From Selenomonadales bacterium (GTDB taxonomy: Bacteria > Bacillota > Negativicutes > Sporomusales > UBA7701), in assembly GCA_029976065.1 (NCBI GenBank), contig JARKNV010000069.1, forward strand, positions 62,001-126,000: a stretch of DNA of 64,000 nt, read 5' to 3'. The number at the start of each line of letters is the position of its first letter. The first letter of the stretch is position 1. Below are positions 1 to 64,000 of this stretch, in pieces. The translations under genes were made by a program, and so were the position numbers. The notes under the pieces are model-generated. The model saw only the letters and a program-made list of their open reading frames with translations, did no database searches and was not told the origin of the DNA.

Positions 1-88
1 GCTGTGAGAGATCGGTCGCGCGCGCCAGCTCCTCGAGGGTGAGCCGGTTGGCCTTGCGGAGGCGCCTGATCCGTTGTCCGATATCCAT
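1..88 (-). CDS. XRE-family helix-turn-helix regulator, N-terminal part (cut by window edge)
   Basis: The reverse strand from an ATG at 88 reads MDIGQRIRRLRKANRLTLEE and continues LARATDLSQ to the window edge. This is the start of an XRE/Cro-type HTH domain: the RIRRLRKANRLTLEELA pattern corresponds to the first two helices. Only about 29 residues are visible, so ligand domain and length are unknown. It lies downstream of, and in the same direction as, the leader-peptide gene at 263-940. It is therefore the best candidate to control the peptide export cassette through the TAAC-N5-GTTA dyads found in the two divergent promoters. That link is inference. Confidence 0.8.
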   Translation of the reverse strand, partial: MDIGQRIRRLRKANRLTLEELARATDLSQ

Positions 89-163
89 AATTACCACCGC
101 GCTTTTCTAAATTGGCACACAACACTATTATGGCAAAAGTAGCCGAAAGATGCAACCGAAATG

Positions 164-262
164 CTTGTCGCTTCCGGTCGGTTTATGTTCACCAGCGAAA
201 GATGCTGGCTGATGGCGTGGCCGACGGTTTTGAAGGCGGAATCAATCCATTTGTTTCCCGGT
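164..262 (-). pseudogene. Out-of-frame tandem copy of the precursor C-terminal module
   Basis: Directly after the stop of the 263-940 precursor, the DNA repeats landmarks of that gene's last 90 bases in the same order: AAATGG, GGCCACGCC and CTGGTGAAC. The second copy is about 15 bases shorter. Read in the -1 frame relative to the precursor it gives NKWIDSAFKTVGHAISQHLS, resembling the precursor's KWVG...KAIGHAAKKAF ending. No start codon or ribosome binding site of its own is visible. It looks like a decayed tandem duplication of the core end, or an extension reachable only by a -1 frameshift. Confidence 0.4.
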
Positions 263-940
263 TCACCAGCCGTGGAAGGCTTTCTTGGCGGCGTGGCCGA
301 TGGCTTTGCCGGCTTTCACGGATTCTTTGCCGACCCATTTGCCGTCCGATTTCACCGCGTCGCGGTCCTTATATATCGCGGCTCCGATCATGACGGCCGA
401 AACCGGAGCCAGCTCCGGGTCTACGATTGCGCCACCTCCCCAAACCCCGATGGCCACGCCCATGTCGATGTTCCCCTGTTCCGTCTTGCTCATGCCGCCG
501 ACGACCTTTTCGAGGTCGGCGTCGGTGAGGGACGCCGGGCGCAGGGGAATTACGCCGTACATATGGTCGTCGGTTTGCTCGACGACTTTGATGCGCACGC
601 CAGGCCGAATTTGGGCGCCGAAGGTTGATGTCAGGGCGGCGGCCGGGTCGGCGAGGAGAGTTTTCCGGAAGGCGGGGTCGGTCCAGGCTTTGGCGAGGAT
701 GGCGGCCTTGGGGCCGGCCTTCTCCTCGTCAGGCAAGTCGGCGGGGTCGACGAGGACGAGGTGGACGATGTCGGCAGTGTCTTCGAGGATGGTGACGGCG
801 AGGCCGGCGGGAATGTCGATGGCGAATTCGCGGGCTACGACCTCTTTGGGGTTGGCGACGAGGGCTCTGCGGTAAGCGGGATCGGCCCAGGCCTTGACGA
901 TTACCTCGGCGCGTTTACGGATGAAATCGGTCTTGCCCAT
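263..940 (-). CDS. Peptide precursor with two tandem NHLP (nitrile-hydratase-like) leaders
   Basis: 225 residues. Residues about 5-73 and 76-149 are two copies of a nitrile hydratase alpha-like leader: KAWADPAYRRALVANP is repeated as KAWTDPAFRKTLLADP, each followed by an ILE/VVE strand and a proline-rich end. Only the second copy ends in a double glycine (EKVVGG, residues 144-149), the expected C39 peptidase cut site. The predicted core (150-225) has 76 residues, no cysteine, and glycine-rich small-residue stretches (GVAIGVWGGGAIV, VMIGAAIY) resembling unmodified pore-forming bacteriocins. The start ATG at 940 follows GGAGGCAGC. NHLP leaders normally serve RiPP maturation, but no modifying enzyme is encoded nearby. 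It is likely exported by the transporters at 2.8-7.6 kb. The function of the core is unknown. Confidence 0.8.
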   Translation of the reverse strand: MGKTDFIRKRAEVIVKAWADPAYRRALVANPKEVVAREFAIDIPAGLAVTILEDTADIVHLVLVDPADLPDEEKAGPKAAILAKAWTDPAFRKTLLADPAAALTSTFGAQIRPGVRIKVVEQTDDHMYGVIPLRPASLTDADLEKVVGGMSKTEQGNIDMGVAIGVWGGGAIVDPELAPVSAVMIGAAIYKDRDAVKSDGKWVGKESVKAGKAIGHAAKKAFHGW

Positions 941-1011
941 TGCTGCCTCCTATAATAAATTACTTGAATAACCATTAACCATAAGTAAAAATGCGTTCCC
1001 CTTTTGAACAA

Positions 1012-1041
1012 ATTATAACCCATAGTTAAGTAACGTGTCAA
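1012..1041 (-). promoter_or_regulatory. Sigma-70 promoter of the NHLP precursor with embedded dyad
   Basis: On the minus strand TTGACA (1041-1036) and TATAAT (1017-1012) are separated by 18 bases, a near-consensus vegetative promoter about 70 bases upstream of the start at 940. The spacer and -10 overlap a dyad, TAACCCATAGTTA (1016-1028), of the form TAAC-N5-GTTA. A weaker copy, TAAC-CATAA-GTAA, lies at 976-988. A ten-base inverted pair, AATTACTTGA (958-967) and its complement (1038-1047), frames the region. The rest of the 941-1247 gap holds no gene. Confidence 0.6.
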
Positions 1042-1174
1042 GTAATTATTTCCTGGCCGGGAAAAATTTTGTCGCGCCGGCGCGGAATGAAAAGTGCTTC
1101 TAGCGAAAAATGTCGCTTAGTTAGCTGATTTGGCCGGAATCGCCAGGAAAATAGTGCTTGCCAAAAGGAAGAAT

Positions 1175-1202
1175 TTGTGAAATAATAACTGTGAGTTATA
1201 TT
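1175..1202 (+). promoter_or_regulatory. Promoter of the Nif11-leader gene with TAAC-N5-GTTA operator
   Basis: TTGTGA (1175-1180) and TATATT (1197-1202) with a 16-base spacer form a plausible promoter 45 bases upstream of the TTG start at 1248. The perfect dyad ATAACTGTGAGTTAT (1185-1199) fills the spacer and touches the -10. It contains the same TAAC-N5-GTTA pattern as the divergent promoter at 1012-1041, which suggests joint repression by one regulator. Confidence 0.5.
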
Positions 1203-1247
1203 TAAGTTTAATACTTATGGATATCGAAATATGGGAGGCGAGCATAG

Positions 1248-1604
1248 TTGGAGAACCATAAATTGCAGCTGTTCCTGGACAAGGCGGTGAACGAGGAGCT
1301 GTTCCGCAAGCGCATGGAGCAGGCGTCCTCCCTGCCGGCCGTTTTGGGCGTGCTGAAGGCCGAGGGGCTGGAGATGAGCGCCGACGAGTTCCACTCGGCC
1401 CTTAAGCTGCTGCTTTACCTGGCGCAGGCGACGAAGGACAGCCTGGCGGATGCCGACCTTGATTCGGTGTCGGGCGGCGTAGGAGGCAATTTCCTCACCA
1501 TGGCGAACCAGGTGCTGATGCAGCAGCATCCCCTGCTGAGCAACAAGCCCGGCCTGACGGCCGCGGCCCAAATGGCCTCGCTGGTCGAAAGCAAGTTCCG
1601 TTAG
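1248..1604 (+). CDS. Nif11-type leader peptide precursor
   Basis: 118 residues. Start is TTG at 1248, nine bases after GGGAGG (1233-1238). Residues 1-77 are a helical Nif11-like leader (LQLFLDKAVNEELFRKRMEQ, then an AVLGVLKAEGLEMSADEF segment) ending in LDSVSGG, a classic double-glycine C39 cleavage site; a second GG follows at 79-80. The predicted core (about 41 residues) contains no cysteine, so lanthionine or thiazoline chemistry on Cys is excluded. It is followed by a dispersed repeat and then the export genes, all on the plus strand. Nif11 leaders usually feed LanM or radical SAM enzymes; none is present here. The precursor role is well supported, the product's activity is unknown. Confidence 0.8.
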   Translation: MENHKLQLFLDKAVNEELFRKRMEQASSLPAVLGVLKAEGLEMSADEFHSALKLLLYLAQATKDSLADADLDSVSGGVGGNFLTMANQVLMQQHPLLSNKPGLTAAAQMASLVESKFR

Positions 1605-1661
1605 TGTTCTTATTACTTTCGTAACTTTTCTTACTTTTGCAGCCATTATCGTATCGTTTTA

Positions 1662-1781
1662 GGCCGTTCAGAAACCCCCAGATGCAAGGCGGCTCCGAGG
1701 GCGCGCCGCGCCGCGTACTCGGAACGTACGCAAGCAAGCGCCCGCAGGAACAACACAGCAGATGGGGGTTTATCAACGGCC
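1662..1781. repeat. Dispersed palindromic element, copy 1 (120 bp)
   Basis: Imperfect terminal inverted repeats: the left end starts GGCCGTTCAGAAACCCCCA and the right end, read in reverse, GGCCGTTGATAAACCCCCA. Inside are nested stems: GGGCGC/GCGCCC enclosing GCGTAC/GTACGC. It lies between the Nif11 precursor and the adaptor gene. Three more copies are at 35458-35629, 57231-57461 and 61542-61662. Confidence 0.85.
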
Positions 1782-1800
1782 GTAGCCAGGAGGGAATGCG

Positions 1801-2769
1801 TTGGACGACGGCCTGTTCCGCAAAATCGCTCTGGACCGGTTGTCTTCTCCGGAGCAGCTCGACCAACTGATGACGGTTACGACGCCCCGCGGGTGGATAG
1901 TGCTGCTGGCGATGATCGTGCTGCTGACGGCCGCCTTCGGCTGGGGGATTTTCGGCAGCGTGGCGACGACGGTTACCGGCCAGGGGCTGCTGGTTTCTTC
2001 GGGCGGCGTTTTCAATATCGCCCATCATGCCGAGGGCCAGATTCTCGATATCGAAGTCGCGCCGGGCGATTATCTGGCCAAGGGCCAGAGCGTGGCGCTG
2101 GTGGCCCAGCCCGATCTGGTGCTGTCGATCAGGCAGGCGCAAAGCGAGCTGAGGGTGTCGCAGAGCCAGGCCGAGTACAGCGCCAAGCTGGCCCAGATCC
2201 AGACGCTGGAGACGAAGCTGCGCGATTATTCGCGCGTGGTGAGCCCGGTGTCGGGGGTGGTGCTGGAGGTCAAGGTGAATCCCGGGGAGTATATCAAGCC
2301 GGGACAGGGGATTGTGAGCATCAACCTGGCGGATGTGAACACCGGCCAGATTTCGCGGGAGGTGGCGATGTACGTGCCCGCGGAGGAGGGCAAGCGGGTT
2401 GTGCCGGGGATGGAGGTCCGTGTGAGCCCGTCGATGGTGAAGAAGGAGGAGCACGGGTATATCCTCGGCAAGGTGCGTTCGGTGTCGGAGCTGCCGGTGA
2501 CGACGGACGGGATGCTGCGCGTGCTGGGCAGCCGCGAGCTTGTGCAGAAGTTTCTGGCCGGCACGACGGCGGTGCTGGAGCTGAGGGTGGAGCTGCTGAG
2601 CGACGAACGGACGCCGAGCGGCTACCTTTGGTCGTCGCGGCAGGGCCCTAGCCTGAAGATCGGCGACGGCACGATCTGCACCGGCTCGATCGTGGTGAAG
2701 CGGCAACGGCCGATTTCGCTGGTGCTGATCGAGCTGGATCAGCTGCTGCGGAGCGTAACCGACCGATGA
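1801..2769 (+). CDS. HlyD-type adaptor of NHLM peptide export
   Basis: 322 residues; TTG start six bases after AGGAGGG (1788-1794). An N-terminal cytoplasmic segment of about 35 residues precedes one membrane helix (WIVLLAMIVLLTAAFGWGIF). A biotinyl-lipoyl-like half follows (EGQILDIEVAPGDYLAKGQ), then a very short helical hairpin (residues about 110-140) and a second lipoyl half (SGVVLEVKVNPGEYIKPGQG). This is the architecture of periplasmic adaptors that join a C39 ABC exporter to an outer channel. The helical hairpin is far shorter than in HlyD itself, as in the NHLM bacteriocin adaptor family. The stop overlaps the next start (ATGA at 2766-2769), so the two are translationally coupled. Confidence 0.85.
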   Translation: MDDGLFRKIALDRLSSPEQLDQLMTVTTPRGWIVLLAMIVLLTAAFGWGIFGSVATTVTGQGLLVSSGGVFNIAHHAEGQILDIEVAPGDYLAKGQSVALVAQPDLVLSIRQAQSELRVSQSQAEYSAKLAQIQTLETKLRDYSRVVSPVSGVVLEVKVNPGEYIKPGQGIVSINLADVNTGQISREVAMYVPAEEGKRVVPGMEVRVSPSMVKKEEHGYILGKVRSVSELPVTTDGMLRVLGSRELVQKFLAGTTAVLELRVELLSDERTPSGYLWSSRQGPSLKIGDGTICTGSIVVKRQRPISLVLIELDQLLRSVTDR

Positions 2770-4982
2770 GCGGGTGGCCGGATAAGCTTGAGGCATTTCT
2801 GAACGGCGGCGATTATAAAAAGACGCCCACCGTTATCCAGATGGAGGCGGTGGAGTGCGGCGCGGCGGCGTTGGCGATTATCCTGGGCTTCCACGGCAAG
2901 ATCGTGCCGCTGGAGGAGCTGCGGGTGGTGTGCGGCGTTTCCCGCGACGGCAGCAAGGCGAGCAGCATGGTGAAGGCGGCCCGCGGCTACGGACTGGCGG
3001 CCAGGGGCGTCCGCAAGGAGCCGGAGGAGCTGCGGGCGCTGCCGATGCCGATGATCGTCCACTGGAATTTCAATCATTTCCTGGTGGTGGAGGGGTTCGG
3101 GACGGAGCGGGTGTTCCTGAACGACCCGGCGAGCGGCCGGCGCACGGTGTCGACGGCGGAGTTCGACGAGGCGTTCACGGGTATCGCGCTGCTCTTTGAA
3201 CCGGGCCCGGATTTCGTCCGCAGCAGTTCGCGGCCGAGCATGATAGGCAGTTTGCGTCAGCGTCTGACAGGGCACAGGACGACGGTGGCGTTTTTGGTGT
3301 TGGTCGGGTTGTGCCTGGTGGTGCCCGGCCTCGTAGTGCCGGCGTTCACGCGCATTTTCATCGATGATGTCCTGGTGGCGGGCAATCGCGACTGGCTGAA
3401 GGCGCTGCTGTTCGGGATGCTGGTGACGATGGCGGTGGAGATGGTGCTGACCTGGTGCCGGGAGCATTATCTGCTGCGCTTCGAGACGAAGCTGGCGGTG
3501 AGCACGTCAGGCAAGTTTTTCTGGCACGTGCTGCGCCTGCCGATGGAGTTTTTCACCAACCGCTACGGGGGGGATATCGTTTCCCGGGTGCAGATCAACG
3601 ATACGGTGGCCCAAATGCTGGCCGGCCAGGTGGCAACAGCGTTTCTCGACTGCCTGATGATCGGGTTCTTCCTGGCGGTGCTGCTGTATTACGATGTTGC
3701 GCTGACGCTGGTGGGGATGGTTATCGCCGCCCTGAACGTGGCTTTTCTGCTGGGAGTGGCCCGCTGGCGCCGGGACCAGAATATGAAGTTTCTTCAGGAC
3801 CAGGGCAAGCTGGCCGGGGTGACGATGGGCGGCCTGCAGATCATCGAGACGGTTAAGGCGGGCGGCAACGAGGCCGATTTGTTCGATAAGTGGACCGGCT
3901 ACCAGATCAAGCTGATGAACGCCGAGCAGCGGCTGTCGGTATATAACGAGATGCTGGGCGCGGTGCCGGTGTCGCTGATGGCGCTGAATACTTCGGCCAT
4001 CCTGGTGCTGGGCGGCTATAAGGTGATCGCCGGCCAGATGACGATTGGCGCGCTGATGGCTTACCAGGGCTTGATGGCGAGTTTTCTCGGCCCGGTGAAC
4101 CGCCTGGTGGGGTTCGGCGGGGTGCTGCAGGAGATGGATGGCGATCTCCGCCGCCTGGATGATGTTATGAAGTATGAGATCGATCCGCAGACGGCGGACA
4201 ACGGCGCGGAGCTGACAGCGACGAAGCTGGCGGGGCTGACGGAGTTCGCTGACGTGACCTTTGGCTATAACCGCCTGGAGCCGCCGCTGCTGGCGGGGTT
4301 CAGCCTGACGGCGCCGCCCGGGGCGCGGATCGCGCTGGTGGGGGGTTCGGGCAGCGGCAAGTCGACGGTGGCCAGGCTGGCCGCCGGCCTGTACCGGCCA
4401 TGGAGCGGGGAGATCCGCTTCGACGGCCGGCGCCGGGAGATGCTGCCGCGCGAGTTGATTACGAATTCGCTGACGTCGGTGGACCAGGATATTTGCCTGT
4501 TCGAGGGCACGGTGCGCGAGAATCTGACGATGTGGGACACGACGATCAGCGATGCCGATTTGTTTGCCGCCGCTCGCGACGCGGCGATCCACGACGATAT
4601 CATCGCCCTGCCCGACGCCTACGATTACCGCATGGCCGAGGGCGGGCGCGATTTCAGCGGCGGCCAGCGGCAGCGGCTGGAAATCGCCCGGGCGCTGGCG
4701 ACCAATCCGGCCGTGCTCATCTTGGACGAGGCGACGAGCGCTCTCGATCCGGTGACCGAGAAGACGGTGATGGAGAATATCCGCCGCCGCGGCTGCACGT
4801 GCTTGATCGTTGCCCACCGGCTGAGCGCCGTCCGCGACGCGGACGAGATCATCGTGCTGGAATACGGGCAGATCGTGCAGCGCGGCCGTCATGAGGATTT
4901 GATCGCGGCGGACGGCTTGTATCACGACCTGGTGGGTTCGACGGCCGGCGAAAGCGGCGAGTCCGCGGAGAGGGGCGATTAG
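2766..4982 (+). CDS. NHLM-type peptidase-containing ABC transporter
   Basis: 738 residues. An N-terminal C39 peptidase domain (about 1-150) carries the catalytic Cys31 in MEAVECGAA, a histidine in the HWNFNHFLVV segment, and the NDPASG aspartate. Six membrane helices follow (about 170-450), then an ATPase domain with Walker A GGSGSGKST near 526, signature SGGQRQR near 630, LILDEATSALD and the H-loop AHRLS. It should cut precursors after double glycine and export the core in one step. The two double-glycine precursors upstream are obvious substrates. Coupled to the adaptor gene and followed two bases later by the second ABC protein. Confidence 0.92.
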   Translation: MSGWPDKLEAFLNGGDYKKTPTVIQMEAVECGAAALAIILGFHGKIVPLEELRVVCGVSRDGSKASSMVKAARGYGLAARGVRKEPEELRALPMPMIVHWNFNHFLVVEGFGTERVFLNDPASGRRTVSTAEFDEAFTGIALLFEPGPDFVRSSSRPSMIGSLRQRLTGHRTTVAFLVLVGLCLVVPGLVVPAFTRIFIDDVLVAGNRDWLKALLFGMLVTMAVEMVLTWCREHYLLRFETKLAVSTSGKFFWHVLRLPMEFFTNRYGGDIVSRVQINDTVAQMLAGQVATAFLDCLMIGFFLAVLLYYDVALTLVGMVIAALNVAFLLGVARWRRDQNMKFLQDQGKLAGVTMGGLQIIETVKAGGNEADLFDKWTGYQIKLMNAEQRLSVYNEMLGAVPVSLMALNTSAILVLGGYKVIAGQMTIGALMAYQGLMASFLGPVNRLVGFGGVLQEMDGDLRRLDDVMKYEIDPQTADNGAELTATKLAGLTEFADVTFGYNRLEPPLLAGFSLTAPPGARIALVGGSGSGKSTVARLAAGLYRPWSGEIRFDGRRREMLPRELITNSLTSVDQDICLFEGTVRENLTMWDTTISDADLFAAARDAAIHDDIIALPDAYDYRMAEGGRDFSGGQRQRLEIARALATNPAVLILDEATSALDPVTEKTVMENIRRRGCTCLIVAHRLSAVRDADEIIVLEYGQIVQRGRHEDLIAADGLYHDLVGSTAGESGESAERGD

Positions 4983-4984
4983 TT

Positions 4985-7606
4985 ATGCCGGAACGGCTGA
5001 CGAGAGCAAGCGAACCGCTCCGCCTGGGCGCGCCGGATACGGTATGGCTGGTGCTGAGCGGGACGGTGGAGGTGACGGCGAGGCTGCTGAAGGATGGCGC
5101 GCCGGCCGGGCGGCCGCTCCGCCTGTTCACCGCCGGCCCCGGACAGGCGTTGTTCGGCCTGGGCGGCGACGCTGTGGCGCTGTTCGCGGCCGGTGAGGAC
5201 GCCGAGCTGGAACGGAAGCCGCTCGACCGGGTGGCGAAAAAGGATATGGCGCGCCTGGCGCAGGAATGGTCGGCGGCGCTGACGGCCGCACTGGCGGACG
5301 ACGCCGTCCTGCCGGCGCCGCCGAAAGCCGCTGGAACGGTGGCGGATTATCGCGCGGCGGTCGAGCTGTATAACGAGGAGGTGGCCGCCGGACTGGCGGC
5401 CGGCATCGCCGCGGCCGAGCGCCGAGACCGGGTGCGGCTGGCCGAGCGGCGGGACCGCGACGTACGCACGGCGCAGGAGGCCTTTGCCCGCCTTTCGCGG
5501 GTGCTGGAGCCGGCTGCGGCCGCGCCGCCCGCGGAAGGCGGCCGGGACCCGCTGCTGGCGGCGTGCCGGATGGTTGCGGCCGCGCTGGGCGTGAACGAGG
5601 ATACGGTGCGCTCGGCGGGCCACCGCAGCGCGGACGTGGACGGCAATATAAAGCTGCTGGCCCAGGCGTCGCACCTCAAGAGCCATCGCGTGCTGCTGCG
5701 GGACGACTGGTGGCGGCGCGACAACGGGCCGCTGGTGGCGTTGCGCGGCGAGGGCGGACGGCCGGTGGCGCTGCTGCCGAGGAGCCCGGAGCGCTACGAC
5801 CTCGCCGACCCGACTACGGGCGAAACGGTGCCGGTGACGGCGGCGGTGGCCGCCGAGCTGCACAACGATGCGTATATGTTTTTCCGGCCGCTGCCCGACA
5901 AGGCGGTTACGGCCAAGGATATCCTGCTGTTCGTTGCCAGGAGCTGCTGGCGGCGGGATATTCTGATGATCGTGCTGATGGGAATCGCCGGCGGGCTGCT
6001 GGGGATGGTTTCCCCCATCGCCACCGGCATTCTGGTGAGCGATATCATCCCGTCGGCCGAGCTTGACGACATGCTGGTGATGGCCGGCCTGCTGCTGGCC
6101 CTGACGACGGCGGGGTTCCTGTTCGAGTTTTCGCGCGCCCTGGCGATTATCCGCAGCGAGAGCAGAATGAACATGGCGCTGGAGGCGGCGGTGTGGGACA
6201 GGCTGCTGGGGCTGCCGGCGCCTTTCTTCCGCCAGTTCACGGTCGGCGACCTGGCGACGCGGGCCGGGGGCATCAACGCCATCCGCCAGCTGCTTTCCGG
6301 GGTGGCGTTGTCGTCGATCCTGTCAGGCATTTTCTCCTGCTTCAACCTTGCCCTGCTGTTTTATTACAGCGCCCAGCTGGCGTTGGTCGCCATGGCGCTG
6401 GTGCTTGTTTTTCTGCTGGTAATGCTGCCGGCCTGCTATGTCGAGTTCCGTTACCGCCGCCAGTTGATGGAGATTGCCGGCCGGATCGCCGGCACGATGC
6501 TTCAGCTGCTCGGCGGGATAGCGAAATTCCGCATGACGGGAACGGAGAACCGGGCGTTCTTCCTGTGGGCGAAGGAGTTTTCCCGCCAGCGCGAGGTGGC
6601 GGTCAAGGCCCGCATCGTGTCGTATTCGCTGGCGGTATTCAACGCCGGCTATCTGCTCTTGTCCGAGGTCGTGATTTATTACTTCGTAACCAGCCCGGCC
6701 TCCGGGGTGGCGCCCGCCCAGTTCATCGCCTTCAACGCGGCTTTTGCCAGCTTTTTCGGCTCGGCGGTCGCCCTGTCGACTTCCCTGCTGTCGGTGATGG
6801 ATATTTTTCCGCTGTTTGAAAGGACGCGGCCGGTGCTGGAGACGCTGCCGGAGGTGAGCGAGGCGCGGCGCGACCCCGGCGAGCTGGCCGGCGATATCCG
6901 GGTGGACCGCGTGTCCTTCCGCTACCGTGCGGAGGGGACGATGGTCCTCGACGATATCAGCCTGCAGATCGGCAAGGGCGAGTTCGTGGCCATCATCGGC
7001 CCCTCGGGGAGCGGCAAGTCAACGCTGCTCCGCCTGCTGCTGGGCTTCGAGAAGCCGGCGGCCGGCGGCATCTATTTCGACAACCAGGATCTCAAGGAGC
7101 TGAATGTGCGGGCTGTCCGTTCGCAGCTGGGGGTCGTGATCCAGAACGGCCAGCTGATGGCCGGCGATATTTACAGCAATATCGTCGGTTCGGCCAACCT
7201 GCCGGTGAACGCCGCCTGGGAGGCGGCGGCGATGGCCGGGATCGACGAGGATATCCGCCGCATGCCGATGGGGATGTTCACGATGATCAGCGAGGGGGCG
7301 GCGACGATCAGCGGCGGCCAGCGGCAACGGCTGCTGATCGCCAGGGCGCTGATCAAGCGTCCGCGGATCGTCTTTTTCGACGAGGCGACGAGCGCTCTCG
7401 ACAACCGGACCCAGGCAATCGTGAGCGCCAGCCTCGAAAAGCTGAAGGCCACGCGGGTGGTGATCGCCCACCGGCTCAGCACGGTGGTGGGCGCCGACCG
7501 CATTTATGTGCTGGACAAGGGACGGCTGGTAGAGAGCGGCACCTTCCGCGAGCTGATGTCCAGGCAGGGGTTGTTCGCCGAACTGGCCCGCCGCCAGATG
7601 GCATGA
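4985..7606 (+). CDS. NHLM-type second ABC transporter, cNMP-binding-like N-terminus
   Basis: 873 residues, much longer than a standard half-transporter. The N-terminal third (about 1-300) starts with a cyclic-nucleotide-binding-like beta fold (VWLVLSGTVEVTARLL... GPGQALFGLGG). A stretch resembling a degenerate C39 domain without an ECGAA cysteine motif follows. Membrane helices span about 320-620, with an ATPase at the C-terminus (Walker A GPSGSGKST near 672, ISGGQRQRLL near 775, FFDEATSALD). This is the partner subunit always paired with the peptidase ABC protein in NHLM export loci; a heterodimer with the 2766-4982 product is likely. All ATPase motifs look intact. Confidence 0.88.
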   Translation: MPERLTRASEPLRLGAPDTVWLVLSGTVEVTARLLKDGAPAGRPLRLFTAGPGQALFGLGGDAVALFAAGEDAELERKPLDRVAKKDMARLAQEWSAALTAALADDAVLPAPPKAAGTVADYRAAVELYNEEVAAGLAAGIAAAERRDRVRLAERRDRDVRTAQEAFARLSRVLEPAAAAPPAEGGRDPLLAACRMVAAALGVNEDTVRSAGHRSADVDGNIKLLAQASHLKSHRVLLRDDWWRRDNGPLVALRGEGGRPVALLPRSPERYDLADPTTGETVPVTAAVAAELHNDAYMFFRPLPDKAVTAKDILLFVARSCWRRDILMIVLMGIAGGLLGMVSPIATGILVSDIIPSAELDDMLVMAGLLLALTTAGFLFEFSRALAIIRSESRMNMALEAAVWDRLLGLPAPFFRQFTVGDLATRAGGINAIRQLLSGVALSSILSGIFSCFNLALLFYYSAQLALVAMALVLVFLLVMLPACYVEFRYRRQLMEIAGRIAGTMLQLLGGIAKFRMTGTENRAFFLWAKEFSRQREVAVKARIVSYSLAVFNAGYLLLSEVVIYYFVTSPASGVAPAQFIAFNAAFASFFGSAVALSTSLLSVMDIFPLFERTRPVLETLPEVSEARRDPGELAGDIRVDRVSFRYRAEGTMVLDDISLQIGKGEFVAIIGPSGSGKSTLLRLLLGFEKPAAGGIYFDNQDLKELNVRAVRSQLGVVIQNGQLMAGDIYSNIVGSANLPVNAAWEAAAMAGIDEDIRRMPMGMFTMISEGAATISGGQRQRLLIARALIKRPRIVFFDEATSALDNRTQAIVSASLEKLKATRVVIAHRLSTVVGADRIYVLDKGRLVESGTFRELMSRQGLFAELARRQMA

Positions 7607-7639
7607 CGGAAGAGCTGTAGCAACGGCCGAGGGGGTAAT

Positions 7640-8758
7640 ATGTTGTTTAGTGGTGATAGACGGACGAAAATCTATGCGACCGCGGGGGGGCTGGTGATGG
7701 TCTGCCTGCTGGGATTCCTGGCGTGGCGGATCGCGGACGATTACAGCCTCAGCCGGGAGCGGAGCCAGCGCCTGTCCGCGACCAACGTGGCCGTGCGGGT
7801 GGCCACGGTGGTGTCCCGCGATATCGCCGCGAAGTATACCTTCGCCGGCAAACTGGAGCCGGCCTGGAATATCGACGTGAGCCCCCAGATCGAGGGCCGC
7901 ATCGACCGGCTGCTGGTCTCCGAGGGGGACGTCGTGAGCGCCGGGGCGATTGTTGCCATCCTGGATACGCGGGAGCTGGCCGGGCAGGTGGCGTCGGCGG
8001 AGGCCAACCTGGCGGCGGCCCGCGGCAGCCTGGCCCAGGCCCAGGGCGATCTGAAACGGTCGGAGGGTCTCGCCGGGTTTAATGCCATTTCGAAGCAGAC
8101 GCTGGAGAACGACCGCATCAGGGTGGACATCGCCAAGGCCCAGGTGGCGGCGGCGGCGGCCAACGCCGATTCGGTGAGGGCCCGCCTGAACAACGGCCGG
8201 GTGTTGGCCTCGCGCAGCGGCGTGGTCGCCAAGCAGTATCAGGGCGAAGGCGCGTACGCCCGTCCCGGCCTGGCGATCATCAACCTGGCCGGCGAGGACG
8301 AGATGGTGGCCAGGCTGGTGGTGACGGAGCCGGTTGCCAGGGTGCTGGCGAACGGCGCGACGGTGCAGATGCGGGTGGAGGCGCTGAGCCGGACGGTTGC
8401 CGGCAAGGTGACGCGGACGGTGGCGTTGTCCGACCAGGCGGAGCTTAGTTACGCGGTGACGGTGTCGTTCCCGAACGCCGACCGGCGGCTGAAATCGGGC
8501 ATGACGGCCAGCGGCGAGGCTTCCGGCCCGCTGGTCAGGAATGCCGCGGCCATCCCCGCCCAGGCGGTTATCAGCCGTGAAGGGCGCAAAACGGTGTTCG
8601 TGATAATGAAGGACGGCGTGACCGATCAGCGCAATATCAAGGCGGGGGTTAGCGACGGGGCCTGGGTGGAGGTGCTGGAGGGCCTGACGGCGGACGAGCG
8701 CGTGGTGGTGTCGGGGTTGGACAAGATGCAGGACGGCATGCGCGTAAACGTGCAATAG
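7640..8758 (+). CDS. RND-type periplasmic adaptor subunit (orphan)
   Basis: 372 residues. One N-terminal helix (AGGLVMVCLLGFLAWRIA), a lipoyl half near 75-105, an alpha-helical hairpin (about 110-180), a second lipoyl half with SGVVAKQYQGEGAYARPG, a beta-barrel and the membrane-proximal domain (VFVIMKDG). This is the AcrA/MexA adaptor layout. No RND pump or outer membrane channel is encoded in the window. It sits 33 bases after the ABC gene on the same strand and before the terminator at 8776-8809, so it appears to be the last gene of the export operon. Why the cassette has two adaptors is unclear. Confidence 0.8.
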   Translation: MLFSGDRRTKIYATAGGLVMVCLLGFLAWRIADDYSLSRERSQRLSATNVAVRVATVVSRDIAAKYTFAGKLEPAWNIDVSPQIEGRIDRLLVSEGDVVSAGAIVAILDTRELAGQVASAEANLAAARGSLAQAQGDLKRSEGLAGFNAISKQTLENDRIRVDIAKAQVAAAAANADSVRARLNNGRVLASRSGVVAKQYQGEGAYARPGLAIINLAGEDEMVARLVVTEPVARVLANGATVQMRVEALSRTVAGKVTRTVALSDQAELSYAVTVSFPNADRRLKSGMTASGEASGPLVRNAAAIPAQAVISREGRKTVFVIMKDGVTDQRNIKAGVSDGAWVEVLEGLTADERVVVSGLDKMQDGMRVNVQ

Positions 8759-8775
8759 GGGTAGCACAAGCAAAT

Positions 8776-8809
8776 AAAAACAACGGCGAACCGGTTCGCC
8801 GTTGTTTTT
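8776..8809. terminator. Bidirectional intrinsic terminator
   Basis: A perfect 34-bp palindrome centred on CCGG (8791-8794), with A-run on the left and T-run on the right. It separates the converging export operon (plus) and catabolic operon (minus) and can terminate both. Confidence 0.9.
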
Positions 8810-8816
8810 TATTTGT

Positions 8817-10184
8817 TCATCTCCCGGTCAGGAAAGCGAGCCGGTCGCGCACATCGGGGACGTCTTCGAGGCCGGCGACGGTTTTCAGGAGGGCTTCGGC
8901 GGTCGGCGGGGCGGATACGCCGCCGGCGAGGGAGCGGAATTTTTCCTCGGTCTCGGCGTAAGTGACGGGGTTCTGGGGGTCGCCCTTGGGGTAGGCGATG
9001 AATTGCCGGTGGCAAAGGCCGTCGTCGGTGGTGGCGATGACCAGGGCCGACCATTTATCGGGGTTGCGCCGGTATTCGTCGTCGAGTCCGGGGTCGACCT
9101 CGACGGCGACGCAGCCCATCAGGCGCCTGAGTTCGGCGTCGGCGGCCCGGTCGGGGGCGAATTCCTCCACCCCCACCCGGCCGTAGCGGAAGGCGGCGGC
9201 GGTGCAGTACTGGAGGCTGAATTTGCTGCCGTAGGCGTTCCGGGGGGCGGGGTTGTTGACGAGGTTTTCGGCGACGGCATTTGTGCGGACGACGACGGCG
9301 GCGATGCGGGCGGGGTCGAAGCCGGAACGGGCGCGCAGCAGCTGGGCGGCGTTGATGGCGGGGTGGCAGTGCTTGCAGGCGGCGTAGGGCTTGAAGGAGT
9401 TTTCGTCGATCTTGTAGGCCCCATTTCCCAGTCCGGCGGTGAGTTTATCGAGGCGGGGAGCCGGCGACATGGCGCGGCAGAAGCCCTTTTCGCCTTCGAG
9501 GATGGCGGTGGCGCCGGTGAAGCCCTCGCGGGCGAGGACGGCGGCGAGGATGCCGTTCATGGCCGCCTTGCCGGCGTGCAGGGTTTTGCTCATCGCCCCG
9601 TCGCGGAGGAATTCCCACAGGCCGGCGGCCTGGGAGCCGGCCGAGCCGAGGCAATGGGCCGTCTGGCCGGCGTCGAGGCCAAGGAGGCTGGCGGCGGCGG
9701 CGGCGGCCCCGAAGGTGCCGGCGGTGCCGGTGGTGTGCCAGTAGAAGTAGGCTTCGGGATTGACGGCCTCCCCCACCCTGGCGCCGACTTCGTAGCCGGC
9801 GGCAACGGCGGTGATAAGGGCGGGGCCGGAGGCGCCGGTTTGCTCGGCGACGGCGAGGGCGGCGGGGACGACGACGGTGCCGAGGTGGATGATGGAGGCG
9901 TTGTGGAGGTCATCCATGTCGAGGGCGTGGGAGAAGGCGCCGTTGGCGAGGGCGGCGTTGAGGGCGGTGGTGCGGAGGGGGGCGGCGCCGAAAACGGTGG
10001 CCTCCTCCCCTTTTCCCTGGACGGCGACGACCCGCCGGATTATCCCGCCCGGCTGCTCGGCGGAGCCGCGGATGCAGCAGGCGAGCCAGTCGAGGATGCA
10101 CTGCCGGGCCATGAGGCGGGTGGCGGGGGAAAGGTGTTCGTAGCGGAGGCCGGCCGTGAAGGCGGCCAGGGCGCGGGTGGCCAT
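8817..10184 (-). CDS. MmgE/PrpD family protein
   Basis: 455 residues. Start chosen at 10184 (MATRALAAFTAGL), preceded by AGGAGGG; an upstream in-frame extension is Pro/Ser-rich noise. Family landmarks: an early helical domain (MARQCILDWLACCIRG), an ALDMDDLHNASIIHLGTVV segment matching the conserved HxG region near 90-110, and the KPYAACKHCHPAI motif with active-site-like Lys, Cys and His near 290. Known members are 2-methylcitrate dehydratase, cis-aconitate decarboxylase and imidate or epimerase enzymes. The substrate cannot be read from sequence. It is the last gene after the B12 mutase subunits, so it probably processes an acid or acyl product of that pathway. Confidence 0.88.
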   Translation of the reverse strand: MATRALAAFTAGLRYEHLSPATRLMARQCILDWLACCIRGSAEQPGGIIRRVVAVQGKGEEATVFGAAPLRTTALNAALANGAFSHALDMDDLHNASIIHLGTVVVPAALAVAEQTGASGPALITAVAAGYEVGARVGEAVNPEAYFYWHTTGTAGTFGAAAAAASLLGLDAGQTAHCLGSAGSQAAGLWEFLRDGAMSKTLHAGKAAMNGILAAVLAREGFTGATAILEGEKGFCRAMSPAPRLDKLTAGLGNGAYKIDENSFKPYAACKHCHPAINAAQLLRARSGFDPARIAAVVVRTNAVAENLVNNPAPRNAYGSKFSLQYCTAAAFRYGRVGVEEFAPDRAADAELRRLMGCVAVEVDPGLDDEYRRNPDKWSALVIATTDDGLCHRQFIAYPKGDPQNPVTYAETEEKFRSLAGGVSAPPTAEALLKTVAGLEDVPDVRDRLAFLTGR

Positions 10185-10197
10185 GTCGTGGTCCCTC

Positions 10198-10587
10198 CTA
10201 TCCGACGTTGTTCCTGATGAATTCGGCGACCGCGGCGGTGCTGGCGCCGGGGGTGAAGATCTCGGCGACGCCGACCGCCTTGAGGGCGGGAATGTCGGCC
10301 TCGGGGATGACGCCGCCGCCGATGACGAGGACATCCCCCAGGCCCTTGTTGCGGAGGAGTTCGACTATCCTGGGAAACAGATGGGTGTGGGCGCCGGACA
10401 GGATGCTGAGGGCGACGACGTCGACGTCCTCCTGCAGGGCGGTTTCGACGATCTGCTCGGGGGTCTGCCTGAGGCCGGTGTAGATGACTTCCATGCCGGC
10501 GTCGCGCAGGGCGCGGCTGATGACCTTGGCGCCCCGGTCATGGCCGTCGAGGCCGGGTTTGGCGACAAGGACGCGGATTTTTTCCAT
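10198..10587 (-). CDS. Cobalamin-binding small subunit of acyl-CoA mutase
   Basis: 129 residues, a stand-alone B12-binding domain of the methylmalonyl-CoA mutase C-terminal type. The DxHxxG motif (D14-G-H16-D-R-G19) supplies the histidine ligand of cobalt, with the following SGAHTHLF and [11 protein letters not shown] segments lining the nucleotide-tail cleft. It lies 17 bases after the large subunit at 10605-12260. As in isobutyryl- and 2-hydroxyisobutyryl-CoA mutases, catalytic and B12 domains are separate chains. The cobalamin operon at 27.5-43.5 kb would supply its cofactor. Confidence 0.93.
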
Positions 10588-10604
10588 GCCTCTCCCCTCC
10601 TTCC

Positions 10605-12252
<1,648 letters not shown>

Positions 12253-12260
<8 letters not shown>

Positions 12261-13779
12261 TTGCTGGTCCCCCCTTGCCGTTTTTCATCGTGCCTGTCCG
12301 GTTGTAGCGGTCATGGAACGCGAACGCCTGGTTAAGGTCGTGCGGGGTGTGGCCGCCGCCTTGTTCGGCGGCCCGGACGTATTCCAAAAGCGGCCCGCGG
12401 TAGTCGGGGTGGGCGCAGTTGGCGATGATGACGCGGGCCCGCTCGCGCGGACTGAGGCCGCGGACGTCGGCGACGCCGTGCTCGGTGACGAAGACCATGG
12501 CGTCATGCTCGGTGTGGTCGCAGTGGCTGACCATGGGTACGACGCGCGAGATGGCGCCGTTCCTGGCGACCGACTCGGCGGTAAAGATGGTGAGGTAGCC
12601 GTTGCGCATGTAGTCGCCGCTGCCGCCGATGCCGTTCATCATGTGGGTGCCCATGACGTGGGTGGAGTTGGCGTGGCCGTAGATGTCGAATTCTAGCGGG
12701 GTGTTGAGGGCGATGACCCCCAGGCGGCGGATGACTTCGGGGTGGTTGCTGATGTCGAGCGGCCGGAGGACGAGGGCGCGGCGGTAGAGCCCGGGATCGC
12801 GGCGGAAGCGTTCGAGGACGCCGGGCGAAGGGGTGAAGGCGCAGCCCGAGGCGGCGGTTATTTTGCCTGCTTCGATGAGGGCGAAGACGGCGTCCTGGAG
12901 GATTTCGGAATACATGTGGAGGTTTTCGAACGGCGAGGCAGCCAGGCCGGCGAGGACGGCGTTGGCGATGCTGCCGACCCCGGACTGGAGGGGCAGCATT
13001 GCGGTGGGGATGCGGCCGCGCTTCTGCTCGTGCGCGAGAAAGTCGATGAGGTTGGCGGCGATTTTTCTGCCGAGGTCGTCGGGCGGTTCGAGGTTGCGGA
13101 CCTTGTCGGGGACGTCGGATTCGACGATGGCGGCGATGCGGCCCAGGCCGCAGGCGACATAGGGGCCGCCGATGCGGTCGAGGGTGTCGTAGATGGGGAT
13201 TTCGCGGCGCCGCGGCGGCCGGGGGAGGACGAAGATGTCGTGCATGCCTTCGAGTTCCAGGGGCTGGGCGGTGTTGACCTCGACGATGACCTGGGCGGCG
13301 TGCTGGACGAGCATGGGGGTGTTGCCGACGCCGGGGCCGAGGACGAGGTCCCCCGTGGCGGTGACGGCGACGGCTTCGACGATGGCGACGTCGACGGGGC
13401 CGAGGAAGCCGTAGTCGATCTGCTGGGCGAAGTGGCTGAGGTGGAGGTCGGTGTAGCGGATGTCGCCGCTGTTGATGGCGACGCGCATGCTTTTGTTGGA
13501 GGCGGCGTAGTAGGGCGCCCGGCGGGCGATTGCGCCGACGGCGGCGAGTTCCTCCTCGATCTCGGGCCCGACCGAGGCTCCGGACCAGAGGTTGATCCGG
13601 CACTTCCGCCCGGCGGCGACGGCGCGGGCCAGCGCCTGGGCAACCTTTTTAGGGTACCCGGACGGGGTGAAGCCGCTGACGCCGACGGTCATGCCGTCGC
13701 CGATGAGGGCGGCGGCCTGGTCGGCGGTGACGATTTTGGCGAACAGCGCCGGATGGCGGAGATGTTCGGCTGTTAGCAT
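12253..13779 (-). CDS. Acetyl-CoA hydrolase/CoA-transferase family (Cat1-like)
   Basis: 508 residues; start at 13779 ([10 protein letters not shown]) behind a GGGGGG run, 19 bases after the sigma-54 start region. Family features are the [13 protein letters not shown]-terminal loop, the EILQDA segment with the probable catalytic glutamate near 300, and the glycine-rich [12 protein letters not shown] near 405. Homologues move CoA between acetyl-CoA and succinate or other short acids. First gene of the block ending with the mutase and MmgE/PrpD genes. It could activate the imported acid or recover CoA from succinyl-CoA made by the mutase. Confidence 0.9.
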
Positions 13780-13807
13780 GGTAAGCCCCCCTTTCGCCGC
13801 CGGTAAA

Positions 13808-13823
13808 TGCATATATAGTGCCA
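13808..13823 (-). promoter_or_regulatory. Sigma-54 promoter of the CoA-transferase/mutase operon
   Basis: The minus strand reads TGGCAC-TATAT-ATGCA, against the consensus TGGCAC-N5-TTGCA: one mismatch, with GG and GC exactly 12 apart. The expected start is near 13798, giving a leader of about 19 bases before the CoA transferase. The neighbouring gene at 13993-15546 encodes a sigma-54 activator with an intact GAFTGA loop. Confidence 0.75.
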
Positions 13824-13890
13824 ACGTGCGCGGGACAAGGTCCGGCGGCGGCAGCCCGGCGGACGGAGGCAACAAAAAAACCGCCCGGGC

Positions 13891-13991
13891 GTTCAATTAT
13901 GAACAGCGAGAACGGTTAGCGGCCGGAAGACGGCTATTCGCTTGGGAATTACCGGTTGCGTTCGTTTTTGCAACAGCGCTCAATAATGAAC
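13891..13991 (-). promoter_or_regulatory. Two upstream activator sites (GTTCA-N4-TGAAC)
   Basis: Dyad 1 at 13891-13904 is perfect (GTTCA-ATTA-TGAAC); dyad 2 at 13978-13991 is GCTCA-ATAA-TGAAC. They are 87 bases apart, about eight helical turns, and lie about 95 and 185 bases upstream of the predicted sigma-54 start. This is the usual placing of enhancer sites. The distal one directly follows the stop codon of the activator gene. Confidence 0.6.
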
Positions 13992-13992
13992 G

Positions 13993-15546
13993 CTAGTCAA
14001 GGGTGTCGAGGCCGTGCCGGTTGACGATCCGCCAGAGGGTGGTGCGGTTGATGCCCAGGCGGCGGGCGGCTTCGGCCTTGTTGTGGCCGCACAGTTCGAG
14101 GGCCTGCTGGATGAGCTCGCGCTCGGCCCTGTTCATATGCTCGTCGTAGAGGGAGAGCCCCGCGCCGTCCTGGCCGGCGCCGGCCGTGACCGCGGGCGGC
14201 AGGTGCTCGGGGGCGATGGAGCGGCTGCCGGCGGCGACGATGTTGAAGGCGTATTCGAGGCTGTTTTGCAGTTCGCGGACATTGCCCGGCCAGGTGTAGG
14301 CGCACAGGGCCCGCATGGCTTCGGGGGTGATTTCCTGCACGCGTTTGCCCATCATGGCGGAGTATTTTTTCATGAAGTGGTCGGTGAGGGCGAGTACGTC
14401 CTCCAGCCGTTCGCGGAGTGGCGGGATGAGGATGGCGATTACGTTGAGGCGGAAATAGAGGTCGGGACGGAAGGTGCCGGCGCGGATGAGGTCGAGAAGC
14501 GATTTATTGGTGGAGGCGATGACCCGCACGTCCACGGGCGTTGCCTTGGCGTCGCCCACGCGGGTGACCTCGCGTTCCTGGAGCACCCGGAGCAGTTTGA
14601 CCTGCAAGTGGTACGGCATTTCGCTGATTTCGTCGAGGAAAAGGGTGCCGCCGTCGGCCTGGGCGAAAGCGCCGACCTGGCCGGCTTTGCGCGCGCCGGT
14701 GAAGGCGCCGTCGGCGTAGCCGAACAGGGTGCTTTCGACGAGGTCGGCGGGGATGGCGCCGCAGTTGATGGCGACGAAGGGGCGGGCCGCCCGGCTGCTG
14801 AGGTTGTGGATGGCCTGGGCGAACAGTTCCTTGCCTGTGCCGGTTTCGCCGGCGATGAGGACGGTGGACTGCGAGGCGGCGGCGTCGCGGGCGAGGTTTT
14901 TGGCTTTGACGATCGCCGGGCTTTGGCCGACGATGTCTTCGAACTGGTAGCGGGCGTAGCGGTAGTGGCTGACGTTGTCGAGGAGGCGCTGGCGCTGTTT
15001 GCTGGCGTGCTGGTTGTTGAACGCCAGGCCGTATTCGGCGGTGAGGGGAACGCGGACGGCGGTGGCCCCGGGGGTCATAACGGAGGGGCCCATGCTCGGC
15101 CGCTGTTCGCTCATGACCTGGCGGCAGAGATGGGTGAGGATGCCGAGGGCGCCGGGGTTGGGGCTGCCGTCGGGGTGGACGGCTTTGACGCGGATGCCGC
15201 GCGCGTCGAACAACACGGCGTCGCCGCCGGCGACCTGGGCGATGTAGGGCAGCGATTCCTCAATGATGCGGCGGAAGGCGAGTTTGTTTTCGAGTTGGCG
15301 GCGGTTGTCGAGGAGAAGGAGGTTTTCCCCCAGCCTGAGGACGACGGTGGTGACGCCGTCCTCGGCGGTGACTGCTTTTACGGCGTCGCCGGCAAGGAGG
15401 TCGTAGAGTTCGCCGACGGGCGGCAGGCGGCCGGAAAGGCCGGCCCGGCCGAGGACGGCGCCGTCGCGGCCGTACAAGAGGGCCGCGCCGCCGGCCAATT
15501 CGGCGAGCATGTCCATCGTTTCCTGGTCCGGGTGCCTGTCGGTCAT
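13993..15546 (-). CDS. Sigma-54-dependent transcriptional activator
   Basis: 517 residues; start at 15546 (MTDRHPDQETMDM) behind GGGGAGG. The N-terminal about 190 residues form a PAS-like sensory region with no receiver aspartate pattern, so a small-molecule sensor is likelier than a phosphorylation target. The AAA+ domain has Walker A GETGTGKE near 232, the sigma-54 contact loop GAFTGA near 280 and GGTLFLDE. A Fis-type HTH ends the protein (NKAEAARRLGINRTTLWRI, near 485-505). It sits between the dehydrogenase and the CoA transferase, beside a matching sigma-54 promoter and two dyads. It probably activates the catabolic block in response to its substrate. Confidence 0.93.
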   Translation of the reverse strand: MTDRHPDQETMDMLAELAGGAALLYGRDGAVLGRAGLSGRLPPVGELYDLLAGDAVKAVTAEDGVTTVVLRLGENLLLLDNRRQLENKLAFRRIIEESLPYIAQVAGGDAVLFDARGIRVKAVHPDGSPNPGALGILTHLCRQVMSEQRPSMGPSVMTPGATAVRVPLTAEYGLAFNNQHASKQRQRLLDNVSHYRYARYQFEDIVGQSPAIVKAKNLARDAAASQSTVLIAGETGTGKELFAQAIHNLSSRAARPFVAINCGAIPADLVESTLFGYADGAFTGARKAGQVGAFAQADGGTLFLDEISEMPYHLQVKLLRVLQEREVTRVGDAKATPVDVRVIASTNKSLLDLIRAGTFRPDLYFRLNVIAILIPPLRERLEDVLALTDHFMKKYSAMMGKRVQEITPEAMRALCAYTWPGNVRELQNSLEYAFNIVAAGSRSIAPEHLPPAVTAGAGQDGAGLSLYDEHMNRAERELIQQALELCGHNKAEAARRLGINRTTLWRIVNRHGLDTLD

Positions 15547-15668
15547 GGGTTCCGCCTCCCCCGCCCCACCGCTGCGCCGGTGCGGGCGTGTTGTTCCCTG
15601 TCCTTTATTATACATCCGCCGGCGGCCGGCACGGAAGAGACGGCCGCGATTTTCCGCGCGCAGGGCAA

Positions 15669-15693
15669 GGCCCCGGCATTTTCCGCCGGGGCC
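15669..15693 (-). terminator. Intrinsic hairpin after the hydroxyacyl-CoA dehydrogenase gene
   Basis: A nine-base stem GGCCCCGGC/GCCGGGGCC with a seven-base loop lies ten bases after the stop of the 15703-16662 gene. The T-run is weak (TTGCCC), so it may only partly terminate before the regulator gene. Confidence 0.6.
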
Positions 15694-15702
15694 GCGTGGC
15701 GC

Positions 15703-16662
15703 TTATATCCGTTCGTTGATGAGGTCTTTGGTGGCTTTGAAGACTTTGAAGAGCATTTTGTCGCGTTTCTTGCAGACTTCGGCGACGCTGCGGCCGCTGT
15801 AGTCGAAGAAGCCTTTGCCGGTCTTGACGCCGAGTTCGCCTTTGTCGACGTGGTCGAAGAGGGCTTTGGGGCGCTTGCTGGGCTCGGGCGGCTTGTAGCT
15901 GGCGTTGATGATGTTGTTGGCGCTGATGTCGAGGCCGGTGAAGTCGAAGCGCTGCACGAGGCCGAGGACCATGCCCCGGGGCATGAGGCTGGCCTTGACG
16001 GCCAGGTCGAGTTGCTCGGGGGTGCAGATGCCGTTGTCGAGCAGGTAGAATACTTCGGTGTTGAGGAGGATCTGGATGCGGTTGATGATGTAGCCGGGCA
16101 CGAATTTTTCCATTCTGACCGGCGTTTTGCCGCACTTCTGGAGGAGGGCGATGGTGACGGCCATCGTTTCCTCGCTGGTCTGTTCGCCGCGGGCGACTTC
16201 GACGAGGGGCAGGATCTGCGGCGGGGCGTACCAGTGGGCGGTGGTGAAATTGGGCAGCCGCCGCTCGGGGACGTAGAGGAAGGGGTTGAGCGAGGAGGCG
16301 TTGGAGACGATGATGGCGTCCGGCGGCAGCAGTTTGTCGAGTTCTTCGAATAGGGCCTGTTTGACGTCGGGCTTTTCGGCGACGGTCTCCTGGGCGAACT
16401 GGACGCCGGCGACCGCTTCGGAAAGGCTGGTGAAAAATTTTACCCGGCCGACGACTTCCTTGGCCTGTTCGGGGGTGAGCAGTTCTTCCTCGACGAAGGT
16501 GTCGACGTTGGTTTTGAGCATGACTTTGGCTTTTTCTAGGGTTTCGGCGCTGCGGGTGTAGAGGTTGACTTCGTAGCCGCCCATGGCGTAGTTCTGGGCG
16601 ATGCCCGGCCCCATGGTGCCGGCGCCGAGGACGGCGATTTTTTTGATGTCGGCGAGCTTCAT
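15703..16662 (-). CDS. 3-hydroxyacyl-CoA dehydrogenase-like NAD-dependent dehydrogenase
   Basis: 319 residues. An N-terminal Rossmann fold (IAVLGAGTMGPGIAQNYA) and a C-terminal helical domain with NRIQILLNTEV. The SNASSL loop and the AHWYAPPQILPLVEV motif place it with the 3-hydroxyacyl-CoA dehydrogenase superfamily. AHWY..P rather than GHPF..P resembles members acting on free 3-hydroxy acids (gulonate- or carnitine-dehydrogenase-like). It is 47 bases downstream of the beta-keto acid cleavage enzyme, so it probably makes that enzyme's 3-keto substrate. Substrate identity is unknown. Confidence 0.88.
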   Translation of the reverse strand: MKLADIKKIAVLGAGTMGPGIAQNYAMGGYEVNLYTRSAETLEKAKVMLKTNVDTFVEEELLTPEQAKEVVGRVKFFTSLSEAVAGVQFAQETVAEKPDVKQALFEELDKLLPPDAIIVSNASSLNPFLYVPERRLPNFTTAHWYAPPQILPLVEVARGEQTSEETMAVTIALLQKCGKTPVRMEKFVPGYIINRIQILLNTEVFYLLDNGICTPEQLDLAVKASLMPRGMVLGLVQRFDFTGLDISANNIINASYKPPEPSKRPKALFDHVDKGELGVKTGKGFFDYSGRSVAEVCKKRDKMLFKVFKATKDLINERI

Positions 16663-16709
16663 GACGGTCCTCCCTTGTTTGTCGGTAGGCGCGGTTCGCG
16701 CCCGCTTTT

Positions 16710-17552
16710 TTATTTGTGCTTGACGAGGCCGAGTAGCTGGCGCGCTTCGGCGGCGGTGGCGATTTCCCGGCCGGCCATTTTGCCGTATTCGCAGGCGCGG
16801 GCGACGAGCTGGGCGTTGGTGGCATAGACGCCTTTTTCAATGAAGATGTTGTCTTCGAGGCCGACGCGCAGGCCGTCGCAGCCGGCGGCCAGGCCGGCGA
16901 GCATCATGGGGACGTGGGCCTTGCCGATGCCGGTGATGGACCAGGTGGAGCCGGCGGGCAGCTTGGGCAGCAGGTAGGCGACGCTTTCGAGGTTGCCGGG
17001 CATGCCGCCGGGAACGTCGAGGACGAGCTGGCAGTGGCAGGGGGTTTTGAGGATGCCCTTTTTGAGGTAGTATTCGATGTTGCCGATCATGCCGGCGTCG
17101 AAGATTTCGAGCTCGGGTTTGATCTGCAGGTCCTGGCACACTTTGCCGAGGCGCTCGAGGAAGGCCGGGGTGTTGAGGAAAACGTAGCTGTTGGCCCAGT
17201 TCATCGAGCCGGGATCGTAGGAGCACATTTCGGGCATCAGGACGGGCAGGTGGCCGACGCGGAGGTCTTCCGACCAGGCGCTGCCCGAGGTGGTGAGGTT
17301 GATTACGATGTCGAGGCCGGCGTCGGCGATGGCTTTGCGAATCTTGCCGACGACTTCGACGAAGATTTCCGTCTGCATGCTGTTTTTGCCGTTTTCGTCG
17401 CGGACGTGGATGTGGGCGATGGCGGCGCCGGCTTTGGCGCAGGCGACGACGTCGGCGACGATTTCGTCGGGGGTGATGGGGACGTGCGGCGTCTGGGCCT
17501 TGGTGGTGCCGGCCCCGCAGACGGCGGCGGTTATGATAAGTTTTTTGTTCAT
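16710..17552 (-). CDS. Beta-keto acid cleavage enzyme (BKACE, DUF849 family)
   Basis: 280 residues. Family features: N-terminal LIITAAVCGAGTT, the zinc motif HIHVRD (His47, His49), VPGGMPGN, and GLEDNIF near 235 carrying the third zinc ligand. BKACE enzymes react a 3-keto acid with acetyl-CoA to give acetoacetate and a new acyl-CoA. At the position of Glu14 in the 3-keto-5-aminohexanoate enzyme (as I recall it) this protein has Gly15, so it belongs to a different substrate subgroup. Acetoacetate from this step could enter the CoA transferase and thiolase encoded nearby. Confidence 0.92.
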   Translation of the reverse strand: MNKKLIITAAVCGAGTTKAQTPHVPITPDEIVADVVACAKAGAAIAHIHVRDENGKNSMQTEIFVEVVGKIRKAIADAGLDIVINLTTSGSAWSEDLRVGHLPVLMPEMCSYDPGSMNWANSYVFLNTPAFLERLGKVCQDLQIKPELEIFDAGMIGNIEYYLKKGILKTPCHCQLVLDVPGGMPGNLESVAYLLPKLPAGSTWSITGIGKAHVPMMLAGLAAGCDGLRVGLEDNIFIEKGVYATNAQLVARACEYGKMAGREIATAAEARQLLGLVKHK

Positions 17553-17651
17553 ATTCTCAGTCTCCTTAACGATGTTTTTTGTTTCTTGTTAGGACAATTG
17601 CTTGCGGTTGTCGTCGCACTATCGCCTCCCCCCCATACGTGTCCCGGCGGT

Positions 17652-18404
17652 TCAGCCCATATAGTTGGCGAGGCTTTTTCCTCCGCAGACGTAGAGGGTC
17701 TGCCCGGTTATGTAGGAGGCTTCCTCGTCGGCAAAGCCCAGGCAGGCGTAGGCGACGTCGGCCGCGGTGCCGATGCGTTTCATCGGCTGGACGGAAAGGT
17801 GCCGGTTCTGGGCTTTTTCGGACATGGAGCGGAACATGGCGGTTTCGATGATCCCCGGTGCGACGCAGTTGACGGTGACGCCGGAGCGGGCCAGCTCCAG
17901 GGCGAGGGAGCGGGTGAGGCTGACCACGCCGCCTTTGGCGGCCGAGTAGTTGGCCTGGCCGATGTTGCCCAGCCAGGCGCGGGAGGATATGTTGATGATG
18001 CGGCCGTATTGCTGCTCGATCATTATTTTGGCGGCGGCCCGCGCGCATAGGAAGTAGGAGCGGAGGTTGACGCGGATGACCCGGTCCCAGTCTTCGTCGG
18101 TCATTTTGGTGATGAAGCCGTCTCTGATGATGCCGACGTTGTTGACGAGGACGTCGAGGCGGCCAAAGCTGTCGATGATGGTCCGGAACACGGCTTCGAC
18201 CTGGGCGGAGTCGCTGACGTCGACGGCGAGGCCGAAGGCTTGGCCGCCTGCGACGGTGATTTCCCGCACCGCCGCGTCAGTGCGGTCGGGGTCGATGTCG
18301 TTTACGCCGACCAGCGCGCCTTCGCGGGCGAAACGGGCGGCAATCCCCTTGCCGATGCCGCGGCCGGAGCCGGTTACGAGGGCGATTCGTCCTTTAAGGC
18401 GCAT
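17652..18404 (-). CDS. Short-chain dehydrogenase/reductase
   Basis: 250 residues, classical SDR: TGSGRGIGKG nucleotide motif (residues 11-20), NNVG near 88, catalytic Ser in INISSRAW and YSAAKGG near 150, and the C-terminal GQTLYVCGG. The fold and length match FabG/3-hydroxybutyrate dehydrogenase-type oxidoreductases. It overlaps the tctA gene by 11 bases and lies about 100 bases before the BKACE gene, so oxidation of an imported hydroxy acid is a natural role. Specificity for NAD or NADP is not certain, though the VNDIDPD segment after strand 2 favours NAD. Confidence 0.9.
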   Translation of the reverse strand: MRLKGRIALVTGSGRGIGKGIAARFAREGALVGVNDIDPDRTDAAVREITVAGGQAFGLAVDVSDSAQVEAVFRTIIDSFGRLDVLVNNVGIIRDGFITKMTDEDWDRVIRVNLRSYFLCARAAAKIMIEQQYGRIINISSRAWLGNIGQANYSAAKGGVVSLTRSLALELARSGVTVNCVAPGIIETAMFRSMSEKAQNRHLSVQPMKRIGTAADVAYACLGFADEEASYITGQTLYVCGGKSLANYMG

Positions 18405-19884
18405 GGGGTTCCACCGCCTTCTTTTTTTTGCCGATCAGTTGGGTGGCGACGAGCAGGGCCGCCAGGCAGAGGAAGAAGAGCGCGATCGGGCGGGTGACGA
18501 AGATGGCGGGGTTGCCGTTGGAGATGATGAGCGATTGGCGGAAGGCGGTTTCAAGGATGGGGCCGAGGACGAACGCCAGCACCAGCGGCCCGGGTTCGAA
18601 ACCGAATTTGCGCATCAGGTAGCCGATGATGCCGAACAGCAGCAGGATCCACATGTCGAAGGTGTTGTTGTTGACGCTGTAGACGCCGATGAGGGTGATG
18701 ACGAGCACGCAGGCCGACAGGATGCTGAGCCTGACTTTGAGCAGTTTGACGAATAAGCCGATCATCGGCAGGTTGAGGATGAGGAGCAGGACGTTGCCGA
18801 TGTACATCGATACGACGACGCCCCAGAAGAGTTGGGGGACTTCCTGGATGAGGAAGGGCCCGGGCGTGACTCCGTGGATCATGAGGGCGCCGAACATCAG
18901 GGCCATGACGGCGTTGGACGGCAGCCCCAGGGTGAGGAGCGGGATGAAGGCGGAGCCGGCGGCGGCGTTGTTGGCGCTTTCCGGCCCGGCGACGCCTTCG
19001 ATGGCGCCTTGGCCGAATTCCTGCGGGTGCTTGGAAATGCGTTTCTCGACGGCGTAAGAAAGCAGCGAGGCGATTACCGCGCCGCCGCCCGGCAGGAGAC
19101 CTACCAGGAAGCCGAGCAGCGAGCCGCGGGCCATCGGTCCGGCCGAGGCGGCCAGGTCTTTGCGGGAGGGGAAAACCTGCGCTATTTTATCGGTGATGAG
19201 CTTGGTCTCGCCGCTGGATTCGAGGCTGTAGAGCACTTCGCCGACCCCGAAGAGGCCCATGGCGATGACGGCAAAGTCGAGGCCGCTCAGGAGGGCGTCG
19301 CTGTCGAAGGTCAGCCGCTGGCAGCCGTGCTCGGGATCGACGCCGATGACGGCCAGCAGCAGGCCGATGAGCGCCGAGATTACCGACCTGAGCGGCGACT
19401 GGGTCGACAGGTAGGTGATGAAGGTGAGGCCCATGACCATGAGGGCGACGTATTCGGGCGGACCGAATTTGATCGCCCAGCGGGATACGATGGGGGCGAA
19501 GAGGTTGAGGCCGACGATGGCGACCGTGCCGGCGACGAAGGAGCCGATGGCGGCTACGCCGAGGGCGGCGCCGGCACGGCCTTTTTTCGCCATCTGGTAG
19601 CCGTCGAGGGCGGTGACGACGGACGCCGCTTCCCCCGGCAGGTTGACGAGGATGGAGGTCGTCGAGCCGCCGTACATGGCCCCGTAGTATATGCCGGACA
19701 GCAGGATGATCGAGGATTCGAGCGGGATGTTGTACGTTAGGGGCAGCAGGAGCGAGATGGTGGCCACCGGGCCGAGTCCCGGGAGGACGCCGATGGCCGT
19801 GCCGAGCGTGACGCCGATGGCGCAGTATAGGATGTTGCTATAGGTGAGGGCGACCGAAAAGCCGAGCAGCAGCGAATCAAACAT
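18394..19884 (-). CDS. tctA: Tripartite tricarboxylate transporter, large permease
   Basis: 496 residues and about 12 membrane helices. It contains the family's GVLPGLGPVATISLLLPLTY near 35 and the second, repeat-related GFLVGLLPGGGAVIASLL near 260. It overlaps tctB by 8 bases and the SDR gene by 11. With tctC and tctB it forms a binding-protein-dependent, ion-driven importer for carboxylates. The ligand is set by TctC and cannot be read from TctA. Confidence 0.93.
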   Translation of the reverse strand: MFDSLLLGFSVALTYSNILYCAIGVTLGTAIGVLPGLGPVATISLLLPLTYNIPLESSIILLSGIYYGAMYGGSTTSILVNLPGEAASVVTALDGYQMAKKGRAGAALGVAAIGSFVAGTVAIVGLNLFAPIVSRWAIKFGPPEYVALMVMGLTFITYLSTQSPLRSVISALIGLLLAVIGVDPEHGCQRLTFDSDALLSGLDFAVIAMGLFGVGEVLYSLESSGETKLITDKIAQVFPSRKDLAASAGPMARGSLLGFLVGLLPGGGAVIASLLSYAVEKRISKHPQEFGQGAIEGVAGPESANNAAAGSAFIPLLTLGLPSNAVMALMFGALMIHGVTPGPFLIQEVPQLFWGVVVSMYIGNVLLLILNLPMIGLFVKLLKVRLSILSACVLVITLIGVYSVNNNTFDMWILLLFGIIGYLMRKFGFEPGPLVLAFVLGPILETAFRQSLIISNGNPAIFVTRPIALFFLCLAALLVATQLIGKKKKAVEPHAP

Positions 19885-20329
19885 GGAAGCACCCTCTTTC
19901 CAGGAGCGATAGCAGCCCGGGGAAGGGTATCTTCAGCCACAGGGAGAAGAGCAGGTAGACGGCGACGGTCATCCCGGCGGTGACGAGGGCGCTCATTTTC
20001 CACGTTTCGGCGCCGACGACGCGGAGCTGGAAGATCAGCAAGCCTACGACGGCCGGCACCATGCCCAGCGTCTTGAAGATGACGATGAACACGGCGGTGG
20101 CGGCAATGCTATAGATAACCAGTTTTGTCTTGCCGGTGAATTTTTCGTAGTTGTCTTTGCGGACATCTTTGACGAACAGGATTAGTGAACAGGCCACAAG
20201 CATGACGGCCAGTATGAACGGCCACAGCCCAGGTCCCGGTTTGCTCAGTTGTCCGAGTTCAAGTGCGTATGCCCCGATGCCGGCTACGAGGCCGATGACC
20301 AGGGGCACGATTCCTCCCAGTAGTCCCAT
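19877..20329 (-). CDS. tctB: Tripartite tricarboxylate transporter, small permease
   Basis: 150 residues from the ATG at 20329 (MGLLGGIVPLVIG), which follows GGGGGTT; a longer TTG start at 20365 has no good ribosome site and runs into a stem-loop. Four hydrophobic helices, the usual TctB pattern, with low sequence conservation. Located between tctC and tctA with an 8-base overlap with tctA. Confidence 0.85.
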   Translation of the reverse strand: MGLLGGIVPLVIGLVAGIGAYALELGQLSKPGPGLWPFILAVMLVACSLILFVKDVRKDNYEKFTGKTKLVIYSIAATAVFIVIFKTLGMVPAVVGLLIFQLRVVGAETWKMSALVTAGMTVAVYLLFSLWLKIPFPGLLSLLERGCFHV

Positions 20330-20367
20330 TGCCGAACCCCCAAAGTTTTCTTTCGCGCAGGACAAGC

Positions 20368-20407
20368 GGCCATATTCCGCCTCCGGTCAAAGAGGCGGAA
20401 TATGGCC
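20368..20407 (-). promoter_or_regulatory. Perfect 16-bp stem-loop between tctC and tctB
   Basis: GGCCATATTCCGCCTC (20368-20383) pairs perfectly with 20392-20407 around an eight-base loop. No T-run follows on either strand, so it is better read as an mRNA-stabilising or processing hairpin that keeps the binding-protein message more abundant than the permease messages. Confidence 0.6.
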
Positions 20408-20416
20408 CGGTCTGTT

Positions 20417-21388
20417 TTATTTTGTCTGGCCGATCTTTTTGAAGTAGTCGCCGATTTCCTTGTAGCCGTCGACGAGTTTCTTCTTGAATTCGTCGCCGGG
20501 AGTGTTGTCGGGCGGTAGGTTGACGGTTTTCATGGTGTTGAGGAACTCGGGGTCGTTGGCGGCCTTTTTGAAGGCTTCGCGCAGAATGTTCAGGCGGTCT
20601 TTGGGCACGCCGGCCGGGGCGCCGAGGCCGAGCCACGAGACGATGGCGATATCGTAGCCCAATTCTTTGAGGGTCGGGGCATCGGGAGCTTCAGGCATGC
20701 GTTTTTCGCCGGCGGCCGCCAGGACGCGGACTTCGCCGGATTTGAGGAAGGGCATCAGGTCGCCGGTGGTGACGACGGTGAAGTCGACGTGGCCGCCGAT
20801 GAGCGCGGTCATGACTTCGGTGCCGGATTTGAAGTTGACATAGCGGAATTTGGCGCCGTCTTTTTCGCCGATCCTGTTGGCGACAAACGGCTGCGGATAG
20901 CCGGAGGCGCTGAAGGAGAAGCCCTCCGGTTTGGCCTTGGCGGCCTTGGACAGATCGGCAATGGTTTTATAGGGGGAGTCGGCCTTTACGGCGACGCAGT
21001 ATTGGTACTGGCCGTAGGCGATGATCCCTTCGAAGTCGTCGGGGGTATAGGGGACCTTGGTCTGGTTGGGGATGATGGCTACGCTGGCGAAGGTCATGAC
21101 GCCGATCGTTTGGCCGTCCTTGCTGCCGTTTTTGAGTTCGGCGACGCCGGTGACGCCGTTGGCGCCCGGTTTATTGACGGCGACGATGGAGACGCCGAGG
21201 TGCTTCTCGGCGGCTTTGGCGAGCGCGCGGGCGCTTAGGTCGGTCGAACCGCCGGCGCCGAAGTTTATGTACATGGTAATCGGTTTGGTGGGAAATTTCT
21301 CCGCTTTTTCGCCGCCGCCGCCGCAGCCCGCCACCAGGGCCGCCGCGAACAGCACGCAGACAATTAACGCCACCCATTTGGTTTTCAT
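20417..21388 (-). CDS. tctC: Tripartite tricarboxylate transporter, substrate-binding protein
   Basis: 323 residues. A lipoprotein signal (ALVAGCGGG, lipid Cys near 22) is followed by the Bug/TctC fold with FPTKPITMYINFGAGGSTD and the later NKPGANGVTGVAEL loop. It captures a carboxylate in the periplasm and delivers it to TctAB. First gene of the transporter operon. Its 325-base leader carries the conserved RNA element at 21476-21640 and a promoter at 21720-21749. Ligand unknown. Confidence 0.93.
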   Translation of the reverse strand: MKTKWVALIVCVLFAAALVAGCGGGGEKAEKFPTKPITMYINFGAGGSTDLSARALAKAAEKHLGVSIVAVNKPGANGVTGVAELKNGSKDGQTIGVMTFASVAIIPNQTKVPYTPDDFEGIIAYGQYQYCVAVKADSPYKTIADLSKAAKAKPEGFSFSASGYPQPFVANRIGEKDGAKFRYVNFKSGTEVMTALIGGHVDFTVVTTGDLMPFLKSGEVRVLAAAGEKRMPEAPDAPTLKELGYDIAIVSWLGLGAPAGVPKDRLNILREAFKKAANDPEFLNTMKTVNLPPDNTPGDEFKKKLVDGYKEIGDYFKKIGQTK

Positions 21389-21475
21389 GACAATCCCCTC
21401 TTCCTTTTTTTATTACTGACAAGTAGCCTTGTCATAACGCCGGAAGGTTGAGCCGTTGGTTTTGCAGGCGTATAA

Positions 21476-21640
21476 AACAAAAAGCCTAGCTCATAAAAAC
21501 ACAACGATATACTCGAAGTGTTATTACGAGCTAAGCTTGCCTACTACATATCGAAAGGTCATTTCGATACCATAAGTCCAAGCGACTCATAGCAACCGCT
21601 AAGGTTACCGGGCTTATCGCCGGCATTAGCGATCTTGTAA
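21476..21640 (-). ncRNA. Candidate riboswitch, copy C, with terminator, in the tctC leader
   Basis: Read on the minus strand, a stem CGCTAA (21631-21626) with TTAGCG (21602-21597) encloses a CCGG hairpin. It is followed by GCTTG (21583-21579) paired with CAAGC (21539-21535) around a TATCGA-type hairpin. A terminator follows (AAGCTTAGCTC 21538-21528 with 21492-21482, then TTTTTGTTTTA). The CAAGC arm overlaps the terminator's 5' arm, so the two folds exclude each other. Long blocks are identical to copy B (22520-22690) in front of the thiolase operon. It matches no riboswitch class I can recall. Confidence 0.65.
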
Positions 21641-21719
21641 TTCTTATTTTCGGTTTTGGGAATCCCGGCTGCCTGTCAAAGTGCCAGAATTCGCAAGATT
21701 TTGACATATCTTAAAACAG

Positions 21720-21749
21720 ATTATAACCGATGATGTCGACGGTCGTCAA
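21720..21749 (-). promoter_or_regulatory. Promoter of the tctC leader
   Basis: Minus strand TTGACG (21749-21744), 18 bases, TATAAT (21725-21720), giving a start near 21713, about 75 bases before the structured leader. The -35 touches the end of the 21746-22105 gene, so the transporter operon has its own promoter. Confidence 0.65.
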
Positions 21750-22105
21750 GCCCCCGTCTGCTGGACGGACATCCGCTTGTGCCCCGACATGATCATTTTG
21801 CGCGTGAGGATGAAGTGGTTGTAAACGCCCTGCACAGCGGATATCAGGGCGCGTTTCGACGGGGTGTGCATCCGTTCGTCAATATCCCTGATGATCACTT
21901 CCTTGTCGTCTGACAGTGATTTGCCGGCGAGGATTTTTTTGACGAATGTGTTTTGGATGTCGCAGTACATCGGTACGTGACAATCAATGATTTCCCCGGA
22001 GTCGATGTCGACCGTTACGATTATGCAGACAAATTTATGGCGCTGGGATATGTCCGTTTCGGTCGGCACCTGTGCCTGCGCGGAAAAGATGTGCTCCCTG
22101 CCCAT
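21746..22105 (-). CDS. DUF3870 family protein
   Basis: 119 residues; start at 22105 (MGREHIFSAQAQVP) behind GAGGTG, preferred over an upstream ATG without a site. A compact soluble protein with a VCIIVTVDIDSGEIIDCHVPMYCDIQ segment and a basic C-terminal half; it matches my memory of the DUF3870 family in Negativicutes and Clostridia. Function is not known. It sits between two divergent operons that share the same leader RNA, so a regulatory role is possible but unproven. No clear promoter was found in 22106-22339. Confidence 0.65.
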   Translation of the reverse strand: MGREHIFSAQAQVPTETDISQRHKFVCIIVTVDIDSGEIIDCHVPMYCDIQNTFVKKILAGKSLSDDKEVIIRDIDERMHTPSKRALISAVQGVYNHFILTRKMIMSGHKRMSVQQTGA

Positions 22106-22339
22106 TTTTTCACCTCGTTGCGGAAAATTTTGATGCAAATTTCCGGGCCGTGGATATACAAGTTCTCTTAATTATCTGTATTTTCCTGCCGGCGGTGTAT
22201 AGATTTTTTATATAGGCATTTTATTGACTTACCGTTATGTTTGGGGATGTAGTCCTGCGTTTCGCCGTTTTCCCGCCTTCAGCCGGACCTTTTTCGACAC
22301 TGCAGGCGCGTTTTTGCGAATAACTTCGCTGCCGACGTC

Positions 22340-22369
22340 TTGACGCGGCCGGCGGGTATCGTTTAAAAT
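22340..22369 (+). promoter_or_regulatory. Promoter of the thiolase operon leader
   Basis: TTGACG (22340-22345), 18 bases, TAAAAT (22364-22369), predicted start near 22376. This makes a leader of about 355 bases that holds two successive RNA elements before the thiolase start at 22733. Confidence 0.6.
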
Positions 22370-22379
22370 AATTATTGAG

Positions 22380-22500
22380 TTAATGGTACCGAGTTGCTTG
22401 GTTATTGTATCGGAACACAATTTCGATATGTAGTGAACAAGCCCAGCTCGTTAAATGCGTTAATGCTCTGCATTGCATTTTACGGTCTGGGCTTGTTCAT
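22380..22500 (+). ncRNA. Candidate riboswitch, copy A (short form), thiolase leader
   Basis: A shorter relative of copies B and C. GCTTG (22396-22400) pairs with CAAGC (22438-22442) around a TATCG/CGATA hairpin, with the shared GATATG.AGT and AGCTCGT blocks. CAAGC is also part of a perfect 12-bp stem, GAACAAGCCCAG (22435-22446) with 22487-22498, again mutually exclusive. The 3' stem is not followed by a clear T-run, so this copy may pause or regulate differently. The upstream CGCTAA/TTAGCG stem is missing. Confidence 0.5.
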
Positions 22501-22519
22501 TGGCAAAAGAAAATAGGGG

Positions 22520-22692
22520 TTGAAATCGCTAACTCAGATGCCGGACGCACGGCCTGGTATTTTTAGCGGTTGCTATGAGTCGCTTGGACTTATGGTATCG
22601 AACGAACTTCGATATGGAGTAAGCAAGCTTAGCTCGTAATGACACTGCGAATGGTTCGTCGTGTTCTTATCAGAGCTAAGCTTTTTGATTTT
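22520..22692 (+). ncRNA. Candidate riboswitch, copy B, with terminator, thiolase leader
   Basis: Full-length form. CGCTAA (22527-22532) pairs with TTAGCG (22563-22568) around a GCCG hairpin. GCTTG (22582-22586) pairs with CAAGC (22624-22628) around TATCGAA/TTCGATA (22596-22614). A terminator has AAGCTTAGCTC (22625-22635) perfectly paired with 22673-22683, followed by TTTTTGATTTT. The overlap of CAAGC with the terminator arm gives the alternative folding expected of a switch. The thiolase ribosome site follows about 30 bases later. No T-box or cobalamin-box motif is present. Confidence 0.65.
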
Positions 22693-22732
22693 ATCGAGCT
22701 AATCAGCAAATTATCGAATGGAGGTAACAAGT

Positions 22733-23923
22733 ATGGAAGAAGTTGTCATCGTAAGCGCTGTACGGACGCCGATCGGCAAGATCGGCGGCGCCCTGCGCGA
22801 TGTCCCGCCTGAAGATTTGGCCAGAGACGTTATCGCGGAGAGCATCCGGCGCGCCAATGTGGAGCCCGATAGGATCGACGAGGTGATTTTCGGCCAGACG
22901 AAGCAGAGCGCCGAAGCGGCCAATCTGGCCAGGGTGGCGGCGCTAAAGGCCGGGCTGCCGATCGGGGTGCCGGCTTATACGGTGATGCGCCAGTGCGCCT
23001 CCGGGCTGCAGGCGGTGAACAACGCCGCCCAGGCGATCATGTGCGGGCTGGCCGATACCGTGGTGGCCGGCGGCACGGAGAGTATGAGCAACGCGGTGTA
23101 TTATCTCCGCAACGCGCGCTACGGCTACGGAGCCGGCAACGGCGTACTGTGCGATTCGAATATCGAGAGCCAGGCCCGTTCGCAGCCGATGGAGGTTTAC
23201 GGGCAGCTGACGATGGGCTTGACGGCGGAAAATCTGGCGGCGATGTATTCGATCAGCCGCGAGGAGCAGGACTTGTACGCCCTGGGAAGCCAACAGAAGG
23301 CCCAGGCGGCGATCAAGAGCGGCCGGTTCAAGGAGGAGATTCTCCCGGTGACGATTCCGAAAAAGAAGGGCGCGCCGGTTATTTTCGCTACCGACGAGTT
23401 CCCCCGGCCGACGACGCTGGAAGGGCTGGCGAAGTTGCCGCCGGCGTTCAAAAAGGACGGCACGGTGACGGCCGGGAACGCGACCGGCCGCAACGACGGC
23501 GCGAGCAGCCTGGTGGTCATGTCGGCGAAGGAGGCCGCGCGGCGGAGCCTGAAGCCGCTGGCGGTGCTGCGCAGCCAGGCGGCGGCGGGCGTGCCGCCGG
23601 AGATCATGGGGATCGGCCCGGTCCATGCGACGAGGAAGGCGCTGAAGCTGGCGGGGCTTACGCTGGCGGACATCGGCCTGATCGAGATGAATGAGGCGTT
23701 CGCGGCCCAGTGCCTGGCGTGTATAAAAGAGCTCGATATGAATACGGCTATTCTGAATGTCAACGGCGGCGCGATCGCGCTCGGCCATCCCCTCGGCTGC
23801 ACGGGGGCGCGCATTCTGACGACGCTGCTGTACGAGATGCGGCGGCGGCAGGTGAAGTACGGCCTGGCGACGCTCTGCATCGGCGGCGGCATGGGGGTCG
23901 CCGACGTGGTCGAGCTGGTTTAG
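22733..23923 (+). CDS. Acetyl-CoA C-acetyltransferase (thiolase)
   Basis: 396 residues from the ATG at 22733 (MEEVVIVSAVRTPIG), since GGAGGT lies seven bases upstream; an in-frame ATG at 22718 overlaps that site. The active-site Cys88 is in MRQCASGLQAV, the second-site histidine in NGGAIALGHPLGCTGAR (with the second Cys), and the C-terminal CIGGGMG loop is intact. Degradative/biosynthetic thiolase II family. It could split acetoacetyl-CoA formed from the BKACE product acetoacetate. First gene of a four-gene operon. Confidence 0.93.
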   Translation: MEEVVIVSAVRTPIGKIGGALRDVPPEDLARDVIAESIRRANVEPDRIDEVIFGQTKQSAEAANLARVAALKAGLPIGVPAYTVMRQCASGLQAVNNAAQAIMCGLADTVVAGGTESMSNAVYYLRNARYGYGAGNGVLCDSNIESQARSQPMEVYGQLTMGLTAENLAAMYSISREEQDLYALGSQQKAQAAIKSGRFKEEILPVTIPKKKGAPVIFATDEFPRPTTLEGLAKLPPAFKKDGTVTAGNATGRNDGASSLVVMSAKEAARRSLKPLAVLRSQAAAGVPPEIMGIGPVHATRKALKLAGLTLADIGLIEMNEAFAAQCLACIKELDMNTAILNVNGGAIALGHPLGCTGARILTTLLYEMRRRQVKYGLATLCIGGGMGVADVVELV

Positions 23924-23965
23924 CCGGCCCGATGGATTCTGAGAGGAAGCGAGGATTGCTGCCAG

Positions 23966-24874
23966 ATGATTTACCGGAATTTCGACCAGCTCCTTGAGCG
24001 GGTCTGCGCCGGCAAGCACGAGAAAAAGGTCGTGGCGGTGATGGCCGCCGAGGACAGCCACACGCTCGAGGCGGTTTGCCAGGCGGCCAGGGTGGGCGCG
24101 GTGGAGCCGCTGCTGATCGGCGATAAGCTGAAGATGCGCCGACAGCTCGAGCTGTTGGGGGAGTGCCCGGCGGATTACGCGCTCGTGCACGCGGAGACGG
24201 CCGCGGATGTGGTTTACAAGGCGGCTCAGCTCGTGAACGACGGCGAGGCGCATTTCCTGATGAAGGGCCTGATCCCGACCGGGGAAATGATGAAGCACCT
24301 GCTGAGCGAGAGGTGCGGGTTCCGCACGGAGATGCAGATGTCCCACCTGGGACTCGTCCAGATTCCCAATTACCATAAACTGATCGGCATTACCGATTCG
24401 GCGCTGCTTGTCTATCCCGATCTGCAGCAGAAGAAGAGCATGGTTATAAACGCGGTGAACGCGATGCTGCGGATGGGCTTCGATCCGCCGAAGGTGGCGG
24501 TTCTGGCGGCGGTGGAGCAGGTTAACCCGAAGATGCCGGAAACGCTGGACGCCGAGGCGCTGCGACAGATGAACGCCGCCGGCGAGATTGCCGGCTGCAT
24601 CGTGGCGGGGCCTATTTCGTACGACCTGGCGATCAGCAGGGAGTCGGCGGAGCTGAAAGGCTATGACAGCCCGGTGTGCGGCGACGTGGATTTGCTGGTG
24701 GCGCCGAATATCGCCGCCGCCAATATTCTGCTGAAGGCGCTCCGCTATTCCGCCGCGGCGAGCAGCGCGGGGTTCGTGGTCGGCGGCCGGGTGCCGCTGG
24801 TGCTGACTTCGCGCGCGGCGGAGGTGGGCAGCAAGTATTTGCCGATCGTCCTGGCGGCGGCGGCATCGGCGTAG
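23966..24874 (+). CDS. ptb: Phosphate butyryltransferase (phosphate acyltransferase family)
   Basis: 302 residues, the size of Ptb. It has the family's LMKGLIPTGEMMKHLL near 90-105 and the PVCGDVDLLVAPNIAAANILLKAL region, in which the acyl phosphate binds. It converts butyryl-CoA (or a similar acyl-CoA) and phosphate to the acyl phosphate. Followed 37 bases later by butyrate kinase, with which it forms the usual ATP-yielding pair. Range of acyl groups not readable. Confidence 0.9.
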   Translation: MIYRNFDQLLERVCAGKHEKKVVAVMAAEDSHTLEAVCQAARVGAVEPLLIGDKLKMRRQLELLGECPADYALVHAETAADVVYKAAQLVNDGEAHFLMKGLIPTGEMMKHLLSERCGFRTEMQMSHLGLVQIPNYHKLIGITDSALLVYPDLQQKKSMVINAVNAMLRMGFDPPKVAVLAAVEQVNPKMPETLDAEALRQMNAAGEIAGCIVAGPISYDLAISRESAELKGYDSPVCGDVDLLVAPNIAAANILLKALRYSAAASSAGFVVGGRVPLVLTSRAAEVGSKYLPIVLAAAASA

Positions 24875-24910
24875 CTTTGTCAGGATTATGGCTTTTGGGG
24901 GGAGCAGCCT

Positions 24911-26002
24911 GTGGCGGAAACGATCTATAGAATATTGTCCATCAATCCCGGCTCGACGTCGACGAAGATCGCCGTGTACGAGAACGACAGGGAGTTACTC
25001 CGCAAGAATGTCAGCCATGACGCCGCGGAGCTGGCCAAGTACAAGTCGATGGTCGACCAGTTGCCGATGCGCAAGGAGGCGATCAGGGCCTGCCTGCTGG
25101 AGGAGAATTTCGTGCTCGCCGGCCTGTCGGCGGTGGCGGGCCGGGGCGGCAAGCTGCCGCCGCTGAAGCGCGGCGCTTACAGGGTCACGCAGGAAATGGC
25201 CGATTTCCTTACATACCGCCCGATCGACGAGCACGCCTCCAATCTGGGCGCGATTATCGCCTACAGCATCGCCGAGCCGCTCGGCATCCCGTCGTTCATT
25301 TACGATGCGGTGGTGGTCGACGAGCTGGCGGAGGTGGCGCGGTATTCCGGGGTGCCGGAGCTGACGCGGCGGGCTGCCTGCCATGTGCTCAATATGCGGG
25401 CGGTGTCCCGCAAGGTGGCCGAGAAGAGGGGCGGGAAGTTGGAGGATCTGAATATCGTGGTGACGCACATGGGCGGCGGCATCACGGCGGCGGTGATCAG
25501 CAAGGGGCGGATGATCGACGTCCTCACCGACGAGGAGGGGGCTTTTTCGCCGGAGCGGGCCGGCCGGGTGCCGTGCCGCCAGCTGGTGGACCTGTGCTAC
25601 TCTGGCAAGCTGGAGCATAAGGCGGCGATCAGGCGCATGCGGGGCAACGGCGGCCTGATCGCCTATCTGGGAACGAACAGCGCGCTCGATGTCGAGGCGC
25701 GCATCAGGCAGGGCGACAAGGAAGCCGAAAGCGTTTATTACGCCATGGCCTACCAGACGGCCAAGGGCATCGGCGAGCTGGCGACGGTGGTCAACGGCGA
25801 GGTGGATGTGATTATCCTTACGGGGGCGATCGCTTATTCGCAGCTGTTTACCGACTGGGTCGCCGCCAGGGTGAATTTCATCGCGCCGGTGGAGATCGTG
25901 GCCGGCGAAAATGAGCTTGAGGCGTTGGCGCTTGGCGCGTTGCGCGTCCTGAAGGGCGAGGAGACGGCCAGGGAATTCAGCTTGGTTCCGCCCTCCGTCT
26001 GA
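24911..26002 (+). CDS. buk: Butyrate kinase
   Basis: 363 residues; GTG start behind GGGGGGAG. It is an acetate/butyrate kinase-fold ATPase: N-terminal ILSINPGSTSTKIAVYEND, the THMGGGITAAVISKGRMIDVL segment and the ILTGAIAYSQ motif. It makes ATP and a free acid from acyl phosphate. The order ptb-buk after thiolase suggests energy conservation from an acyl-CoA made in the catabolic block. Isobutyrate or other branched acids are also accepted by this family. Confidence 0.93.
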   Translation: MAETIYRILSINPGSTSTKIAVYENDRELLRKNVSHDAAELAKYKSMVDQLPMRKEAIRACLLEENFVLAGLSAVAGRGGKLPPLKRGAYRVTQEMADFLTYRPIDEHASNLGAIIAYSIAEPLGIPSFIYDAVVVDELAEVARYSGVPELTRRAACHVLNMRAVSRKVAEKRGGKLEDLNIVVTHMGGGITAAVISKGRMIDVLTDEEGAFSPERAGRVPCRQLVDLCYSGKLEHKAAIRRMRGNGGLIAYLGTNSALDVEARIRQGDKEAESVYYAMAYQTAKGIGELATVVNGEVDVIILTGAIAYSQLFTDWVAARVNFIAPVEIVAGENELEALALGALRVLKGEETAREFSLVPPSV

Positions 26003-26050
26003 CGTTTATTCCGGAGCGGCCGGGAATAGATAAAGGGGAGACTGTCACTC

Positions 26051-27454
26051 ATGGTACTTACTTTGGGTCATTTTGTCGGCGTGGCTGCCACGCTTATTGT
26101 GATGATCGCGGTCGGCTTGTACGCCGGCAGCAAGGTAAAGTCGTCGTCCGATTTCGCCACCGGCGGGCGCCAGGCGGGGCAGTCGGTGGTCGCCGGGGCG
26201 ATCATGGGCACGCTGGTAAGCGGCGCGTCCACGATCGGCACCGCCCAATTGGCCTTCCAATACGGCTTTTCGGCGTGGTGGTTCACGCTGGGGGCCGGGA
26301 TCGCCTGCGCGGTGCTCGGTTTGGGAACGGCACGGCGCTTCTATGAGGGCTCGTGCGAGACAATCGCCCAGTATCTGGTCAAAACGTACGGGACGCCGAT
26401 CGGGCCACTTTCCACCGTCTTCGGCGCATTAGGAATGTTCTTGAGCATGATCAGTCAGGTGCTGGCGTTCATCGCCCTGATGACGACGATGTTCCCCATC
26501 AGCCCGCTGACGGCGGCGGCGATCGGCATCGTGTTCGTGCTGTGTTATGTGCTGTTCGGCGGGGTGTGGGGCGTCGGCCTGGTCGGCGTGGCCAAGCTGA
26601 TCCTGCTGTATGTGGCGATGATTTCCTGCGGGGCGATCGCGCTGGTCATGATGGGCGGGGTCGGGGGGCTGCAGGCGAGTTTCCCGGCGTTCCCGTGGTT
26701 TTCGCTGTTCGGCCGGGGGGTGGAGAAGGATCTTGCCGGCGGGGTCTCGCTGGTGGTGGGCGTGCTGTCGACCCAGACTTACGCCCAGGCGATCGCCGCC
26801 GGGCGGAGTTTTTCCGAGGCGCGCAAGGGGGCGCTGTGGTCGGCGCTGCTCATCCCGCCGATCGGCATCGGCGGGATCATGGTCGGACTGTTCATGCGGG
26901 CTAATTTCCCCGGCACGCCTTCGAGCGAGGTGCTGCCGACCTTCATCCTGGGGTATCTGCCGCCGGTGCTGTCCGGCGTCATCCTGGCGACCCTGCTGAT
27001 CACGGCCGTGGGCGGCTGGGCGGGTTTGCTGTTCGGCATTTCGACGATGTTCACGCGCGATATCTATCAGCGGTTCATCAGGCAGCAGGCGCAGCAGGGC
27101 GAGGCGCTGCTGGTGCAGCGGACGGCGATCGTCGTCGTCGTGCTGCTGTCGGCGCTGGTGGCGACCGGCAACGCGGGGTCGCTGATCCTGGGCTGGAGCT
27201 TCCTGTCGATGGGCCTGCGGGGCTGCACCATCCTCTGCCCGCTGCTGGGGGCGATGTTCTTCCCGCGCTACCTGACCCCGGCGGCCGGCATAGCGGCGGC
27301 GTTTCTGGGGCCGGTGACGAACGTTGTATGGTTCCTGTGCTTCCCCAAAGGGGTCGATCCGCTTTATCCCGGGCTGCTCGCGAGCCTGGCGGCGCTGCTG
27401 GTCGTAAGCCTGTTCACGAGGAAGAAGGCGCGGCCGGCGGATTTGCCGGCGTAA
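26051..27454 (+). CDS. Sodium:solute symporter family transporter
   Basis: 467 residues and about 12-13 membrane helices with the SSS layout: an early SSSDFATGGRQAGQSVV loop, a VSGASTIGTAQLAFQYGFSAWW first-repeat segment, and a LFGGVWGVGLVG middle motif. Last gene of the thiolase-ptb-buk operon, before a bidirectional terminator. It may take up the growth substrate or export the carboxylic acid product. Direction and ligand are unknown. Confidence 0.88.
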   Translation: MVLTLGHFVGVAATLIVMIAVGLYAGSKVKSSSDFATGGRQAGQSVVAGAIMGTLVSGASTIGTAQLAFQYGFSAWWFTLGAGIACAVLGLGTARRFYEGSCETIAQYLVKTYGTPIGPLSTVFGALGMFLSMISQVLAFIALMTTMFPISPLTAAAIGIVFVLCYVLFGGVWGVGLVGVAKLILLYVAMISCGAIALVMMGGVGGLQASFPAFPWFSLFGRGVEKDLAGGVSLVVGVLSTQTYAQAIAAGRSFSEARKGALWSALLIPPIGIGGIMVGLFMRANFPGTPSSEVLPTFILGYLPPVLSGVILATLLITAVGGWAGLLFGISTMFTRDIYQRFIRQQAQQGEALLVQRTAIVVVVLLSALVATGNAGSLILGWSFLSMGLRGCTILCPLLGAMFFPRYLTPAAGIAAAFLGPVTNVVWFLCFPKGVDPLYPGLLASLAALLVVSLFTRKKARPADLPA

Positions 27455-27469
27455 CGGGATGCATGAACA

Positions 27470-27496
27470 AAAAGAGGGCTACGGCCCTCTTTTTTG
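27470..27496. terminator. Bidirectional terminator between symporter and cobC
   Basis: Stem AAGAGGGC/GCCCTCTT with a four-base loop, A-run on the left and T-run on the right. It serves the plus-strand symporter operon and the minus-strand cobalamin operon. Confidence 0.85.
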
Positions 27497-27503
27497 TTTG
27501 TAT

Positions 27504-28130
27504 TTATATGCTACTTTTGGTCTGGGGGCGCAAATGATGGATGTCATTGAGCAGGGTGAGTATCGTCCTCTGGGGGTGGTATTCGAGGATGCTGACACAG
27601 GTGTTGTCGAGGCGGATGTCCCAGAGGTGGTTGAGGTGGATGCCGAGGGCGGCGCAGATGATGGTGCGGATGGTGCCGCCGTGGGAGACGACGGCGACGG
27701 TCTGGCCGCTATGGCGCTCGACGAGGCGGCCGATGGCGCCGGCGGCCCGTTCCTTGAGTTCGCGGAAGGTTTCGCCGCCGGGGATGCGCACTTCGTCGGT
27801 GCGGGTGAACAGCTGGCCGTATTCTTCCGGCCACTTGCCGCTGATGCCTTCGTAGGTGAGGCCTTCCCATTCGCCGAAGAGGATTTCGCGCAGGTCGGGC
27901 AGGCAGGTGACGGGCAGGCCGTGGCGGGCGGCGATGGTTTCGGCGGTGATGCAGGCGCGGCGGAGGTCGCTGGCGTAGACGGCGTCGAGCTTCTCGTTCG
28001 CGAGGCGGCCGGCGACGAGTTCGGCCTGGCGGAGCCCTTCGTCGGAAAGGTCGGTGTCGGTGTGGCCCTGATATTTGAGTTCTTTGTTCCAGACGGTTTC
28101 GCCGTGGCGGATGAGGATTATTTTCGTCAT
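27504..28130 (-). CDS. cobC: Alpha-ribazole phosphatase-like histidine phosphatase
   Basis: 208 residues, histidine phosphatase superfamily: the LIRHGETVWN motif with catalytic His9, and SHGGTIRTII with the second His. Placed last in the cobalamin operon, its likely role is removing the 5'-phosphate from alpha-ribazole phosphate or adenosylcobalamin phosphate in nucleotide loop assembly. The start overlaps the stop of cobD by four bases (ATGA). By sequence alone a general phosphoglycerate-mutase-like phosphatase is possible; context decides. Confidence 0.85.
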   Translation of the reverse strand: MTKIILIRHGETVWNKELKYQGHTDTDLSDEGLRQAELVAGRLANEKLDAVYASDLRRACITAETIAARHGLPVTCLPDLREILFGEWEGLTYEGISGKWPEEYGQLFTRTDEVRIPGGETFRELKERAAGAIGRLVERHSGQTVAVVSHGGTIRTIICAALGIHLNHLWDIRLDNTCVSILEYHPQRTILTLLNDIHHLRPQTKSSI

Positions 28131-29224
28131 GGAGTACCACCCTTGAGGTTTTTGGCCAGCGCGGCCAACAAAACGGCGTTCTGCGCCGGCAGCTTTACGG
28201 CCAGGCGGATGTATGCGGGGGACAGCCCCGGATAGTTGCCGCAGTCGCGGATGAGGATGCCGTCCCGCAGCATGGCCTGGCGGAGCGCAGGGGCGGTCGT
28301 GGTTGCAAGGCGGGCGAGGATGAAGTTGGCGCAGGCCGGGAAGGGCCGGACGCCGGGGAGGGCGGCGAGGCCGCTGGCAAGTTCCCCGCGGGCGGCGGCG
28401 ACGGCGGCGACGCTGGCTTCCCGGTAGGCGTCGTCGGCGAGGGCGGCGACGCCGGCGGCCTGGGCGAGGGTGTTGACGTTCCAGGGGTCTTTGGCCCGGT
28501 CGAGACTGTCGCCTACGGCCCGGTCGGCTAGCAGGAAGCCGAGGCGCAGGCCGGGGACGGCGTAGAATTTGGTGAGCGACTGGAGGACGATGAGATTGGA
28601 ATAAGCGCCGAGCAGCGGCCGGCAGGTATAGTCGGCGGCGGCGGGCAGGAAGTCGAGGAAGGATTCGTCGACGACAACCCAGGCGCCCCGGCGGGCGGCG
28701 GCGGCGGCGACGGTTTCGACGGCGGCGCGGCTTAGCAGGCCGCCGGTGGGGTTGTTGGGGTTGCAGAGGAAGGCGAGGTCGACACCGGCAAGGCGGGCGG
28801 CGAAGGCCTCGGGGTCGAGGCCGAAGCCGTCCTCCTCCGGGAGGGGGAAATATTCTACGGCGGCGCCGGCGGCCCGGGCGGCCCGCTCGTATTCGCTGAA
28901 GGTAGGGGCGGCGAGCAGGACGCGGCGCGGACGGCGCACCTGGCAGAGGACATAGAGGAGTTCGGCGGCGCCGTTGCCGCAGGTGACGAGGGCGGGGTCG
29001 ACGCCGTAGCGCTTGCCGATGGCGGTTTTGAGGGCGGACGCGGCGGCGTCGGGGTAGTGGACGACGCTGTCGAGGGCGGCCTGGACGGCAGCCCGGACGG
29101 CGGGAGACAGCCCGAGGGGGTTGATGTTGGCGCTGTAGTCCAGGAGGTCGCCGAGCGCGGCGCCGGTAAGACGGGCGGCGGCGTAGACGTTGCCGCCGTG
29201 TTCGAATTCACGGGGGGTGTTCAT
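28127..29224 (-). CDS. cobD: L-threonine-O-3-phosphate decarboxylase
   Basis: 365 residues, PLP enzyme of aminotransferase fold type I. Landmarks: FEHGGNVYAAARLTG start, DYSANINPLG, NPNNPTGG, and SLTKFYAVPGLRLG with the PLP lysine. It makes (R)-1-amino-2-propanol O-phosphate, the linker of the nucleotide loop. It overlaps the threonine kinase gene by four bases; together they turn threonine into the linker. Confidence 0.92.
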   Translation of the reverse strand: MNTPREFEHGGNVYAAARLTGAALGDLLDYSANINPLGLSPAVRAAVQAALDSVVHYPDAAASALKTAIGKRYGVDPALVTCGNGAAELLYVLCQVRRPRRVLLAAPTFSEYERAARAAGAAVEYFPLPEEDGFGLDPEAFAARLAGVDLAFLCNPNNPTGGLLSRAAVETVAAAAARRGAWVVVDESFLDFLPAAADYTCRPLLGAYSNLIVLQSLTKFYAVPGLRLGFLLADRAVGDSLDRAKDPWNVNTLAQAAGVAALADDAYREASVAAVAAARGELASGLAALPGVRPFPACANFILARLATTTAPALRQAMLRDGILIRDCGNYPGLSPAYIRLAVKLPAQNAVLLAALAKNLKGGTP

Positions 29225-30102
29225 CGGCTTCCCTCCTTTAGCACGGTGAGCCCGCCGGAGATGAGTCGGGCCGTCCGCAGGAACTGGAGCGCGGGGCAGG
29301 CCCGCACGATCTCCGTGTGGCAGGCGGCGGCCGCGGCGGCCGAAGGTTCGCCGGGGAAAAGGACGCCGAGGACGGTGCCGCTGTGGGCGGTATTGACGCC
29401 GACCGCGCCGTGACGGCGGGCGACGGCGATGACTTCCTCGAGCGAAGGCTTGGCGAGGATGGCCTGGTTGGCAAGGGCGCTGACGGTGGCGGCCCGGCCG
29501 ATGAGGGCGCAGTCGCCGGCGGCGAGGCCGCGACTGACGAGGTCGACGGCCAGGCGGACTTCCTTTTCCTTGGCGGCGTTGAGGGCGGCCAGGTCGGTGC
29601 GCCGGTTGAATTCGAGGGTGTCGATGCGGCCGCCGGCGTCGAAGATGAGGACGCTCATCGGCGGCGGGGCGCCAAGGGGCCGCCGGATAAGGCCGCGGAC
29701 ATGGTCGAACATGACGATGCCGGGGAAGAAGATGCCGTCAGTCGGCTCGATGGCCAGGGCGATGTCGGCGATTTCGTCGGCGGCGAGGCGGCGGCCGGCG
29801 GCGAGGGCGGCGGCCTGACAGGCGGCGGCGATGTCGGCGCTGGAGGAGGCCATGCCTTTGCCCTGGGGCAAAGCCGAGGCGACGGCGACGGTGAAGGGCC
29901 GGCCGGCAAGGCCGAGGCGGTCCCAGGTCAGGCGGACGGCGGCGACGGTCTTGTCGCCGGCGGCCGACGGGCCGGCGCTGGGGATGACGGTGACCTCGCT
30001 GTAGAGGTCGACCGGGCAGGTTATGAGGAAGTTGCCGCCGTCCAGGGTGCCCTGGACGAGTTCGCCGCACGAGCCGGGTGCGCGGACGGTTGCTGTCATC
30101 AT
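29221..30102 (-). CDS. pduX: L-threonine kinase (PduX-like GHMP kinase)
   Basis: 293 residues, GHMP kinase: N-terminal VRAPGSCGELVQG, ATP loop ALPQGKGMASSSADIAAA near 85-100 and the C-terminal VNTAHSGTVLGVLF. The GSCGELVQG start is typical of PduX. It phosphorylates L-threonine for CobD. Two adjacent ATGs (30102, 30099) follow AGGGGA; the first was taken. Confidence 0.88.
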   Translation of the reverse strand: MMTATVRAPGSCGELVQGTLDGGNFLITCPVDLYSEVTVIPSAGPSAAGDKTVAAVRLTWDRLGLAGRPFTVAVASALPQGKGMASSSADIAAACQAAALAAGRRLAADEIADIALAIEPTDGIFFPGIVMFDHVRGLIRRPLGAPPPMSVLIFDAGGRIDTLEFNRRTDLAALNAAKEKEVRLAVDLVSRGLAAGDCALIGRAATVSALANQAILAKPSLEEVIAVARRHGAVGVNTAHSGTVLGVLFPGEPSAAAAAACHTEIVRACPALQFLRTARLISGGLTVLKEGSR

Positions 30103-30150
30103 ATAATTATTCCCCTGTTGCGTACGCTGCGACTCGGCCGCGCGCGAATT

Positions 30151-30906
30151 TTATCGCCAGAAATAACTATTCCATTCCCAGGCGAGGACGAAAATAAAGA
30201 GAACGACTATTTCGCTGAGTTCGGTGACGGCGCCGTAGGTGTCGCCGGTGAGGCCGCCGAGCGCACGGGAGGCGTAGCGGCAGAAGGCGATGGCGAATAG
30301 GACGGCGGCAGCGAGGGCGACGAGGGCGACGAGGCCGAGGGGGGCGACGAGGATGAGGGCGGTGGCGGCGGCTATATAAAGCGCCGGCCGGCCGGCGAAG
30401 TCGGCGAAGGCTTTGCCGATGCCTTCCGGCCGGGCGTATGGGTATTGCGTGATGGCGACGACCATCGCCAAACGCCCCAGCACCGGCATGGCGAACAGGG
30501 CGGCGAGAGGGTTATAGGGCAGGAGGTCGAGGAGCAGCGACCACTTGGCGAGGGCGAGAAGGACAAAGGCCGTGACGCCGTGGGCGCCCACCCGGCTGTC
30601 TTTCATTATTTCCAGCATCCGCTCGCGGGGCCGGCCGGACAGGAGGCCGTCGGCGCTGTCCATGAGGCCGTCGCAGTGCAGGCCGCCGGTGAGGAAGAAT
30701 TCGAGGGCGAGGAGGGCGGCGGCAAGGGTGTGGATAGGCAGATAGGGGTCGGCGAAGTGGAAGGCGCCGGCCAGGAGGGCGCCGATGACCGCCCCGACGA
30801 GGGGGAACCAGCGGACGCAGGCCCCGAAGGCTTCCGGCGCGACGGCGTCCTGGCGGGCAAGGCGGATGCGGGTAAGGAACTGCAGGGCGGTGAGAAAGTT
30901 GGCCAT
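30151..30906 (-). CDS. cobS: Adenosylcobinamide-GDP ribazoletransferase (cobalamin synthase)
   Basis: 251 residues, integral membrane protein with about six helices. Family motifs: ALQFLTRIRL at the N-terminus, GLHCDGLMDSADGLLSGRPRERMLEIMKD split across residues about 75-105 (acidic active site), and the RALGGLTGDTYGA signature near 220. It joins adenosylcobinamide-GDP to alpha-ribazole at the inner membrane. It lies 39 bases after cbiB. Confidence 0.93.
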   Translation of the reverse strand: MANFLTALQFLTRIRLARQDAVAPEAFGACVRWFPLVGAVIGALLAGAFHFADPYLPIHTLAAALLALEFFLTGGLHCDGLMDSADGLLSGRPRERMLEIMKDSRVGAHGVTAFVLLALAKWSLLLDLLPYNPLAALFAMPVLGRLAMVVAITQYPYARPEGIGKAFADFAGRPALYIAAATALILVAPLGLVALVALAAAVLFAIAFCRYASRALGGLTGDTYGAVTELSEIVVLFIFVLAWEWNSYFWR

Positions 30907-30945
30907 TATGCTGCGTCCGGCGGAAGCGCCGGTCTCCTCTCCCCT

Positions 30946-31899
30946 TTATCGTACGATGAGTACGGTTATCAGCGCGGCGAACAGGGCGGTGGCGGTGTAC
31001 ATTATCCTGATGGTGGCGGCGATGTCGCCGGGGACGAGCTGGCGGCCGGGGTCGCCCAGGGTGGCCCGCAGCGAAGGCACGCCGCCGTAGTAGTTGAGGC
31101 CGCCGAGCCGCACGCCGAGGGCGCCGGCGACGCCGGCCTCGGGGATGCCGCTGTTGGGGCTGGGGTGCCGGGCGGCGTCGCGCCAGATGGCGCGGGCGGC
31201 GCCGCGGGCGCTGCGGCCGGTCAGGAAGGCGGCGGCAACGACGAGCAGGCCGGTGATGCGGGCGGGAATGTAGTTGAACGCGTCGTCGGTCCTGGCGGCG
31301 ACCAGGCCGAAGTCGCGATATTTGTCGTTTTTGTAGCCCACCATCGAGTCGAGGGTGTTGACGGCGCGGTAGAGGACGGCGAGGGGCGCGCCGCCGAGGG
31401 CGGCGTAGAAGAGCGGGGCGATGATGCCGTCGGTGATATTTTCGGCGACCGTTTCGACGGTGGCGCGGGTGATCTCGGCGCTGTCGAGGGCGGCGGTGTC
31501 GCGGCCGACGATCCAGCCGACCTTGCGCCGGGCTGCGGCGAGGTCGCCGGCTTCGAGGAGGGCCTGGATCTCGCGCCCGGCCTCGGCGAGGCTGCGGGGG
31601 GTGATGGCGAAGGCCAGCAGGAGGGCGCCGCCGCCGAGGGCGGCGAGGGGATGCAGGGCGGCGAGGGCGGCGACGATGAGCCAGGAGGCGGCGAAGGCGG
31701 CGATGAGGACGGCGAGGACGAGCACGAGGCCGGCCAGGCGTTTGGCGGCCGGCGCGGCGGCCGGCTTGAGGAGCCGCTTTTCGAGGGCGGCGATGAGGTT
31801 GCCGATGAGGACGACGGGATGCCAGCCCGTCCGCGGGTCGCCGATGAGGGTGTCGAGGACGAGGGCCAGGCCGGGCAGGTATTTGGCGGTGCTCAGCAT
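30946..31899 (-). CDS. cbiB: Adenosylcobinamide-phosphate synthase
   Basis: 317 residues, membrane protein. Family landmarks: DTLIGDPRTGWHPVVLIG near 15-35, ATVETVAENITDGIIAPLFY, AVNTLDSMVGYKND and the late FNYIPARITGLL. It attaches the aminopropanol phosphate linker to cobyric acid. It overlaps the cobyric acid synthase stop by seven bases. Confidence 0.93.
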   Translation of the reverse strand: MLSTAKYLPGLALVLDTLIGDPRTGWHPVVLIGNLIAALEKRLLKPAAAPAAKRLAGLVLVLAVLIAAFAASWLIVAALAALHPLAALGGGALLLAFAITPRSLAEAGREIQALLEAGDLAAARRKVGWIVGRDTAALDSAEITRATVETVAENITDGIIAPLFYAALGGAPLAVLYRAVNTLDSMVGYKNDKYRDFGLVAARTDDAFNYIPARITGLLVVAAAFLTGRSARGAARAIWRDAARHPSPNSGIPEAGVAGALGVRLGGLNYYGGVPSLRATLGDPGRQLVPGDIAATIRIMYTATALFAALITVLIVR

Positions 31900-33431
31900 G
31901 GCGCACTCAGGATGCGGTAGACGAGGTCCATGTCGAGGTGGGCGCGGACGTGGGCGGCAAGGCGGTCGTAGCTGCGCTCTTTCTGGCTGCGGGTGTCGGT
32001 GCCGGCTGCCAGGGGGGCGAGGCCTTTGCGGGCGCGGAGGGCGCCGACGACCGCCCGGCGGAAGGCGTCGTTGTCGAAGATGCCGTGGAGGTAGGTGCCG
32101 AGAACGAGGCCGTCGCCGCGGACGGCTCCGTCGCGTTCGCTGACGGGATTGCCGGAGCGGCCGGTGATGGTGAAGGCGGGGGAAACGGGGGCAAAGAATT
32201 CGGTGCGGCCCATGTGGATTTCGTAGCCGGTGAGGCCGCCGGCGGTGAAGGCCAGGCCGAGGAAGGGGTTGGCCTCGCAGCTGGCGGTGGCCTGGTGGGT
32301 TATTTTGTCGGCGGCGAAGGTGGTGACGGCGTCAAGCAGGCCGAGGCCGTCGACGCGGTCGAAGGCCGATTCGGTGTGGTCGGGGTCGCGGACTTCGCGG
32401 CCGAGCATCTGGTAGCCGCCGCAGATGCCGACGACGGGGGTGCCGGCGGCGGCGAGGGCGGCGATGTCGCGGTCGAAGCCCTGGGCACGCAGCCACAGCA
32501 GATCTTCGGTGGTGTTTTTGCTGCCGGGCAGGATGACGAGGTCGGGGGCGCCGAGCCGCTGTCCGGCGGCGACGTAGCGGACGGCTACGCCCGGTTCGGC
32601 GGCGAGGGCGGCGAAGTCGGTGAAATTGGAGATTTTCGGCAGGCGGAGGACGGCGATGTCGATGTCGGCCGCCCCTCTCCCCTCCCCTGCCCCGCCCCGC
32701 TTGTCGTCGAGGGAGACGGAGTCCTCGTCGTCGATGCCGAGGTCGTCGAGGTGGGGAATCACGCCGACGACGGGCTTGCCGGTCCTGGCCTCGAGGAAGT
32801 CGACCGCCGGCCGGAGAAGGGCGATGTCGCCGCGGAATTTGTTGATGATGATGCCTTTGACGAGGTCGCGCTCGTCAGGCTCGAGCAGTTCGAGGGTGCC
32901 GACGACGGAGGCCAGCGCGCCGCCGCGGTCGATGTCGGCGATGAGCAGCACGGGGGCGGGAGCCAGTTTGGCGATGCGCATGTTGACGATGTCGTTGGCT
33001 TTGAGGTTGACTTCGGCCGGGCTGCCGGCGCCTTCGATGACGACGACGTCGTAGGCGGCCTGGAGGGCGCGCAACGAGGTTTCGACGACGGCGAGGAGCT
33101 CGCGGCTGTGGCCGGCGTGGTACTGGACAGCCGACATGTTGCCGATGGGGCGGCCGAGGACGACGACTTGGGAGGAGGCGTTGCCGGTGGGTTTGAGGAG
33201 AACGGGATTCATCTCGACGGCGGGCTCGATGCCGGCGGCTTCGGCCTGGGCGACCTGGGCGCGGCCCATTTCGCCGCCGCTTTTGGTGACATAGGAGTTG
33301 AGGGCCATGTTTTGGGCTTTGAAGGGCGCGACGGAGCGGCCGTCCTGGCGGAATATCCGGCAGAGGGCGGTGGCGAGGATGGATTTGCCGACATGTGAGG
33401 AGGTGCCCTGGAGCATGATTGCTTTTGCCAT
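31893..33431 (-). CDS. cobQ: Cobyric acid synthase (glutamine-hydrolysing)
   Basis: 512 residues. An N-terminal ATPase domain (MLQGTSSHVGKS near 6-17) and a C-terminal glutamine amidotransferase with nucleophile Cys in VGICGGYQMLG near 340 and the late GTYLHGIFDN histidine. It amidates four carboxylates of adenosylcobyrinic acid a,c-diamide. Also called CbiP. An internal stretch GGAGEGRGA near 250 looks like a linker insertion. Starts 30 bases after cobU ends. Confidence 0.94.
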   Translation of the reverse strand: MAKAIMLQGTSSHVGKSILATALCRIFRQDGRSVAPFKAQNMALNSYVTKSGGEMGRAQVAQAEAAGIEPAVEMNPVLLKPTGNASSQVVVLGRPIGNMSAVQYHAGHSRELLAVVETSLRALQAAYDVVVIEGAGSPAEVNLKANDIVNMRIAKLAPAPVLLIADIDRGGALASVVGTLELLEPDERDLVKGIIINKFRGDIALLRPAVDFLEARTGKPVVGVIPHLDDLGIDDEDSVSLDDKRGGAGEGRGAADIDIAVLRLPKISNFTDFAALAAEPGVAVRYVAAGQRLGAPDLVILPGSKNTTEDLLWLRAQGFDRDIAALAAAGTPVVGICGGYQMLGREVRDPDHTESAFDRVDGLGLLDAVTTFAADKITHQATASCEANPFLGLAFTAGGLTGYEIHMGRTEFFAPVSPAFTITGRSGNPVSERDGAVRGDGLVLGTYLHGIFDNDAFRRAVVGALRARKGLAPLAAGTDTRSQKERSYDRLAAHVRAHLDMDLVYRILSAPC

Positions 33432-33463
33432 TTATTTGCGCCTCGTTCTGTGCGACCGCCTTT

Positions 33464-34033
33464 TCAGACGGTCGGGATTTTCGCTGCCAGTTGTTTTATA
33501 TTTACGGGGATGCCGCTGACGACCAAATAAACCTCGTCGGCGACGGCGGCGAGCTGCTGGTTGGCCAGGCCGGCCAGGTCGCGGTATTCGCGGGCGAGGG
33601 CATTTTCGGGGACGATGCCGGCGCCGACTTCGTTGGTGACGAAAACGACGGTGGCGGCGGCAGCCCGGGCGGCGGCGGCCAGTTTGGCGATTTCGCCGGC
33701 GATGCGGTTGTGCCGCTCCGCCGGGATGGCGGGGGCCGCGGGGTCGAGCAGGAGGTTGGCTACATAGACGGTGATGCAGTCGAACAGGATTGCTTCTGCG
33801 GATTCGGCCGCGCGGGCGAGGGCCTCGGGGGCGGCCCGGGGGGCTTCGATCGTTTGCCAGGAGGCCGGCCGCCGGGAGCGGTGGAGGGCGACGCGGGCCG
33901 CCATTTCGGCGTCAAGCGTTTCGGCGGTGGCGATGTAGGCGACGGGGCCGCCGAGGGCGGCGGCGTATTTTTCGGCGAAGGCGGATTTGCCGCTGCGGGC
34001 GCCGCCGGTGACAAGGACGATTTTGCCGTTCAT
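33464..34033 (-). CDS. cobU: Adenosylcobinamide kinase/guanylyltransferase
   Basis: 189 residues from the ATG at 34033 (MNGKIVLVTGGARSGKS); a much longer open frame upstream is antisense or shadow coding over cobB. P-loop GGARSGKS near 10-17, the H-containing VALHRSRRP loop for guanylylation, ILFDCITVYVANLL and VTNEVGAGIVPE. It activates adenosylcobinamide phosphate with GTP. Overlaps cobB by four bases (ATGA). Confidence 0.93.
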   Translation of the reverse strand: MNGKIVLVTGGARSGKSAFAEKYAAALGGPVAYIATAETLDAEMAARVALHRSRRPASWQTIEAPRAAPEALARAAESAEAILFDCITVYVANLLLDPAAPAIPAERHNRIAGEIAKLAAAARAAAATVVFVTNEVGAGIVPENALAREYRDLAGLANQQLAAVADEVYLVVSGIPVNIKQLAAKIPTV

Positions 34034-35421
34034 CGCTGCTCCCCTTTCGCGGCCCGGAACGCGCGGCATCGGGCGATGAAGCCGGCGGCGGCGGCGCGGT
34101 TGCCGGCAAAGTGCATGTGGAGGTACGCGGCCAGGAGGCTGCCGGCGGCGAAGCCGCCGAGGTAGACGTTGCCTGTGCGCATTTTGCGGAACTGGAAGGC
34201 CCAGTCGAAATCGTCGGCCGGGCAGGTGAGTTCCATGCGGGAGAAGTGGAATTCGTGGCCGCGGAGAATTTCGCCGGCGCGGCAGAGGACGTTGTCGCCG
34301 AGGGCGGTGGCTTCGACATAGCCGACGGTTTGCAGGCGGCTCTCCATGCGGCAGACGGCGGGCACGAGGCCGACCATCGGGAAGGCGCGGCCGTCGAAGG
34401 CCGCGATTTCCTTCGCCAGGTACATGAGGCCGCCGCATTCGGCGTAGGCGGGCAGGCCGCCGCGGACGGCGCCGCGAATGGCTTCGAGCATCGGCGTGTT
34501 GGCTGACAGGCGGTGGAGGAACATTTCGGGAAAACCGCCGCCGATGATGAGGCCGTCGACGGCGGGCAGGCCGCGGTCGTTGAGCGGGCTGAAGGGGACG
34601 AGCTCCGCCCCGAGTTCTTCGAGGACGGCGAGGCTTTCCGGATAATAGAAGGTGAAGGCTTCGTCGCGGGCGACGCCGATGCGCACGATTTTGGCGGCGG
34701 CGGCGGCCGGCGGCGGCACCCGGAGCGGCGGAGCGGCGGCGGCGACGCGGATGAGTTCGTCTACGTTGAGGTCGCGGTCGACGGCGGCGCGCATCAGGTC
34801 GACGCGCAGGGCGGCCTCCGATTGCTCGGTGACGGGGGTGAGGCCGAGATGACGCTCGCCGACGCCGAGGCTGTCGTTGCGCTGCAGGCAGCCGAAAACA
34901 GGCAGGCCGAGGCGGCCGAGGGCTTCGGCGACGATGGCCCGGTGGGTTTCGGAGCCGAGGCGGTTGACGATGAAGCCGGCGACGGTGAGCCCGGGGTCGT
35001 AGGTGGCGAAGCCGAGGGCGGTGGCGGCAACGCTTTCGCCGGCCGAGCGGGCGTCGAGGACGACGACCACCGGGGCGCCGAGCGCCCGGGCGATGGCGGC
35101 GGTGCTGCTGATGCCGCCCCGGCCGCCGTCGAACAGGCCCATGACGCCTTCGATGACGGCGATGTCGGCCCCGGCGGCGGTTTTGGCGAACAGGGGCACA
35201 AGTTCGCCTTCCGGCACGAGCCAGGTGTCGAGGTTGTGGGCGGCTACGCCGCTGGCCAGGCGATGGTAGCCGGGGTCGATGTAGTCGGGGCCGATCTTGT
35301 AGGACTGCACGCGGATGCCCCGCTGCCTGAGGACGGCGAGCAGGCCGGCGACGATGGTGGTTTTGCCGACGCCGCTACTTGTACCGGCTATTACTATTCT
35401 CGGAATCTGCAACTGCTCCAT
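34030..35421 (-). CDS. cbiA: Cobyrinate a,c-diamide synthase
   Basis: 463 residues. P-loop GTSSGVGKTT near 12-21, EGVMGLFDG in the ATPase domain, and a C-terminal class I-like amidotransferase with YAECGGLMYLA (nucleophile Cys near 330) and a late HMHFAGN histidine. It amidates the a and c side chains with glutamine. The ATG follows AAGGGG. A dispersed repeat separates it from cobO, the only large gap in the operon. Confidence 0.94.
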   Translation of the reverse strand: MEQLQIPRIVIAGTSSGVGKTTIVAGLLAVLRQRGIRVQSYKIGPDYIDPGYHRLASGVAAHNLDTWLVPEGELVPLFAKTAAGADIAVIEGVMGLFDGGRGGISSTAAIARALGAPVVVVLDARSAGESVAATALGFATYDPGLTVAGFIVNRLGSETHRAIVAEALGRLGLPVFGCLQRNDSLGVGERHLGLTPVTEQSEAALRVDLMRAAVDRDLNVDELIRVAAAAPPLRVPPPAAAAAKIVRIGVARDEAFTFYYPESLAVLEELGAELVPFSPLNDRGLPAVDGLIIGGGFPEMFLHRLSANTPMLEAIRGAVRGGLPAYAECGGLMYLAKEIAAFDGRAFPMVGLVPAVCRMESRLQTVGYVEATALGDNVLCRAGEILRGHEFHFSRMELTCPADDFDWAFQFRKMRTGNVYLGGFAAGSLLAAYLHMHFAGNRAAAAGFIARCRAFRAAKGEQR

Positions 35422-35457
35422 GCAAAAAACCCCTTCGGGAACCTTTTGGAATGCCGC

Positions 35458-35629
35458 GGCCGTTCAAAAGTGCCCAGATGCAAGGCGCCCCGGAAAAGCG
35501 CGCCGCGTACTCGGAATGTACGCAAGCAAGCGCTTTGAGGAGCAAGTGCGCAAGTTCTTAGCGCTTTAGTGCTTAGAACTGCGGCCTGCCCCTTGCGGGT
35601 ACGCCGCAGATGGGCGCTTATCAACGGCC
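35458..35629. repeat. Dispersed palindromic element, copy 2 (172 bp), inside the cobalamin operon
   Basis: Ends GGCCGTTCAAAAGTGCCCA on the left and, reversed, GGCCGTTGATAAGCGCCCA on the right. The GCGTAC/GTACGC core hairpin is nearly kept (one base change). It carries an extra module with an AGTTCTTAGC/GCTTAGAACT hairpin and a CCTGCCCCTTGCGGG segment, shared with copy 3 but missing from copies 1 and 4. It lies between cobO and cbiA, both on the minus strand, so it is transcribed within the operon. Confidence 0.85.
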
Positions 35630-35639
35630 GACTCCGTTT

Positions 35640-36218
35640 TCAATACTCAATGCCGCGGCGGGCGTCGATGCTTAAGTCCTTCATCGGATGTTTGACGGCT
35701 TTGCATATAGTGACACTATCGGCAATCTGTATCAGTTCGTCTGGCATGTGGCGGCCGGTTAGGACGATGGTTGTTTCCGGCGGCCGCGATTTTACGAGGG
35801 CGGTTACCTTCCCGAGGCTTATATGGCCGCGCCGCAGGGCGTGGCTGATTTCGTCGAGGACTAATACGGCGGGCCGCTCGTCCCTTAGGACCTGGGCGGC
35901 GTATGCGAGCGCCTGGGCGGCGTAAGGGTTGCCCGGCTTTCTATTTTCGCGGAAGCATTCGCCGCATTTGCGGCAGACGGCTTCGCCGCTTTTGATGCGG
36001 GCGGCGAGGGCGCAGCCGTGCCCGAACTGGCGGATGGTGATGGCCGGCAGGTGGAGCTGGGCGAAGAGTTCGCCGCTGTAGCCGCCGCCCTTCTGGAACT
36101 GGACGACGACCGCCCGGCGGCCGCCGGCCGCGGCGGTTACCGCCAGCCCGAGGGCCGCGGTGGTCTTGCCTTTGCCGTCGCCGGTGTAGATGATGAGCGG
36201 GGCAGGTACGGTGCTCAT
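35640..36218 (-). CDS. cobO: Cob(I)yrinic acid a,c-diamide adenosyltransferase
   Basis: 192 residues, CobA/CobO/BtuR family: P-loop TGDGKGKTTAALGLA near 11-25, and VLDEISHALRRG near 118. A cysteine cluster (CRKCGECF, near 75) is present, which is not standard in CobO and could bind a metal. It transfers the adenosyl group from ATP to cobalt. The stop codon lies 12 bases from the repeat end. Confidence 0.92.
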   Translation of the reverse strand: MSTVPAPLIIYTGDGKGKTTAALGLAVTAAAGGRRAVVVQFQKGGGYSGELFAQLHLPAITIRQFGHGCALAARIKSGEAVCRKCGECFRENRKPGNPYAAQALAYAAQVLRDERPAVLVLDEISHALRRGHISLGKVTALVKSRPPETTIVLTGRHMPDELIQIADSVTICKAVKHPMKDLSIDARRGIEY

Positions 36219-36223
36219 GGCGC

Positions 36224-36847
36224 TCAGTCCTGCAGGTAGAGGATGGCGTTGGCGGCGGCGGCGGCGATGGGGCTGCCGCCTTTGGTGCCGGCAACGGTGA
36301 TGTAGGGCGCGGGGACGGTGGCGGCCAGCAGTTCCTTCGATTCGGCGGCACCGACGAAGCCGACGGGCACGCCGATGATGGCCGCCGGCCGGATGCCGGT
36401 GTCGGCGATCATTTTCAGCAGCTCGAACAGCGCGGTGGGGGCGTTGCCGATGGCGACGACCGCTCCGTGGAGGCGGGGGCCGAAGGCTCTCATCGCGGCC
36501 ATGGCGCGGGTGATGCCGGCGTTCTTGGCGGCAGCCGCGATTGCCGGGTCGGCGATCAGGCAGTGCACGCTGCCGCCGAGTTCGCCGAGACGGCGCTTGT
36601 TGATGCCGGTGCGCACCATCTCGACGTCGCAGAAGATGTCGCAGCCGGCTTTGAGGGCCCGGCTCGCGGCCTCGATGGCGAGGGGATGGATGCGGATGTG
36701 GTTGGCGTAGTCGACGTCGCCGGCGGCGTGAATGATGCGGGAGTATATTTTGGCCGCGGCGGGCGTGAGGTTGAGGCCGGCGAGATGAGAAGCGATAATC
36801 GCCATGCTCCGCTCCTCGATGAGGCCGGGGTCGGTGATGAAGTCCAC
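36224..36847 (-). CDS. cbiC: Cobalt-precorrin-8 methylmutase
   Basis: 207 residues; the RIIHAAGDVDYANHI segment holds the catalytic His40, with MVRTGINKRRL, GNAPTALFEL and the late GTKGGSPIAAAAANAIL. It moves the C11 methyl group to C12, giving hydrogenobyrinate or cobyrinate. It directly abuts cbiX. Confidence 0.94.
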   Translation of the reverse strand: MDFITDPGLIEERSMAIIASHLAGLNLTPAAAKIYSRIIHAAGDVDYANHIRIHPLAIEAASRALKAGCDIFCDVEMVRTGINKRRLGELGGSVHCLIADPAIAAAAKNAGITRAMAAMRAFGPRLHGAVVAIGNAPTALFELLKMIADTGIRPAAIIGVPVGFVGAAESKELLAATVPAPYITVAGTKGGSPIAAAAANAILYLQD

Positions 36848-37225
36848 TTAATCAGCCTCCCGGATGCGGTCGATGAGAATGTCGGCGATGCGGGGGTCGG
36901 GGCCGATATGGTCGGCCATGGTGACGGCGACGTCGGGGAAACGCTCCTTGAGAGCGGCGATTTCTGCGGGAATGTCGTGCTGGATGTGCATGCCGTTGGC
37001 GAAGAACATCGGCACAACGACGATTTTGTCCGCGCCGCGGGCGGCGAGACTGGCGACGGCGTCCTCAATGGTGGCGAGCTCAGATTTGCGGTTCATGATG
37101 GCTGTTTCCACCAGGTCGCTGCCGAGGCGCTCTTTGATGATGTCGCTGATGCGGAAGACGACCTGGTTGGCCTCGCCGACGCTGGCGCGGCTGCCGTGGC
37201 CGAGGACTACGACTCCCTGTTTCAT
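36848..37225 (-). CDS. cbiX: Sirohydrochlorin cobaltochelatase, short CbiX
   Basis: 125 residues, the small single-domain CbiX type that works as a dimer. Metal-site histidine in VVLGHGSRAS near 10 and a second in FANGMHIQHDIP near 75. It inserts cobalt early in the anaerobic route. Overlaps cbiJ by four bases. Confidence 0.9.
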   Translation of the reverse strand: MKQGVVVLGHGSRASVGEANQVVFRISDIIKERLGSDLVETAIMNRKSELATIEDAVASLAARGADKIVVVPMFFANGMHIQHDIPAEIAALKERFPDVAVTMADHIGPDPRIADILIDRIREAD

Positions 37226-37986
37226 TTCAAGACCTCCTTGACAAAGTCGCTTACGGAGTCGATATCGGCGGCGATGCGGCTGTACTCGATCGCCGGCCGG
37301 TCGATTACGATGAGGGGCAGGCCGAGTTCCACGGCGGCGCTGAATTTGCTGTCGGCGCCGCCGACTAGGCCGCTGTTCTTGGTGACGATGACGTCGGCGG
37401 CGTATTCGCGGAAAAGGGCGAGGTTGAGCTGGTGGGAGAACGGTCCCTGCAGGGCGATGATGTCGGCGGGAGCGAAGCCGAGGCGCCGGCAGACGGTGAG
37501 GACCTCGGGTTCGGGCAGGACACGGGCGATAAGGCGCCGGCCGGCCAGCAGGGGTTCGTTCTTGAAGGCTGCCAGGGTGCGGCTGCCGGTGGCCAGGAAG
37601 ATGACTTTCCCCAGATCGGCCGCCAGGCGTGCCGCCTGGACGGCATCGGCGGCACGGTGGAGTTTGTCGTAGGCCGGCAGCGGGGCCGGCGGACGCTCGT
37701 AGCGCAGGTAGGGCAGGTCGAGGGCTTCGCAGGCCGCCTGGGCGTTGCGGGAGGCGGTGGCGGCGTAGGGGTGGCTGGCGTCTATCAAGGCCCGGGCGCC
37801 TTCGCTCCTGAGCAGGGCGACGAAGCCGACGGTGTCGCGGCCGCCGGTGTGGACGGTTAGCCCGTCCTGGGCGGCAAGCTTGCGGCCGTAGTCGGAGACG
37901 ACGGCAATGCTGACGGGCCAGCCCTGCCGGGCGAGAAAGGCCGCGAGCTCCCTCCCGTCCCTGGTGCCGGCCAGCACGACGATCAC
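37222..37986 (-). CDS. cbiJ: Cobalt-precorrin-6A reductase
   Basis: 254 residues: VVLAGTRDGRELAAFLARQG start, GGRDTVGF, LIDASHPYAATASRNA near 88-105 and DVIVTKNSGLVGG near 210, all CbiJ/CobK landmarks. It reduces the corrin ring precursor with NAD(P)H. Overlaps the downstream cbiX and upstream cbiH genes by four bases each. Confidence 0.92.
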   Translation of the reverse strand: MIVVLAGTRDGRELAAFLARQGWPVSIAVVSDYGRKLAAQDGLTVHTGGRDTVGFVALLRSEGARALIDASHPYAATASRNAQAACEALDLPYLRYERPPAPLPAYDKLHRAADAVQAARLAADLGKVIFLATGSRTLAAFKNEPLLAGRRLIARVLPEPEVLTVCRRLGFAPADIIALQGPFSHQLNLALFREYAADVIVTKNSGLVGGADSKFSAAVELGLPLIVIDRPAIEYSRIAADIDSVSDFVKEVLK

Positions 37987-38711
37987 AGCGAATACCCCCG
38001 CGGGGTTATCATCCGCCCGGCGGCGGTGTATGTGCGGCTGTTGCCGATGATGACGAGGGAGAACATGTCGATGTGCTCGCGGGTGAAGTTTTCCAGGTCG
38101 GAGATGACCATGCTTTCGTTTGGCCGGCTGGCGTGACGGACGATGCCCACCGGCGTGGCCGCCGGCCGGTGCTTGAGGACGATTTCCCGCACCTGCTCGA
38201 TCTGGGTGACCCGGCGGGTGCTCTTGGGGTTATAAAGGGCGATGACGAAGTCGCCGGCGGCGGCCATTTCCGCCCGCTTGACGATCGTGTCCCAGGGGGT
38301 GAGCAGGTCGCTGAGGCTGATGACGGCAAAGTCGTGCATGATGGGCGCGCCGAGGAGAGCCGCGGCGGCGCCGATGGCGCTGATGCCGGGAATGATGTCG
38401 ACTTCGGGCTGGACCGCCGGCGGGTACTTGAAGACGAGTTCGAGCACCAGCCCGGCCATGCCGTAGATGCCGGGGTCGCCGCTGGAAACGACGGCGACCC
38501 GCCTGCCGGCCATGGCTTCCTCTACGGCCGCCTGGCAGCGGTCGATTTCCTGGGTCATGCCGGTGCCGATTATCTTTTTGCCTGGCAAAAGGTCGTTTAT
38601 GAGCGCGAGATAGGTGTCGTAGCCGACGACCGTTTCGGCGGCGGCGATGGCGTCCAGCGCCCGCCGGCTCATGTCGGCGAGGCGGCCGGGGCCTAGACCG
38701 ACGACGGCGAT
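37983..38711 (-). CDS. cbiH: Cobalt-precorrin-3B C17-methyltransferase, start codon unusual
   Basis: About 242 residues of SAM-dependent methyltransferase: IAVVGLGPGRLADMS start, GYDTYLALI, SSGDPGIYGMAGL, PGISAIGAAAALLGAP. No ATG, GTG or TTG lies at the conserved N-terminus. In frame there is only an ATC at 38711 (five bases after GAGGT), a far upstream ATG at 38807 deep inside cbiG, or an ATG at 38672 that would cut off the essential GLGPG loop. I marked the conserved start. It overlaps the end of cbiG by 19 bases, so coupled re-initiation at a rare codon is possible. Confidence 0.85.
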   Translation of the reverse strand: MAVVGLGPGRLADMSRRALDAIAAAETVVGYDTYLALINDLLPGKKIIGTGMTQEIDRCQAAVEEAMAGRRVAVVSSGDPGIYGMAGLVLELVFKYPPAVQPEVDIIPGISAIGAAAALLGAPIMHDFAVISLSDLLTPWDTIVKRAEMAAAGDFVIALYNPKSTRRVTQIEQVREIVLKHRPAATPVGIVRHASRPNESMVISDLENFTREHIDMFSLVIIGNSRTYTAAGRMITPRGYSL

Positions 38712-39766
38712 TTGACCTCGGCGATGGCCACCGATATTTTGTCGTAGCTCGTTTTGCCCAGCAGGAGCTTGTCTGTTCCCGCCGCTAAGAGCGCCGCCGC
38801 TTCGCATACATTCCCCACTCCAATCTGTTCTTGGACGAATTCCGAGGTTTCGAGTCCATATTGTTCGATGCATTGTTGCAGTTGCTCGTTGGTGTATGTC
38901 CGGAAGGGCACGGCCATCTGTTCCACCATGGCCAGCAGGCCGATTTCGTCGTCCTTGACGGCGGTTGTGGCAATCGTGCCGACACTCTTGACACTGCGGC
39001 CGATTTTCCTGCAGGCGTCGGTGATGGCGGTGTAAAGGGCGGCGCTGGGCACGCCCCGCCGGCAGCCCACGCCGACGGCGATGGTGGCCGGCCGCAGGAA
39101 GACATGGGGCTTGACCATGTACATTTCTTTGTCGGAGATGACGACGGCGGCGTCGTAGCGGTCGGTGTGGACGAGGTCTTCGCTGGTGACGAGCATGATG
39201 CACTGTTCGGCCGCCAGTTTTACGTAGTGCTCGTAATCGGGCAGGGAGCAGTCGATGAAGAAGATGACCCGCTTGCCGGCGACGAGGGCGGCGCTGATGT
39301 GCTTGAGCTGGTCGAAGGGCTCGATCTCTAGCCCGATGCGGGCGGCGAGCACGTCGGGGGCGGGTTTGTGCTGGATGTCGGTGGCGGTGGTGATGACCGG
39401 TGTGGCGCCCGCCGCTTCGGCGATGACGCGGGTCAGTTCGTTGGCGCCGCCGATGTGGCCGGCGAGCAGGCTGATGGCGTGGCGGCCGGCCTCGTCCATG
39501 ACGACGACGGCCGGGTCGTAGCGCTTGTCGCGGATATGGGGGGCGATGACGCGGACGACGATGCCGGTGGCCATAATGAAGACCAGACCGTTGTATTTGT
39601 GGTAGATGTCGGCGACGAGTCCGCTGAGGCTCTCGTAAGTCCGGACGTCGGTCCCCCCCTCCCTGCCGGCCTTGGCGTAGAGGTCGATTTTGCAGGTGAG
39701 CTTGGCGGCCATGGCGGCCGCGAGGCGAGCCCCGTTATCGGTTATGGATATTACTGCGGTTTTCAT
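38693..39766 (-). CDS. cbiG: Cobalt-precorrin-5A hydrolase
   Basis: 357 residues from the ATG at 39766 (MKTAVISITDNGARLA) behind GGGAGG. N-terminal domain with NGLVFIMATGIVVRVIAPHI and LLAGHIGGANELTR; C-terminal domain with VGVGCRRGVPS and ASRA-like turn. It opens the delta-lactone ring and releases acetaldehyde in the anaerobic route. Four-base overlap with cbiF. Confidence 0.93.
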   Translation of the reverse strand: MKTAVISITDNGARLAAAMAAKLTCKIDLYAKAGREGGTDVRTYESLSGLVADIYHKYNGLVFIMATGIVVRVIAPHIRDKRYDPAVVVMDEAGRHAISLLAGHIGGANELTRVIAEAAGATPVITTATDIQHKPAPDVLAARIGLEIEPFDQLKHISAALVAGKRVIFFIDCSLPDYEHYVKLAAEQCIMLVTSEDLVHTDRYDAAVVISDKEMYMVKPHVFLRPATIAVGVGCRRGVPSAALYTAITDACRKIGRSVKSVGTIATTAVKDDEIGLLAMVEQMAVPFRTYTNEQLQQCIEQYGLETSEFVQEQIGVGNVCEAAALLAAGTDKLLLGKTSYDKISVAIAEVKSPSSV

Positions 39767-40518
39767 TTTGCCTCCCTGAACATGTGGCCGAATTCCGGGG
39801 AATAAAGCCTGGACAGCGCGTAGCCGCCGTCCAGACAGCGGCCGACGACGATCATGGCCGTGCGGTCGACGCCCGCCGCTTGGACGGTGCGGGCGATGGT
39901 GGCGAGAGTGCCGCGGTAGATTTTTTCGTCCGGCCAGGAAGCCTTCTGGACAACGGCGATGGGCGTGTCTTCGGGATAGCCGCCGGCAGTGAGCTCGCCG
40001 ACGACGCTGTCGAGCATGTGGACGCTGAGGAAGATGCACATCGTGGCCCGGTGGCTGGCCAGTGCCGCCAGTTTCTCCCGCTCCGGCACCGGGGTGCGGC
40101 CTTCGAGGCGGGTGACGATGACGGTCTGGCTGACTTCCGGCAGGGTGTATTCACAACGGAGGGCCGCCGCGGCCGCGAGGAAGGAGCTGACGCCGGGAAC
40201 GACTTCGTAGCCGATGCCGCGGGCGTCGAGGACGTCCATCTGCTCCTTTATGGCGCCGTAGATGCTGGGGTCGCCGGTGTGGAGCCTGACGACCAGTTTT
40301 TCTTCCCCGACGGCCCGGACGATGGCGGCGATGACTTCGTCGAGGGTCATGGAGGCGCTGTTCATGATTTCGGCGTTCTGTTTGGCGAGTCTGAGGAGGG
40401 CCGGGTTGACGAGCGAGCCGGCGTAGATGATGGTGTCGGCGATGGTCAGCAGGTGCTGGCCTTTGACGGTTATGAGTTCGGGATCGCCGGGGCCGGCGCC
40501 GACGAAATAGACATTCAT
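39763..40518 (-). CDS. cbiF: Cobalt-precorrin-4 C11-methyltransferase
   Basis: 251 residues from the ATG at 40518. SAM-binding FVGAGPGDPELITVKG at the start, VRLHTGDPSIYGAIKEQ near 85, VPGVSSFLAAAAAL. Tetrapyrrole methylase class III fold. Overlaps cbiL and cbiG by four bases each, typical of this operon's coupling. Confidence 0.94.
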   Translation of the reverse strand: MNVYFVGAGPGDPELITVKGQHLLTIADTIIYAGSLVNPALLRLAKQNAEIMNSASMTLDEVIAAIVRAVGEEKLVVRLHTGDPSIYGAIKEQMDVLDARGIGYEVVPGVSSFLAAAAALRCEYTLPEVSQTVIVTRLEGRTPVPEREKLAALASHRATMCIFLSVHMLDSVVGELTAGGYPEDTPIAVVQKASWPDEKIYRGTLATIARTVQAAGVDRTAMIVVGRCLDGGYALSRLYSPEFGHMFREAK

Positions 40519-41228
40519 CCCAGTCCCCCCTTTTTGATCAGAATGAGCGACAGGTAGTCGCGTTTTTTGCCGATGAGGCTGTCGAGGTCGCGGGTGACGA
40601 ATTGGTCGGGATAACCGAGCCTGCTGACGAAGACGGCTTTGTCCTTGAGGCCGAGGTCGCCGAGAACGGCGACGATTTCGTCGTATTTGCCGGCGACTTT
40701 CATGAGCACGGCGTTGTCGAAGGCGGCCAGCAGCGGCCGCAGGGCTTCGGGGTCGTCGACGGCCGGGAGGACGGCGAGTTTTTCCGTGCCTTCGGCGAGG
40801 GGAATGTCGAGGTGGGCGGCGGCGGCGGCGAACGAGGTGACGCCGGGGACGCTCTCGACTTCGACGGCCGGCAGGAGGGCGCGGACGCGCTTGAGGAGGT
40901 AGGTGTAGGTGCTGAAAAGCATGGCGTCGCCGATGGTTATGAAGGCAACGTTTTTGCCGGCGGCGAGGCAGGCGGCGATTTTTTCGGCGCCGCGGCGCCA
41001 TTCGGCTTCGAGCAGGGCCTTGTCGCGGGTCATGGGGGTGGGCACTTCGATTATTTCCGCGGCGGCGCTGATGTATGTGCCGGCCACTTTGCGGGCGACG
41101 CTTTCGTTGTCGACGGCCGAGCGGGGCAGGCAGACGACATCGGCGGTTTTGAGGAGGGCGGCGGCGCGGAGGGTGAGCAGGTCGGGGTCGCCCGGCCCGA
41201 CGCCGATGCCGTAGAATTTGCCGTTCAT
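40515..41228 (-). CDS. cbiL: Cobalt-precorrin-2 C20-methyltransferase
   Basis: 237 residues: GIGVGPGDPDLLTLRAAALL start, VAFITIGDAMLFSTYTYLL near 100 and VPGVTSFAAAAAHL. The GDAMLFSTY motif is typical of CbiL/CobI. Adds the C20 methyl group. Overlaps cbiT by four bases. Confidence 0.94.
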   Translation of the reverse strand: MNGKFYGIGVGPGDPDLLTLRAAALLKTADVVCLPRSAVDNESVARKVAGTYISAAAEIIEVPTPMTRDKALLEAEWRRGAEKIAACLAAGKNVAFITIGDAMLFSTYTYLLKRVRALLPAVEVESVPGVTSFAAAAAHLDIPLAEGTEKLAVLPAVDDPEALRPLLAAFDNAVLMKVAGKYDEIVAVLGDLGLKDKAVFVSRLGYPDQFVTRDLDSLIGKKRDYLSLILIKKGGLG

Positions 41229-41815
41229 TGGGGTCCTCCCTTGGTGCAGGCTATGATGTAAACGGGGTTGCCGGCCTGGAACATGTGCTTGCCGCCGGCC
41301 TTGCGCAGACGGGTGACGTGTACGCCGACGGCCTCGGTGCCGTAGCCGGGACGGTCATCGAGGGCGGCGAGGGCCTGATGGAGCGTTTCGACGGTGACGG
41401 CGGCGAGGATGAGGCGGCCGCCGGGTTTGAGCAAGCGGTCGGCGGCGGCGAGGATCCCGCCCAGGCGGCCGCCGCTGCCGCCGATGAAGATGGCGTCGGC
41501 GGCGGGAAGTCCCTCAAGGGCTTCGGGGGCCGCGCCGGCGACGATTTCGAGGTTGGCGGCGCCGAATTTGGCGGCGTTGGCGCGGATAAGGGCAACGCCT
41601 GCGGGTTCTTTTTCGATGGCGTAAACGCGGCCGCGGGGCGCGAGCAGGGCGGCCTCGATACTGAACGAGCCGGTGCCGGCGCCGATGTCGAGGACGGTGT
41701 CGGCTTCGCCGATCCTGGCCTTGACAAGGGCGAGGATGCGGATTTCCTGCTTGGTCATGGGGATGTCGCCGCGGATGAATTCGTTGTCGGGTATGCCGGG
41801 AACGGCGGGTGTCAT
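41225..41815 (-). CDS. cbiT: Cobalt-precorrin-6B C15-methyltransferase (decarboxylating)
   Basis: 196 residues from the ATG at 41815. Class I methyltransferase fold, N-terminal GIPDNEFIRGDIPMTKQEIR and SAM loop DIGAGTGSFSIEAA. Works with CbiE, here a separate chain rather than the CobL fusion. Four-base overlap with cbiE. Confidence 0.93.
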   Translation of the reverse strand: MTPAVPGIPDNEFIRGDIPMTKQEIRILALVKARIGEADTVLDIGAGTGSFSIEAALLAPRGRVYAIEKEPAGVALIRANAAKFGAANLEIVAGAAPEALEGLPAADAIFIGGSGGRLGGILAAADRLLKPGGRLILAAVTVETLHQALAALDDRPGYGTEAVGVHVTRLRKAGGKHMFQAGNPVYIIACTKGGPQ

Positions 41816-42438
41816 GCCATCACCACCATCACGCAGTGTTCGAAGCCCCGGCCGGCCGCGACGGCGGCGAGGTCGGCAGCGAAGATTTTTTCTTCGGGGT
41901 AGGAGAGGTCGGCGCACAGCCAGGCGGCGGTATCGGGTGGCCAGCCGCGGGCGAGGAGGTCGCCGGCGACGGCGTGGGGAGCGTTGACGGCGTCGGTGAG
42001 GAGGGCGAGTTTTTTGCCGGGGATGTAGTCGAGGGCGCCGGCGGCGGGGGCGCGGCCGTGGAGGCTGACGAGAACGGCGTCCTGCCAGGGGCAGGCGAGG
42101 CGGGCGAAGGCGAGCTGGACGGAGCTGACGCCGGGGATGACTTCGAGCCGTCCGGGGCCGAATTCGCGGCGGAGGGCGACGAGGAGGCTGTGGAAGCCGG
42201 GATCGCCGGAGACGAGGACGGCAACGTCGCTGTCCTCAAGGCGCCGGCCGATGAAGGCGAGGACGGCGGCGATGTCCCGGCCGATGGCGAAGGTTTCGCT
42301 GCCGGCGGGGGCGAAGGCGGCCAGGGCGCGGCTGCCGCCGACGACGACTTTCGCGGCGGCGATGGCGCGGACGGCGATGGGGGGCAGGTAGTCTGGCGAG
42401 CCGGGGCCGATGCCGATTACGACGATTTTATGGTCCAT
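41812..42438 (-). CDS. cbiE: Cobalt-precorrin-7 C5-methyltransferase
   Basis: 208 residues from the ATG at 42438 (MDHKIVVIGIGPGSPDYLPP). Tetrapyrrole methylase fold with VLVSGDPGFHSLLVALRR near 80 and PGVSSVQLAFARL. Overlaps cbiD by 22 bases. An upstream in-frame extension over cbiD is shadow coding. Confidence 0.92.
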   Translation of the reverse strand: MDHKIVVIGIGPGSPDYLPPIAVRAIAAAKVVVGGSRALAAFAPAGSETFAIGRDIAAVLAFIGRRLEDSDVAVLVSGDPGFHSLLVALRREFGPGRLEVIPGVSSVQLAFARLACPWQDAVLVSLHGRAPAAGALDYIPGKKLALLTDAVNAPHAVAGDLLARGWPPDTAAWLCADLSYPEEKIFAADLAAVAAGRGFEHCVMVVMA

Positions 42439-43526
42439 GCGAGGCTGCCTCCGATTTTCGCGGCCTGGTCGTCGAGGCCGAGGATGTCGCCTTTGAGGGT
42501 GACGATGACGGTGCCGACGGCCAGCCGGCCGTGGACGAAGCGTTCGGCGCGGACGCTGGCCCGGGCGGCCAGGCGACGCCAGACGCCGCCGACCGGGTAG
42601 CGGCCGATGACTTCGACCGCGGCTTCGGTGGTGACGCAGGCGAGGATTTCCTCGACCGCCTCGCGGGGTGCGCCTTCGGCGGCGGCGTAGGCGGCGAGCG
42701 TTTCGAGCCGGGCGTCGGCCATGCGGCTGTGGGTGTGGAAGATGCCGGCGGCGACTTTGACGATTTTTCCGAGGTGGCCGAAGAGGAGGATCTGCTTCAG
42801 GCCCTGGTCGGCGGCGGATGTGAGCATGTGGCCGATGAAGTTCGAGGTCTGGACGACCCGGTCGGCGGGCAGCCCGCACAGGTTTATGGCAATGTCCTGG
42901 CCGATTTTGCCGGGGACGAAGACGGCGGTGTCGTAGCCGAGGGCTTTGACGACGCTTATCTGCGGGGTAAGGGAGGTTTTCCACGCCTCCTCGGACATGG
43001 GCTCGACGATGCCGGTGGTGCCGATGACGGACAGGCCGCCTTCGATGCCGAGGACGGGATTGAGGGTTCGGGCGGCGAGTTCGCGGCCGCCGGGGATGGC
43101 GACGGTGACCAGGGCGCCTTGACCCGCGGGGAGAACTTCCCGGAGGGCGGTTTCGATCATCCGGCGGGGGCCGGGGTTGACGGCCGGCTGGCCGACCGGC
43201 ACCGCCAGGCCGGGTTTGGTGACCGTGCCGACGCCTTCGCCGGCGCGGATGAGAATTTCCGGGTTTTCGGTTATGGCGACGTCAACGGTGATAGTGACGC
43301 CGTCGGTAACGTCGGGGTCGTCGCCGGCGTCCTTGACCACTGCGGCGGCCCCGCCCGCGCCGGTGGCGCGGCTGTCGGCGATTTTGACGCTGAGGAGCCT
43401 GCCCTGCGGGGTTGCCACGTCGACGGTCACGGACGGGCGGCCGAGAGCGGCGAGGACGGCCGCTTTGGCGGCGGCGGCGGCGCAGGTGCCGGTGGTGATG
43501 CCCCGGCGGAGGGGCTGGCTGGACAT
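42417..43526 (-). CDS. cbiD: Cobalt-precorrin-5B C1-methyltransferase
   Basis: 369 residues: RRGITTGTCAAAAAKAA start, VDVATPQGRLL, DAGDDPDVTDG, and SNFIGHMLTSAADQGL near 235. First gene of the cobalamin operon. Its ribosome site AGGGGG is buried in a perfect hairpin (43533-43554), and the cobalamin riboswitch lies about 107 bases upstream. Confidence 0.95.
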   Translation of the reverse strand: MSSQPLRRGITTGTCAAAAAKAAVLAALGRPSVTVDVATPQGRLLSVKIADSRATGAGGAAAVVKDAGDDPDVTDGVTITVDVAITENPEILIRAGEGVGTVTKPGLAVPVGQPAVNPGPRRMIETALREVLPAGQGALVTVAIPGGRELAARTLNPVLGIEGGLSVIGTTGIVEPMSEEAWKTSLTPQISVVKALGYDTAVFVPGKIGQDIAINLCGLPADRVVQTSNFIGHMLTSAADQGLKQILLFGHLGKIVKVAAGIFHTHSRMADARLETLAAYAAAEGAPREAVEEILACVTTEAAVEVIGRYPVGGVWRRLAARASVRAERFVHGRLAVGTVIVTLKGDILGLDDQAAKIGGSLAWTIKSS

Positions 43527-43532
43527 CGAAAA

Positions 43533-43554
43533 TACCCCCTGAAAACAGGGGGTA
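43533..43554 (-). promoter_or_regulatory. Hairpin sequestering the cbiD ribosome binding site
   Basis: On the minus strand TACCCCCTG pairs perfectly with CAGGGGGTA around a four-base loop; the right arm contains the Shine-Dalgarno sequence nine bases from the ATG. A second stem, TAACAAT/ATTGTTA (43561-43584), lies just upstream. Together with the riboswitch this fits translational shut-off when cobalamin is present. TATTTTC after the stem leaves some room for termination instead. Confidence 0.7.
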
Positions 43555-43632
43555 TAAATAATAACAATATAAAAATTGTTATACCTATCTACCCACCTGC
43601 CTATCTTCCGTAGGTCGTAACGGCGCGTGTTA

Positions 43633-43775
43633 GAACAGGCAGGTCTCCTGGCTTTGGTTCATCGCTTTCCCACGCCTTCCCGGTTGCCCAGTGGCCTAGT
43701 GTGGTTGGCTCGCCAATACAGTGGCGGGACCGCGCCGGATTGTACCGGCTTCCCTATTAAGCAAAGCACCTGTTC
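43633..43775 (-). ncRNA. Cobalamin riboswitch
   Basis: The minus strand shows the B12 box AGCCAGGAGACCTGC (43653-43639), the conserved GCCACTGT and GCCACTGGGC segments, GGGAAGGC, and a closing P1 stem GAACAGG (43775-43769) with CCTGTTC (43639-43633). All are hallmarks of the adenosylcobalamin riboswitch. It controls the 19-gene cobalamin operon downstream. Confidence 0.95.
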
Positions 43776-43990
43776 CCTAGCTATTAAATTACATTACGAC
43801 GGTGTGGAGATATTATGTGCTTATATTCGGCCAGTATTACGGCGATTCCTGCTATTTACGGCAAAAAAGACAAATATTTAGCTTGGCATTGGGTATAAGG
43901 GTTTTCTTTATGTCCATCGGAAAAGTGTTCCCTTACATGTAAGAAAATTTAGTATTTTTCCTTAATTTACTGGAGGATTTCCCCCGGCGC

Positions 43991-44025
43991 GACCAGAATA
44001 TAAGCATGAACTGGTCAGTCCACCA
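43991..44025 (+). promoter_or_regulatory. Putative operator in front of the lactate operon
   Basis: GACCAG (43991-43996) and CTGGTC (44011-44016) form an inverted repeat flanking TATAAG; TGGT-N6-ACCA (44012-44025) overlaps it. Such TGGT/ACCA half-sites resemble operators of FadR-type GntR regulators that often govern lactate genes. No regulator gene is adjacent. The rest of 43776-44048 shows no gene. Confidence 0.35.
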
Positions 44026-44048
44026 TACCGTGTGCAGGGAGTGATAGA

Positions 44049-44663
44049 ATGAAAAAGGTGTGCGAGAACTGGGAGCAGGCTCTCCCGACCGGCAGTTTCG
44101 GCCCGCACCTGTTCTCCGAGTTCGAAACCCGCGCCCAGAACGTGTCGGCCGAGGTCTTCCGGGTAGCCACCGCTGCCGAAGCTCAGGCGGTGCTTGTCGA
44201 GCTCGCCAAAAGCCTCGGAGCCAAGAAGGTCGTGGTTGTCGACTGTCCTCTGTCGAAAGCCGCCGGCGCCAGCGAGGCGCTGAAGAACGCCGGGCTGGAG
44301 GTTCATACCGCGGCCGCCGATATCGCCGCCCACGCCGATACCGCCGATCTTGGCGTTTCCGGGGTGGAGTTCGGCGTAGCCGAAACAGGCAGCGTCCTTC
44401 AGGATGCGTTGGCGATCGAAAGCCGCCTGGTATCCACTTTGCCGCCCGTCCACGCCGTTTTCCTGAACAGCGCCAATATCGTCCCGGCGATGACGGACGC
44501 TATCGGCGTCGTTGCCAAGGTGTTCGACCACGGCTATATTTCTTTCATCACCGGCCCCAGCCGCACGGCCGACATCGAACGGGTGCTCACTATCGGCGTT
44601 CACGGTCCCGGCAGGTTTATCATCATTGCCGTCGATGAGACGGCCGGGGGAGGTGCCGCGTAA
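44049..44663 (+). CDS. lutC: LUD-domain lactate utilisation protein (LutC-like)
   Basis: 204 residues, a single LUD/YkgG domain: GVEFGVAETGSVL near 100-112, STLPPVHAVFLNSANIVP near 128-145 and the C-terminal SFITGPSRTADIERVLTIGVHGP, which is the signature of LutC/LldG. Third subunit of the iron-sulfur L-lactate oxidase. Its stop overlaps the next start by one base (TAATG), so the two genes are coupled. Confidence 0.9.
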   Translation: MKKVCENWEQALPTGSFGPHLFSEFETRAQNVSAEVFRVATAAEAQAVLVELAKSLGAKKVVVVDCPLSKAAGASEALKNAGLEVHTAAADIAAHADTADLGVSGVEFGVAETGSVLQDALAIESRLVSTLPPVHAVFLNSANIVPAMTDAIGVVAKVFDHGYISFITGPSRTADIERVLTIGVHGPGRFIIIAVDETAGGGAA

Positions 44664-46834
44664 TGGCCACGAGGGAGCGCAATATCAAGCAGGAAATAAG
44701 CCAGAAGCTGAAGGACGATGTGCTGCGCGGCGCTTTGGGCAAGTTCGGCGAAGCGTACCCCATCTCGCGGGCCAAGGCGTATGAGAACATCGCGGATATC
44801 GAGGCGCTGCGCGACGAGCTGAAGGCGATGAAAGTGGCGGCGGTGGCCGATATCGAGGCGATCGCCGACAAGTTCGAAGCCGAGGCGAGCAAGCGGGGCG
44901 CCAAGGTTTTCCGCGCCAAGGACGGCCCGGCGCTGAAGAAGTACCTGCTCGACCTTTGCCAGGCAAAAGGCGTGAAGCAGATCGTCAAGTCCAAGTCGAT
45001 GGCGTCGGAGGAGATCCACCTCAACCACGCCCTTGAGGAGGCCGGCATCAAGGTGAAGGAGACCGACCTCGGCGAGTGGATCATCGCCATTGCCGGCCAT
45101 ACGCCTTCGCATATGGTAATGCCGGCGATCCACCTCAACAGGCAGCAGTGCGCGGAGTATTTCTCCAAGGAACTGCACGAGGACATTCCTCCCGATATCC
45201 CCTTCATGGTGCAGACGGCCCGCAAGTCGCTGCGCGAAAAATTCCTGCAGGCCGATTTGGGTATTACGGGCGCGAATTTCGGCATCGCCGAGAACGGCGC
45301 CATCGGCCTGGTGACCAATGAGGGCAACGCCCGCTTGACCACGACCCTGCCCCGCATTCATGTGGTGATTATCGGTTACGAGAAGCTTATCCCGACGGTC
45401 AAGGATACCATTCCCATCCTCCGTTCGCTGGCGCGCAGCGCCACCGCCCAGTTGGCGACCAGCTACGTAAGCATGATCTCCGGCCCGGTGCCGGCGATGG
45501 TGAAGGAGGACGGCCAGTGGGTGGAGCAGGATAAGGAGCTCCATATCATCCTGTTCAACAACGGCCGCCTGAAGGCCGCCAAGGACGAGAAATTCAAGGA
45601 GATCTACCAGTGCATCCGCTGCGCCTCGTGCCTGAACGTCTGTCCGGTCTACCAGCTGGTGGGCGGCCATGTCTACGGCCTCATTTACGCCGGCGGCATC
45701 GGCGCGATCCTGACGGCGTTCTTCAACAGCATGGGCGATTTCGAGAAGATAAACGAGTTGTGCATCGGCTGCCGCAAGTGCACGACGGTGTGCCCCGGCA
45801 GGATCAACATCCCCGGCCTGATCGAGGAGCTTAGGATCAGGGGGGTCAAGGACCACGGCCTGCCGTTCTCGCTGAAGCTGCTGTTCGAGAACGTCATTGC
45901 CAACCGCCGCCTGTTCCACAGCTTGCTGCGAACAGCAGCGATCGGCCAGAAGCCGGTACAGTCGGGCCGCTTCATCCGCCACCTGCCGCTGTTTATGGCC
46001 GGTCTGACCGAGGGGCGCAGCCTGCCGGCGATCGCCGATACGCCGCTCAGGGACCGGATCAACAAGATAACGAAGCGCCTGGCCGCCCCGGCGAAGAAGG
46101 TGGCGTTCTTCAGCGGCTGCAACATGGACTTCGTCTTCCCCGAGACGGGCGAATCGGTGTTCAAGGTGCTGCAGGACCTCAATATCGCGGTGGTCTTCCC
46201 TGACGACCAGAATTGCTGCGGCAAGCCGGTGGTCGGGTTCGGCGACGTGGAAACGACCAAGAAGATCGCCAAGCGCAACATCGAGGCTTTCGAGCAGGCC
46301 AATGCGGACTACATCGTCGCCGCCTGTCCGAGCTGCACCGAGACGCTGCGAATCACTTACCCGGAAATTCTCGCCGACGAGCCCGAGTGGGCGGGGCGGG
46401 CCAAGGCGTTCGCCGCCAAGGTCAAGGAGTTCTCCCAGTTCGTGTGCGCGGAGTACGAGCTGGCCGGCCGCCTGGCGAAGAAACCGGGCGCGACGAAGGT
46501 TACCTTCCACGATTCCTGCCATATGAAGCGGGTGCTGGGCATCCACGAGGAGCCGCGCAAGCTGCTGGAAAGCACCGGGGCGTGCGAGGTCGTGGAGATG
46601 AAGGACTGCGACAAGTGCTGCGGCATGGCGGGCGCCTTCGGCCTCAAGTACGCGGAGCTGTCGGCCCCGATTCTCAAGCAGAAGATCACCAACATCAAGG
46701 ACAGCGGCGCCGAGGTTGTGGCGGTCGGTTGTCCGGCCTGCATGATGCAGATCGGCGGCGGCCTCGACAAGCAGGCAGCGGGGATAAAGGTGAAGCATGT
46801 GGCGGACATATTGGCCGCCCAGATTAAAGAGTAA
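44663..46834 (+). CDS. LutB-LutA fusion, iron-sulfur lactate oxidase subunit
   Basis: 723 residues. Residues about 1-300 are a LutB-type LUD domain (KSKSMASEEIHLNHALEEAG, ADLGITGANFGIAENGAIGL). Two 4Fe-4S motifs follow: CIRCASCLNVCPVY near 316 and CIGCRKCTTVCPGR near 367. The C-terminal about 270 residues form a LutA-type double CCG domain (CCGKPVVGFG near 517, CCGMAGAFG near 651). LutA and LutB are usually separate proteins; here they are joined. With LutC it should oxidise lactate and pass electrons on. No permease or glycolate-oxidase-like subunit is in the window. Confidence 0.9.
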   Translation: MATRERNIKQEISQKLKDDVLRGALGKFGEAYPISRAKAYENIADIEALRDELKAMKVAAVADIEAIADKFEAEASKRGAKVFRAKDGPALKKYLLDLCQAKGVKQIVKSKSMASEEIHLNHALEEAGIKVKETDLGEWIIAIAGHTPSHMVMPAIHLNRQQCAEYFSKELHEDIPPDIPFMVQTARKSLREKFLQADLGITGANFGIAENGAIGLVTNEGNARLTTTLPRIHVVIIGYEKLIPTVKDTIPILRSLARSATAQLATSYVSMISGPVPAMVKEDGQWVEQDKELHIILFNNGRLKAAKDEKFKEIYQCIRCASCLNVCPVYQLVGGHVYGLIYAGGIGAILTAFFNSMGDFEKINELCIGCRKCTTVCPGRINIPGLIEELRIRGVKDHGLPFSLKLLFENVIANRRLFHSLLRTAAIGQKPVQSGRFIRHLPLFMAGLTEGRSLPAIADTPLRDRINKITKRLAAPAKKVAFFSGCNMDFVFPETGESVFKVLQDLNIAVVFPDDQNCCGKPVVGFGDVETTKKIAKRNIEAFEQANADYIVAACPSCTETLRITYPEILADEPEWAGRAKAFAAKVKEFSQFVCAEYELAGRLAKKPGATKVTFHDSCHMKRVLGIHEEPRKLLESTGACEVVEMKDCDKCCGMAGAFGLKYAELSAPILKQKITNIKDSGAEVVAVGCPACMMQIGGGLDKQAAGIKVKHVADILAAQIKE

Positions 46835-46848
46835 TGCGGTAATACGCA

Positions 46849-46880
46849 GAAGAGCCTCCCGGCCGGGAGGCTCTTGTTTT
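46849..46880 (+). terminator. Intrinsic terminator of the lactate operon
   Basis: Self-complementary stem AAGAGCCTCCCGG/CCGGGAGGCTCTT followed by GTTTTTC, 15 bases after the stop. Confidence 0.9.
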
Positions 46881-46981
46881 TCGACGCCGGCGAAGAAATA
46901 CGCCGGACGAGGCGAGGCGCCGGGGTCATATCCGGCCGGTGCGGCATAGCCTATACTATCCTTCGCCGGGAGGTGGCCGGA

Positions 46982-47125
46982 ATGAATCTACTGCCGGGTT
47001 TGAACGCGTCCCCCTTCAGTCTGCTGGTGCTGTGGGCCGTCCTTTTTATCATCCTGGCCGATGTCTGCTGCCCCGCCTTCTACGCGTATTACGCCTGCCC
47101 GTCCTGCTGCGGGCGGGGAAGATGA
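46982..47125 (+). CDS. Small membrane protein with Cys-rich tail
   Basis: 47 residues from the ATG at 46982, preceded by GGGAGGTGG. One hydrophobic helix (FSLLVLWAVLFIILADVCC) and a short tail with YAYYACPSCCGRGR: four cysteines in total, two adjacent pairs. A terminator follows at 47145. No known family recognised; the size and layout recall small spore- or membrane-associated peptides of endospore formers. Confidence 0.55.
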   Translation: MNLLPGLNASPFSLLVLWAVLFIILADVCCPAFYAYYACPSCCGRGR

Positions 47126-47144
47126 GGCGGCGAGGGCGCCAAAC

Positions 47145-47176
47145 GGAAAAGCCGCGATCAGTTTCGCGGCTTTTCC
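47145..47176. terminator. Bidirectional terminator
   Basis: GGAAAAGCCGCGA pairs with TCGCGGCTTTTCC around a short loop, with A/T runs at both ends. It ends the 46982 gene and, in reverse, the 47204-47494 gene. Confidence 0.8.
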
Positions 47177-47203
47177 ATTCGTAGCGGGAAAGGAGCAGCC
47201 TGC

Positions 47204-47494
47204 TCAAAAGGTTCGCATGCCGGGCTGCTTCTTGTCGCTCAGCGTCCGGTCATAGTCTTCCAACTGGGCGTCGAGAGCGGCGCTGGCGGTGACGATTTCG
47301 CCGTCGGCGTACTGGGCGTCGGCCATAAGGGTGTGCAGCGTCTGCCGGAGGTCGGCGACCTGCTGGCGCACCCGGGCGAGGCCGGGCATTTGGGCGGCAC
47401 TGCTCTGATTTTGGCCGGCCACGGGCTGGCCGGAGGTCACGAGGTTGGTTGCTTGCGTTGCGGCGGTGGTTGTAGTGTTATCGCTGGACGGCAT
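47204..47494 (-). CDS. Spo0E-like small protein
   Basis: 96 residues. A low-complexity Thr/Gln/Ala N-terminus (about 35 residues), then two amphipathic helices. The second, ASAALDAQLEDYDRTL, carries an SxxxD core (S-A-A-L-D) and spacing like the SQELD motif of Spo0E-type aspartyl-phosphate phosphatases, small two-helix proteins that dephosphorylate Spo0A. The assignment rests on this motif and the two-helix shape; the long N-terminal tail is unusual. Confidence 0.45.
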   Translation of the reverse strand: MPSSDNTTTTAATQATNLVTSGQPVAGQNQSSAAQMPGLARVRQQVADLRQTLHTLMADAQYADGEIVTASAALDAQLEDYDRTLSDKKQPGMRTF

Positions 47495-47578
47495 TGTCTT
47501 CCCTCCCGGTTTGCTGGTACCGTTAGCATGCCAGGAAGGGGGGGCATTAATGCGTCGCCGCGCCGCACCGGCCGGCGC

Positions 47579-48145
47579 TTATTTCCCGGCCGGGAAAATT
47601 TTGAACAGATTCTTTTTCACGCCGCAGACGGGACAGAAGTCGGGCGCTTCGCCCTCGCCGGTATGGCCGCAGACGGGGCAGATGTATACGTCGCCGAGCA
47701 CCATGTCTTTACTCTGCTTGGCCGCGTCCTGGGCGTCCTTGAACATCTTGGCGTGGATCTTTTCCGCTTCGAGGGCGTAGCGGAAGGCCCGTTCGGCGCC
47801 ATTTTCCTGCTGGAACTGGGCGGCTTGCAGGTAGACGGGGTACATCTGCTCGACTTCGTGCAGTTCGCCGTCGATTGCTCCCTGGAGATTTTCCGCCACC
47901 GTGCCGAGGCCGAATACGGCTCCGGCCGTGACCGCCGCCCCGCCCGCCTGAGCGCCAAGCTCGCGGAAGTGGTTGGTGGCGTGGGCTTGCTCGGCGTAGG
48001 CGATGGCAGCAAACAGGCGGGCGATATTGGGCATCCCCTGTTTGGCGGCGTGGTCGCCCCAGATGTAGTAACGCATGCTGGCCATCGATTCGCCCCCATA
48101 GGCGGAGCGCAGGAAATCGGCGGTCATGTCGTTCTTTACGGACAT
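47579..48145 (-). CDS. Rubrerythrin family protein
   Basis: 188 residues. A ferritin-like four-helix domain (YGGESMASMRYYIWGDHA near 16-33 and YAEQAHATNHFRELG near 50-64, with Glu and His iron ligands) and a C-terminal rubredoxin-like knuckle pair (CPVCGH, CPVCGV). The start follows GGAGTG. It reduces peroxide to protect anaerobes from oxygen. Single-gene unit. Confidence 0.92.
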   Translation of the reverse strand: MSVKNDMTADFLRSAYGGESMASMRYYIWGDHAAKQGMPNIARLFAAIAYAEQAHATNHFRELGAQAGGAAVTAGAVFGLGTVAENLQGAIDGELHEVEQMYPVYLQAAQFQQENGAERAFRYALEAEKIHAKMFKDAQDAAKQSKDMVLGDVYICPVCGHTGEGEAPDFCPVCGVKKNLFKIFPAGK

Positions 48146-48235
48146 AATATCACTCCTTTGCCGTTTGTGATATTATTCCTATTCGCGCCGTTTATCATAT
48201 AAACCTGCTCATTTTTTCGCCAAACCGGGTACGAG

Positions 48236-48991
48236 TCAGTTGTCGTCGCGGGGATACATGGGCATTTTGGCGATGGCATCGTCGAAGATGCGGTTCATCA
48301 TCGATTCGGGACCGGTGGGATCGTGGTCGTTGTTCCAGGCGAAGGAGTTGCGGGTGCGCTGGTCGGTGAACTGCCATACGTAGCGCCATGTCCGCGTGTC
48401 GAGGAGGGCGAGGCGGGCTTCGGCGCTGTCGAAAATGTTGTGATGGGCCGGGTGGTGGACGACGACGGTGCGCGGCACCTCCATCCAGCCGGAGTATTCC
48501 TTGCCGTCGGGGGTTTTGCCGCCGTACTCGACCCGCTCGTAGTGCGTTTCCGTGGAATAGTAGGCTTCCTGCCATTCGTAGAACCAGCCGAAGTCACGGA
48601 TGTCCATGTAGAGCACGAGGTCGGCGTACTTGGGCATTTCGCGCTGCAGGAGGGCGGAAAATTCCCTGGGGTCTTCGGGGATGCTGCCGGCAAGGGCGGG
48701 GTCGGCTTTGACGCGGGCGGTGACGTAGGTGAGGGTGACGTACTGGAGGTTGGGTATTTTATTCTTGCGGACACTGAACAGGGCGGCGATTTTTTCCGCG
48801 GCATAGGGGTATTGTACGAATTTGTTGTTGCCGCTGACGTTGAAGCCGTCATAGGCGAAGGTGGAGTCCATGACCAGCACGGTTTTTACTTTGGCGAAGT
48901 CGTAGTTCGGGCTGACGGACTCGGTTTGTTTGGCGGCGGCCGGAGCCGTCAGGCAGAATAGAACGGACAGAACGGCGATGGTGTTCCGCAT
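48236..48991 (-). CDS. Secreted protein of unknown function
   Basis: 251 residues with a clear signal peptide (VLSVLFCLTAPAAA, probable cut before KQTES). The mature part has a mixed alpha/beta pattern, an aromatic-rich middle (DFGWFYEWQEAYYSTETHY) and DTRTWRYVWQFTDQRTRNS, which recalls small envelope proteins of the DUF4136 type, but I do not recognise the family firmly. No cysteine pairs in the mature protein. A TGACCG-GT-CGGTCA dyad lies 70 bases upstream of the start. Confidence 0.6.
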   Translation of the reverse strand: MRNTIAVLSVLFCLTAPAAAKQTESVSPNYDFAKVKTVLVMDSTFAYDGFNVSGNNKFVQYPYAAEKIAALFSVRKNKIPNLQYVTLTYVTARVKADPALAGSIPEDPREFSALLQREMPKYADLVLYMDIRDFGWFYEWQEAYYSTETHYERVEYGGKTPDGKEYSGWMEVPRTVVVHHPAHHNIFDSAEARLALLDTRTWRYVWQFTDQRTRNSFAWNNDHDPTGPESMMNRIFDDAIAKMPMYPRDDN

Positions 48992-49061
48992 GTTTTCCCC
49001 CTCCTCGTTCGCGTTGCCCGCCCACGCGGGGTCACCGGAATTTTCCGGGGCAAATCAAGAC

Positions 49062-49075
49062 TGACCGGTCGGTCA
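49062..49075. promoter_or_regulatory. Putative TetR-type operator
   Basis: TGACCG-GT-CGGTCA, a perfect 6-2-6 dyad, upstream of the secreted protein gene. TetR-family repressors often bind dyads of this shape. No TetR gene is in the window. Nothing else was seen in 48992-49169. Confidence 0.4.
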
Positions 49076-49169
49076 TGTATCGGCGGAAGTGTTGTCCTTT
49101 CCGGGTCTTTGCTATGATTTTATCAGCAGAATATGACAAATGTGTGACGATTATCCAAGGGAATTATCA

Positions 49170-49210
49170 AAAAGAAAGCGAGCCTCCAAGCGGGGCCCGC
49201 CATGCTTTCA
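49170..49210 (-). terminator. Intrinsic terminator after the 68-residue protein gene
   Basis: On the minus strand GAAAGC pairs with GCTTTC and an inner GCGGG/CCCGC stem is present, followed by TTTTTG. Confidence 0.6.
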
Positions 49211-49218
49211 AGGTTAGG

Positions 49219-49425
49219 CTACAGTATTTCGTTGGAGGTGATTTGGACGATATATTCTCCCTTGGTATTACGCTTGATGGCGGCTTTCTTGCCGGCGCCG
49301 TCGTCGACGGTGATCGCCTGGAGGTCGTGGGCGAGAAGGAAATTGAGGACGTCCTGCTTGACGAACGCCTCCCAGCTCATTTTCTTTGCGCTGGCTTCGT
49401 TCCCGGTGATAACGTCTTGTGCCAT
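49219..49425 (-). CDS. Small protein of unknown function
   Basis: 68 residues, ATG behind AGGAGCTGC. Soluble, with a helix (KKMSWEAFVKQDVLNFLLAHD) followed by beta strands (LQAITVDDG, KKAAIKRNTKGEYIVQITS). No family recognised. It is a single-gene unit with its own terminator, and codon use looks normal for the region. Confidence 0.6.
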   Translation of the reverse strand: MAQDVITGNEASAKKMSWEAFVKQDVLNFLLAHDLQAITVDDGAGKKAAIKRNTKGEYIVQITSNEIL

Positions 49426-49566
49426 TATATTGCAGCTCCTTTCGTGATATGTGCCTCTGGGGCCTCCTACATATTCGCCCTTTGCCAGGAAAACCCTTGC
49501 GAGGGAAAAAATAAAAAGGCCGGCACGATATGCTAGCCATATATTAAACTACCAGAATAAATGTAG

Positions 49567-49592
49567 AAAGCCTCCCGGCTAAGGGAGGCTTT
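49567..49592 (-). terminator. Terminator of the oxidoreductase operon
   Basis: Stem GAAAGCCTCCC/GGGAGGCTTTC 34 bases after the end of the 49626-50159 gene. T-run is short but the stem is strong. Confidence 0.7.
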
Positions 49593-49625
49593 CTTGGCCA
49601 TATCAGTTTCTCTCTCTGTCCGTCT

Positions 49626-50159
49626 CTATTTCTTTTCCCCGAGGCTGAAGCCGAGTTGGAGGGCCTTGGTGTTGACCTCTTCGGTGCCTTTGGGCACGCG
49701 GTCGAGGACGGCCTCGGTGACCGCCTTGCGGCTGACGATGCCGGTGCTGCTGACCAGGGCGCCGAGGGCGACGATGTTGGCGAACATGTCCTTTTTCAGA
49801 TGGTCGCGGGCGGCTTTGGTGATGCCCACCGCTACGATGTCGGCGTCGATTTGGGGAATGGTGTCGACGTTGGTGGCGTCAACGATCATCTTGCCGCCTT
49901 TTTTGAGGATGCCGGCGTATTTGGTGCAGGCTTCCTGGCTCATGGCGAGCAGAATGTCGGCGGTGACGATTTTGGGGTAGTCGATTGCGTCGTCGGAGAT
50001 GATTACTTCGGCTTTGCTGGCCCCGCCGCGGGCTTCCGGACCGTAGGACTGGGTCTGGATGGCCTGCTTGCCTTCGAGAATGGCGGCTTCGGCGAGGATG
50101 ATGCCGGCGAGGATGATGCCCTGGCCGCCTGTACCGGTGAGGCTAATGCGCCATATCAA
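49626..50159 (-). CDS. korC: 2-oxoacid:ferredoxin oxidoreductase, gamma subunit
   Basis: 177 residues, the gamma domain: SLTGTGGQGIILAGIILAEAA start, QSYGPEARGGASKAEVIIS near 45-60. Completes the KorDABC set of a four-subunit 2-oxoacid oxidoreductase making acyl-CoA, CO2 and reduced ferredoxin. Follows korB after one base. Confidence 0.9.
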   Translation of the reverse strand: MIWRISLTGTGGQGIILAGIILAEAAILEGKQAIQTQSYGPEARGGASKAEVIISDDAIDYPKIVTADILLAMSQEACTKYAGILKKGGKMIVDATNVDTIPQIDADIVAVGITKAARDHLKKDMFANIVALGALVSSTGIVSRKAVTEAVLDRVPKGTEEVNTKALQLGFSLGEKK

Positions 50160-50160
50160 T

Positions 50161-50982
50161 TTATTTTCCCCCCTTCTTTTCGACCCGGGCGATGAGTTTG
50201 TCGTATTCGGCGGTGTATTCGGGGGCTTCGCTGCGGTAGAGTTCGCCGACGACGAATTTGCCCTTAAGGTCTTCGGGACGCATTTTGGCTACGGCCTGGA
50301 CCATGACGGCGCTGTCGCGCTGCCAGGCGAGCATGTCGGCGGCGGAGCCCATTTTGTTTTTGCGCCCGTAGGAGATGGGGCATTGGGTGATGGCGTCGAT
50401 GACGGAGAAGCCTTTGTTTTCGATGCCTTTGACGACCAGATCGGTGAGGAGCTGGGCGTGGAAGGCGGTGCCGCGGGCTACGTAGGTGGCGCCGGCGGCG
50501 ATGGCCAGGGCGGCGATGTCGAAGGACCGCTCGATGTGGCCGAAGGGGGCGGTGGTGGCTTTGGCGGCCATGGGGGTGAGGGGCGAGTACTGGCCGCCGG
50601 TCATGCCGTAGATGTTGTTGTTGAAGATGACGGTGGTGATGTCGACGTTGCGGCGGGCGGCGTGGATGAAGTGGTTGCCGCCGATGGCGGTGGAGTCGCC
50701 GTCGCCGGTGAGGACGATGACGTTGAGTTCGGGCTTGGCGAGCTTGATGCCGGTGGCGAAGGTGAGGGCGCGGCCATGGGCGGTGTGGACGGTGTTGAAG
50801 TTCATGTAGCCCGAGGCGCGCGACGAGCAGCCGATGCCGGAGACGATGACGGTTTTCTTCTGGTCGAGGCCGAGTTTGTCGACGGCCCGCAGGATGGCGG
50901 CGAGGAGGATGCCGTTGCCGCAGCCGGGGCACCAGATGTGAGGCAGCGCCGACTTGCGGAGATATTTTTCGATGCCGGCCAT
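50161..50982 (-). CDS. korB: 2-oxoacid:ferredoxin oxidoreductase, beta (thiamine) subunit
   Basis: 273 residues. IWCPGCGNGILLAAI near 17-30, GIGCSSRASGYMNFNTVHTAHGRA, and the thiamine diphosphate-magnesium motif GDGDSTAIGGNHFIHAARRN near 95-115. The pattern fits 2-oxoglutarate better than pyruvate enzymes, though substrate is not certain. Abuts korA (overlap of one base). Confidence 0.92.
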   Translation of the reverse strand: MAGIEKYLRKSALPHIWCPGCGNGILLAAILRAVDKLGLDQKKTVIVSGIGCSSRASGYMNFNTVHTAHGRALTFATGIKLAKPELNVIVLTGDGDSTAIGGNHFIHAARRNVDITTVIFNNNIYGMTGGQYSPLTPMAAKATTAPFGHIERSFDIAALAIAAGATYVARGTAFHAQLLTDLVVKGIENKGFSVIDAITQCPISYGRKNKMGSAADMLAWQRDSAVMVQAVAKMRPEDLKGKFVVGELYRSEAPEYTAEYDKLIARVEKKGGK

Positions 50983-52118
50983 TATTTGCCACCTCCTGCC
51001 TTGATGATGGGATTGAGGATTTCTTCCGGCCGGAAGAGCTCACCGTCGTAGCGGGTGAGGGAGACGACTTTTTCGCGGGGGACGTAGCGTTCGATTTCGC
51101 CGACGAGTTGGCCGTAGTTGAGTTCGGGGACGATGACCGTTTTCGCTTGGGCGGCGGCCCGGGCGACGATTTCGGCCGGGAAGGGCCAGATGGTGACGAG
51201 GGAAAGGAGGCCGGCTTTGACGCCTTTGGCGCGGGCTTCCTTGACGGCGGCGATGGCCGCGCGGGTGGTGCCTCCGTAGGCGATGACGAGGACGTCGGCG
51301 TCGGCGGTGAAGTCTTCGTGGTAGATGGTTATTTCGTCTTTGGCCCGCTCGATTTTGGTGTGCAGGCGGTCGATGAGTTCGGTGGTGAGGGCGTTGTTCT
51401 GGGAGGGCATGCCTTTGTAGTCGTGGACGAGGCCGGTGACGTGGTAGTAGTAGCCTTCGCCGAAGTCGGCCATGGGCGCGACGCCGTCGGCGTCGGGCTT
51501 GAAGGCTTGGTATTCTTCGGGCGGCCCGGAGGGGCGCTTGCGGTCGATGACTTCGACTTCGCTCGATTCAGGCAGTTCGACGCGTTCGCGCATGTGGCCG
51601 ATTACTTCGTCGAGGAGGAGGATTACGGGCATGCGGAATTTTTCGGCGAAGTTGAAGGCTTTGACGGTGATGTCGAAGCATTCGCGCACCGAGGTAGGGC
51701 TGAGGGCGATGACGCCGCGGTCGCCGTGGGTGCCCCAGCGGGCCTGCATGACGTCGCCCTGGGCGGGCGAGGTGGGTTTGCCGGTACTGGGACCGAGCCG
51801 CTGGACGTTGACGATGACGCAGGGGATTTCGGCCATGGCGGCGTAGCCGATGAGTTCCTGTTTGAGCGAGTAGCCGGGGCCGCTGGTGGCGGTGATGGCC
51901 TTGGCGCCGGTGAGGGAGGCGCCGCAGACGGCGCCCATGCTGGCGATTTCGTCTTCCATCTGGATGAATTTGCCGCCGAATTTGGGCAGCATTTCGGCGA
52001 GGATTTCGGCTATTTCCGTGCTGGGGGTGATGGGATAACCGGCGAAGAAGGTTACGCCGGCCGCCAGTGCGCCGACGGCGCAGGCCTGGTTGCCTTGCAT
52101 GAGTTGTGCTTTAGCCAT
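50982..52118 (-). CDS. korA: 2-oxoacid:ferredoxin oxidoreductase, alpha subunit
   Basis: 378 residues: LMQGNQACAVGALAAGVTFFAGYPITPSTEIAE start, EDEIASMGAVCGASLTGAKAITATSGPGYSLKQE near 55-90 (split here), RLGPSTGKPTSPAQGD and the late NYGQLVGEIER. These are landmarks of 2-oxoglutarate:ferredoxin oxidoreductase. Likely feeds succinyl-CoA and reduced ferredoxin. Overlaps the ferredoxin gene by eight bases. Confidence 0.92.
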   Translation of the reverse strand: MAKAQLMQGNQACAVGALAAGVTFFAGYPITPSTEIAEILAEMLPKFGGKFIQMEDEIASMGAVCGASLTGAKAITATSGPGYSLKQELIGYAAMAEIPCVIVNVQRLGPSTGKPTSPAQGDVMQARWGTHGDRGVIALSPTSVRECFDITVKAFNFAEKFRMPVILLLDEVIGHMRERVELPESSEVEVIDRKRPSGPPEEYQAFKPDADGVAPMADFGEGYYYHVTGLVHDYKGMPSQNNALTTELIDRLHTKIERAKDEITIYHEDFTADADVLVIAYGGTTRAAIAAVKEARAKGVKAGLLSLVTIWPFPAEIVARAAAQAKTVIVPELNYGQLVGEIERYVPREKVVSLTRYDGELFRPEEILNPIIKAGGGK

Positions 52119-52317
52119 TGCTATCCCCCTTTCCGGGTTTGATTACTTTGATGGCAAAGTCCGGACAGCGCAGTTCGCACTGGCCGCAGGCGATGCATTT
52201 GTCGGGATCGGTGACGTAAATCTTGCCTTTGTCGTTGAGGGCGAGGATTTTCTTGGGGCAGAAGGCCACGCAGATGCCGCAACCTTTGCAGTATTTCTGG
52301 GTGATATCGAGCGCCAC
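52111..52317 (-). CDS. korD: Two-[4Fe-4S] ferredoxin subunit of the oxidoreductase
   Basis: 68 residues from a GTG at 52317 (five bases after AGGAGGTG); an ATG-like start at 52344 would overlap that site. Two clusters: CKGCGICVAFCP near 10-21 and CIACGQCELRCP near 40-51. Delta subunit passing electrons from KorB to soluble ferredoxin. Confidence 0.9.
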   Translation of the reverse strand: MALDITQKYCKGCGICVAFCPKKILALNDKGKIYVTDPDKCIACGQCELRCPDFAIKVIKPGKGDSNG

Positions 52318-52449
52318 GTCAACACCTCCTGAATATTGGGCCACAAGCTGGTCTGATTGCCTTGTGCTTTACCATTAGCCTGTCTCGCCGGCGGCCGGTA
52401 TTATTCCGGCGCCGCCGGGTCCGTCGGCGGCCTATGTTTTTCGGGGCAA

Positions 52450-52690
52450 TGTATACAAAAAACATTGGTTCTATGGATACATGGCCCTAAGCACACCCAT
52501 AGCCGGGCATCTCTACCCGGCTACGATCAGCAACGTTGCTGCGGCTTACAAGCATATTTATGGCTGTAACAGCTGTTTTCTCTATCGGAACAGATTTTCC
52601 TGCCAAGACTACATGAAAATTCCTTAACAGTCTAAAAACTACAATCCGGTTGTCAAACCGACACACATGCATTGTGAGTATTGTATACAA
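52450..52690. promoter_or_regulatory. Leader region of the oxidoreductase operon with TGTATACA sites and twin hairpins
   Basis: TGTATACA occurs at 52450-52457 and, as the perfect dyad TTGTATACAA, at 52681-52690; such sites are typical of GntR-type repressors. A hairpin TAGCCGGG/CCCGGCTA is at 52500-52523. No protein gene was found in 52318-52783. Confidence 0.4.
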
Positions 52691-52723
52691 AGTACTTAGC
52701 TTGCAAGCCGGCTTTCCGCGGAA

Positions 52724-52762
52724 AGGCCATAGCCGGGCTACGACCCGGCTATGGCTTTAATT
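52724..52762. terminator. Hairpin downstream of the TRAP permease gene
   Basis: CCATAGCCGGG pairs with CCCGGCTATGG around a six-base loop, 22 bases past the permease stop (minus strand). The T-rich tail (CTTTAATTTG) lies on the plus-strand side, and the minus-strand tail CCTTTCC is weak, so termination of the TRAP operon here may be partial. The same TAGCCGGG stem recurs at 52500-52523. Confidence 0.5.
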
Positions 52763-52783
52763 TGTGTTAAAATACCAGGCAGG

Positions 52784-54718
52784 TCAGGCGGAGGCTTTGG
52801 CCTTTTGCAGTTTCTTCCGTTTGAGGTACTGGAAGAACATCAGCGCGGCCAGGACGCCGGCGCCGATGGCGTCGGTGTATAGGCCGGGGTCGATGAGCAT
52901 CAGGCCGCCGAAGAAGAACAGCAGCCGCATCGGCATGCTGGCGGGAGCCAGGAAGTAGCCGATCATTGCCGCGCTCAGGCCGACCATGCCGAAAAGCGCG
53001 GTGCAGGTGCTCCACAGCACGGTCAGGGGGGTGGCGTTGATCATCAGCAGGGTTGGGTTTAGTACGAAGATGTACGGTACGACGAAGGCGGCGATGGCGA
53101 GCTTCGAGGCGTTGATGCCGGTGCGCATCGGATCGCTGCCGGCGATGCCCGCCCCGGCGAAGGCCGCGAGGGCGACCGGCGGGGTGACGTCGGCGATGAT
53201 GCCGAAGTAGAAAGCGAACATGTGGGCCGCCAGCACGGGCACGCCCATCTGGAGGAGCGCCGGGGCGGCGATGGTGGAGGTGATGACGTAGTTGGCGGTG
53301 GTGGGAACGCCCATGCCGAGGATGAGGGAGGTGATCATGGTGAAGAACATGGCGGGCAAGAGCTTGCCGCCGGCCAGATCGAGCAGCGCCGATGCGAGCT
53401 TAAGGCCGACGCCGGTTTTGGTGACGACGCCGATGATGATGCCGGCGGTAGCGCAGGCGATGAGGACGCCCAGCACCGCTTTGGCGCCTTTCTCGAGGCC
53501 GAGGACGACGTCTTTGGCGCTGATGCGGGTGGATTTGCGCAGGCAGGAGGCGCCGATGGCAAGGAAGATGGCCCACAGGGCGGCGCGCATCGGCGTGTAG
53601 CCGGCGACGAGCAGATAGACGATGACGATGAGCGGGATGGCCAGATGGCCGCGCTCGACCAAGAGTTCTTTAAATTTGGGCAGCTCGCTGCGGGGGATGC
53701 CCTGAAGGCCGTGTTTTTTCGCCTCAAGATGGACGCCGATCCAGACGCCGCTGTAATAAAGGAGCGCCGGGATGACGGCGGCGGTGACAACATTAATGTA
53801 GGGTATGCCGATGAATTCGGCCATGAGGAAGGCGGCGGCGCCCATGACGGGCGGCATAAGCTGACCGCCGGTGGAGGCGGTGGCTTCGACGGCGCCGGCG
53901 AATTCGGGCTTGTAGCCGAGCTTCTTCATCATGGGGATGGTGAAGCTGCCGGTGCCGACGACGTTGGCGACCGAACTGCCGGAGACGGTACCCATGAGGC
54001 CGCTGGACAGGACGGCTACCTTGGCCGGTCCGCCGCTGGCCCAGCCGGCGACGGCGTTGGCGATGTCGATGAAGAATTTGCCAAGGCCGGTGGTTTCAAG
54101 GTAAGAGCCGAACAGGATGAAGAGGAAGATGAAGGTGGACGAAACGCCGAGCGGGATGCCGAAGATGCCTTCGGTGGTGTAGAAGAGGTGGTCGATCAGT
54201 TCATCCATGCCGACGCCGCGGTGAGCCAGAATGGGCGGCATGTAGGGGCCGGCGAAGGCGTAGATGAGGAAGCCGGTGGCGACGATGACCATCGGCCAGC
54301 CTACCGCCCTTCTCGCGGCTTCCATTACCAGAAAGAGGCCGAGGACGCCGACGACGATGTCGAGGGTTGTGGGCATGGCAGCCCGGGTGACGAGTTCCTC
54401 GTAAAAGACGACGATGTACATCGGCGCCGCCCCCCCCACTATCGCCAGCAGGACGTCGAGCGGATGGACCTTGTCCCGGGGCCAGCTGCGCCGGGTCGGG
54501 TAGAGGAGGAAGATGAGCGTCAGGCCGAACCCGAGGTGGATGGCGCGCTGCAGCGCGGCGTCAAGTACCCCGAAGACTGCGGTATACAGTTGGAACAGCG
54601 AGAAGCAGATGGCGATGGCCATGACGATTTTCGCCATTAAGCCTTTCAGGGTCCTGGTGTCTGATTCGCGATCATATTTCGCCAGTACCTCTTCGGCGGT
54701 AAGGATTTTTTTCTCCAA
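52784..54718 (-). CDS. TRAP transporter fused permease (TAXI type)
   Basis: 644 residues, fused small (DctQ-like) and large (DctM-like) membrane subunits, about 16-18 helices. DctM landmarks: SGSSVANVVGTGSFTIPMMKKLGY near 235-260 and LGMGVPTTANYVI near 470. Such fusions pair with TAXI binding proteins, as encoded upstream at 55363-56331. It imports an organic acid with sodium or protons; glutamate or dicarboxylates are known ligands of the family. The 2-oxoglutarate-type oxidoreductase directly downstream fits a C5 acid, an inference. Confidence 0.9.
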   Translation of the reverse strand: MEKKILTAEEVLAKYDRESDTRTLKGLMAKIVMAIAICFSLFQLYTAVFGVLDAALQRAIHLGFGLTLIFLLYPTRRSWPRDKVHPLDVLLAIVGGAAPMYIVVFYEELVTRAAMPTTLDIVVGVLGLFLVMEAARRAVGWPMVIVATGFLIYAFAGPYMPPILAHRGVGMDELIDHLFYTTEGIFGIPLGVSSTFIFLFILFGSYLETTGLGKFFIDIANAVAGWASGGPAKVAVLSSGLMGTVSGSSVANVVGTGSFTIPMMKKLGYKPEFAGAVEATASTGGQLMPPVMGAAAFLMAEFIGIPYINVVTAAVIPALLYYSGVWIGVHLEAKKHGLQGIPRSELPKFKELLVERGHLAIPLIVIVYLLVAGYTPMRAALWAIFLAIGASCLRKSTRISAKDVVLGLEKGAKAVLGVLIACATAGIIIGVVTKTGVGLKLASALLDLAGGKLLPAMFFTMITSLILGMGVPTTANYVITSTIAAPALLQMGVPVLAAHMFAFYFGIIADVTPPVALAAFAGAGIAGSDPMRTGINASKLAIAAFVVPYIFVLNPTLLMINATPLTVLWSTCTALFGMVGLSAAMIGYFLAPASMPMRLLFFFGGLMLIDPGLYTDAIGAGVLAALMFFQYLKRKKLQKAKASA

Positions 54719-54749
54719 TTAAGCCGCCTCCTTTCACGGAATGAATGAG

Positions 54750-55271
54750 TCAGTCATTATGCAGCCACTTGTAGTAGTATGGCTTAACGCGGATGGTTAC
54801 GAACGCTCCTCCCTCGTGAAGGGCGTAAAGGGGAATGGTTTGATTGTGCACTTCGAGAACAAGCCCCGCTATGGACCCGGCATGGACGGATAATTGGTCG
54901 AAGCGGCGGCCTATGCCGGTAAGGACGAAGTCGTTGCCCTGGCGGGCAAAATGGCCTTCGCCGGGCAGGAAAGGCAGCCCAACGCCATAAGTCTGATAGA
55001 CTGTTGATTCGAGAACCAGTTCGTCGGCAGCCACAATGGAAAAAGTCTCCGCTACAGGCGTCTTTTGCACCGAGTGAGTGTATTTTAAGCTGAAGGTATC
55101 GCCTTTGCTGACAGGAATAGTCATACGTTTTCCCTGGTCTGTCGCGATGAATAGGCACAGCTTCATGGACAGAAACAGGCCGCCGATTATTAGCCCCACA
55201 GCCAGAAAGGCGATACCCAGCAAGGTTTTCGCCCTAACGCCGGTTGGCCAGCCTTTCACGCGATTGAACAT
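54750..55271 (-). CDS. DUF1850 protein of TAXI-TRAP loci
   Basis: 173 residues: one N-terminal helix (LLGIAFLAVGLIIGGLFLS), then an extracytoplasmic beta-rich domain with FSLKYTHSVQKTPVAETFSI, the conserved YTHSVxKTPV pattern of DUF1850, and YGVGLPFLPGEG. These proteins are regularly found between TAXI binding protein and TRAP permease genes; function is unknown. A terminator-like hairpin (55294-55327) precedes it. Confidence 0.82.
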   Translation of the reverse strand: MFNRVKGWPTGVRAKTLLGIAFLAVGLIIGGLFLSMKLCLFIATDQGKRMTIPVSKGDTFSLKYTHSVQKTPVAETFSIVAADELVLESTVYQTYGVGLPFLPGEGHFARQGNDFVLTGIGRRFDQLSVHAGSIAGLVLEVHNQTIPLYALHEGGAFVTIRVKPYYYKWLHND

Positions 55272-55293
55272 TTTACAACTCCAGTCTTGCCAG

Positions 55294-55327
55294 AAAAAGC
55301 CGGGAATCGGCAGACCCGATCCCCGGC
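55294..55327 (-). terminator. Attenuator hairpin between TAXI binding protein and DUF1850
   Basis: Stem GCCGGGGATCGG/CCGATTCCCGGC (one G-T pair) followed by TTTTTC, 36 bases after the binding protein stop. It likely gives partial termination so that binding protein exceeds permease. Confidence 0.75.
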
Positions 55328-55362
55328 ACGCTTACTATAAGGTTGACCCTACAAGACAAGGC

Positions 55363-56331
55363 TTATTTCTCTTTGAAGAATTTTTCCGCGCCAGCATGCA
55401 GCTTGATGGACATGCCGTCCTGCGCGGTAGCCTTGGTGATGCCCTTGCCTACGGCATGGGCGGCCTTGATGCGGTCAAGGTTGCCGTAAATGGCCTTGGT
55501 AATGGCGTAGACGGTGTCGGCGTCCATTTTGTCGGCGACGACGAGCATGGCCTGAACGGCAACGGCGTCGGCTTCGGCGGCCTGCCCCTGATAGGTGTTG
55601 GCGGGAATCTTAACCTTGGTGTAGAACGGGTATTTCTTGATCAGGGAGTCTGCTTGGGCGGCCTCGATGGGAACGAGGACGATCTTGTTCTGGACGGCGA
55701 TATCCTGGATGGCGGCGGTGGGGTGGCCGGCGGTTACGAAGGCCACGTCGACGTTGCCGTCTTTCAGGCCGCTGGCGGCTTCACCGAAGGAGAGATACTG
55801 AACTTTGATGTCGTTGTAGGTGATGCCGTACTGTTCGAGAATCTGGCGGGCGTTGGCTTCGGTTCCGCTGCCGCGGGCACCGACGGCGACCCGCTTGCCT
55901 TTAAGGTCGGCAATCGATTTGATGCCGGCTTTTTCAAGCGCGACGATCTGGATGGTTTCCGGGTAGAGGGTGGCAATGCCTTTGAAGTTGTCGACTTTCT
56001 TGTCCTTGAACATTTCGGTGCCGTTGACGGCATAATAGGCGATGTCGTTCTGAATCAGCGCAAGGTCGACTTTACCGTCTTTCAACATGTTTACGTTGGC
56101 GACGGAGGCTCCGGTGCTCTGGGCACTGGCGTTGGCGCCGGGAACGTTCTTGTTGATTATTTCCGCCATGGCTCCGCCCAGCGGGAAGTAGGTGCCTGCC
56201 GTGCCACCGGTGGCGATGTTAATGAATTTTTGCGCAGCAGGTTTCGGTTGTTCTTTGGCGCCGCCGCCGCAACCGGCGATAAGACCGGCGACCATAACCA
56301 CTACAACCAGGAACGCGAGAGTCTTTTTCAT
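55363..56331 (-). CDS. TAXI-family TRAP substrate-binding protein
   Basis: 322 residues. Lipoprotein signal (VAGLIAGCGGG, lipid Cys near 21), then the TAXI start INIATGGTAGTYFPLGGAMAE and VNMLKDGKVDLALIQNDIAYY near 80-100; GARGSGTEANARQIL near 150 binds the ligand. It delivers a carboxylate to the 52784-54718 permease. First long gene of the operon; a 50-residue membrane protein gene lies 177 bases upstream. Confidence 0.93.
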   Translation of the reverse strand: MKKTLAFLVVVVMVAGLIAGCGGGAKEQPKPAAQKFINIATGGTAGTYFPLGGAMAEIINKNVPGANASAQSTGASVANVNMLKDGKVDLALIQNDIAYYAVNGTEMFKDKKVDNFKGIATLYPETIQIVALEKAGIKSIADLKGKRVAVGARGSGTEANARQILEQYGITYNDIKVQYLSFGEAASGLKDGNVDVAFVTAGHPTAAIQDIAVQNKIVLVPIEAAQADSLIKKYPFYTKVKIPANTYQGQAAEADAVAVQAMLVVADKMDADTVYAITKAIYGNLDRIKAAHAVGKGITKATAQDGMSIKLHAGAEKFFKEK

Positions 56332-56507
56332 TCTTTCCCCTCCTCAGTAGATTTATGGATAACATTATTGTTTTTTCGCTGTTGATAAAGGTTTTCCTGC
56401 TTGCATGAACGTACAGACAGGCGAGAATTAGCCGCCACTACAAGAGGATACAAAATCCTTCAAAAAAAAACGTTAATCCTCAAAGGAAAAACATCTGTGA
56501 ACAATAA

Positions 56508-56660
56508 TCAGTTTTCCGAGGTGTCGGCAACGCGTTTACGGACATAGTACATGACCGCCAGCCAGAGGATAAATCCCGGTCCGGCGATCAACGGATTGAT
56601 CAAGAGGCAAAAGATGAAGCCAATAATTACCGGCCAGATATATGAGTGCACGAGTTCCAC
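56508..56660 (-). CDS. Small membrane protein at the head of the TRAP operon
   Basis: 50 residues from a GTG at 56660, eight bases after GGGGAGGTG. It has two short hydrophobic segments, VIIGFIFCLLINPLIAGPGF and ILWLAVMYYV, then a basic end (RKRVADTSEN). The hydrophobic helix pair, strong ribosome site and stop at 56508 support real coding. No family recognised. Position upstream of the TAXI gene suggests a small transporter accessory or an independent envelope peptide. Confidence 0.6.
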   Translation of the reverse strand: MELVHSYIWPVIIGFIFCLLINPLIAGPGFILWLAVMYYVRKRVADTSEN

Positions 56661-56797
56661 GCTTTCACCTCCCCGCCCTTCTTCATTTCACTAGTATTAT
56701 GGCCGGCGCATGGCGTCATTAAACGGTTGGTGGGCGCGGCGCGGGGAAAATGATATAATGGTCGTGTTACCGAGAGATGACGGAAAGGACGTGCTTC

Positions 56798-57157
56798 ATG
56801 GATAATCCGGCCACTGGACTGAACATTAAACTTGCCCGCACGCTTTGGTTCAATACTTACCGCGCCATGGTCGAGGATTCCGCCGGCGAGTATCTGGCCT
56901 CACTGCGGCTTATCCCGGCGATTCCGTTGGACCGCGACAGCGTGCCCGCCGACGCGCCGGAGGCGGAACCGTATCTGCTGGTGCTGGTAGAGGACGCGGT
57001 GTTTTCCGAGGAGGAGCTGATCAATTTCGAGGGCGAAGTTGCCGGCCTGCTGCTGGAGCGGATGGCTCAGCCCGATTTCAACCCCGCTTTCTGCCAGTTT
57101 GCTTATCCCTCGGCGCCGCGAGGCGCGGGCCCGCAAGTGATGGAGCTGGGGAGCTAG
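56798..57157 (+). CDS. Protein of unknown function
   Basis: 119 residues from the ATG at 56798 (MDNPATGLNIKLAR) behind GGAAAGGA; an ATG at 56777 lacks a good site. Mixed alpha/beta, acidic, no signal or membrane helix: WFNTYRAMVEDSAGEYLASLRLIP, YLLVLVEDAVFSEEELINFEG. Not recognised. Single-gene unit with its own terminator at 57171-57204. Confidence 0.65.
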   Translation: MDNPATGLNIKLARTLWFNTYRAMVEDSAGEYLASLRLIPAIPLDRDSVPADAPEAEPYLLVLVEDAVFSEEELINFEGEVAGLLLERMAQPDFNPAFCQFAYPSAPRGAGPQVMELGS

Positions 57158-57170
57158 CTATTATGGTAAA

Positions 57171-57204
57171 CGAAAAGAGAGTGCCGCAAGGCACTCTCTT
57201 TTCG
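57171..57204 (+). terminator. Intrinsic terminator
   Basis: Stem CGAAAAGAGAGTGCC/GGCACTCTCTTTTCG with a four-base loop, 13 bases after the 56798-57157 gene; palindromic A/T ends allow action on both strands. Confidence 0.85.
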
Positions 57205-57230
57205 TTCTCTTTCTATTATTGAATTCCCGC

Positions 57231-57461
57231 GGCCGTTCAGAAGTCCCCGGATGCAAGGCGCACCGGATAAGCAGACACACAACGCTTTAGCGTTGATGTG
57301 ATCGCTTATCCCCGACAGGGTGCGAGCGCTTGCTAGCGTACTTGGTTGCGTACGCTAGCAAGCGCTCTGAGGAGCAAGTGCGCAAGTTCTTAGCGCTTTA
57401 GTGCTTAGAACTGCGGCCTGCCCCTTGCGGGTACGACGCAGACGGGGGCTTATCAACGGCC
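57231..57461. repeat. Dispersed palindromic element, copy 3 (231 bp, enlarged)
   Basis: Ends GGCCGTTCAGAAGTCCCCG on the left and, reversed, GGCCGTTGATAAGCCCCCG on the right. Inside is a perfect 18-bp inverted repeat (57324-57341 with 57350-57367, loop of eight), a GGATAAGC/GCTTATCC stem, and the AGTTCTTAGC/GCTTAGAACT module shared with copy 2. Its right end supplies the TGA stop of the glycosyltransferase gene at 57453. Confidence 0.85.
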
Positions 57462-59000
57462 GATTCCTTTTTTGTAAACGGCGTGGCGTTCGAATTCCGC
57501 AATTTTTTTGTACCCCGGCAGCGGCGCGCCGCCTTTGCCGACAAGCAGGTATACTTCGGGCCGGCCGGCGGTGCGGGCGGTAAAAGCGTCCACCGCTTCG
57601 GTGGGCATGGTGTATTTACCGGCCCATACTCCCTGGGGCGAGGCAACTGTTCCGACGAGTTGCGGGATGACGTAGCCGCTGTAAAAGACGGCGGAGGTGG
57701 CGTATTCGCCGATGATGGCGACGGTGGCGCCGGCGGGCGGCAGGGCGGCGGCGGCGTGCTTGGCGGAGCGTTCGGCGGCCATGGGGACAAGCACTTGGTG
57801 GATGAGCAGCAGGCTTACGACCAGGACAGCGGCGCCGGCGGCCAGCGGTTGACGAAAGGGTTCCCCCTTGTACCCCAGCCATAGCACGGCAGCCGCGCCG
57901 GTAACGGCAGCCAGTTGGAGAGGCCACCATGCGGCTTCCGGCAGCCATATGCCGCCGACGGCAAAAACGGCCAGCAACAGCGTCGCCGGCAGGGAGAGCC
58001 AGAGCAGGGGCTTGGGGCGGCCGGCCGACATTTTGTCGAGTTCGCCGGCCACGAGGACGGCGGCGGGGAACAGGGCGGGAAATACGTAGGTGAGGTATTT
58101 GGTGGCCATAAGGGTGTAAAAGGCGATGAATACGCCCGTCCATACGGCCAGGAAGGCGAAGTGCGGCCGCCGGCGCCCGGCAACGAGGGCGCGCAGGAAA
58201 ACGCCCGTCCAGGGCAGGAGGCTGACGGGGAAGACGATGAGGTAGTAGTAGAAGACGTTGTCCTGGGGATGCTCGGAAACGGTGGCCCGCAGGTAGTTGT
58301 GGAGGCCGAGGAAGGTGTCGACGAAGTCGCGGCCGTGGACGGCGTACATGACGAGGTACCAGGGAGCGGCGACGGCGAGGAAGACGGCCGCGCCGGTAAA
58401 GAGGCGCAGGCGGCCGAGGAGTTCCCAGCGGCGGGTTATCGCGATGTAGGCGAACAGGACAAGGACGGGCATGACGAGGCCGACCGGACCCTTGGTGAGG
58501 ACGGACAGGCCGGCGGCGGCGTAGGCGGGGATGAACCAGCCCCTCCCCTCCCCTTTCAGTCCGAGGTAGAAAGCGGCGAGGCTGACGCTGCCGAAAAAGA
58601 ACAGGACGGCGTCGGTGATGACCATCCTGGCGATTACCCAGTATTCGAGCGAGGTGCCGAGGACAACGGCGGCCAGCACTCCGGCCGAGCCGCTGCCGTA
58701 AAGCCGGGCGGCGAACCAGGCGGCGAAGGCTACGCCGGCGGCGCTGAAGAGGGCGGCCGGGAAACGGGCCGCGAATTCGCCGATGCCGAAGATTTTGTAG
58801 CTGGCGGCGATCAGCCAGTAGATCATGGCCGGCTTGTCGTACCAGAACTGGCCATAGATTTGAGGGGACAGCCAGTCGCCGCTGAGGAACATTTCCTTGG
58901 CGGTAAGGGCGTAATTGGCTTCCACCGGGTCGGTTACGGGGATGAGGCCGTTAAAGGGCAGGAATACTGCCAGTGCGGCCAGGAAGATGAGCAGGGGCAT
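57453..59000 (-). CDS. GT39/ArnT-type glycosyltransferase
   Basis: 515 residues and about 11-12 membrane helices. The first periplasmic loop holds TDPVEANYALTAKEM, a variant of the acidic catalytic DE.YA motif of GT39/GT83 enzymes, then YDKPAMIYWLIAASYKIFG. Such enzymes move a sugar from undecaprenyl phosphate to lipid A or a protein. Note Val-Glu where the paralogue at 59016-60548 has Asp-Glu. The last residues (GIGR, stop) are encoded by the end of the dispersed repeat copy 3. Paired with a paralogue 15 bases upstream. Confidence 0.85.
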   Translation of the reverse strand: MPLLIFLAALAVFLPFNGLIPVTDPVEANYALTAKEMFLSGDWLSPQIYGQFWYDKPAMIYWLIAASYKIFGIGEFAARFPAALFSAAGVAFAAWFAARLYGSGSAGVLAAVVLGTSLEYWVIARMVITDAVLFFFGSVSLAAFYLGLKGEGRGWFIPAYAAAGLSVLTKGPVGLVMPVLVLFAYIAITRRWELLGRLRLFTGAAVFLAVAAPWYLVMYAVHGRDFVDTFLGLHNYLRATVSEHPQDNVFYYYLIVFPVSLLPWTGVFLRALVAGRRRPHFAFLAVWTGVFIAFYTLMATKYLTYVFPALFPAAVLVAGELDKMSAGRPKPLLWLSLPATLLLAVFAVGGIWLPEAAWWPLQLAAVTGAAAVLWLGYKGEPFRQPLAAGAAVLVVSLLLIHQVLVPMAAERSAKHAAAALPPAGATVAIIGEYATSAVFYSGYVIPQLVGTVASPQGVWAGKYTMPTEAVDAFTARTAGRPEVYLLVGKGGAPLPGYKKIAEFERHAVYKKGIGR

Positions 59001-59015
59001 TGTCCTGTCCTTTCG

Positions 59016-60548
59016 TCACTGCTTGACAAGCAGCAGTTTTTCGCCGACGGCGGCTAATACCTTGAACTTCTGTTTTTCGGTATTGTTCATCCAGTCCCAG
59101 TCGCCCGGACGGATGACGAAGTAGGCTTTGCCGGGAACGCCCCAGTGTTCGTAGGCCAGCTCGGTGCCGTATACGCCGGAGTAGAAGGCGAAACCGGGGC
59201 GAAGGAATTTGACGACATAGACGGGCGACTTGCCGTCGTAGTTAGCGGTGAAGGCCTGGGCGACGTCGCGGGCGTGAAAGGCCGGGGCGGCCGGTGGGAA
59301 AAGCAGCGACATGAGAACGACGACAAAGACGGCCATGCCGGCAATCTGCAGCCAGAAGGCCCGGCTTACATCCCGTTTGGCCACGAAGTACCAGGTGCCG
59401 AGGATCATGGCAATGAAGACGGCGGCGGTGAAGTAGGCGCCGGGGAGAAGGTCGGGCATGGCGTTATAGGCGCCGTAGACGGCCCCGGCGGCGAGCAGGC
59501 CGCCGAAAACGGTCAGCAGCAGCGGCCAGGCGAAAGGCCGGTCACCGCGCCGCCAGTCCATGATGCGGTCGAGGTACCAGCCGACGATTATGGCGAGCGG
59601 CGGATACATGGGCAGGATGTAGGAAACGAGCTTGGTCCGCGATGCGGTGAAGAACAGGAATATAAAGGCCGCCCAGATGGCGAGAAACACGAGGGGCCGG
59701 CGGTGCTGGGGGCGGCTGTCGGTCAGGGCCGCCCATACGGCCTGGAGCATTACGGCCGTCCAGGGAAGGAAGCCGAGGATGAGGACGGGGATGAAGTAGT
59801 ACCACAGCACCCCTTCCGGATGCTCGGGGCTGGTGAAGCGGGTGACGTTGTGAAACCCGAGGAAGGTATCGACGAAGGCGTTGCCGTGGATGGCGTACAT
59901 GGCGACGTACCAGGGCAGGCCGAACAGGGCGAAGAGAACGATCCCGGCGGGGATTTTCATTTCCTTGAGGAGGGAGAAGTTACGGGTCAGCAGCATGTAC
60001 AGGAAGATGACGGCGCCGGGAAAGAGGAACCCCACCGGCCCCTTGGTGACGGTGGCGAGGCCGGCGCAGATGTAAAACAGGTAGTAACGCCGTTCGAGGA
60101 AGGCGAGCAGGGACACTGTCAGGAAAAAGGTGAGGGTGATGTCGGTGACCGCAGCTTTGCCGAGGTAGAAGTATTCGATGCTGGTGACGAGCACAAGCGC
60201 GCCTGCCAGGCCGGCGCGGGCGCCGAACAGGCGGGAGGCGGCGAAGTAAACGTAGAGGGCGCCGAGGATGGCGAGGAGGGCCGACGGCAGGCGGGCAGCG
60301 AATTCGCTGCTGCCGAGCAGTTTGAAGGAAGCCGCCACAAGCCAGTAGTACATGGGGGGTTTGTCGTACCAGTATTCGCCGTAGATGCGCGGCGATACGA
60401 AGTCCTGGTGGCTGAGCATTTCTTTGGCGGTTTCGGCATAGACGGGTTCGTCGGGATCGAGGAGCGGGATGCCGCCAAGATTATAGAACATGACGAAGGC
60501 GGCAATCAGGATCAGCAGGATCGTGCCGAAGGTGGACCTTTCCGTCAT
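59016..60548 (-). CDS. GT39/ArnT-type glycosyltransferase (paralogue)
   Basis: 510 residues, same fold: LDPDEPVYAETAKEML in loop 1, YDKPPMYYWLVAASFKLLG, and the later TKLVSYILPMYPPLAIIVGWYL shared by ArnT-like enzymes. It lies between the epimerase and the other GT39 gene, two bases from the epimerase gene. Likely target is an envelope lipid; the donor may be a polyprenyl phosphate sugar. Substrate unknown. Confidence 0.87.
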   Translation of the reverse strand: MTERSTFGTILLILIAAFVMFYNLGGIPLLDPDEPVYAETAKEMLSHQDFVSPRIYGEYWYDKPPMYYWLVAASFKLLGSSEFAARLPSALLAILGALYVYFAASRLFGARAGLAGALVLVTSIEYFYLGKAAVTDITLTFFLTVSLLAFLERRYYLFYICAGLATVTKGPVGFLFPGAVIFLYMLLTRNFSLLKEMKIPAGIVLFALFGLPWYVAMYAIHGNAFVDTFLGFHNVTRFTSPEHPEGVLWYYFIPVLILGFLPWTAVMLQAVWAALTDSRPQHRRPLVFLAIWAAFIFLFFTASRTKLVSYILPMYPPLAIIVGWYLDRIMDWRRGDRPFAWPLLLTVFGGLLAAGAVYGAYNAMPDLLPGAYFTAAVFIAMILGTWYFVAKRDVSRAFWLQIAGMAVFVVVLMSLLFPPAAPAFHARDVAQAFTANYDGKSPVYVVKFLRPGFAFYSGVYGTELAYEHWGVPGKAYFVIRPGDWDWMNNTEKQKFKVLAAVGEKLLLVKQ

Positions 60549-60550
60549 AG

Positions 60551-61489
60551 CTACCTCCCGTGTATTGATGGCGGGCTGCCAACCAGAGCGCGGTAGGTGG
60601 CGGCCAGGCCTTGGAGCAGGGTCGTCCGCGGCTGCCAGGGCAACGCCCGGACGGCGGCGCGGTTGTCGAGGCAGGAGCGGTAGATGTCGCCTTCCCTGGG
60701 AGGCTGGCGGCGGATGGCGGGTTCGCGTCCGGCCACTTTAGCCAGCAGGGCGGTCAGTTCGCTGACGCTGGTTTCTTCCTTGGTGCTTATATTATATACG
60801 GCGTTGGCGGCCGGCGATACGAGGGCCAGCCAGTTGGCCTCGGCCACGTCGCCGGCGTAAACGAAGTCCCGCGTCTGGCCGCCGTCGCCGAAGATGTCTA
60901 GGTGTTGGCCGGCGGCGAGGCGCCGGGCAAAGATGCTTACCACGCCGCCTTCGCCGGCGTCGCCCTGCCGTTCGCCGTAAACGTTGGCGTAGCGGAGGAT
61001 GACGTAGTCGAGGGCGAAGATTTCCTTGTAGAGTCTGAGGTAGTTTTCGGCCGTCATTTTGCTGAGGCCGTAGAAGGATAGCGGCGCCAGGGGCGTATTT
61101 TCGGGGATGGGGACGGCTTCACTAGCGCCGTAGACGGCGGCGGTGGAGGCGAAAATGACCCTTTTTACGCCGCTGAGGCGGGAGGCTTCGAGTACGTTGA
61201 CGGTGCCGAGAACGTTTACGGCGCAGTCGATATCCGGGGCGTCCAGCGATTTTGGCACCGCCGTTTGGGCGGCGAGGTGGATGACGTAGTCGAACCGCTC
61301 GGCGGCGAAAACGGGCCTGAGATCGTCGCGGGCGATGTCGAGCTTGATGAGCCGCGCGGCGGAGTTGACGTTGGCCGCCAGACCGGTGCTGAGGTCGTCG
61401 ATGACGACGACGGCGCAATCTTTGGCAAGAAGCTTGTCTACGATGTGGGAGCCGATGAAGCCGGCCCCGCCGGTGACGAGTACTTTCAC
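60551..61489 (-). CDS. NAD-dependent sugar epimerase/dehydratase
   Basis: 312 residues, extended SDR: VTGGAGFIGSHIVDKLL at residues 5-21, ASTAAVYG with the catalytic Ser/Thr, and YGLSKMTAENYLRLY with Tyr and Lys near 145. Late RDFVYAGDVAEANWLAL is typical of UDP-glucose 4-epimerase-like enzymes. It would provide an activated sugar for the neighbouring glycosyltransferases. Confidence 0.9.
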   Translation of the reverse strand: MKVLVTGGAGFIGSHIVDKLLAKDCAVVVIDDLSTGLAANVNSAARLIKLDIARDDLRPVFAAERFDYVIHLAAQTAVPKSLDAPDIDCAVNVLGTVNVLEASRLSGVKRVIFASTAAVYGASEAVPIPENTPLAPLSFYGLSKMTAENYLRLYKEIFALDYVILRYANVYGERQGDAGEGGVVSIFARRLAAGQHLDIFGDGGQTRDFVYAGDVAEANWLALVSPAANAVYNISTKEETSVSELTALLAKVAGREPAIRRQPPREGDIYRSCLDNRAAVRALPWQPRTTLLQGLAATYRALVGSPPSIHGR

Positions 61490-61541
61490 GGAAGCCCTCC
61501 TAAAAGGTTTATATTCTAAAATGAATTGCTGCTTTATACAA

Positions 61542-61662
61542 GGCCGTTCAAAAGTGCCCAGATGCTAGGCGGCTACGCCAGGTGCGCCGCGCCGCGTACT
61601 CGGAACGTACGCAAGCAAGCGCCTGGCGTAACAACAACGCAGATGGGCGCTTATCAACGGTC
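61542..61662. repeat. Dispersed palindromic element, copy 4 (121 bp)
   Basis: Ends GGCCGTTCAAAAGTGCCCA on the left and, reversed, GACCGTTGATAAGCGCCCA on the right. Inner stems ACGCCAGG/CCTGGCGT and GCGTAC/GTACGC, nearly the layout of copy 1. Its right end supplies the TGA stop of the flippase-like gene at 61654. Confidence 0.85.
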
Positions 61663-62649
61663 GGTTTTGCGAGGCTGATCGAATAGGAAATCCTGACCGA
61701 ACACCTTGACCGTATAATAAAAGCCGATGGAAAAGGGCAGGTATTCGGCGGCGATCCGCCAGGCGACGGCAAGAATGCCGACCGTGCCGAGGGGGAGAAG
61801 CTCTCCGAACAGGAGGACGAAGCCGCCTTCGGCGATGCCGGAGCCGCCCGGCGTCGGCGCGAAGTAGAGCAGAATGTTAAGAAAGATCATTCGCCCCATG
61901 ACCAAAGGCCAGTCTACGACCGCCCCCAGGCCGAGGAAAAGGACGGGAACGACGGCGTAAAGGGCGAGCAGGCTGGCGGCCGATTCGGCGAATACCCTGA
62001 GCATGCTGAGAGGCGCGGAGATCAGCAGGAAAACGGCGCCGCGGGTATCGCGGTAAAGGGAGAATATCTGGCGTCGGCGGCTACGGTCGACGCGGCGGGT
62101 AAACCGTCGCAGCACCCTGAGGGAGAGCGGCGAGCGCAGGAACCATACGCCGGCGGCGCTGGCGAGGACGATGGCGCCGCTGACGGCGATGAGGACCTGC
62201 GGCGGTATCCAGGGCAGCAGGCGGGGATCGTAGGCGAAGACCAGCGGCAGGCAAACGAAGAGGAACATGATGGACATGAGGGTGCGGATAAAGACGACGA
62301 CGGTGGCGATGCCGGTGGGTACGCCGGCGCGCCGCAGAAACATGACCTGGGCGACCGCCCCGCCGGTAGCGCCCGGGGTGAGGAGGGCGGCGAAGTAGTT
62401 GCTGAATATAACCTGCACCGCCTGGATCAAGGTTATCCGCTGGCCGGCGATACCCACGAGATGGAGCAGCCGTGTCCCGTCGAAAAACATGCCGATGGCG
62501 ATGAGCACGGCGACGGCGGCCAGCGACCAGGGCCGGAAGGCCCCCAGGTGGCTGAGGGTGTCGATGCCGACGGTGAAGTAGATTACGGCCGCGGATATGC
62601 CGCCGACGAGCAGGATGAGCAGGGCGAGACGCCGCTGGAATTTATTCAT
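61654..62649 (-). CDS. UPF0104/LPG-synthase-type membrane protein (flippase-like)
   Basis: 331 residues from the ATG at 62649 (MNKFQRRLALLIL), which overlaps the ChbG gene by eight bases. About eight membrane helices; LLTPGATGGAVAQVMFLRRAGV near 90-112 and the late FAPTPGGSGIAEGGFVLLF are signatures of the lysylphosphatidylglycerol synthetase transmembrane/flippase family, also seen in hopanoid and glycolipid clusters. The C-terminal PRKTDR and stop come from the dispersed repeat. Confidence 0.85.
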   Translation of the reverse strand: MNKFQRRLALLILLVGGISAAVIYFTVGIDTLSHLGAFRPWSLAAVAVLIAIGMFFDGTRLLHLVGIAGQRITLIQAVQVIFSNYFAALLTPGATGGAVAQVMFLRRAGVPTGIATVVVFIRTLMSIMFLFVCLPLVFAYDPRLLPWIPPQVLIAVSGAIVLASAAGVWFLRSPLSLRVLRRFTRRVDRSRRRQIFSLYRDTRGAVFLLISAPLSMLRVFAESAASLLALYAVVPVLFLGLGAVVDWPLVMGRMIFLNILLYFAPTPGGSGIAEGGFVLLFGELLPLGTVGILAVAWRIAAEYLPFSIGFYYTVKVFGQDFLFDQPRKTDR

Positions 62650-63496
62650 GGCCGAGTTCCCCGAAGGAGATGAGCTTGATTCCGTTGGCCGCGAGGCGCT
62701 GCCTGGTGAGGGGGCTGGTAAGGGCGGCAAGCTCCTCCTGCCAGTGGTAGCCCCAGCCGTAAAGCGCTCCCAGCGCGGCGTCGTCGTCGCCGGGGTGAAC
62801 CATTATTTCGCTTGCGCCGTCCGGCAGGCGGTCGAGGATGGTGAGCAGGAATTGCTGGCGCATGTTGCCGCCGGCAAGCATGCCGAAGAAATGGTCGGGT
62901 ACGGCAAAGCCGCGCCGTTTTGCTTTTATGCGGGCGAGCGACGCCAGCGACGACAGGCCGAAGCGGCCTACAAACCGGCCGGCGGTGCACGGGTAGCCGC
63001 CGAAGAAGAAGCGCGGCTCGGCGGGAATGCGCAGGGCTTTGATGCCGAACCGGGCAGCGAGGTCGAGGACGATGTCGATGATGCCGGGGAGGACGTGGAG
63101 GTGCTGATGGCTGTCGAGGTGGGTGATTTTTACGCCGGCGGCGGCGGCCCTGGCCACCTGGGCGGTGAGTTCGGTGCGTATTTCGTCCATACTGACGCGG
63201 CCGCGCAGGAAGCGGGCGAGAAAGGCGGGGTACTGTCCGGGAAAGCGGCCTGCGTCGTCGAGTAACGTGGGGATGGAGGCGGGGTCGGCGACGGGCCTCT
63301 CCCCCACCAGCGTTAGGTGAACGCCGGTGCCGAGGGACGGGTGGCGGCCAGCCTGGAGGACGGCGTCGGCAAAGGCGGCGGCGCCGGGCATGAGGGAGGT
63401 GCTGGTTATGCAGCCTCCGGTGTGACCGGCGATGACGGCCCTGTTTACCGCCGGGTGAAGGCCGAAGTCGTCGGCGTTTATGATGAGCAGTTTCAT
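62642..63496 (-). CDS. ChbG/HpnK-type polysaccharide deacetylase-like hydrolase
   Basis: 284 residues: LLIINADDFGLHPAVNRAVI start (metal Asp pair), GTGVHLTLVGERPV and THLDSHQHLHVLPGI near 120 with metal histidines, and EIMVHPGDDDA. YdjC/ChbG/HpnK family, zinc-dependent deacetylases. Next to the flippase-like and GT39 genes it probably deacetylates an amino sugar on a lipid carrier, as HpnK and ArnD-like enzymes do. Confidence 0.9.
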   Translation of the reverse strand: MKLLIINADDFGLHPAVNRAVIAGHTGGCITSTSLMPGAAAFADAVLQAGRHPSLGTGVHLTLVGERPVADPASIPTLLDDAGRFPGQYPAFLARFLRGRVSMDEIRTELTAQVARAAAAGVKITHLDSHQHLHVLPGIIDIVLDLAARFGIKALRIPAEPRFFFGGYPCTAGRFVGRFGLSSLASLARIKAKRRGFAVPDHFFGMLAGGNMRQQFLLTILDRLPDGASEIMVHPGDDDAALGALYGWGYHWQEELAALTSPLTRQRLAANGIKLISFGELGHE

Positions 63497-63663
63497 TGGC
63501 GGACCCTTTCTTGGCGCAGTGGCGGTACTAGTGTTTACCGACGGGCCGATATTCTTCCCGCCGTTTGCCCGGCAGGCCGTGTCTGCCCTAATTTTCCAGG
63601 TATTCCGCCTATAGGGCGGATAATACTAATCATGTCTCCAGTTTATTATGAGGAGGTTTCTCT

Positions 63664-63954
63664 GTGGACAAAAAGAATCAGCAGTCCAAGTCTCAATTCG
63701 GCACGCTGACAGCCAAACATGACGCCAATCAGGATTACACATCGTCCACCGCCGGCAGCATGTCTGGCACGAGCGGTACGATGGGGACGAGCGGCACTTC
63801 TGGGATGAGCGGCTCGATGAGCGGCAGCGCCAGCGGCGCCGGGACAATGACCGCCAAGTTCGACGCCAACAACGATTACGGCGGCAAAAGCGGCAGCCAG
63901 AGCGGCCAGTCGGGACAGCAAAAGGTCAAAACTTCGGATAAGAATATCAAGTAA
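63664..63954 (+). CDS. Ser/Gly-rich small protein with two TAKxDANxDY motifs
   Basis: 96 residues; GTG start behind GAGGAGG. Two copies of a short motif, TLTAKHDANQDY (15-26) and TMTAKFDANNDY (near 61-72), frame a Ser/Gly/Thr/Met spacer (GTSGTSGMSGSMSGSASG). Hydrophilic, no cysteine, disordered. It resembles spore-associated low-complexity proteins in composition but I know no matching family. A terminator follows. Confidence 0.55.
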   Translation: MDKKNQQSKSQFGTLTAKHDANQDYTSSTAGSMSGTSGTMGTSGTSGMSGSMSGSASGAGTMTAKFDANNDYGGKSGSQSGQSGQQKVKTSDKNIK

Positions 63955-63963
63955 GCATGACGT

Positions 63964-63993
63964 AAAGGGAGCCTGGCGAAGGCTCCCTTTTCC
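63964..63993 (+). terminator. Intrinsic terminator
   Basis: AAAGGGAGCC pairs with GGCTCCCTTT, followed by TCC and T-rich sequence to the window end. Confidence 0.85.
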
Positions 63994-64000
63994 TTACAGA

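Follow-up and report, generated by a model that had tools for sequence, protein, structure and literature searches.

A small protein of the DUF3870 family probably binds a conserved RNA hairpin, holds it against an overlapping terminator, and lets RNA polymerase read into catabolic operons; we put the probability of this reading at roughly 0.73. The hairpin family, its covariation, its overlap with terminators, its spread over many operons, and its joint occurrence with a single clade of DUF3870 were established by sequence and comparison.

Leaders of the divergent operon pair

The window (the whole 64,000-nucleotide stretch analyzed, whose positions are used below) lies on contig C58 of a 3.42-Mb draft genome that is 87.9% complete, and it carries a divergent operon pair. 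On the minus strand, a DUF3870 gene encoding 119 residues (21746–22105; PF12986, 64.7 bits; clade profile, 182.9 bits), likely that of the trans-acting antiterminator protein and with its start read from the sequence as the Met after GAGGTG, is followed by the leader with copy C of the element. Then come tctC, the first gene 3′ of copy C (20417–21388; PF03401), tctB (19877–20365; PF07331), tctA (18394–19884; PF01970), and genes for an SDR oxidoreductase (17652–18404), a BKACE enzyme that is a candidate triacetate acetoacetate-lyase (16710–17552), and a 3-hydroxyacyl-CoA-dehydrogenase-like (3HCDH-like) candidate 3-hydroxy-5-oxohexanoate dehydrogenase (15703–16662). The plus-strand leader carries copies A and B one after the other and precedes genes for thiolase (22718–23923), phosphate acetyl/butyryl transferase (23966–24874), a butyrate-kinase-like member of the acetokinase family (24911–26002), and a sodium:solute symporter (26051–27454), the last three assigned by profile match. 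A sigma-54 activator gene (13993–15615, minus strand) adjoins the catabolic genes, and CoA-transferase and methylmalonyl-CoA mutase genes come next.

The first-pass annotation had placed three copies of a candidate riboswitch ahead of these two operons, and all three were recovered; in each, the hairpin shares sequence with the 5′ arm of a stem resembling a terminator. Copy C, the antiterminator hairpin of the tctC leader (21524–21589, minus strand; 76.1 bits with the covariance model R2 described below), shows covariation in the 52-copy alignment, and the 5′ arm of terminator C (21478–21538, minus strand; from sequence and overlap score), AAGCTTAGCTC, is the 3′ arm of this antiterminator. In the thiolase leader, copy A (22390–22453, plus strand; R2, 73.9 bits) is followed by terminator A (22434–22500, plus strand; from repeat and stem analysis and overlap score), which combines a strong stem with a weak U-tract (TTGTTCATT) absent from the first-pass annotation. 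Copy B (22576–22639, plus strand; R2, 68.4 bits) overlaps terminator B (22625–22687, plus strand; overlap score). Promoter-like sites were found by consensus scan only, TTGACG-18-TATAAT for tctC (21720–21749, minus strand) and TTGACG-18-TAAAAT for thiolase (22340–22369, plus strand); the scan gave 4 sites in total vs 2.3 in shuffles, and these two sit appropriately for both leaders.

The element hairpin is about 64 nt long. The long blocks said to be shared among the copies were confirmed by repeat search, in which B and C match at 92% over 51 nt and 83% over 66 nt, A and B at 82% over 33 nt, and A and C at 76% over 50 nt. Common to the three is GAGTYGCTTG-(TTAT)-KG-TATCG..hairpin..CGATA-(AGTR)-CAAGCYYAGCTC. 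Since CAAGCYYAGCTC also supplies the terminator stem with its 5′ arm, the antiterminator and terminator folds are mutually exclusive. The GCTTG/CAAGC stem is present in every window copy, with its 3′ arm starting the terminator stem as proposed.

The CGCTAA/TTAGCG stem with a CCGG hairpin, described upstream of copies B and C, is also real, as folding and comparison of three species indicate. It lies at 21595–21633 (minus strand; ATCGCTAA/TTAGCGGT) for copy C and at 22525–22571 (plus strand) for copy B, and carries compensatory changes in two sister species: CGCTGA/TCAGCG (copy C) and a shorter CGCC/GGCG (copy B) in G002, and CGCCGA/TTGGCG (copy C) and CGCCAA/TTGGCG (copy B) in G004. Since this stem is seen in this genus only, it seems to be an add-on outside the element core. 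When the sequence ends at the element, the three window copies and six copies of the two sister species take the antiterminator fold. Trimmed back to CAAGC, copies B and C adopt a rival hairpin, GCTATGAGTC/GACTTATGGT, instead, which may represent a third state in this genus. Terminators appear in folds of the window copies that include the terminator sequence.

A dispersed and covarying hairpin family

A covariance model built from the three window copies (R1) matches 11 of 380 class genomes, which represent 5 of 102 genera and mostly carry several copies each. A second model, R2, built from 31 copies, matches 10 of the order's 28 genomes with a wide gap, the listed matches having E < 1e-7 save one weak. 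Over 398 phylum genomes, R2 finds the window genome, a strong match in G678 of another class (50.8 bits), where 1 of 22 genomes has the element, and a weak match in G715. The window's own genome contains the three copies and no further ones by the model. RNA searches beyond 40 genomes used stricter filters, by which weak copies can be lost, and many of the genomes are drafts. The study set comprises 52 copies from 12 genomes. It excludes G305 C101:7317 (R2, 24.6 bits, E 0.006) and the G715 match (27.5 bits, E 1.7e-4, no DUF3870), and retains two odd copies, G305:C11, which has no terminator, and G296:C68, which is degenerate (41.4 bits) and has no downstream gene.

In the alignment of the 52 copies (A6), which was fitted to the model and thus favors the structure, 93.5% of cells are paired, and 15 of the 20 pairs vary on both sides. 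Double-change cells number 86 vs 25 in shuffles, and shifting the partner 1–3 columns lowers pairing to 29–49%. At a score of at least 10, an overlapping terminator is present in 50/52 copies vs 10/1040 shuffled downstream sequences; this supersedes an earlier, laxer score that gave 51/52 but also 91/260 among shuffles. As judged from sequence, the element is a transcription attenuator, with two exclusive stems, one of them followed by a U-tract, in 50/52 copies. When the two hairpins are folded separately, that of the terminator has the greater stability in 50/52 copies. In joint folding, the GCTTG arm still finds its partner close to the 3′ end of the element itself in 18/52 copies and does not in 32/52, two being unclassified. 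From these two results, termination is likely the default for most copies, not uniformly for all. At L109 3689–3753 (minus strand), we observed an element of this type (type I) without a terminator hairpin, owing to deletion or assembly collapse.

The near-identity of B and C over 51 nt could in itself reflect a local duplication without function. Against this stand the covariation, the terminators, and the 52 copies themselves, which lie in 12 genomes and lead a wide variety of operons; duplication alone is ruled out by this spread, and we give a functionless repeat hardly any weight. The covariance search suggested by the first-pass annotation was thus positive, giving dispersed copies, compensatory changes, and acyl-CoA and carboxylate genes downstream.

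The first-pass annotation had matched the leaders to no known RNA class, and nothing over them reaches an Rfam gathering score. The low-threshold matches there are miRNA, sRNA, and other off-target models far below their gathering scores. In the window, gathering score is reached only by a cobalamin riboswitch near 43.6 kb (43621–43788, minus strand, 105.8 bits), in a stretch of cobalamin synthesis genes with CobS, CobU, CobQ/CbiA, and tetrapyrrole methylases. In a scan of 20 element loci, no element reached gathering score, and the sole match above it was a separate Moco riboswitch (RF01055, 61.8 bits) in G308 (L040 1617–1745, plus strand), which directly follows an element and precedes moaA-moaC-MOSC-moeA, so that two leaders stand in series. 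Taken together, the 52 dispersed copies, the covariation, the terminators, and the absence of an Rfam class argue against both a local duplication and a known riboswitch. The titles and abstract openings of the open-access literature searched describe no element of this kind. On these sequence comparisons, the element is likely new, lying outside the Rfam classes and the open-access literature searched, with the DUF3870 clade as its likely new partner.

Co-occurrence of the element with a DUF3870 clade

The window protein belongs to DUF3870 by profile (PF12986, 64.3–64.7 bits vs a gathering cut-off of 22), a family found in 77 of the 380 class genomes and for which we know of no function. With a profile of the element-associated clade (A4), 18 proteins score at least 155 bits, and the genomes encoding them are precisely the 11/380 that have the element; the next best protein scores 74.3 bits. 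A4 was built mostly from proteins near elements, and this agreement is partly by choice. Within genus g11, four genomes have both clade and element and five have neither (one of these is only 58% complete), and in genus g1 three have both and two neither. G678 provides an independent test. It was found via the RNA model alone, and a clade protein match lies 87 nt upstream of its element. Over the 398 phylum genomes, A4 finds the clade in G678 (136.1 bits) and the window genome only (next, 76.3 bits). The weak G715 match aside, element and clade share the same surveyed genomes. The clade is monophyletic (branch support 95/92), with the G678 protein inside.

Of the 19 clade genes, 12 are followed on their own strand by an element at 65–259 nt, and three are preceded by one at 94–242 nt, one of these three also having a downstream element; these distances were measured from the edge of the profile match, and gaps from the stop codon are shorter. 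For two of the remaining genes the nearest element is 2.5 and 3.3 kb away, and three have none within 5 kb, where an unfiltered search gave nothing above 9.4 bits.

These arrangements bear on the riboswitch reading of the first-pass annotation. Much of it stood: the leader is a new cis-regulatory one, with exclusive folds, compensatory changes, and an acyl-CoA/carboxylate regulon. Binding of the ligand by the RNA itself, suggested to be an acid or a CoA ester, is not favored, since clade co-occurrence, the gene-element-operon layout, and clade-specific elements point toward a protein as the probable binder. In a true riboswitch, the hairpin would bind a pathway metabolite, and DUF3870 would merely be a frequent member or neighbor of the regulon. 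The conserved internal-loop bases (UAUGG/AGUA) and the simple terminator overlap suit such a small aptamer, as do the regulon genes of one pathway and the lack of an Rfam match. However, the exact co-occurrence of clade and element in 11/380 genomes and the blind G678 case speak against it, and in 12/19 cases DUF3870 lies upstream of the nearest element and hence outside that copy's control. Furthermore, different clades lie beside different hairpin-terminators (see below), which chance pairing of genes with aptamers would not yield. We consider the riboswitch unlikely, though the most credible of the alternatives, and favor DUF3870 as the RNA-binding partner.

The predicted structure of DUF3870 (pLDDT 89) has the order β-α-β-β-α-α-α. 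The nearest solved folds are those of IscU/SufU, the lipoate-ligase C-terminal domain, and molybdo-flavoenzyme domains, with scores that may reflect a common arrangement only. The sole paper found to name this family (PMC4387736) uses PF12986 for a C-terminal lipoprotein domain of Bacteroides with a pore-forming-toxin-like fold, and its excerpt does not mention RNA. Since the structure predicted here looks different, that domain and the DUF3870 described here may not be the same family.

Other DUF3870 clades precede other hairpin-terminators

We surveyed 115 distinct DUF3870 proteins on fetched loci, with 300 nt downstream of each; since the class search alone lists 137 matches, the survey covers part of the genes. 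In the clade marked by the NNPIT/NDAVT motif (type II), each of the 28 fetched genes has behind it a GCTGCTT..ATCCAGC hairpin-terminator that occurs at none of the other clades. Its form is GCTGCTTTGTTTAT..hairpin..TAAATAAAATCCAGC, in which CCAGC starts the terminator; an example lies at L084 1360–1426 (minus strand), downstream of DUF3870. Likewise, all nine fetched genes of the AKPxKxD-type clade (type III; L102, L105, L125, L127, L149–L151, L153, and L160) are followed by a CTTATTTATTGGT..GAGATA..AAGACC hairpin-terminator of the form TCTTATTTATTGGT..ACCGAGATA..ATAAGACC, again with no occurrence at other clades. The type II and III patterns were written after the sequences had been seen, so these counts are descriptive, not predictive. 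Counting both strands, the fetched loci amount to 2.0 Mb, and away from the positions above they hold a single distinct match to either pattern, upstream of a type III gene. An extra type III copy lies near L105 2080 (minus strand), upstream of that DUF3870 gene.

Pairing in type II is 98.2%, with 17 double-change cells vs 6.5 in shuffles and 33–45% pairing in slid controls. The numbers of type II double-change pairs and of further pair types were not above shuffles (90/500 and 87/500 shuffles as high), and neither was type III covariation, for which there is too little variation. A fold-based antiterminator test was non-discriminating (type II, 21/25; type III, 7/8; control terminators, 12/26; shuffles, about 0.3). 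No element in 18 type II/III loci reached an Rfam gathering score, and the best R2 match over 100 other-clade loci was the type III element of L127, at only 15.8 bits (E 0.19). Neither a type II nor a type III element was found at the clades GITA, GTVS, GEAR, and VAKV.

Translations read by eye indicate peptidase-, dipeptide-epimerase-, glutamate-racemase-, and aminoacylase-like first genes 3′ of type II, and a DapB-like dehydrogenase, SHMT, and glutamate racemase 3′ of type III; these are mechanical translations, and several of the ORFs are plainly spurious. Further, different hairpin-terminators lie 3′ of DUF3870 in other classes (L135, L141, L142, L146, and L147; e.g., TTTATCTGC..GCAGATAA), and some of this kind precede methylmalonyl-CoA mutase-like or CoA-transferase-like genes. 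At L121 and L122, a type I-like terminator (GCAGGCCTGGTTCATG..) comes right after the DUF3870 stop codon and before a mutase-like gene, with no recognizable antiterminator.

DUF3870 could instead be a pathway enzyme or accessory protein, whose predicted IscU-like fold might hold a metal or a modified cysteine, with the RNA answering to another factor, either protein or RNA. Its position within catabolic operons and the predicted-fold matches to IscU and other non-RNA proteins agree with such a role. However, the gene-hairpin-terminator layout is kept beside unrelated operons with peptidase-, racemase-, or CoA-enzyme-like first genes, which better fits a regulator, and we regard an enzymatic role as improbable, more so than a riboswitch. 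Three unrelated aptamers beside different paralogues would be a strange accident, more simply accounted for by a family of RNA-binding regulators whose targets diverged, which argues for DUF3870 as the likely binder. With somewhat less assurance than for the window itself, we think it probable that DUF3870 is a class of RNA-binding antiterminators with an IscU-like fold, whose clades have co-evolved with their own hairpin-terminators (at least three families) and control the catabolism of polyphenols, peptides/amino acids, and acyl-CoAs in anaerobic Firmicutes.

Operons led by the element

Pfam scans of the regulon covered 50 downstream proteins chosen from 135, and pathway names were assigned by family and context. 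On this basis, the element-controlled operons look like trihydroxybenzene (phloroglucinol/pyrogallol) catabolism. In G310, the element leads an operon of cupin, PF04199 cyclase, 3HCDH, BKACE, SDR, and thiolase genes, which the G305 operon resembles by length and similarity. In G296, genes for a pyrogallol-transhydroxylase-like molybdoenzyme (PF21423), an FeS protein, and DUF3870 are followed by the element and then by cyclase, thiolase, phosphotransacylase, and kinase genes; the arrangement in G295 is alike, by the same measures. A PF21423 enzyme (106.7 bits) is encoded directly 3′ of the element in G678. Other regulon genes encode Moco synthesis, TRAP, MFS, and SSF transporters, and URO-D-type methyltransferases.

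Anaerobic phloroglucinol degradation in Clostridium scatologenes involves a cyclase-dehydrogenase-lyase-reductase set, with thiolase and butyrate kinase co-induced, and the reference set for phloroglucinol operons from this organism is PGR-cyclohydrolase-dehydrogenase-lyase (PMC10470551). The match of G310 to the phloroglucinol set is at the family level, and the window shows only the dehydrogenase- and lyase-like genes. The window BKACE shares 82–83% identity with those encoded in element-led operons of four genomes, and the window dehydrogenase is 49–79% identical to those of element-led operons overall (77–79% for G308 and G067); the window thus probably codes for the lower portion of this route. 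The window thiolase is 82% identical to its counterparts in G295 and G296, which likewise belong to element-led operons. An AhtL search, which drew a blank in the window's genome, gave 0/3 over G000, G002, and G004, with the controls also silent. Since the window SDR is only 29–32% identical to its counterparts in four element-led operons, and a search with silent controls turned up no transhydroxylase, the window substrate may be a C6 keto acid, not the phenol itself.

Proposed mechanism and relation to known antiterminators

The 3′ arm of the hairpin is the 5′ arm of the terminator-like stem, and binding of DUF3870 to the hairpin would keep the terminator from forming. The antiterminator hairpin is the likely target since it is the conserved, covarying part. 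We infer that DUF3870 binds this RNA and that the bound hairpin results in read-through by RNA polymerase into the operons rather than termination. The protein may be activated by a substrate or intermediate of the pathway, for which a C6 keto acid (triacetate or 3-hydroxy-5-oxohexanoate) is a guess that fits the genes common to the window and the element-led operons. The small molecule, if any, would be sensed by the protein rather than by the RNA. The window DUF3870 would serve copy C just downstream as well as the divergent tandem pair of A and B. In G067 and G308, the element precedes the DUF3870 gene itself, which would make a self-amplifying loop.

RAT hairpins differ from the element in sequence and size, and the hutP gene lies just before the regulated terminator, as the DUF3870 gene likewise precedes a terminator. 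The proposed system resembles LicT/SacY/BglG in its internal-loop stem overlapping a terminator, its small RNA-binding protein, and its catabolic operons (PMC3369936, PMC7430163), whereas the protein here is DUF3870, not CAT-PRD. HutP of the Bacillus hut leader is also a small single-domain protein but binds NAG repeats in two clusters, in contrast to the structured, covarying hairpin here (PMC7430163). In eight proteins scanned, DUF3870 was the sole family above cut-off, with no match to the LicT/BglG CAT domain or to HutP. The ANTAR systems share the control of several terminators of a regulon by one protein and the overlap of P2 with the terminator; their leaders comprise a pair of stem-loops, each loop bearing A1 and G4 (PMC3369936), whereas A6 shows one hairpin with a variable loop of about 5 bases and no conserved G4, and an ANTAR target leader was rejected.

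Implications

Few families of RNA-binding antiterminators are described in the excerpted literature, namely the BglG/LicT type, ANTAR, HutP, and GlpP. If the proposed mechanism is true, it would give a function to a domain present in 77/380 class genomes, with ready-made RNA partners. Since one protein clade pairs with one RNA type, these clades would form a natural set for studies of protein-RNA recognition. The mechanism would also be a likely route by which some anaerobes switch on the breakdown of trihydroxybenzenes, a central step of polyphenol degradation.
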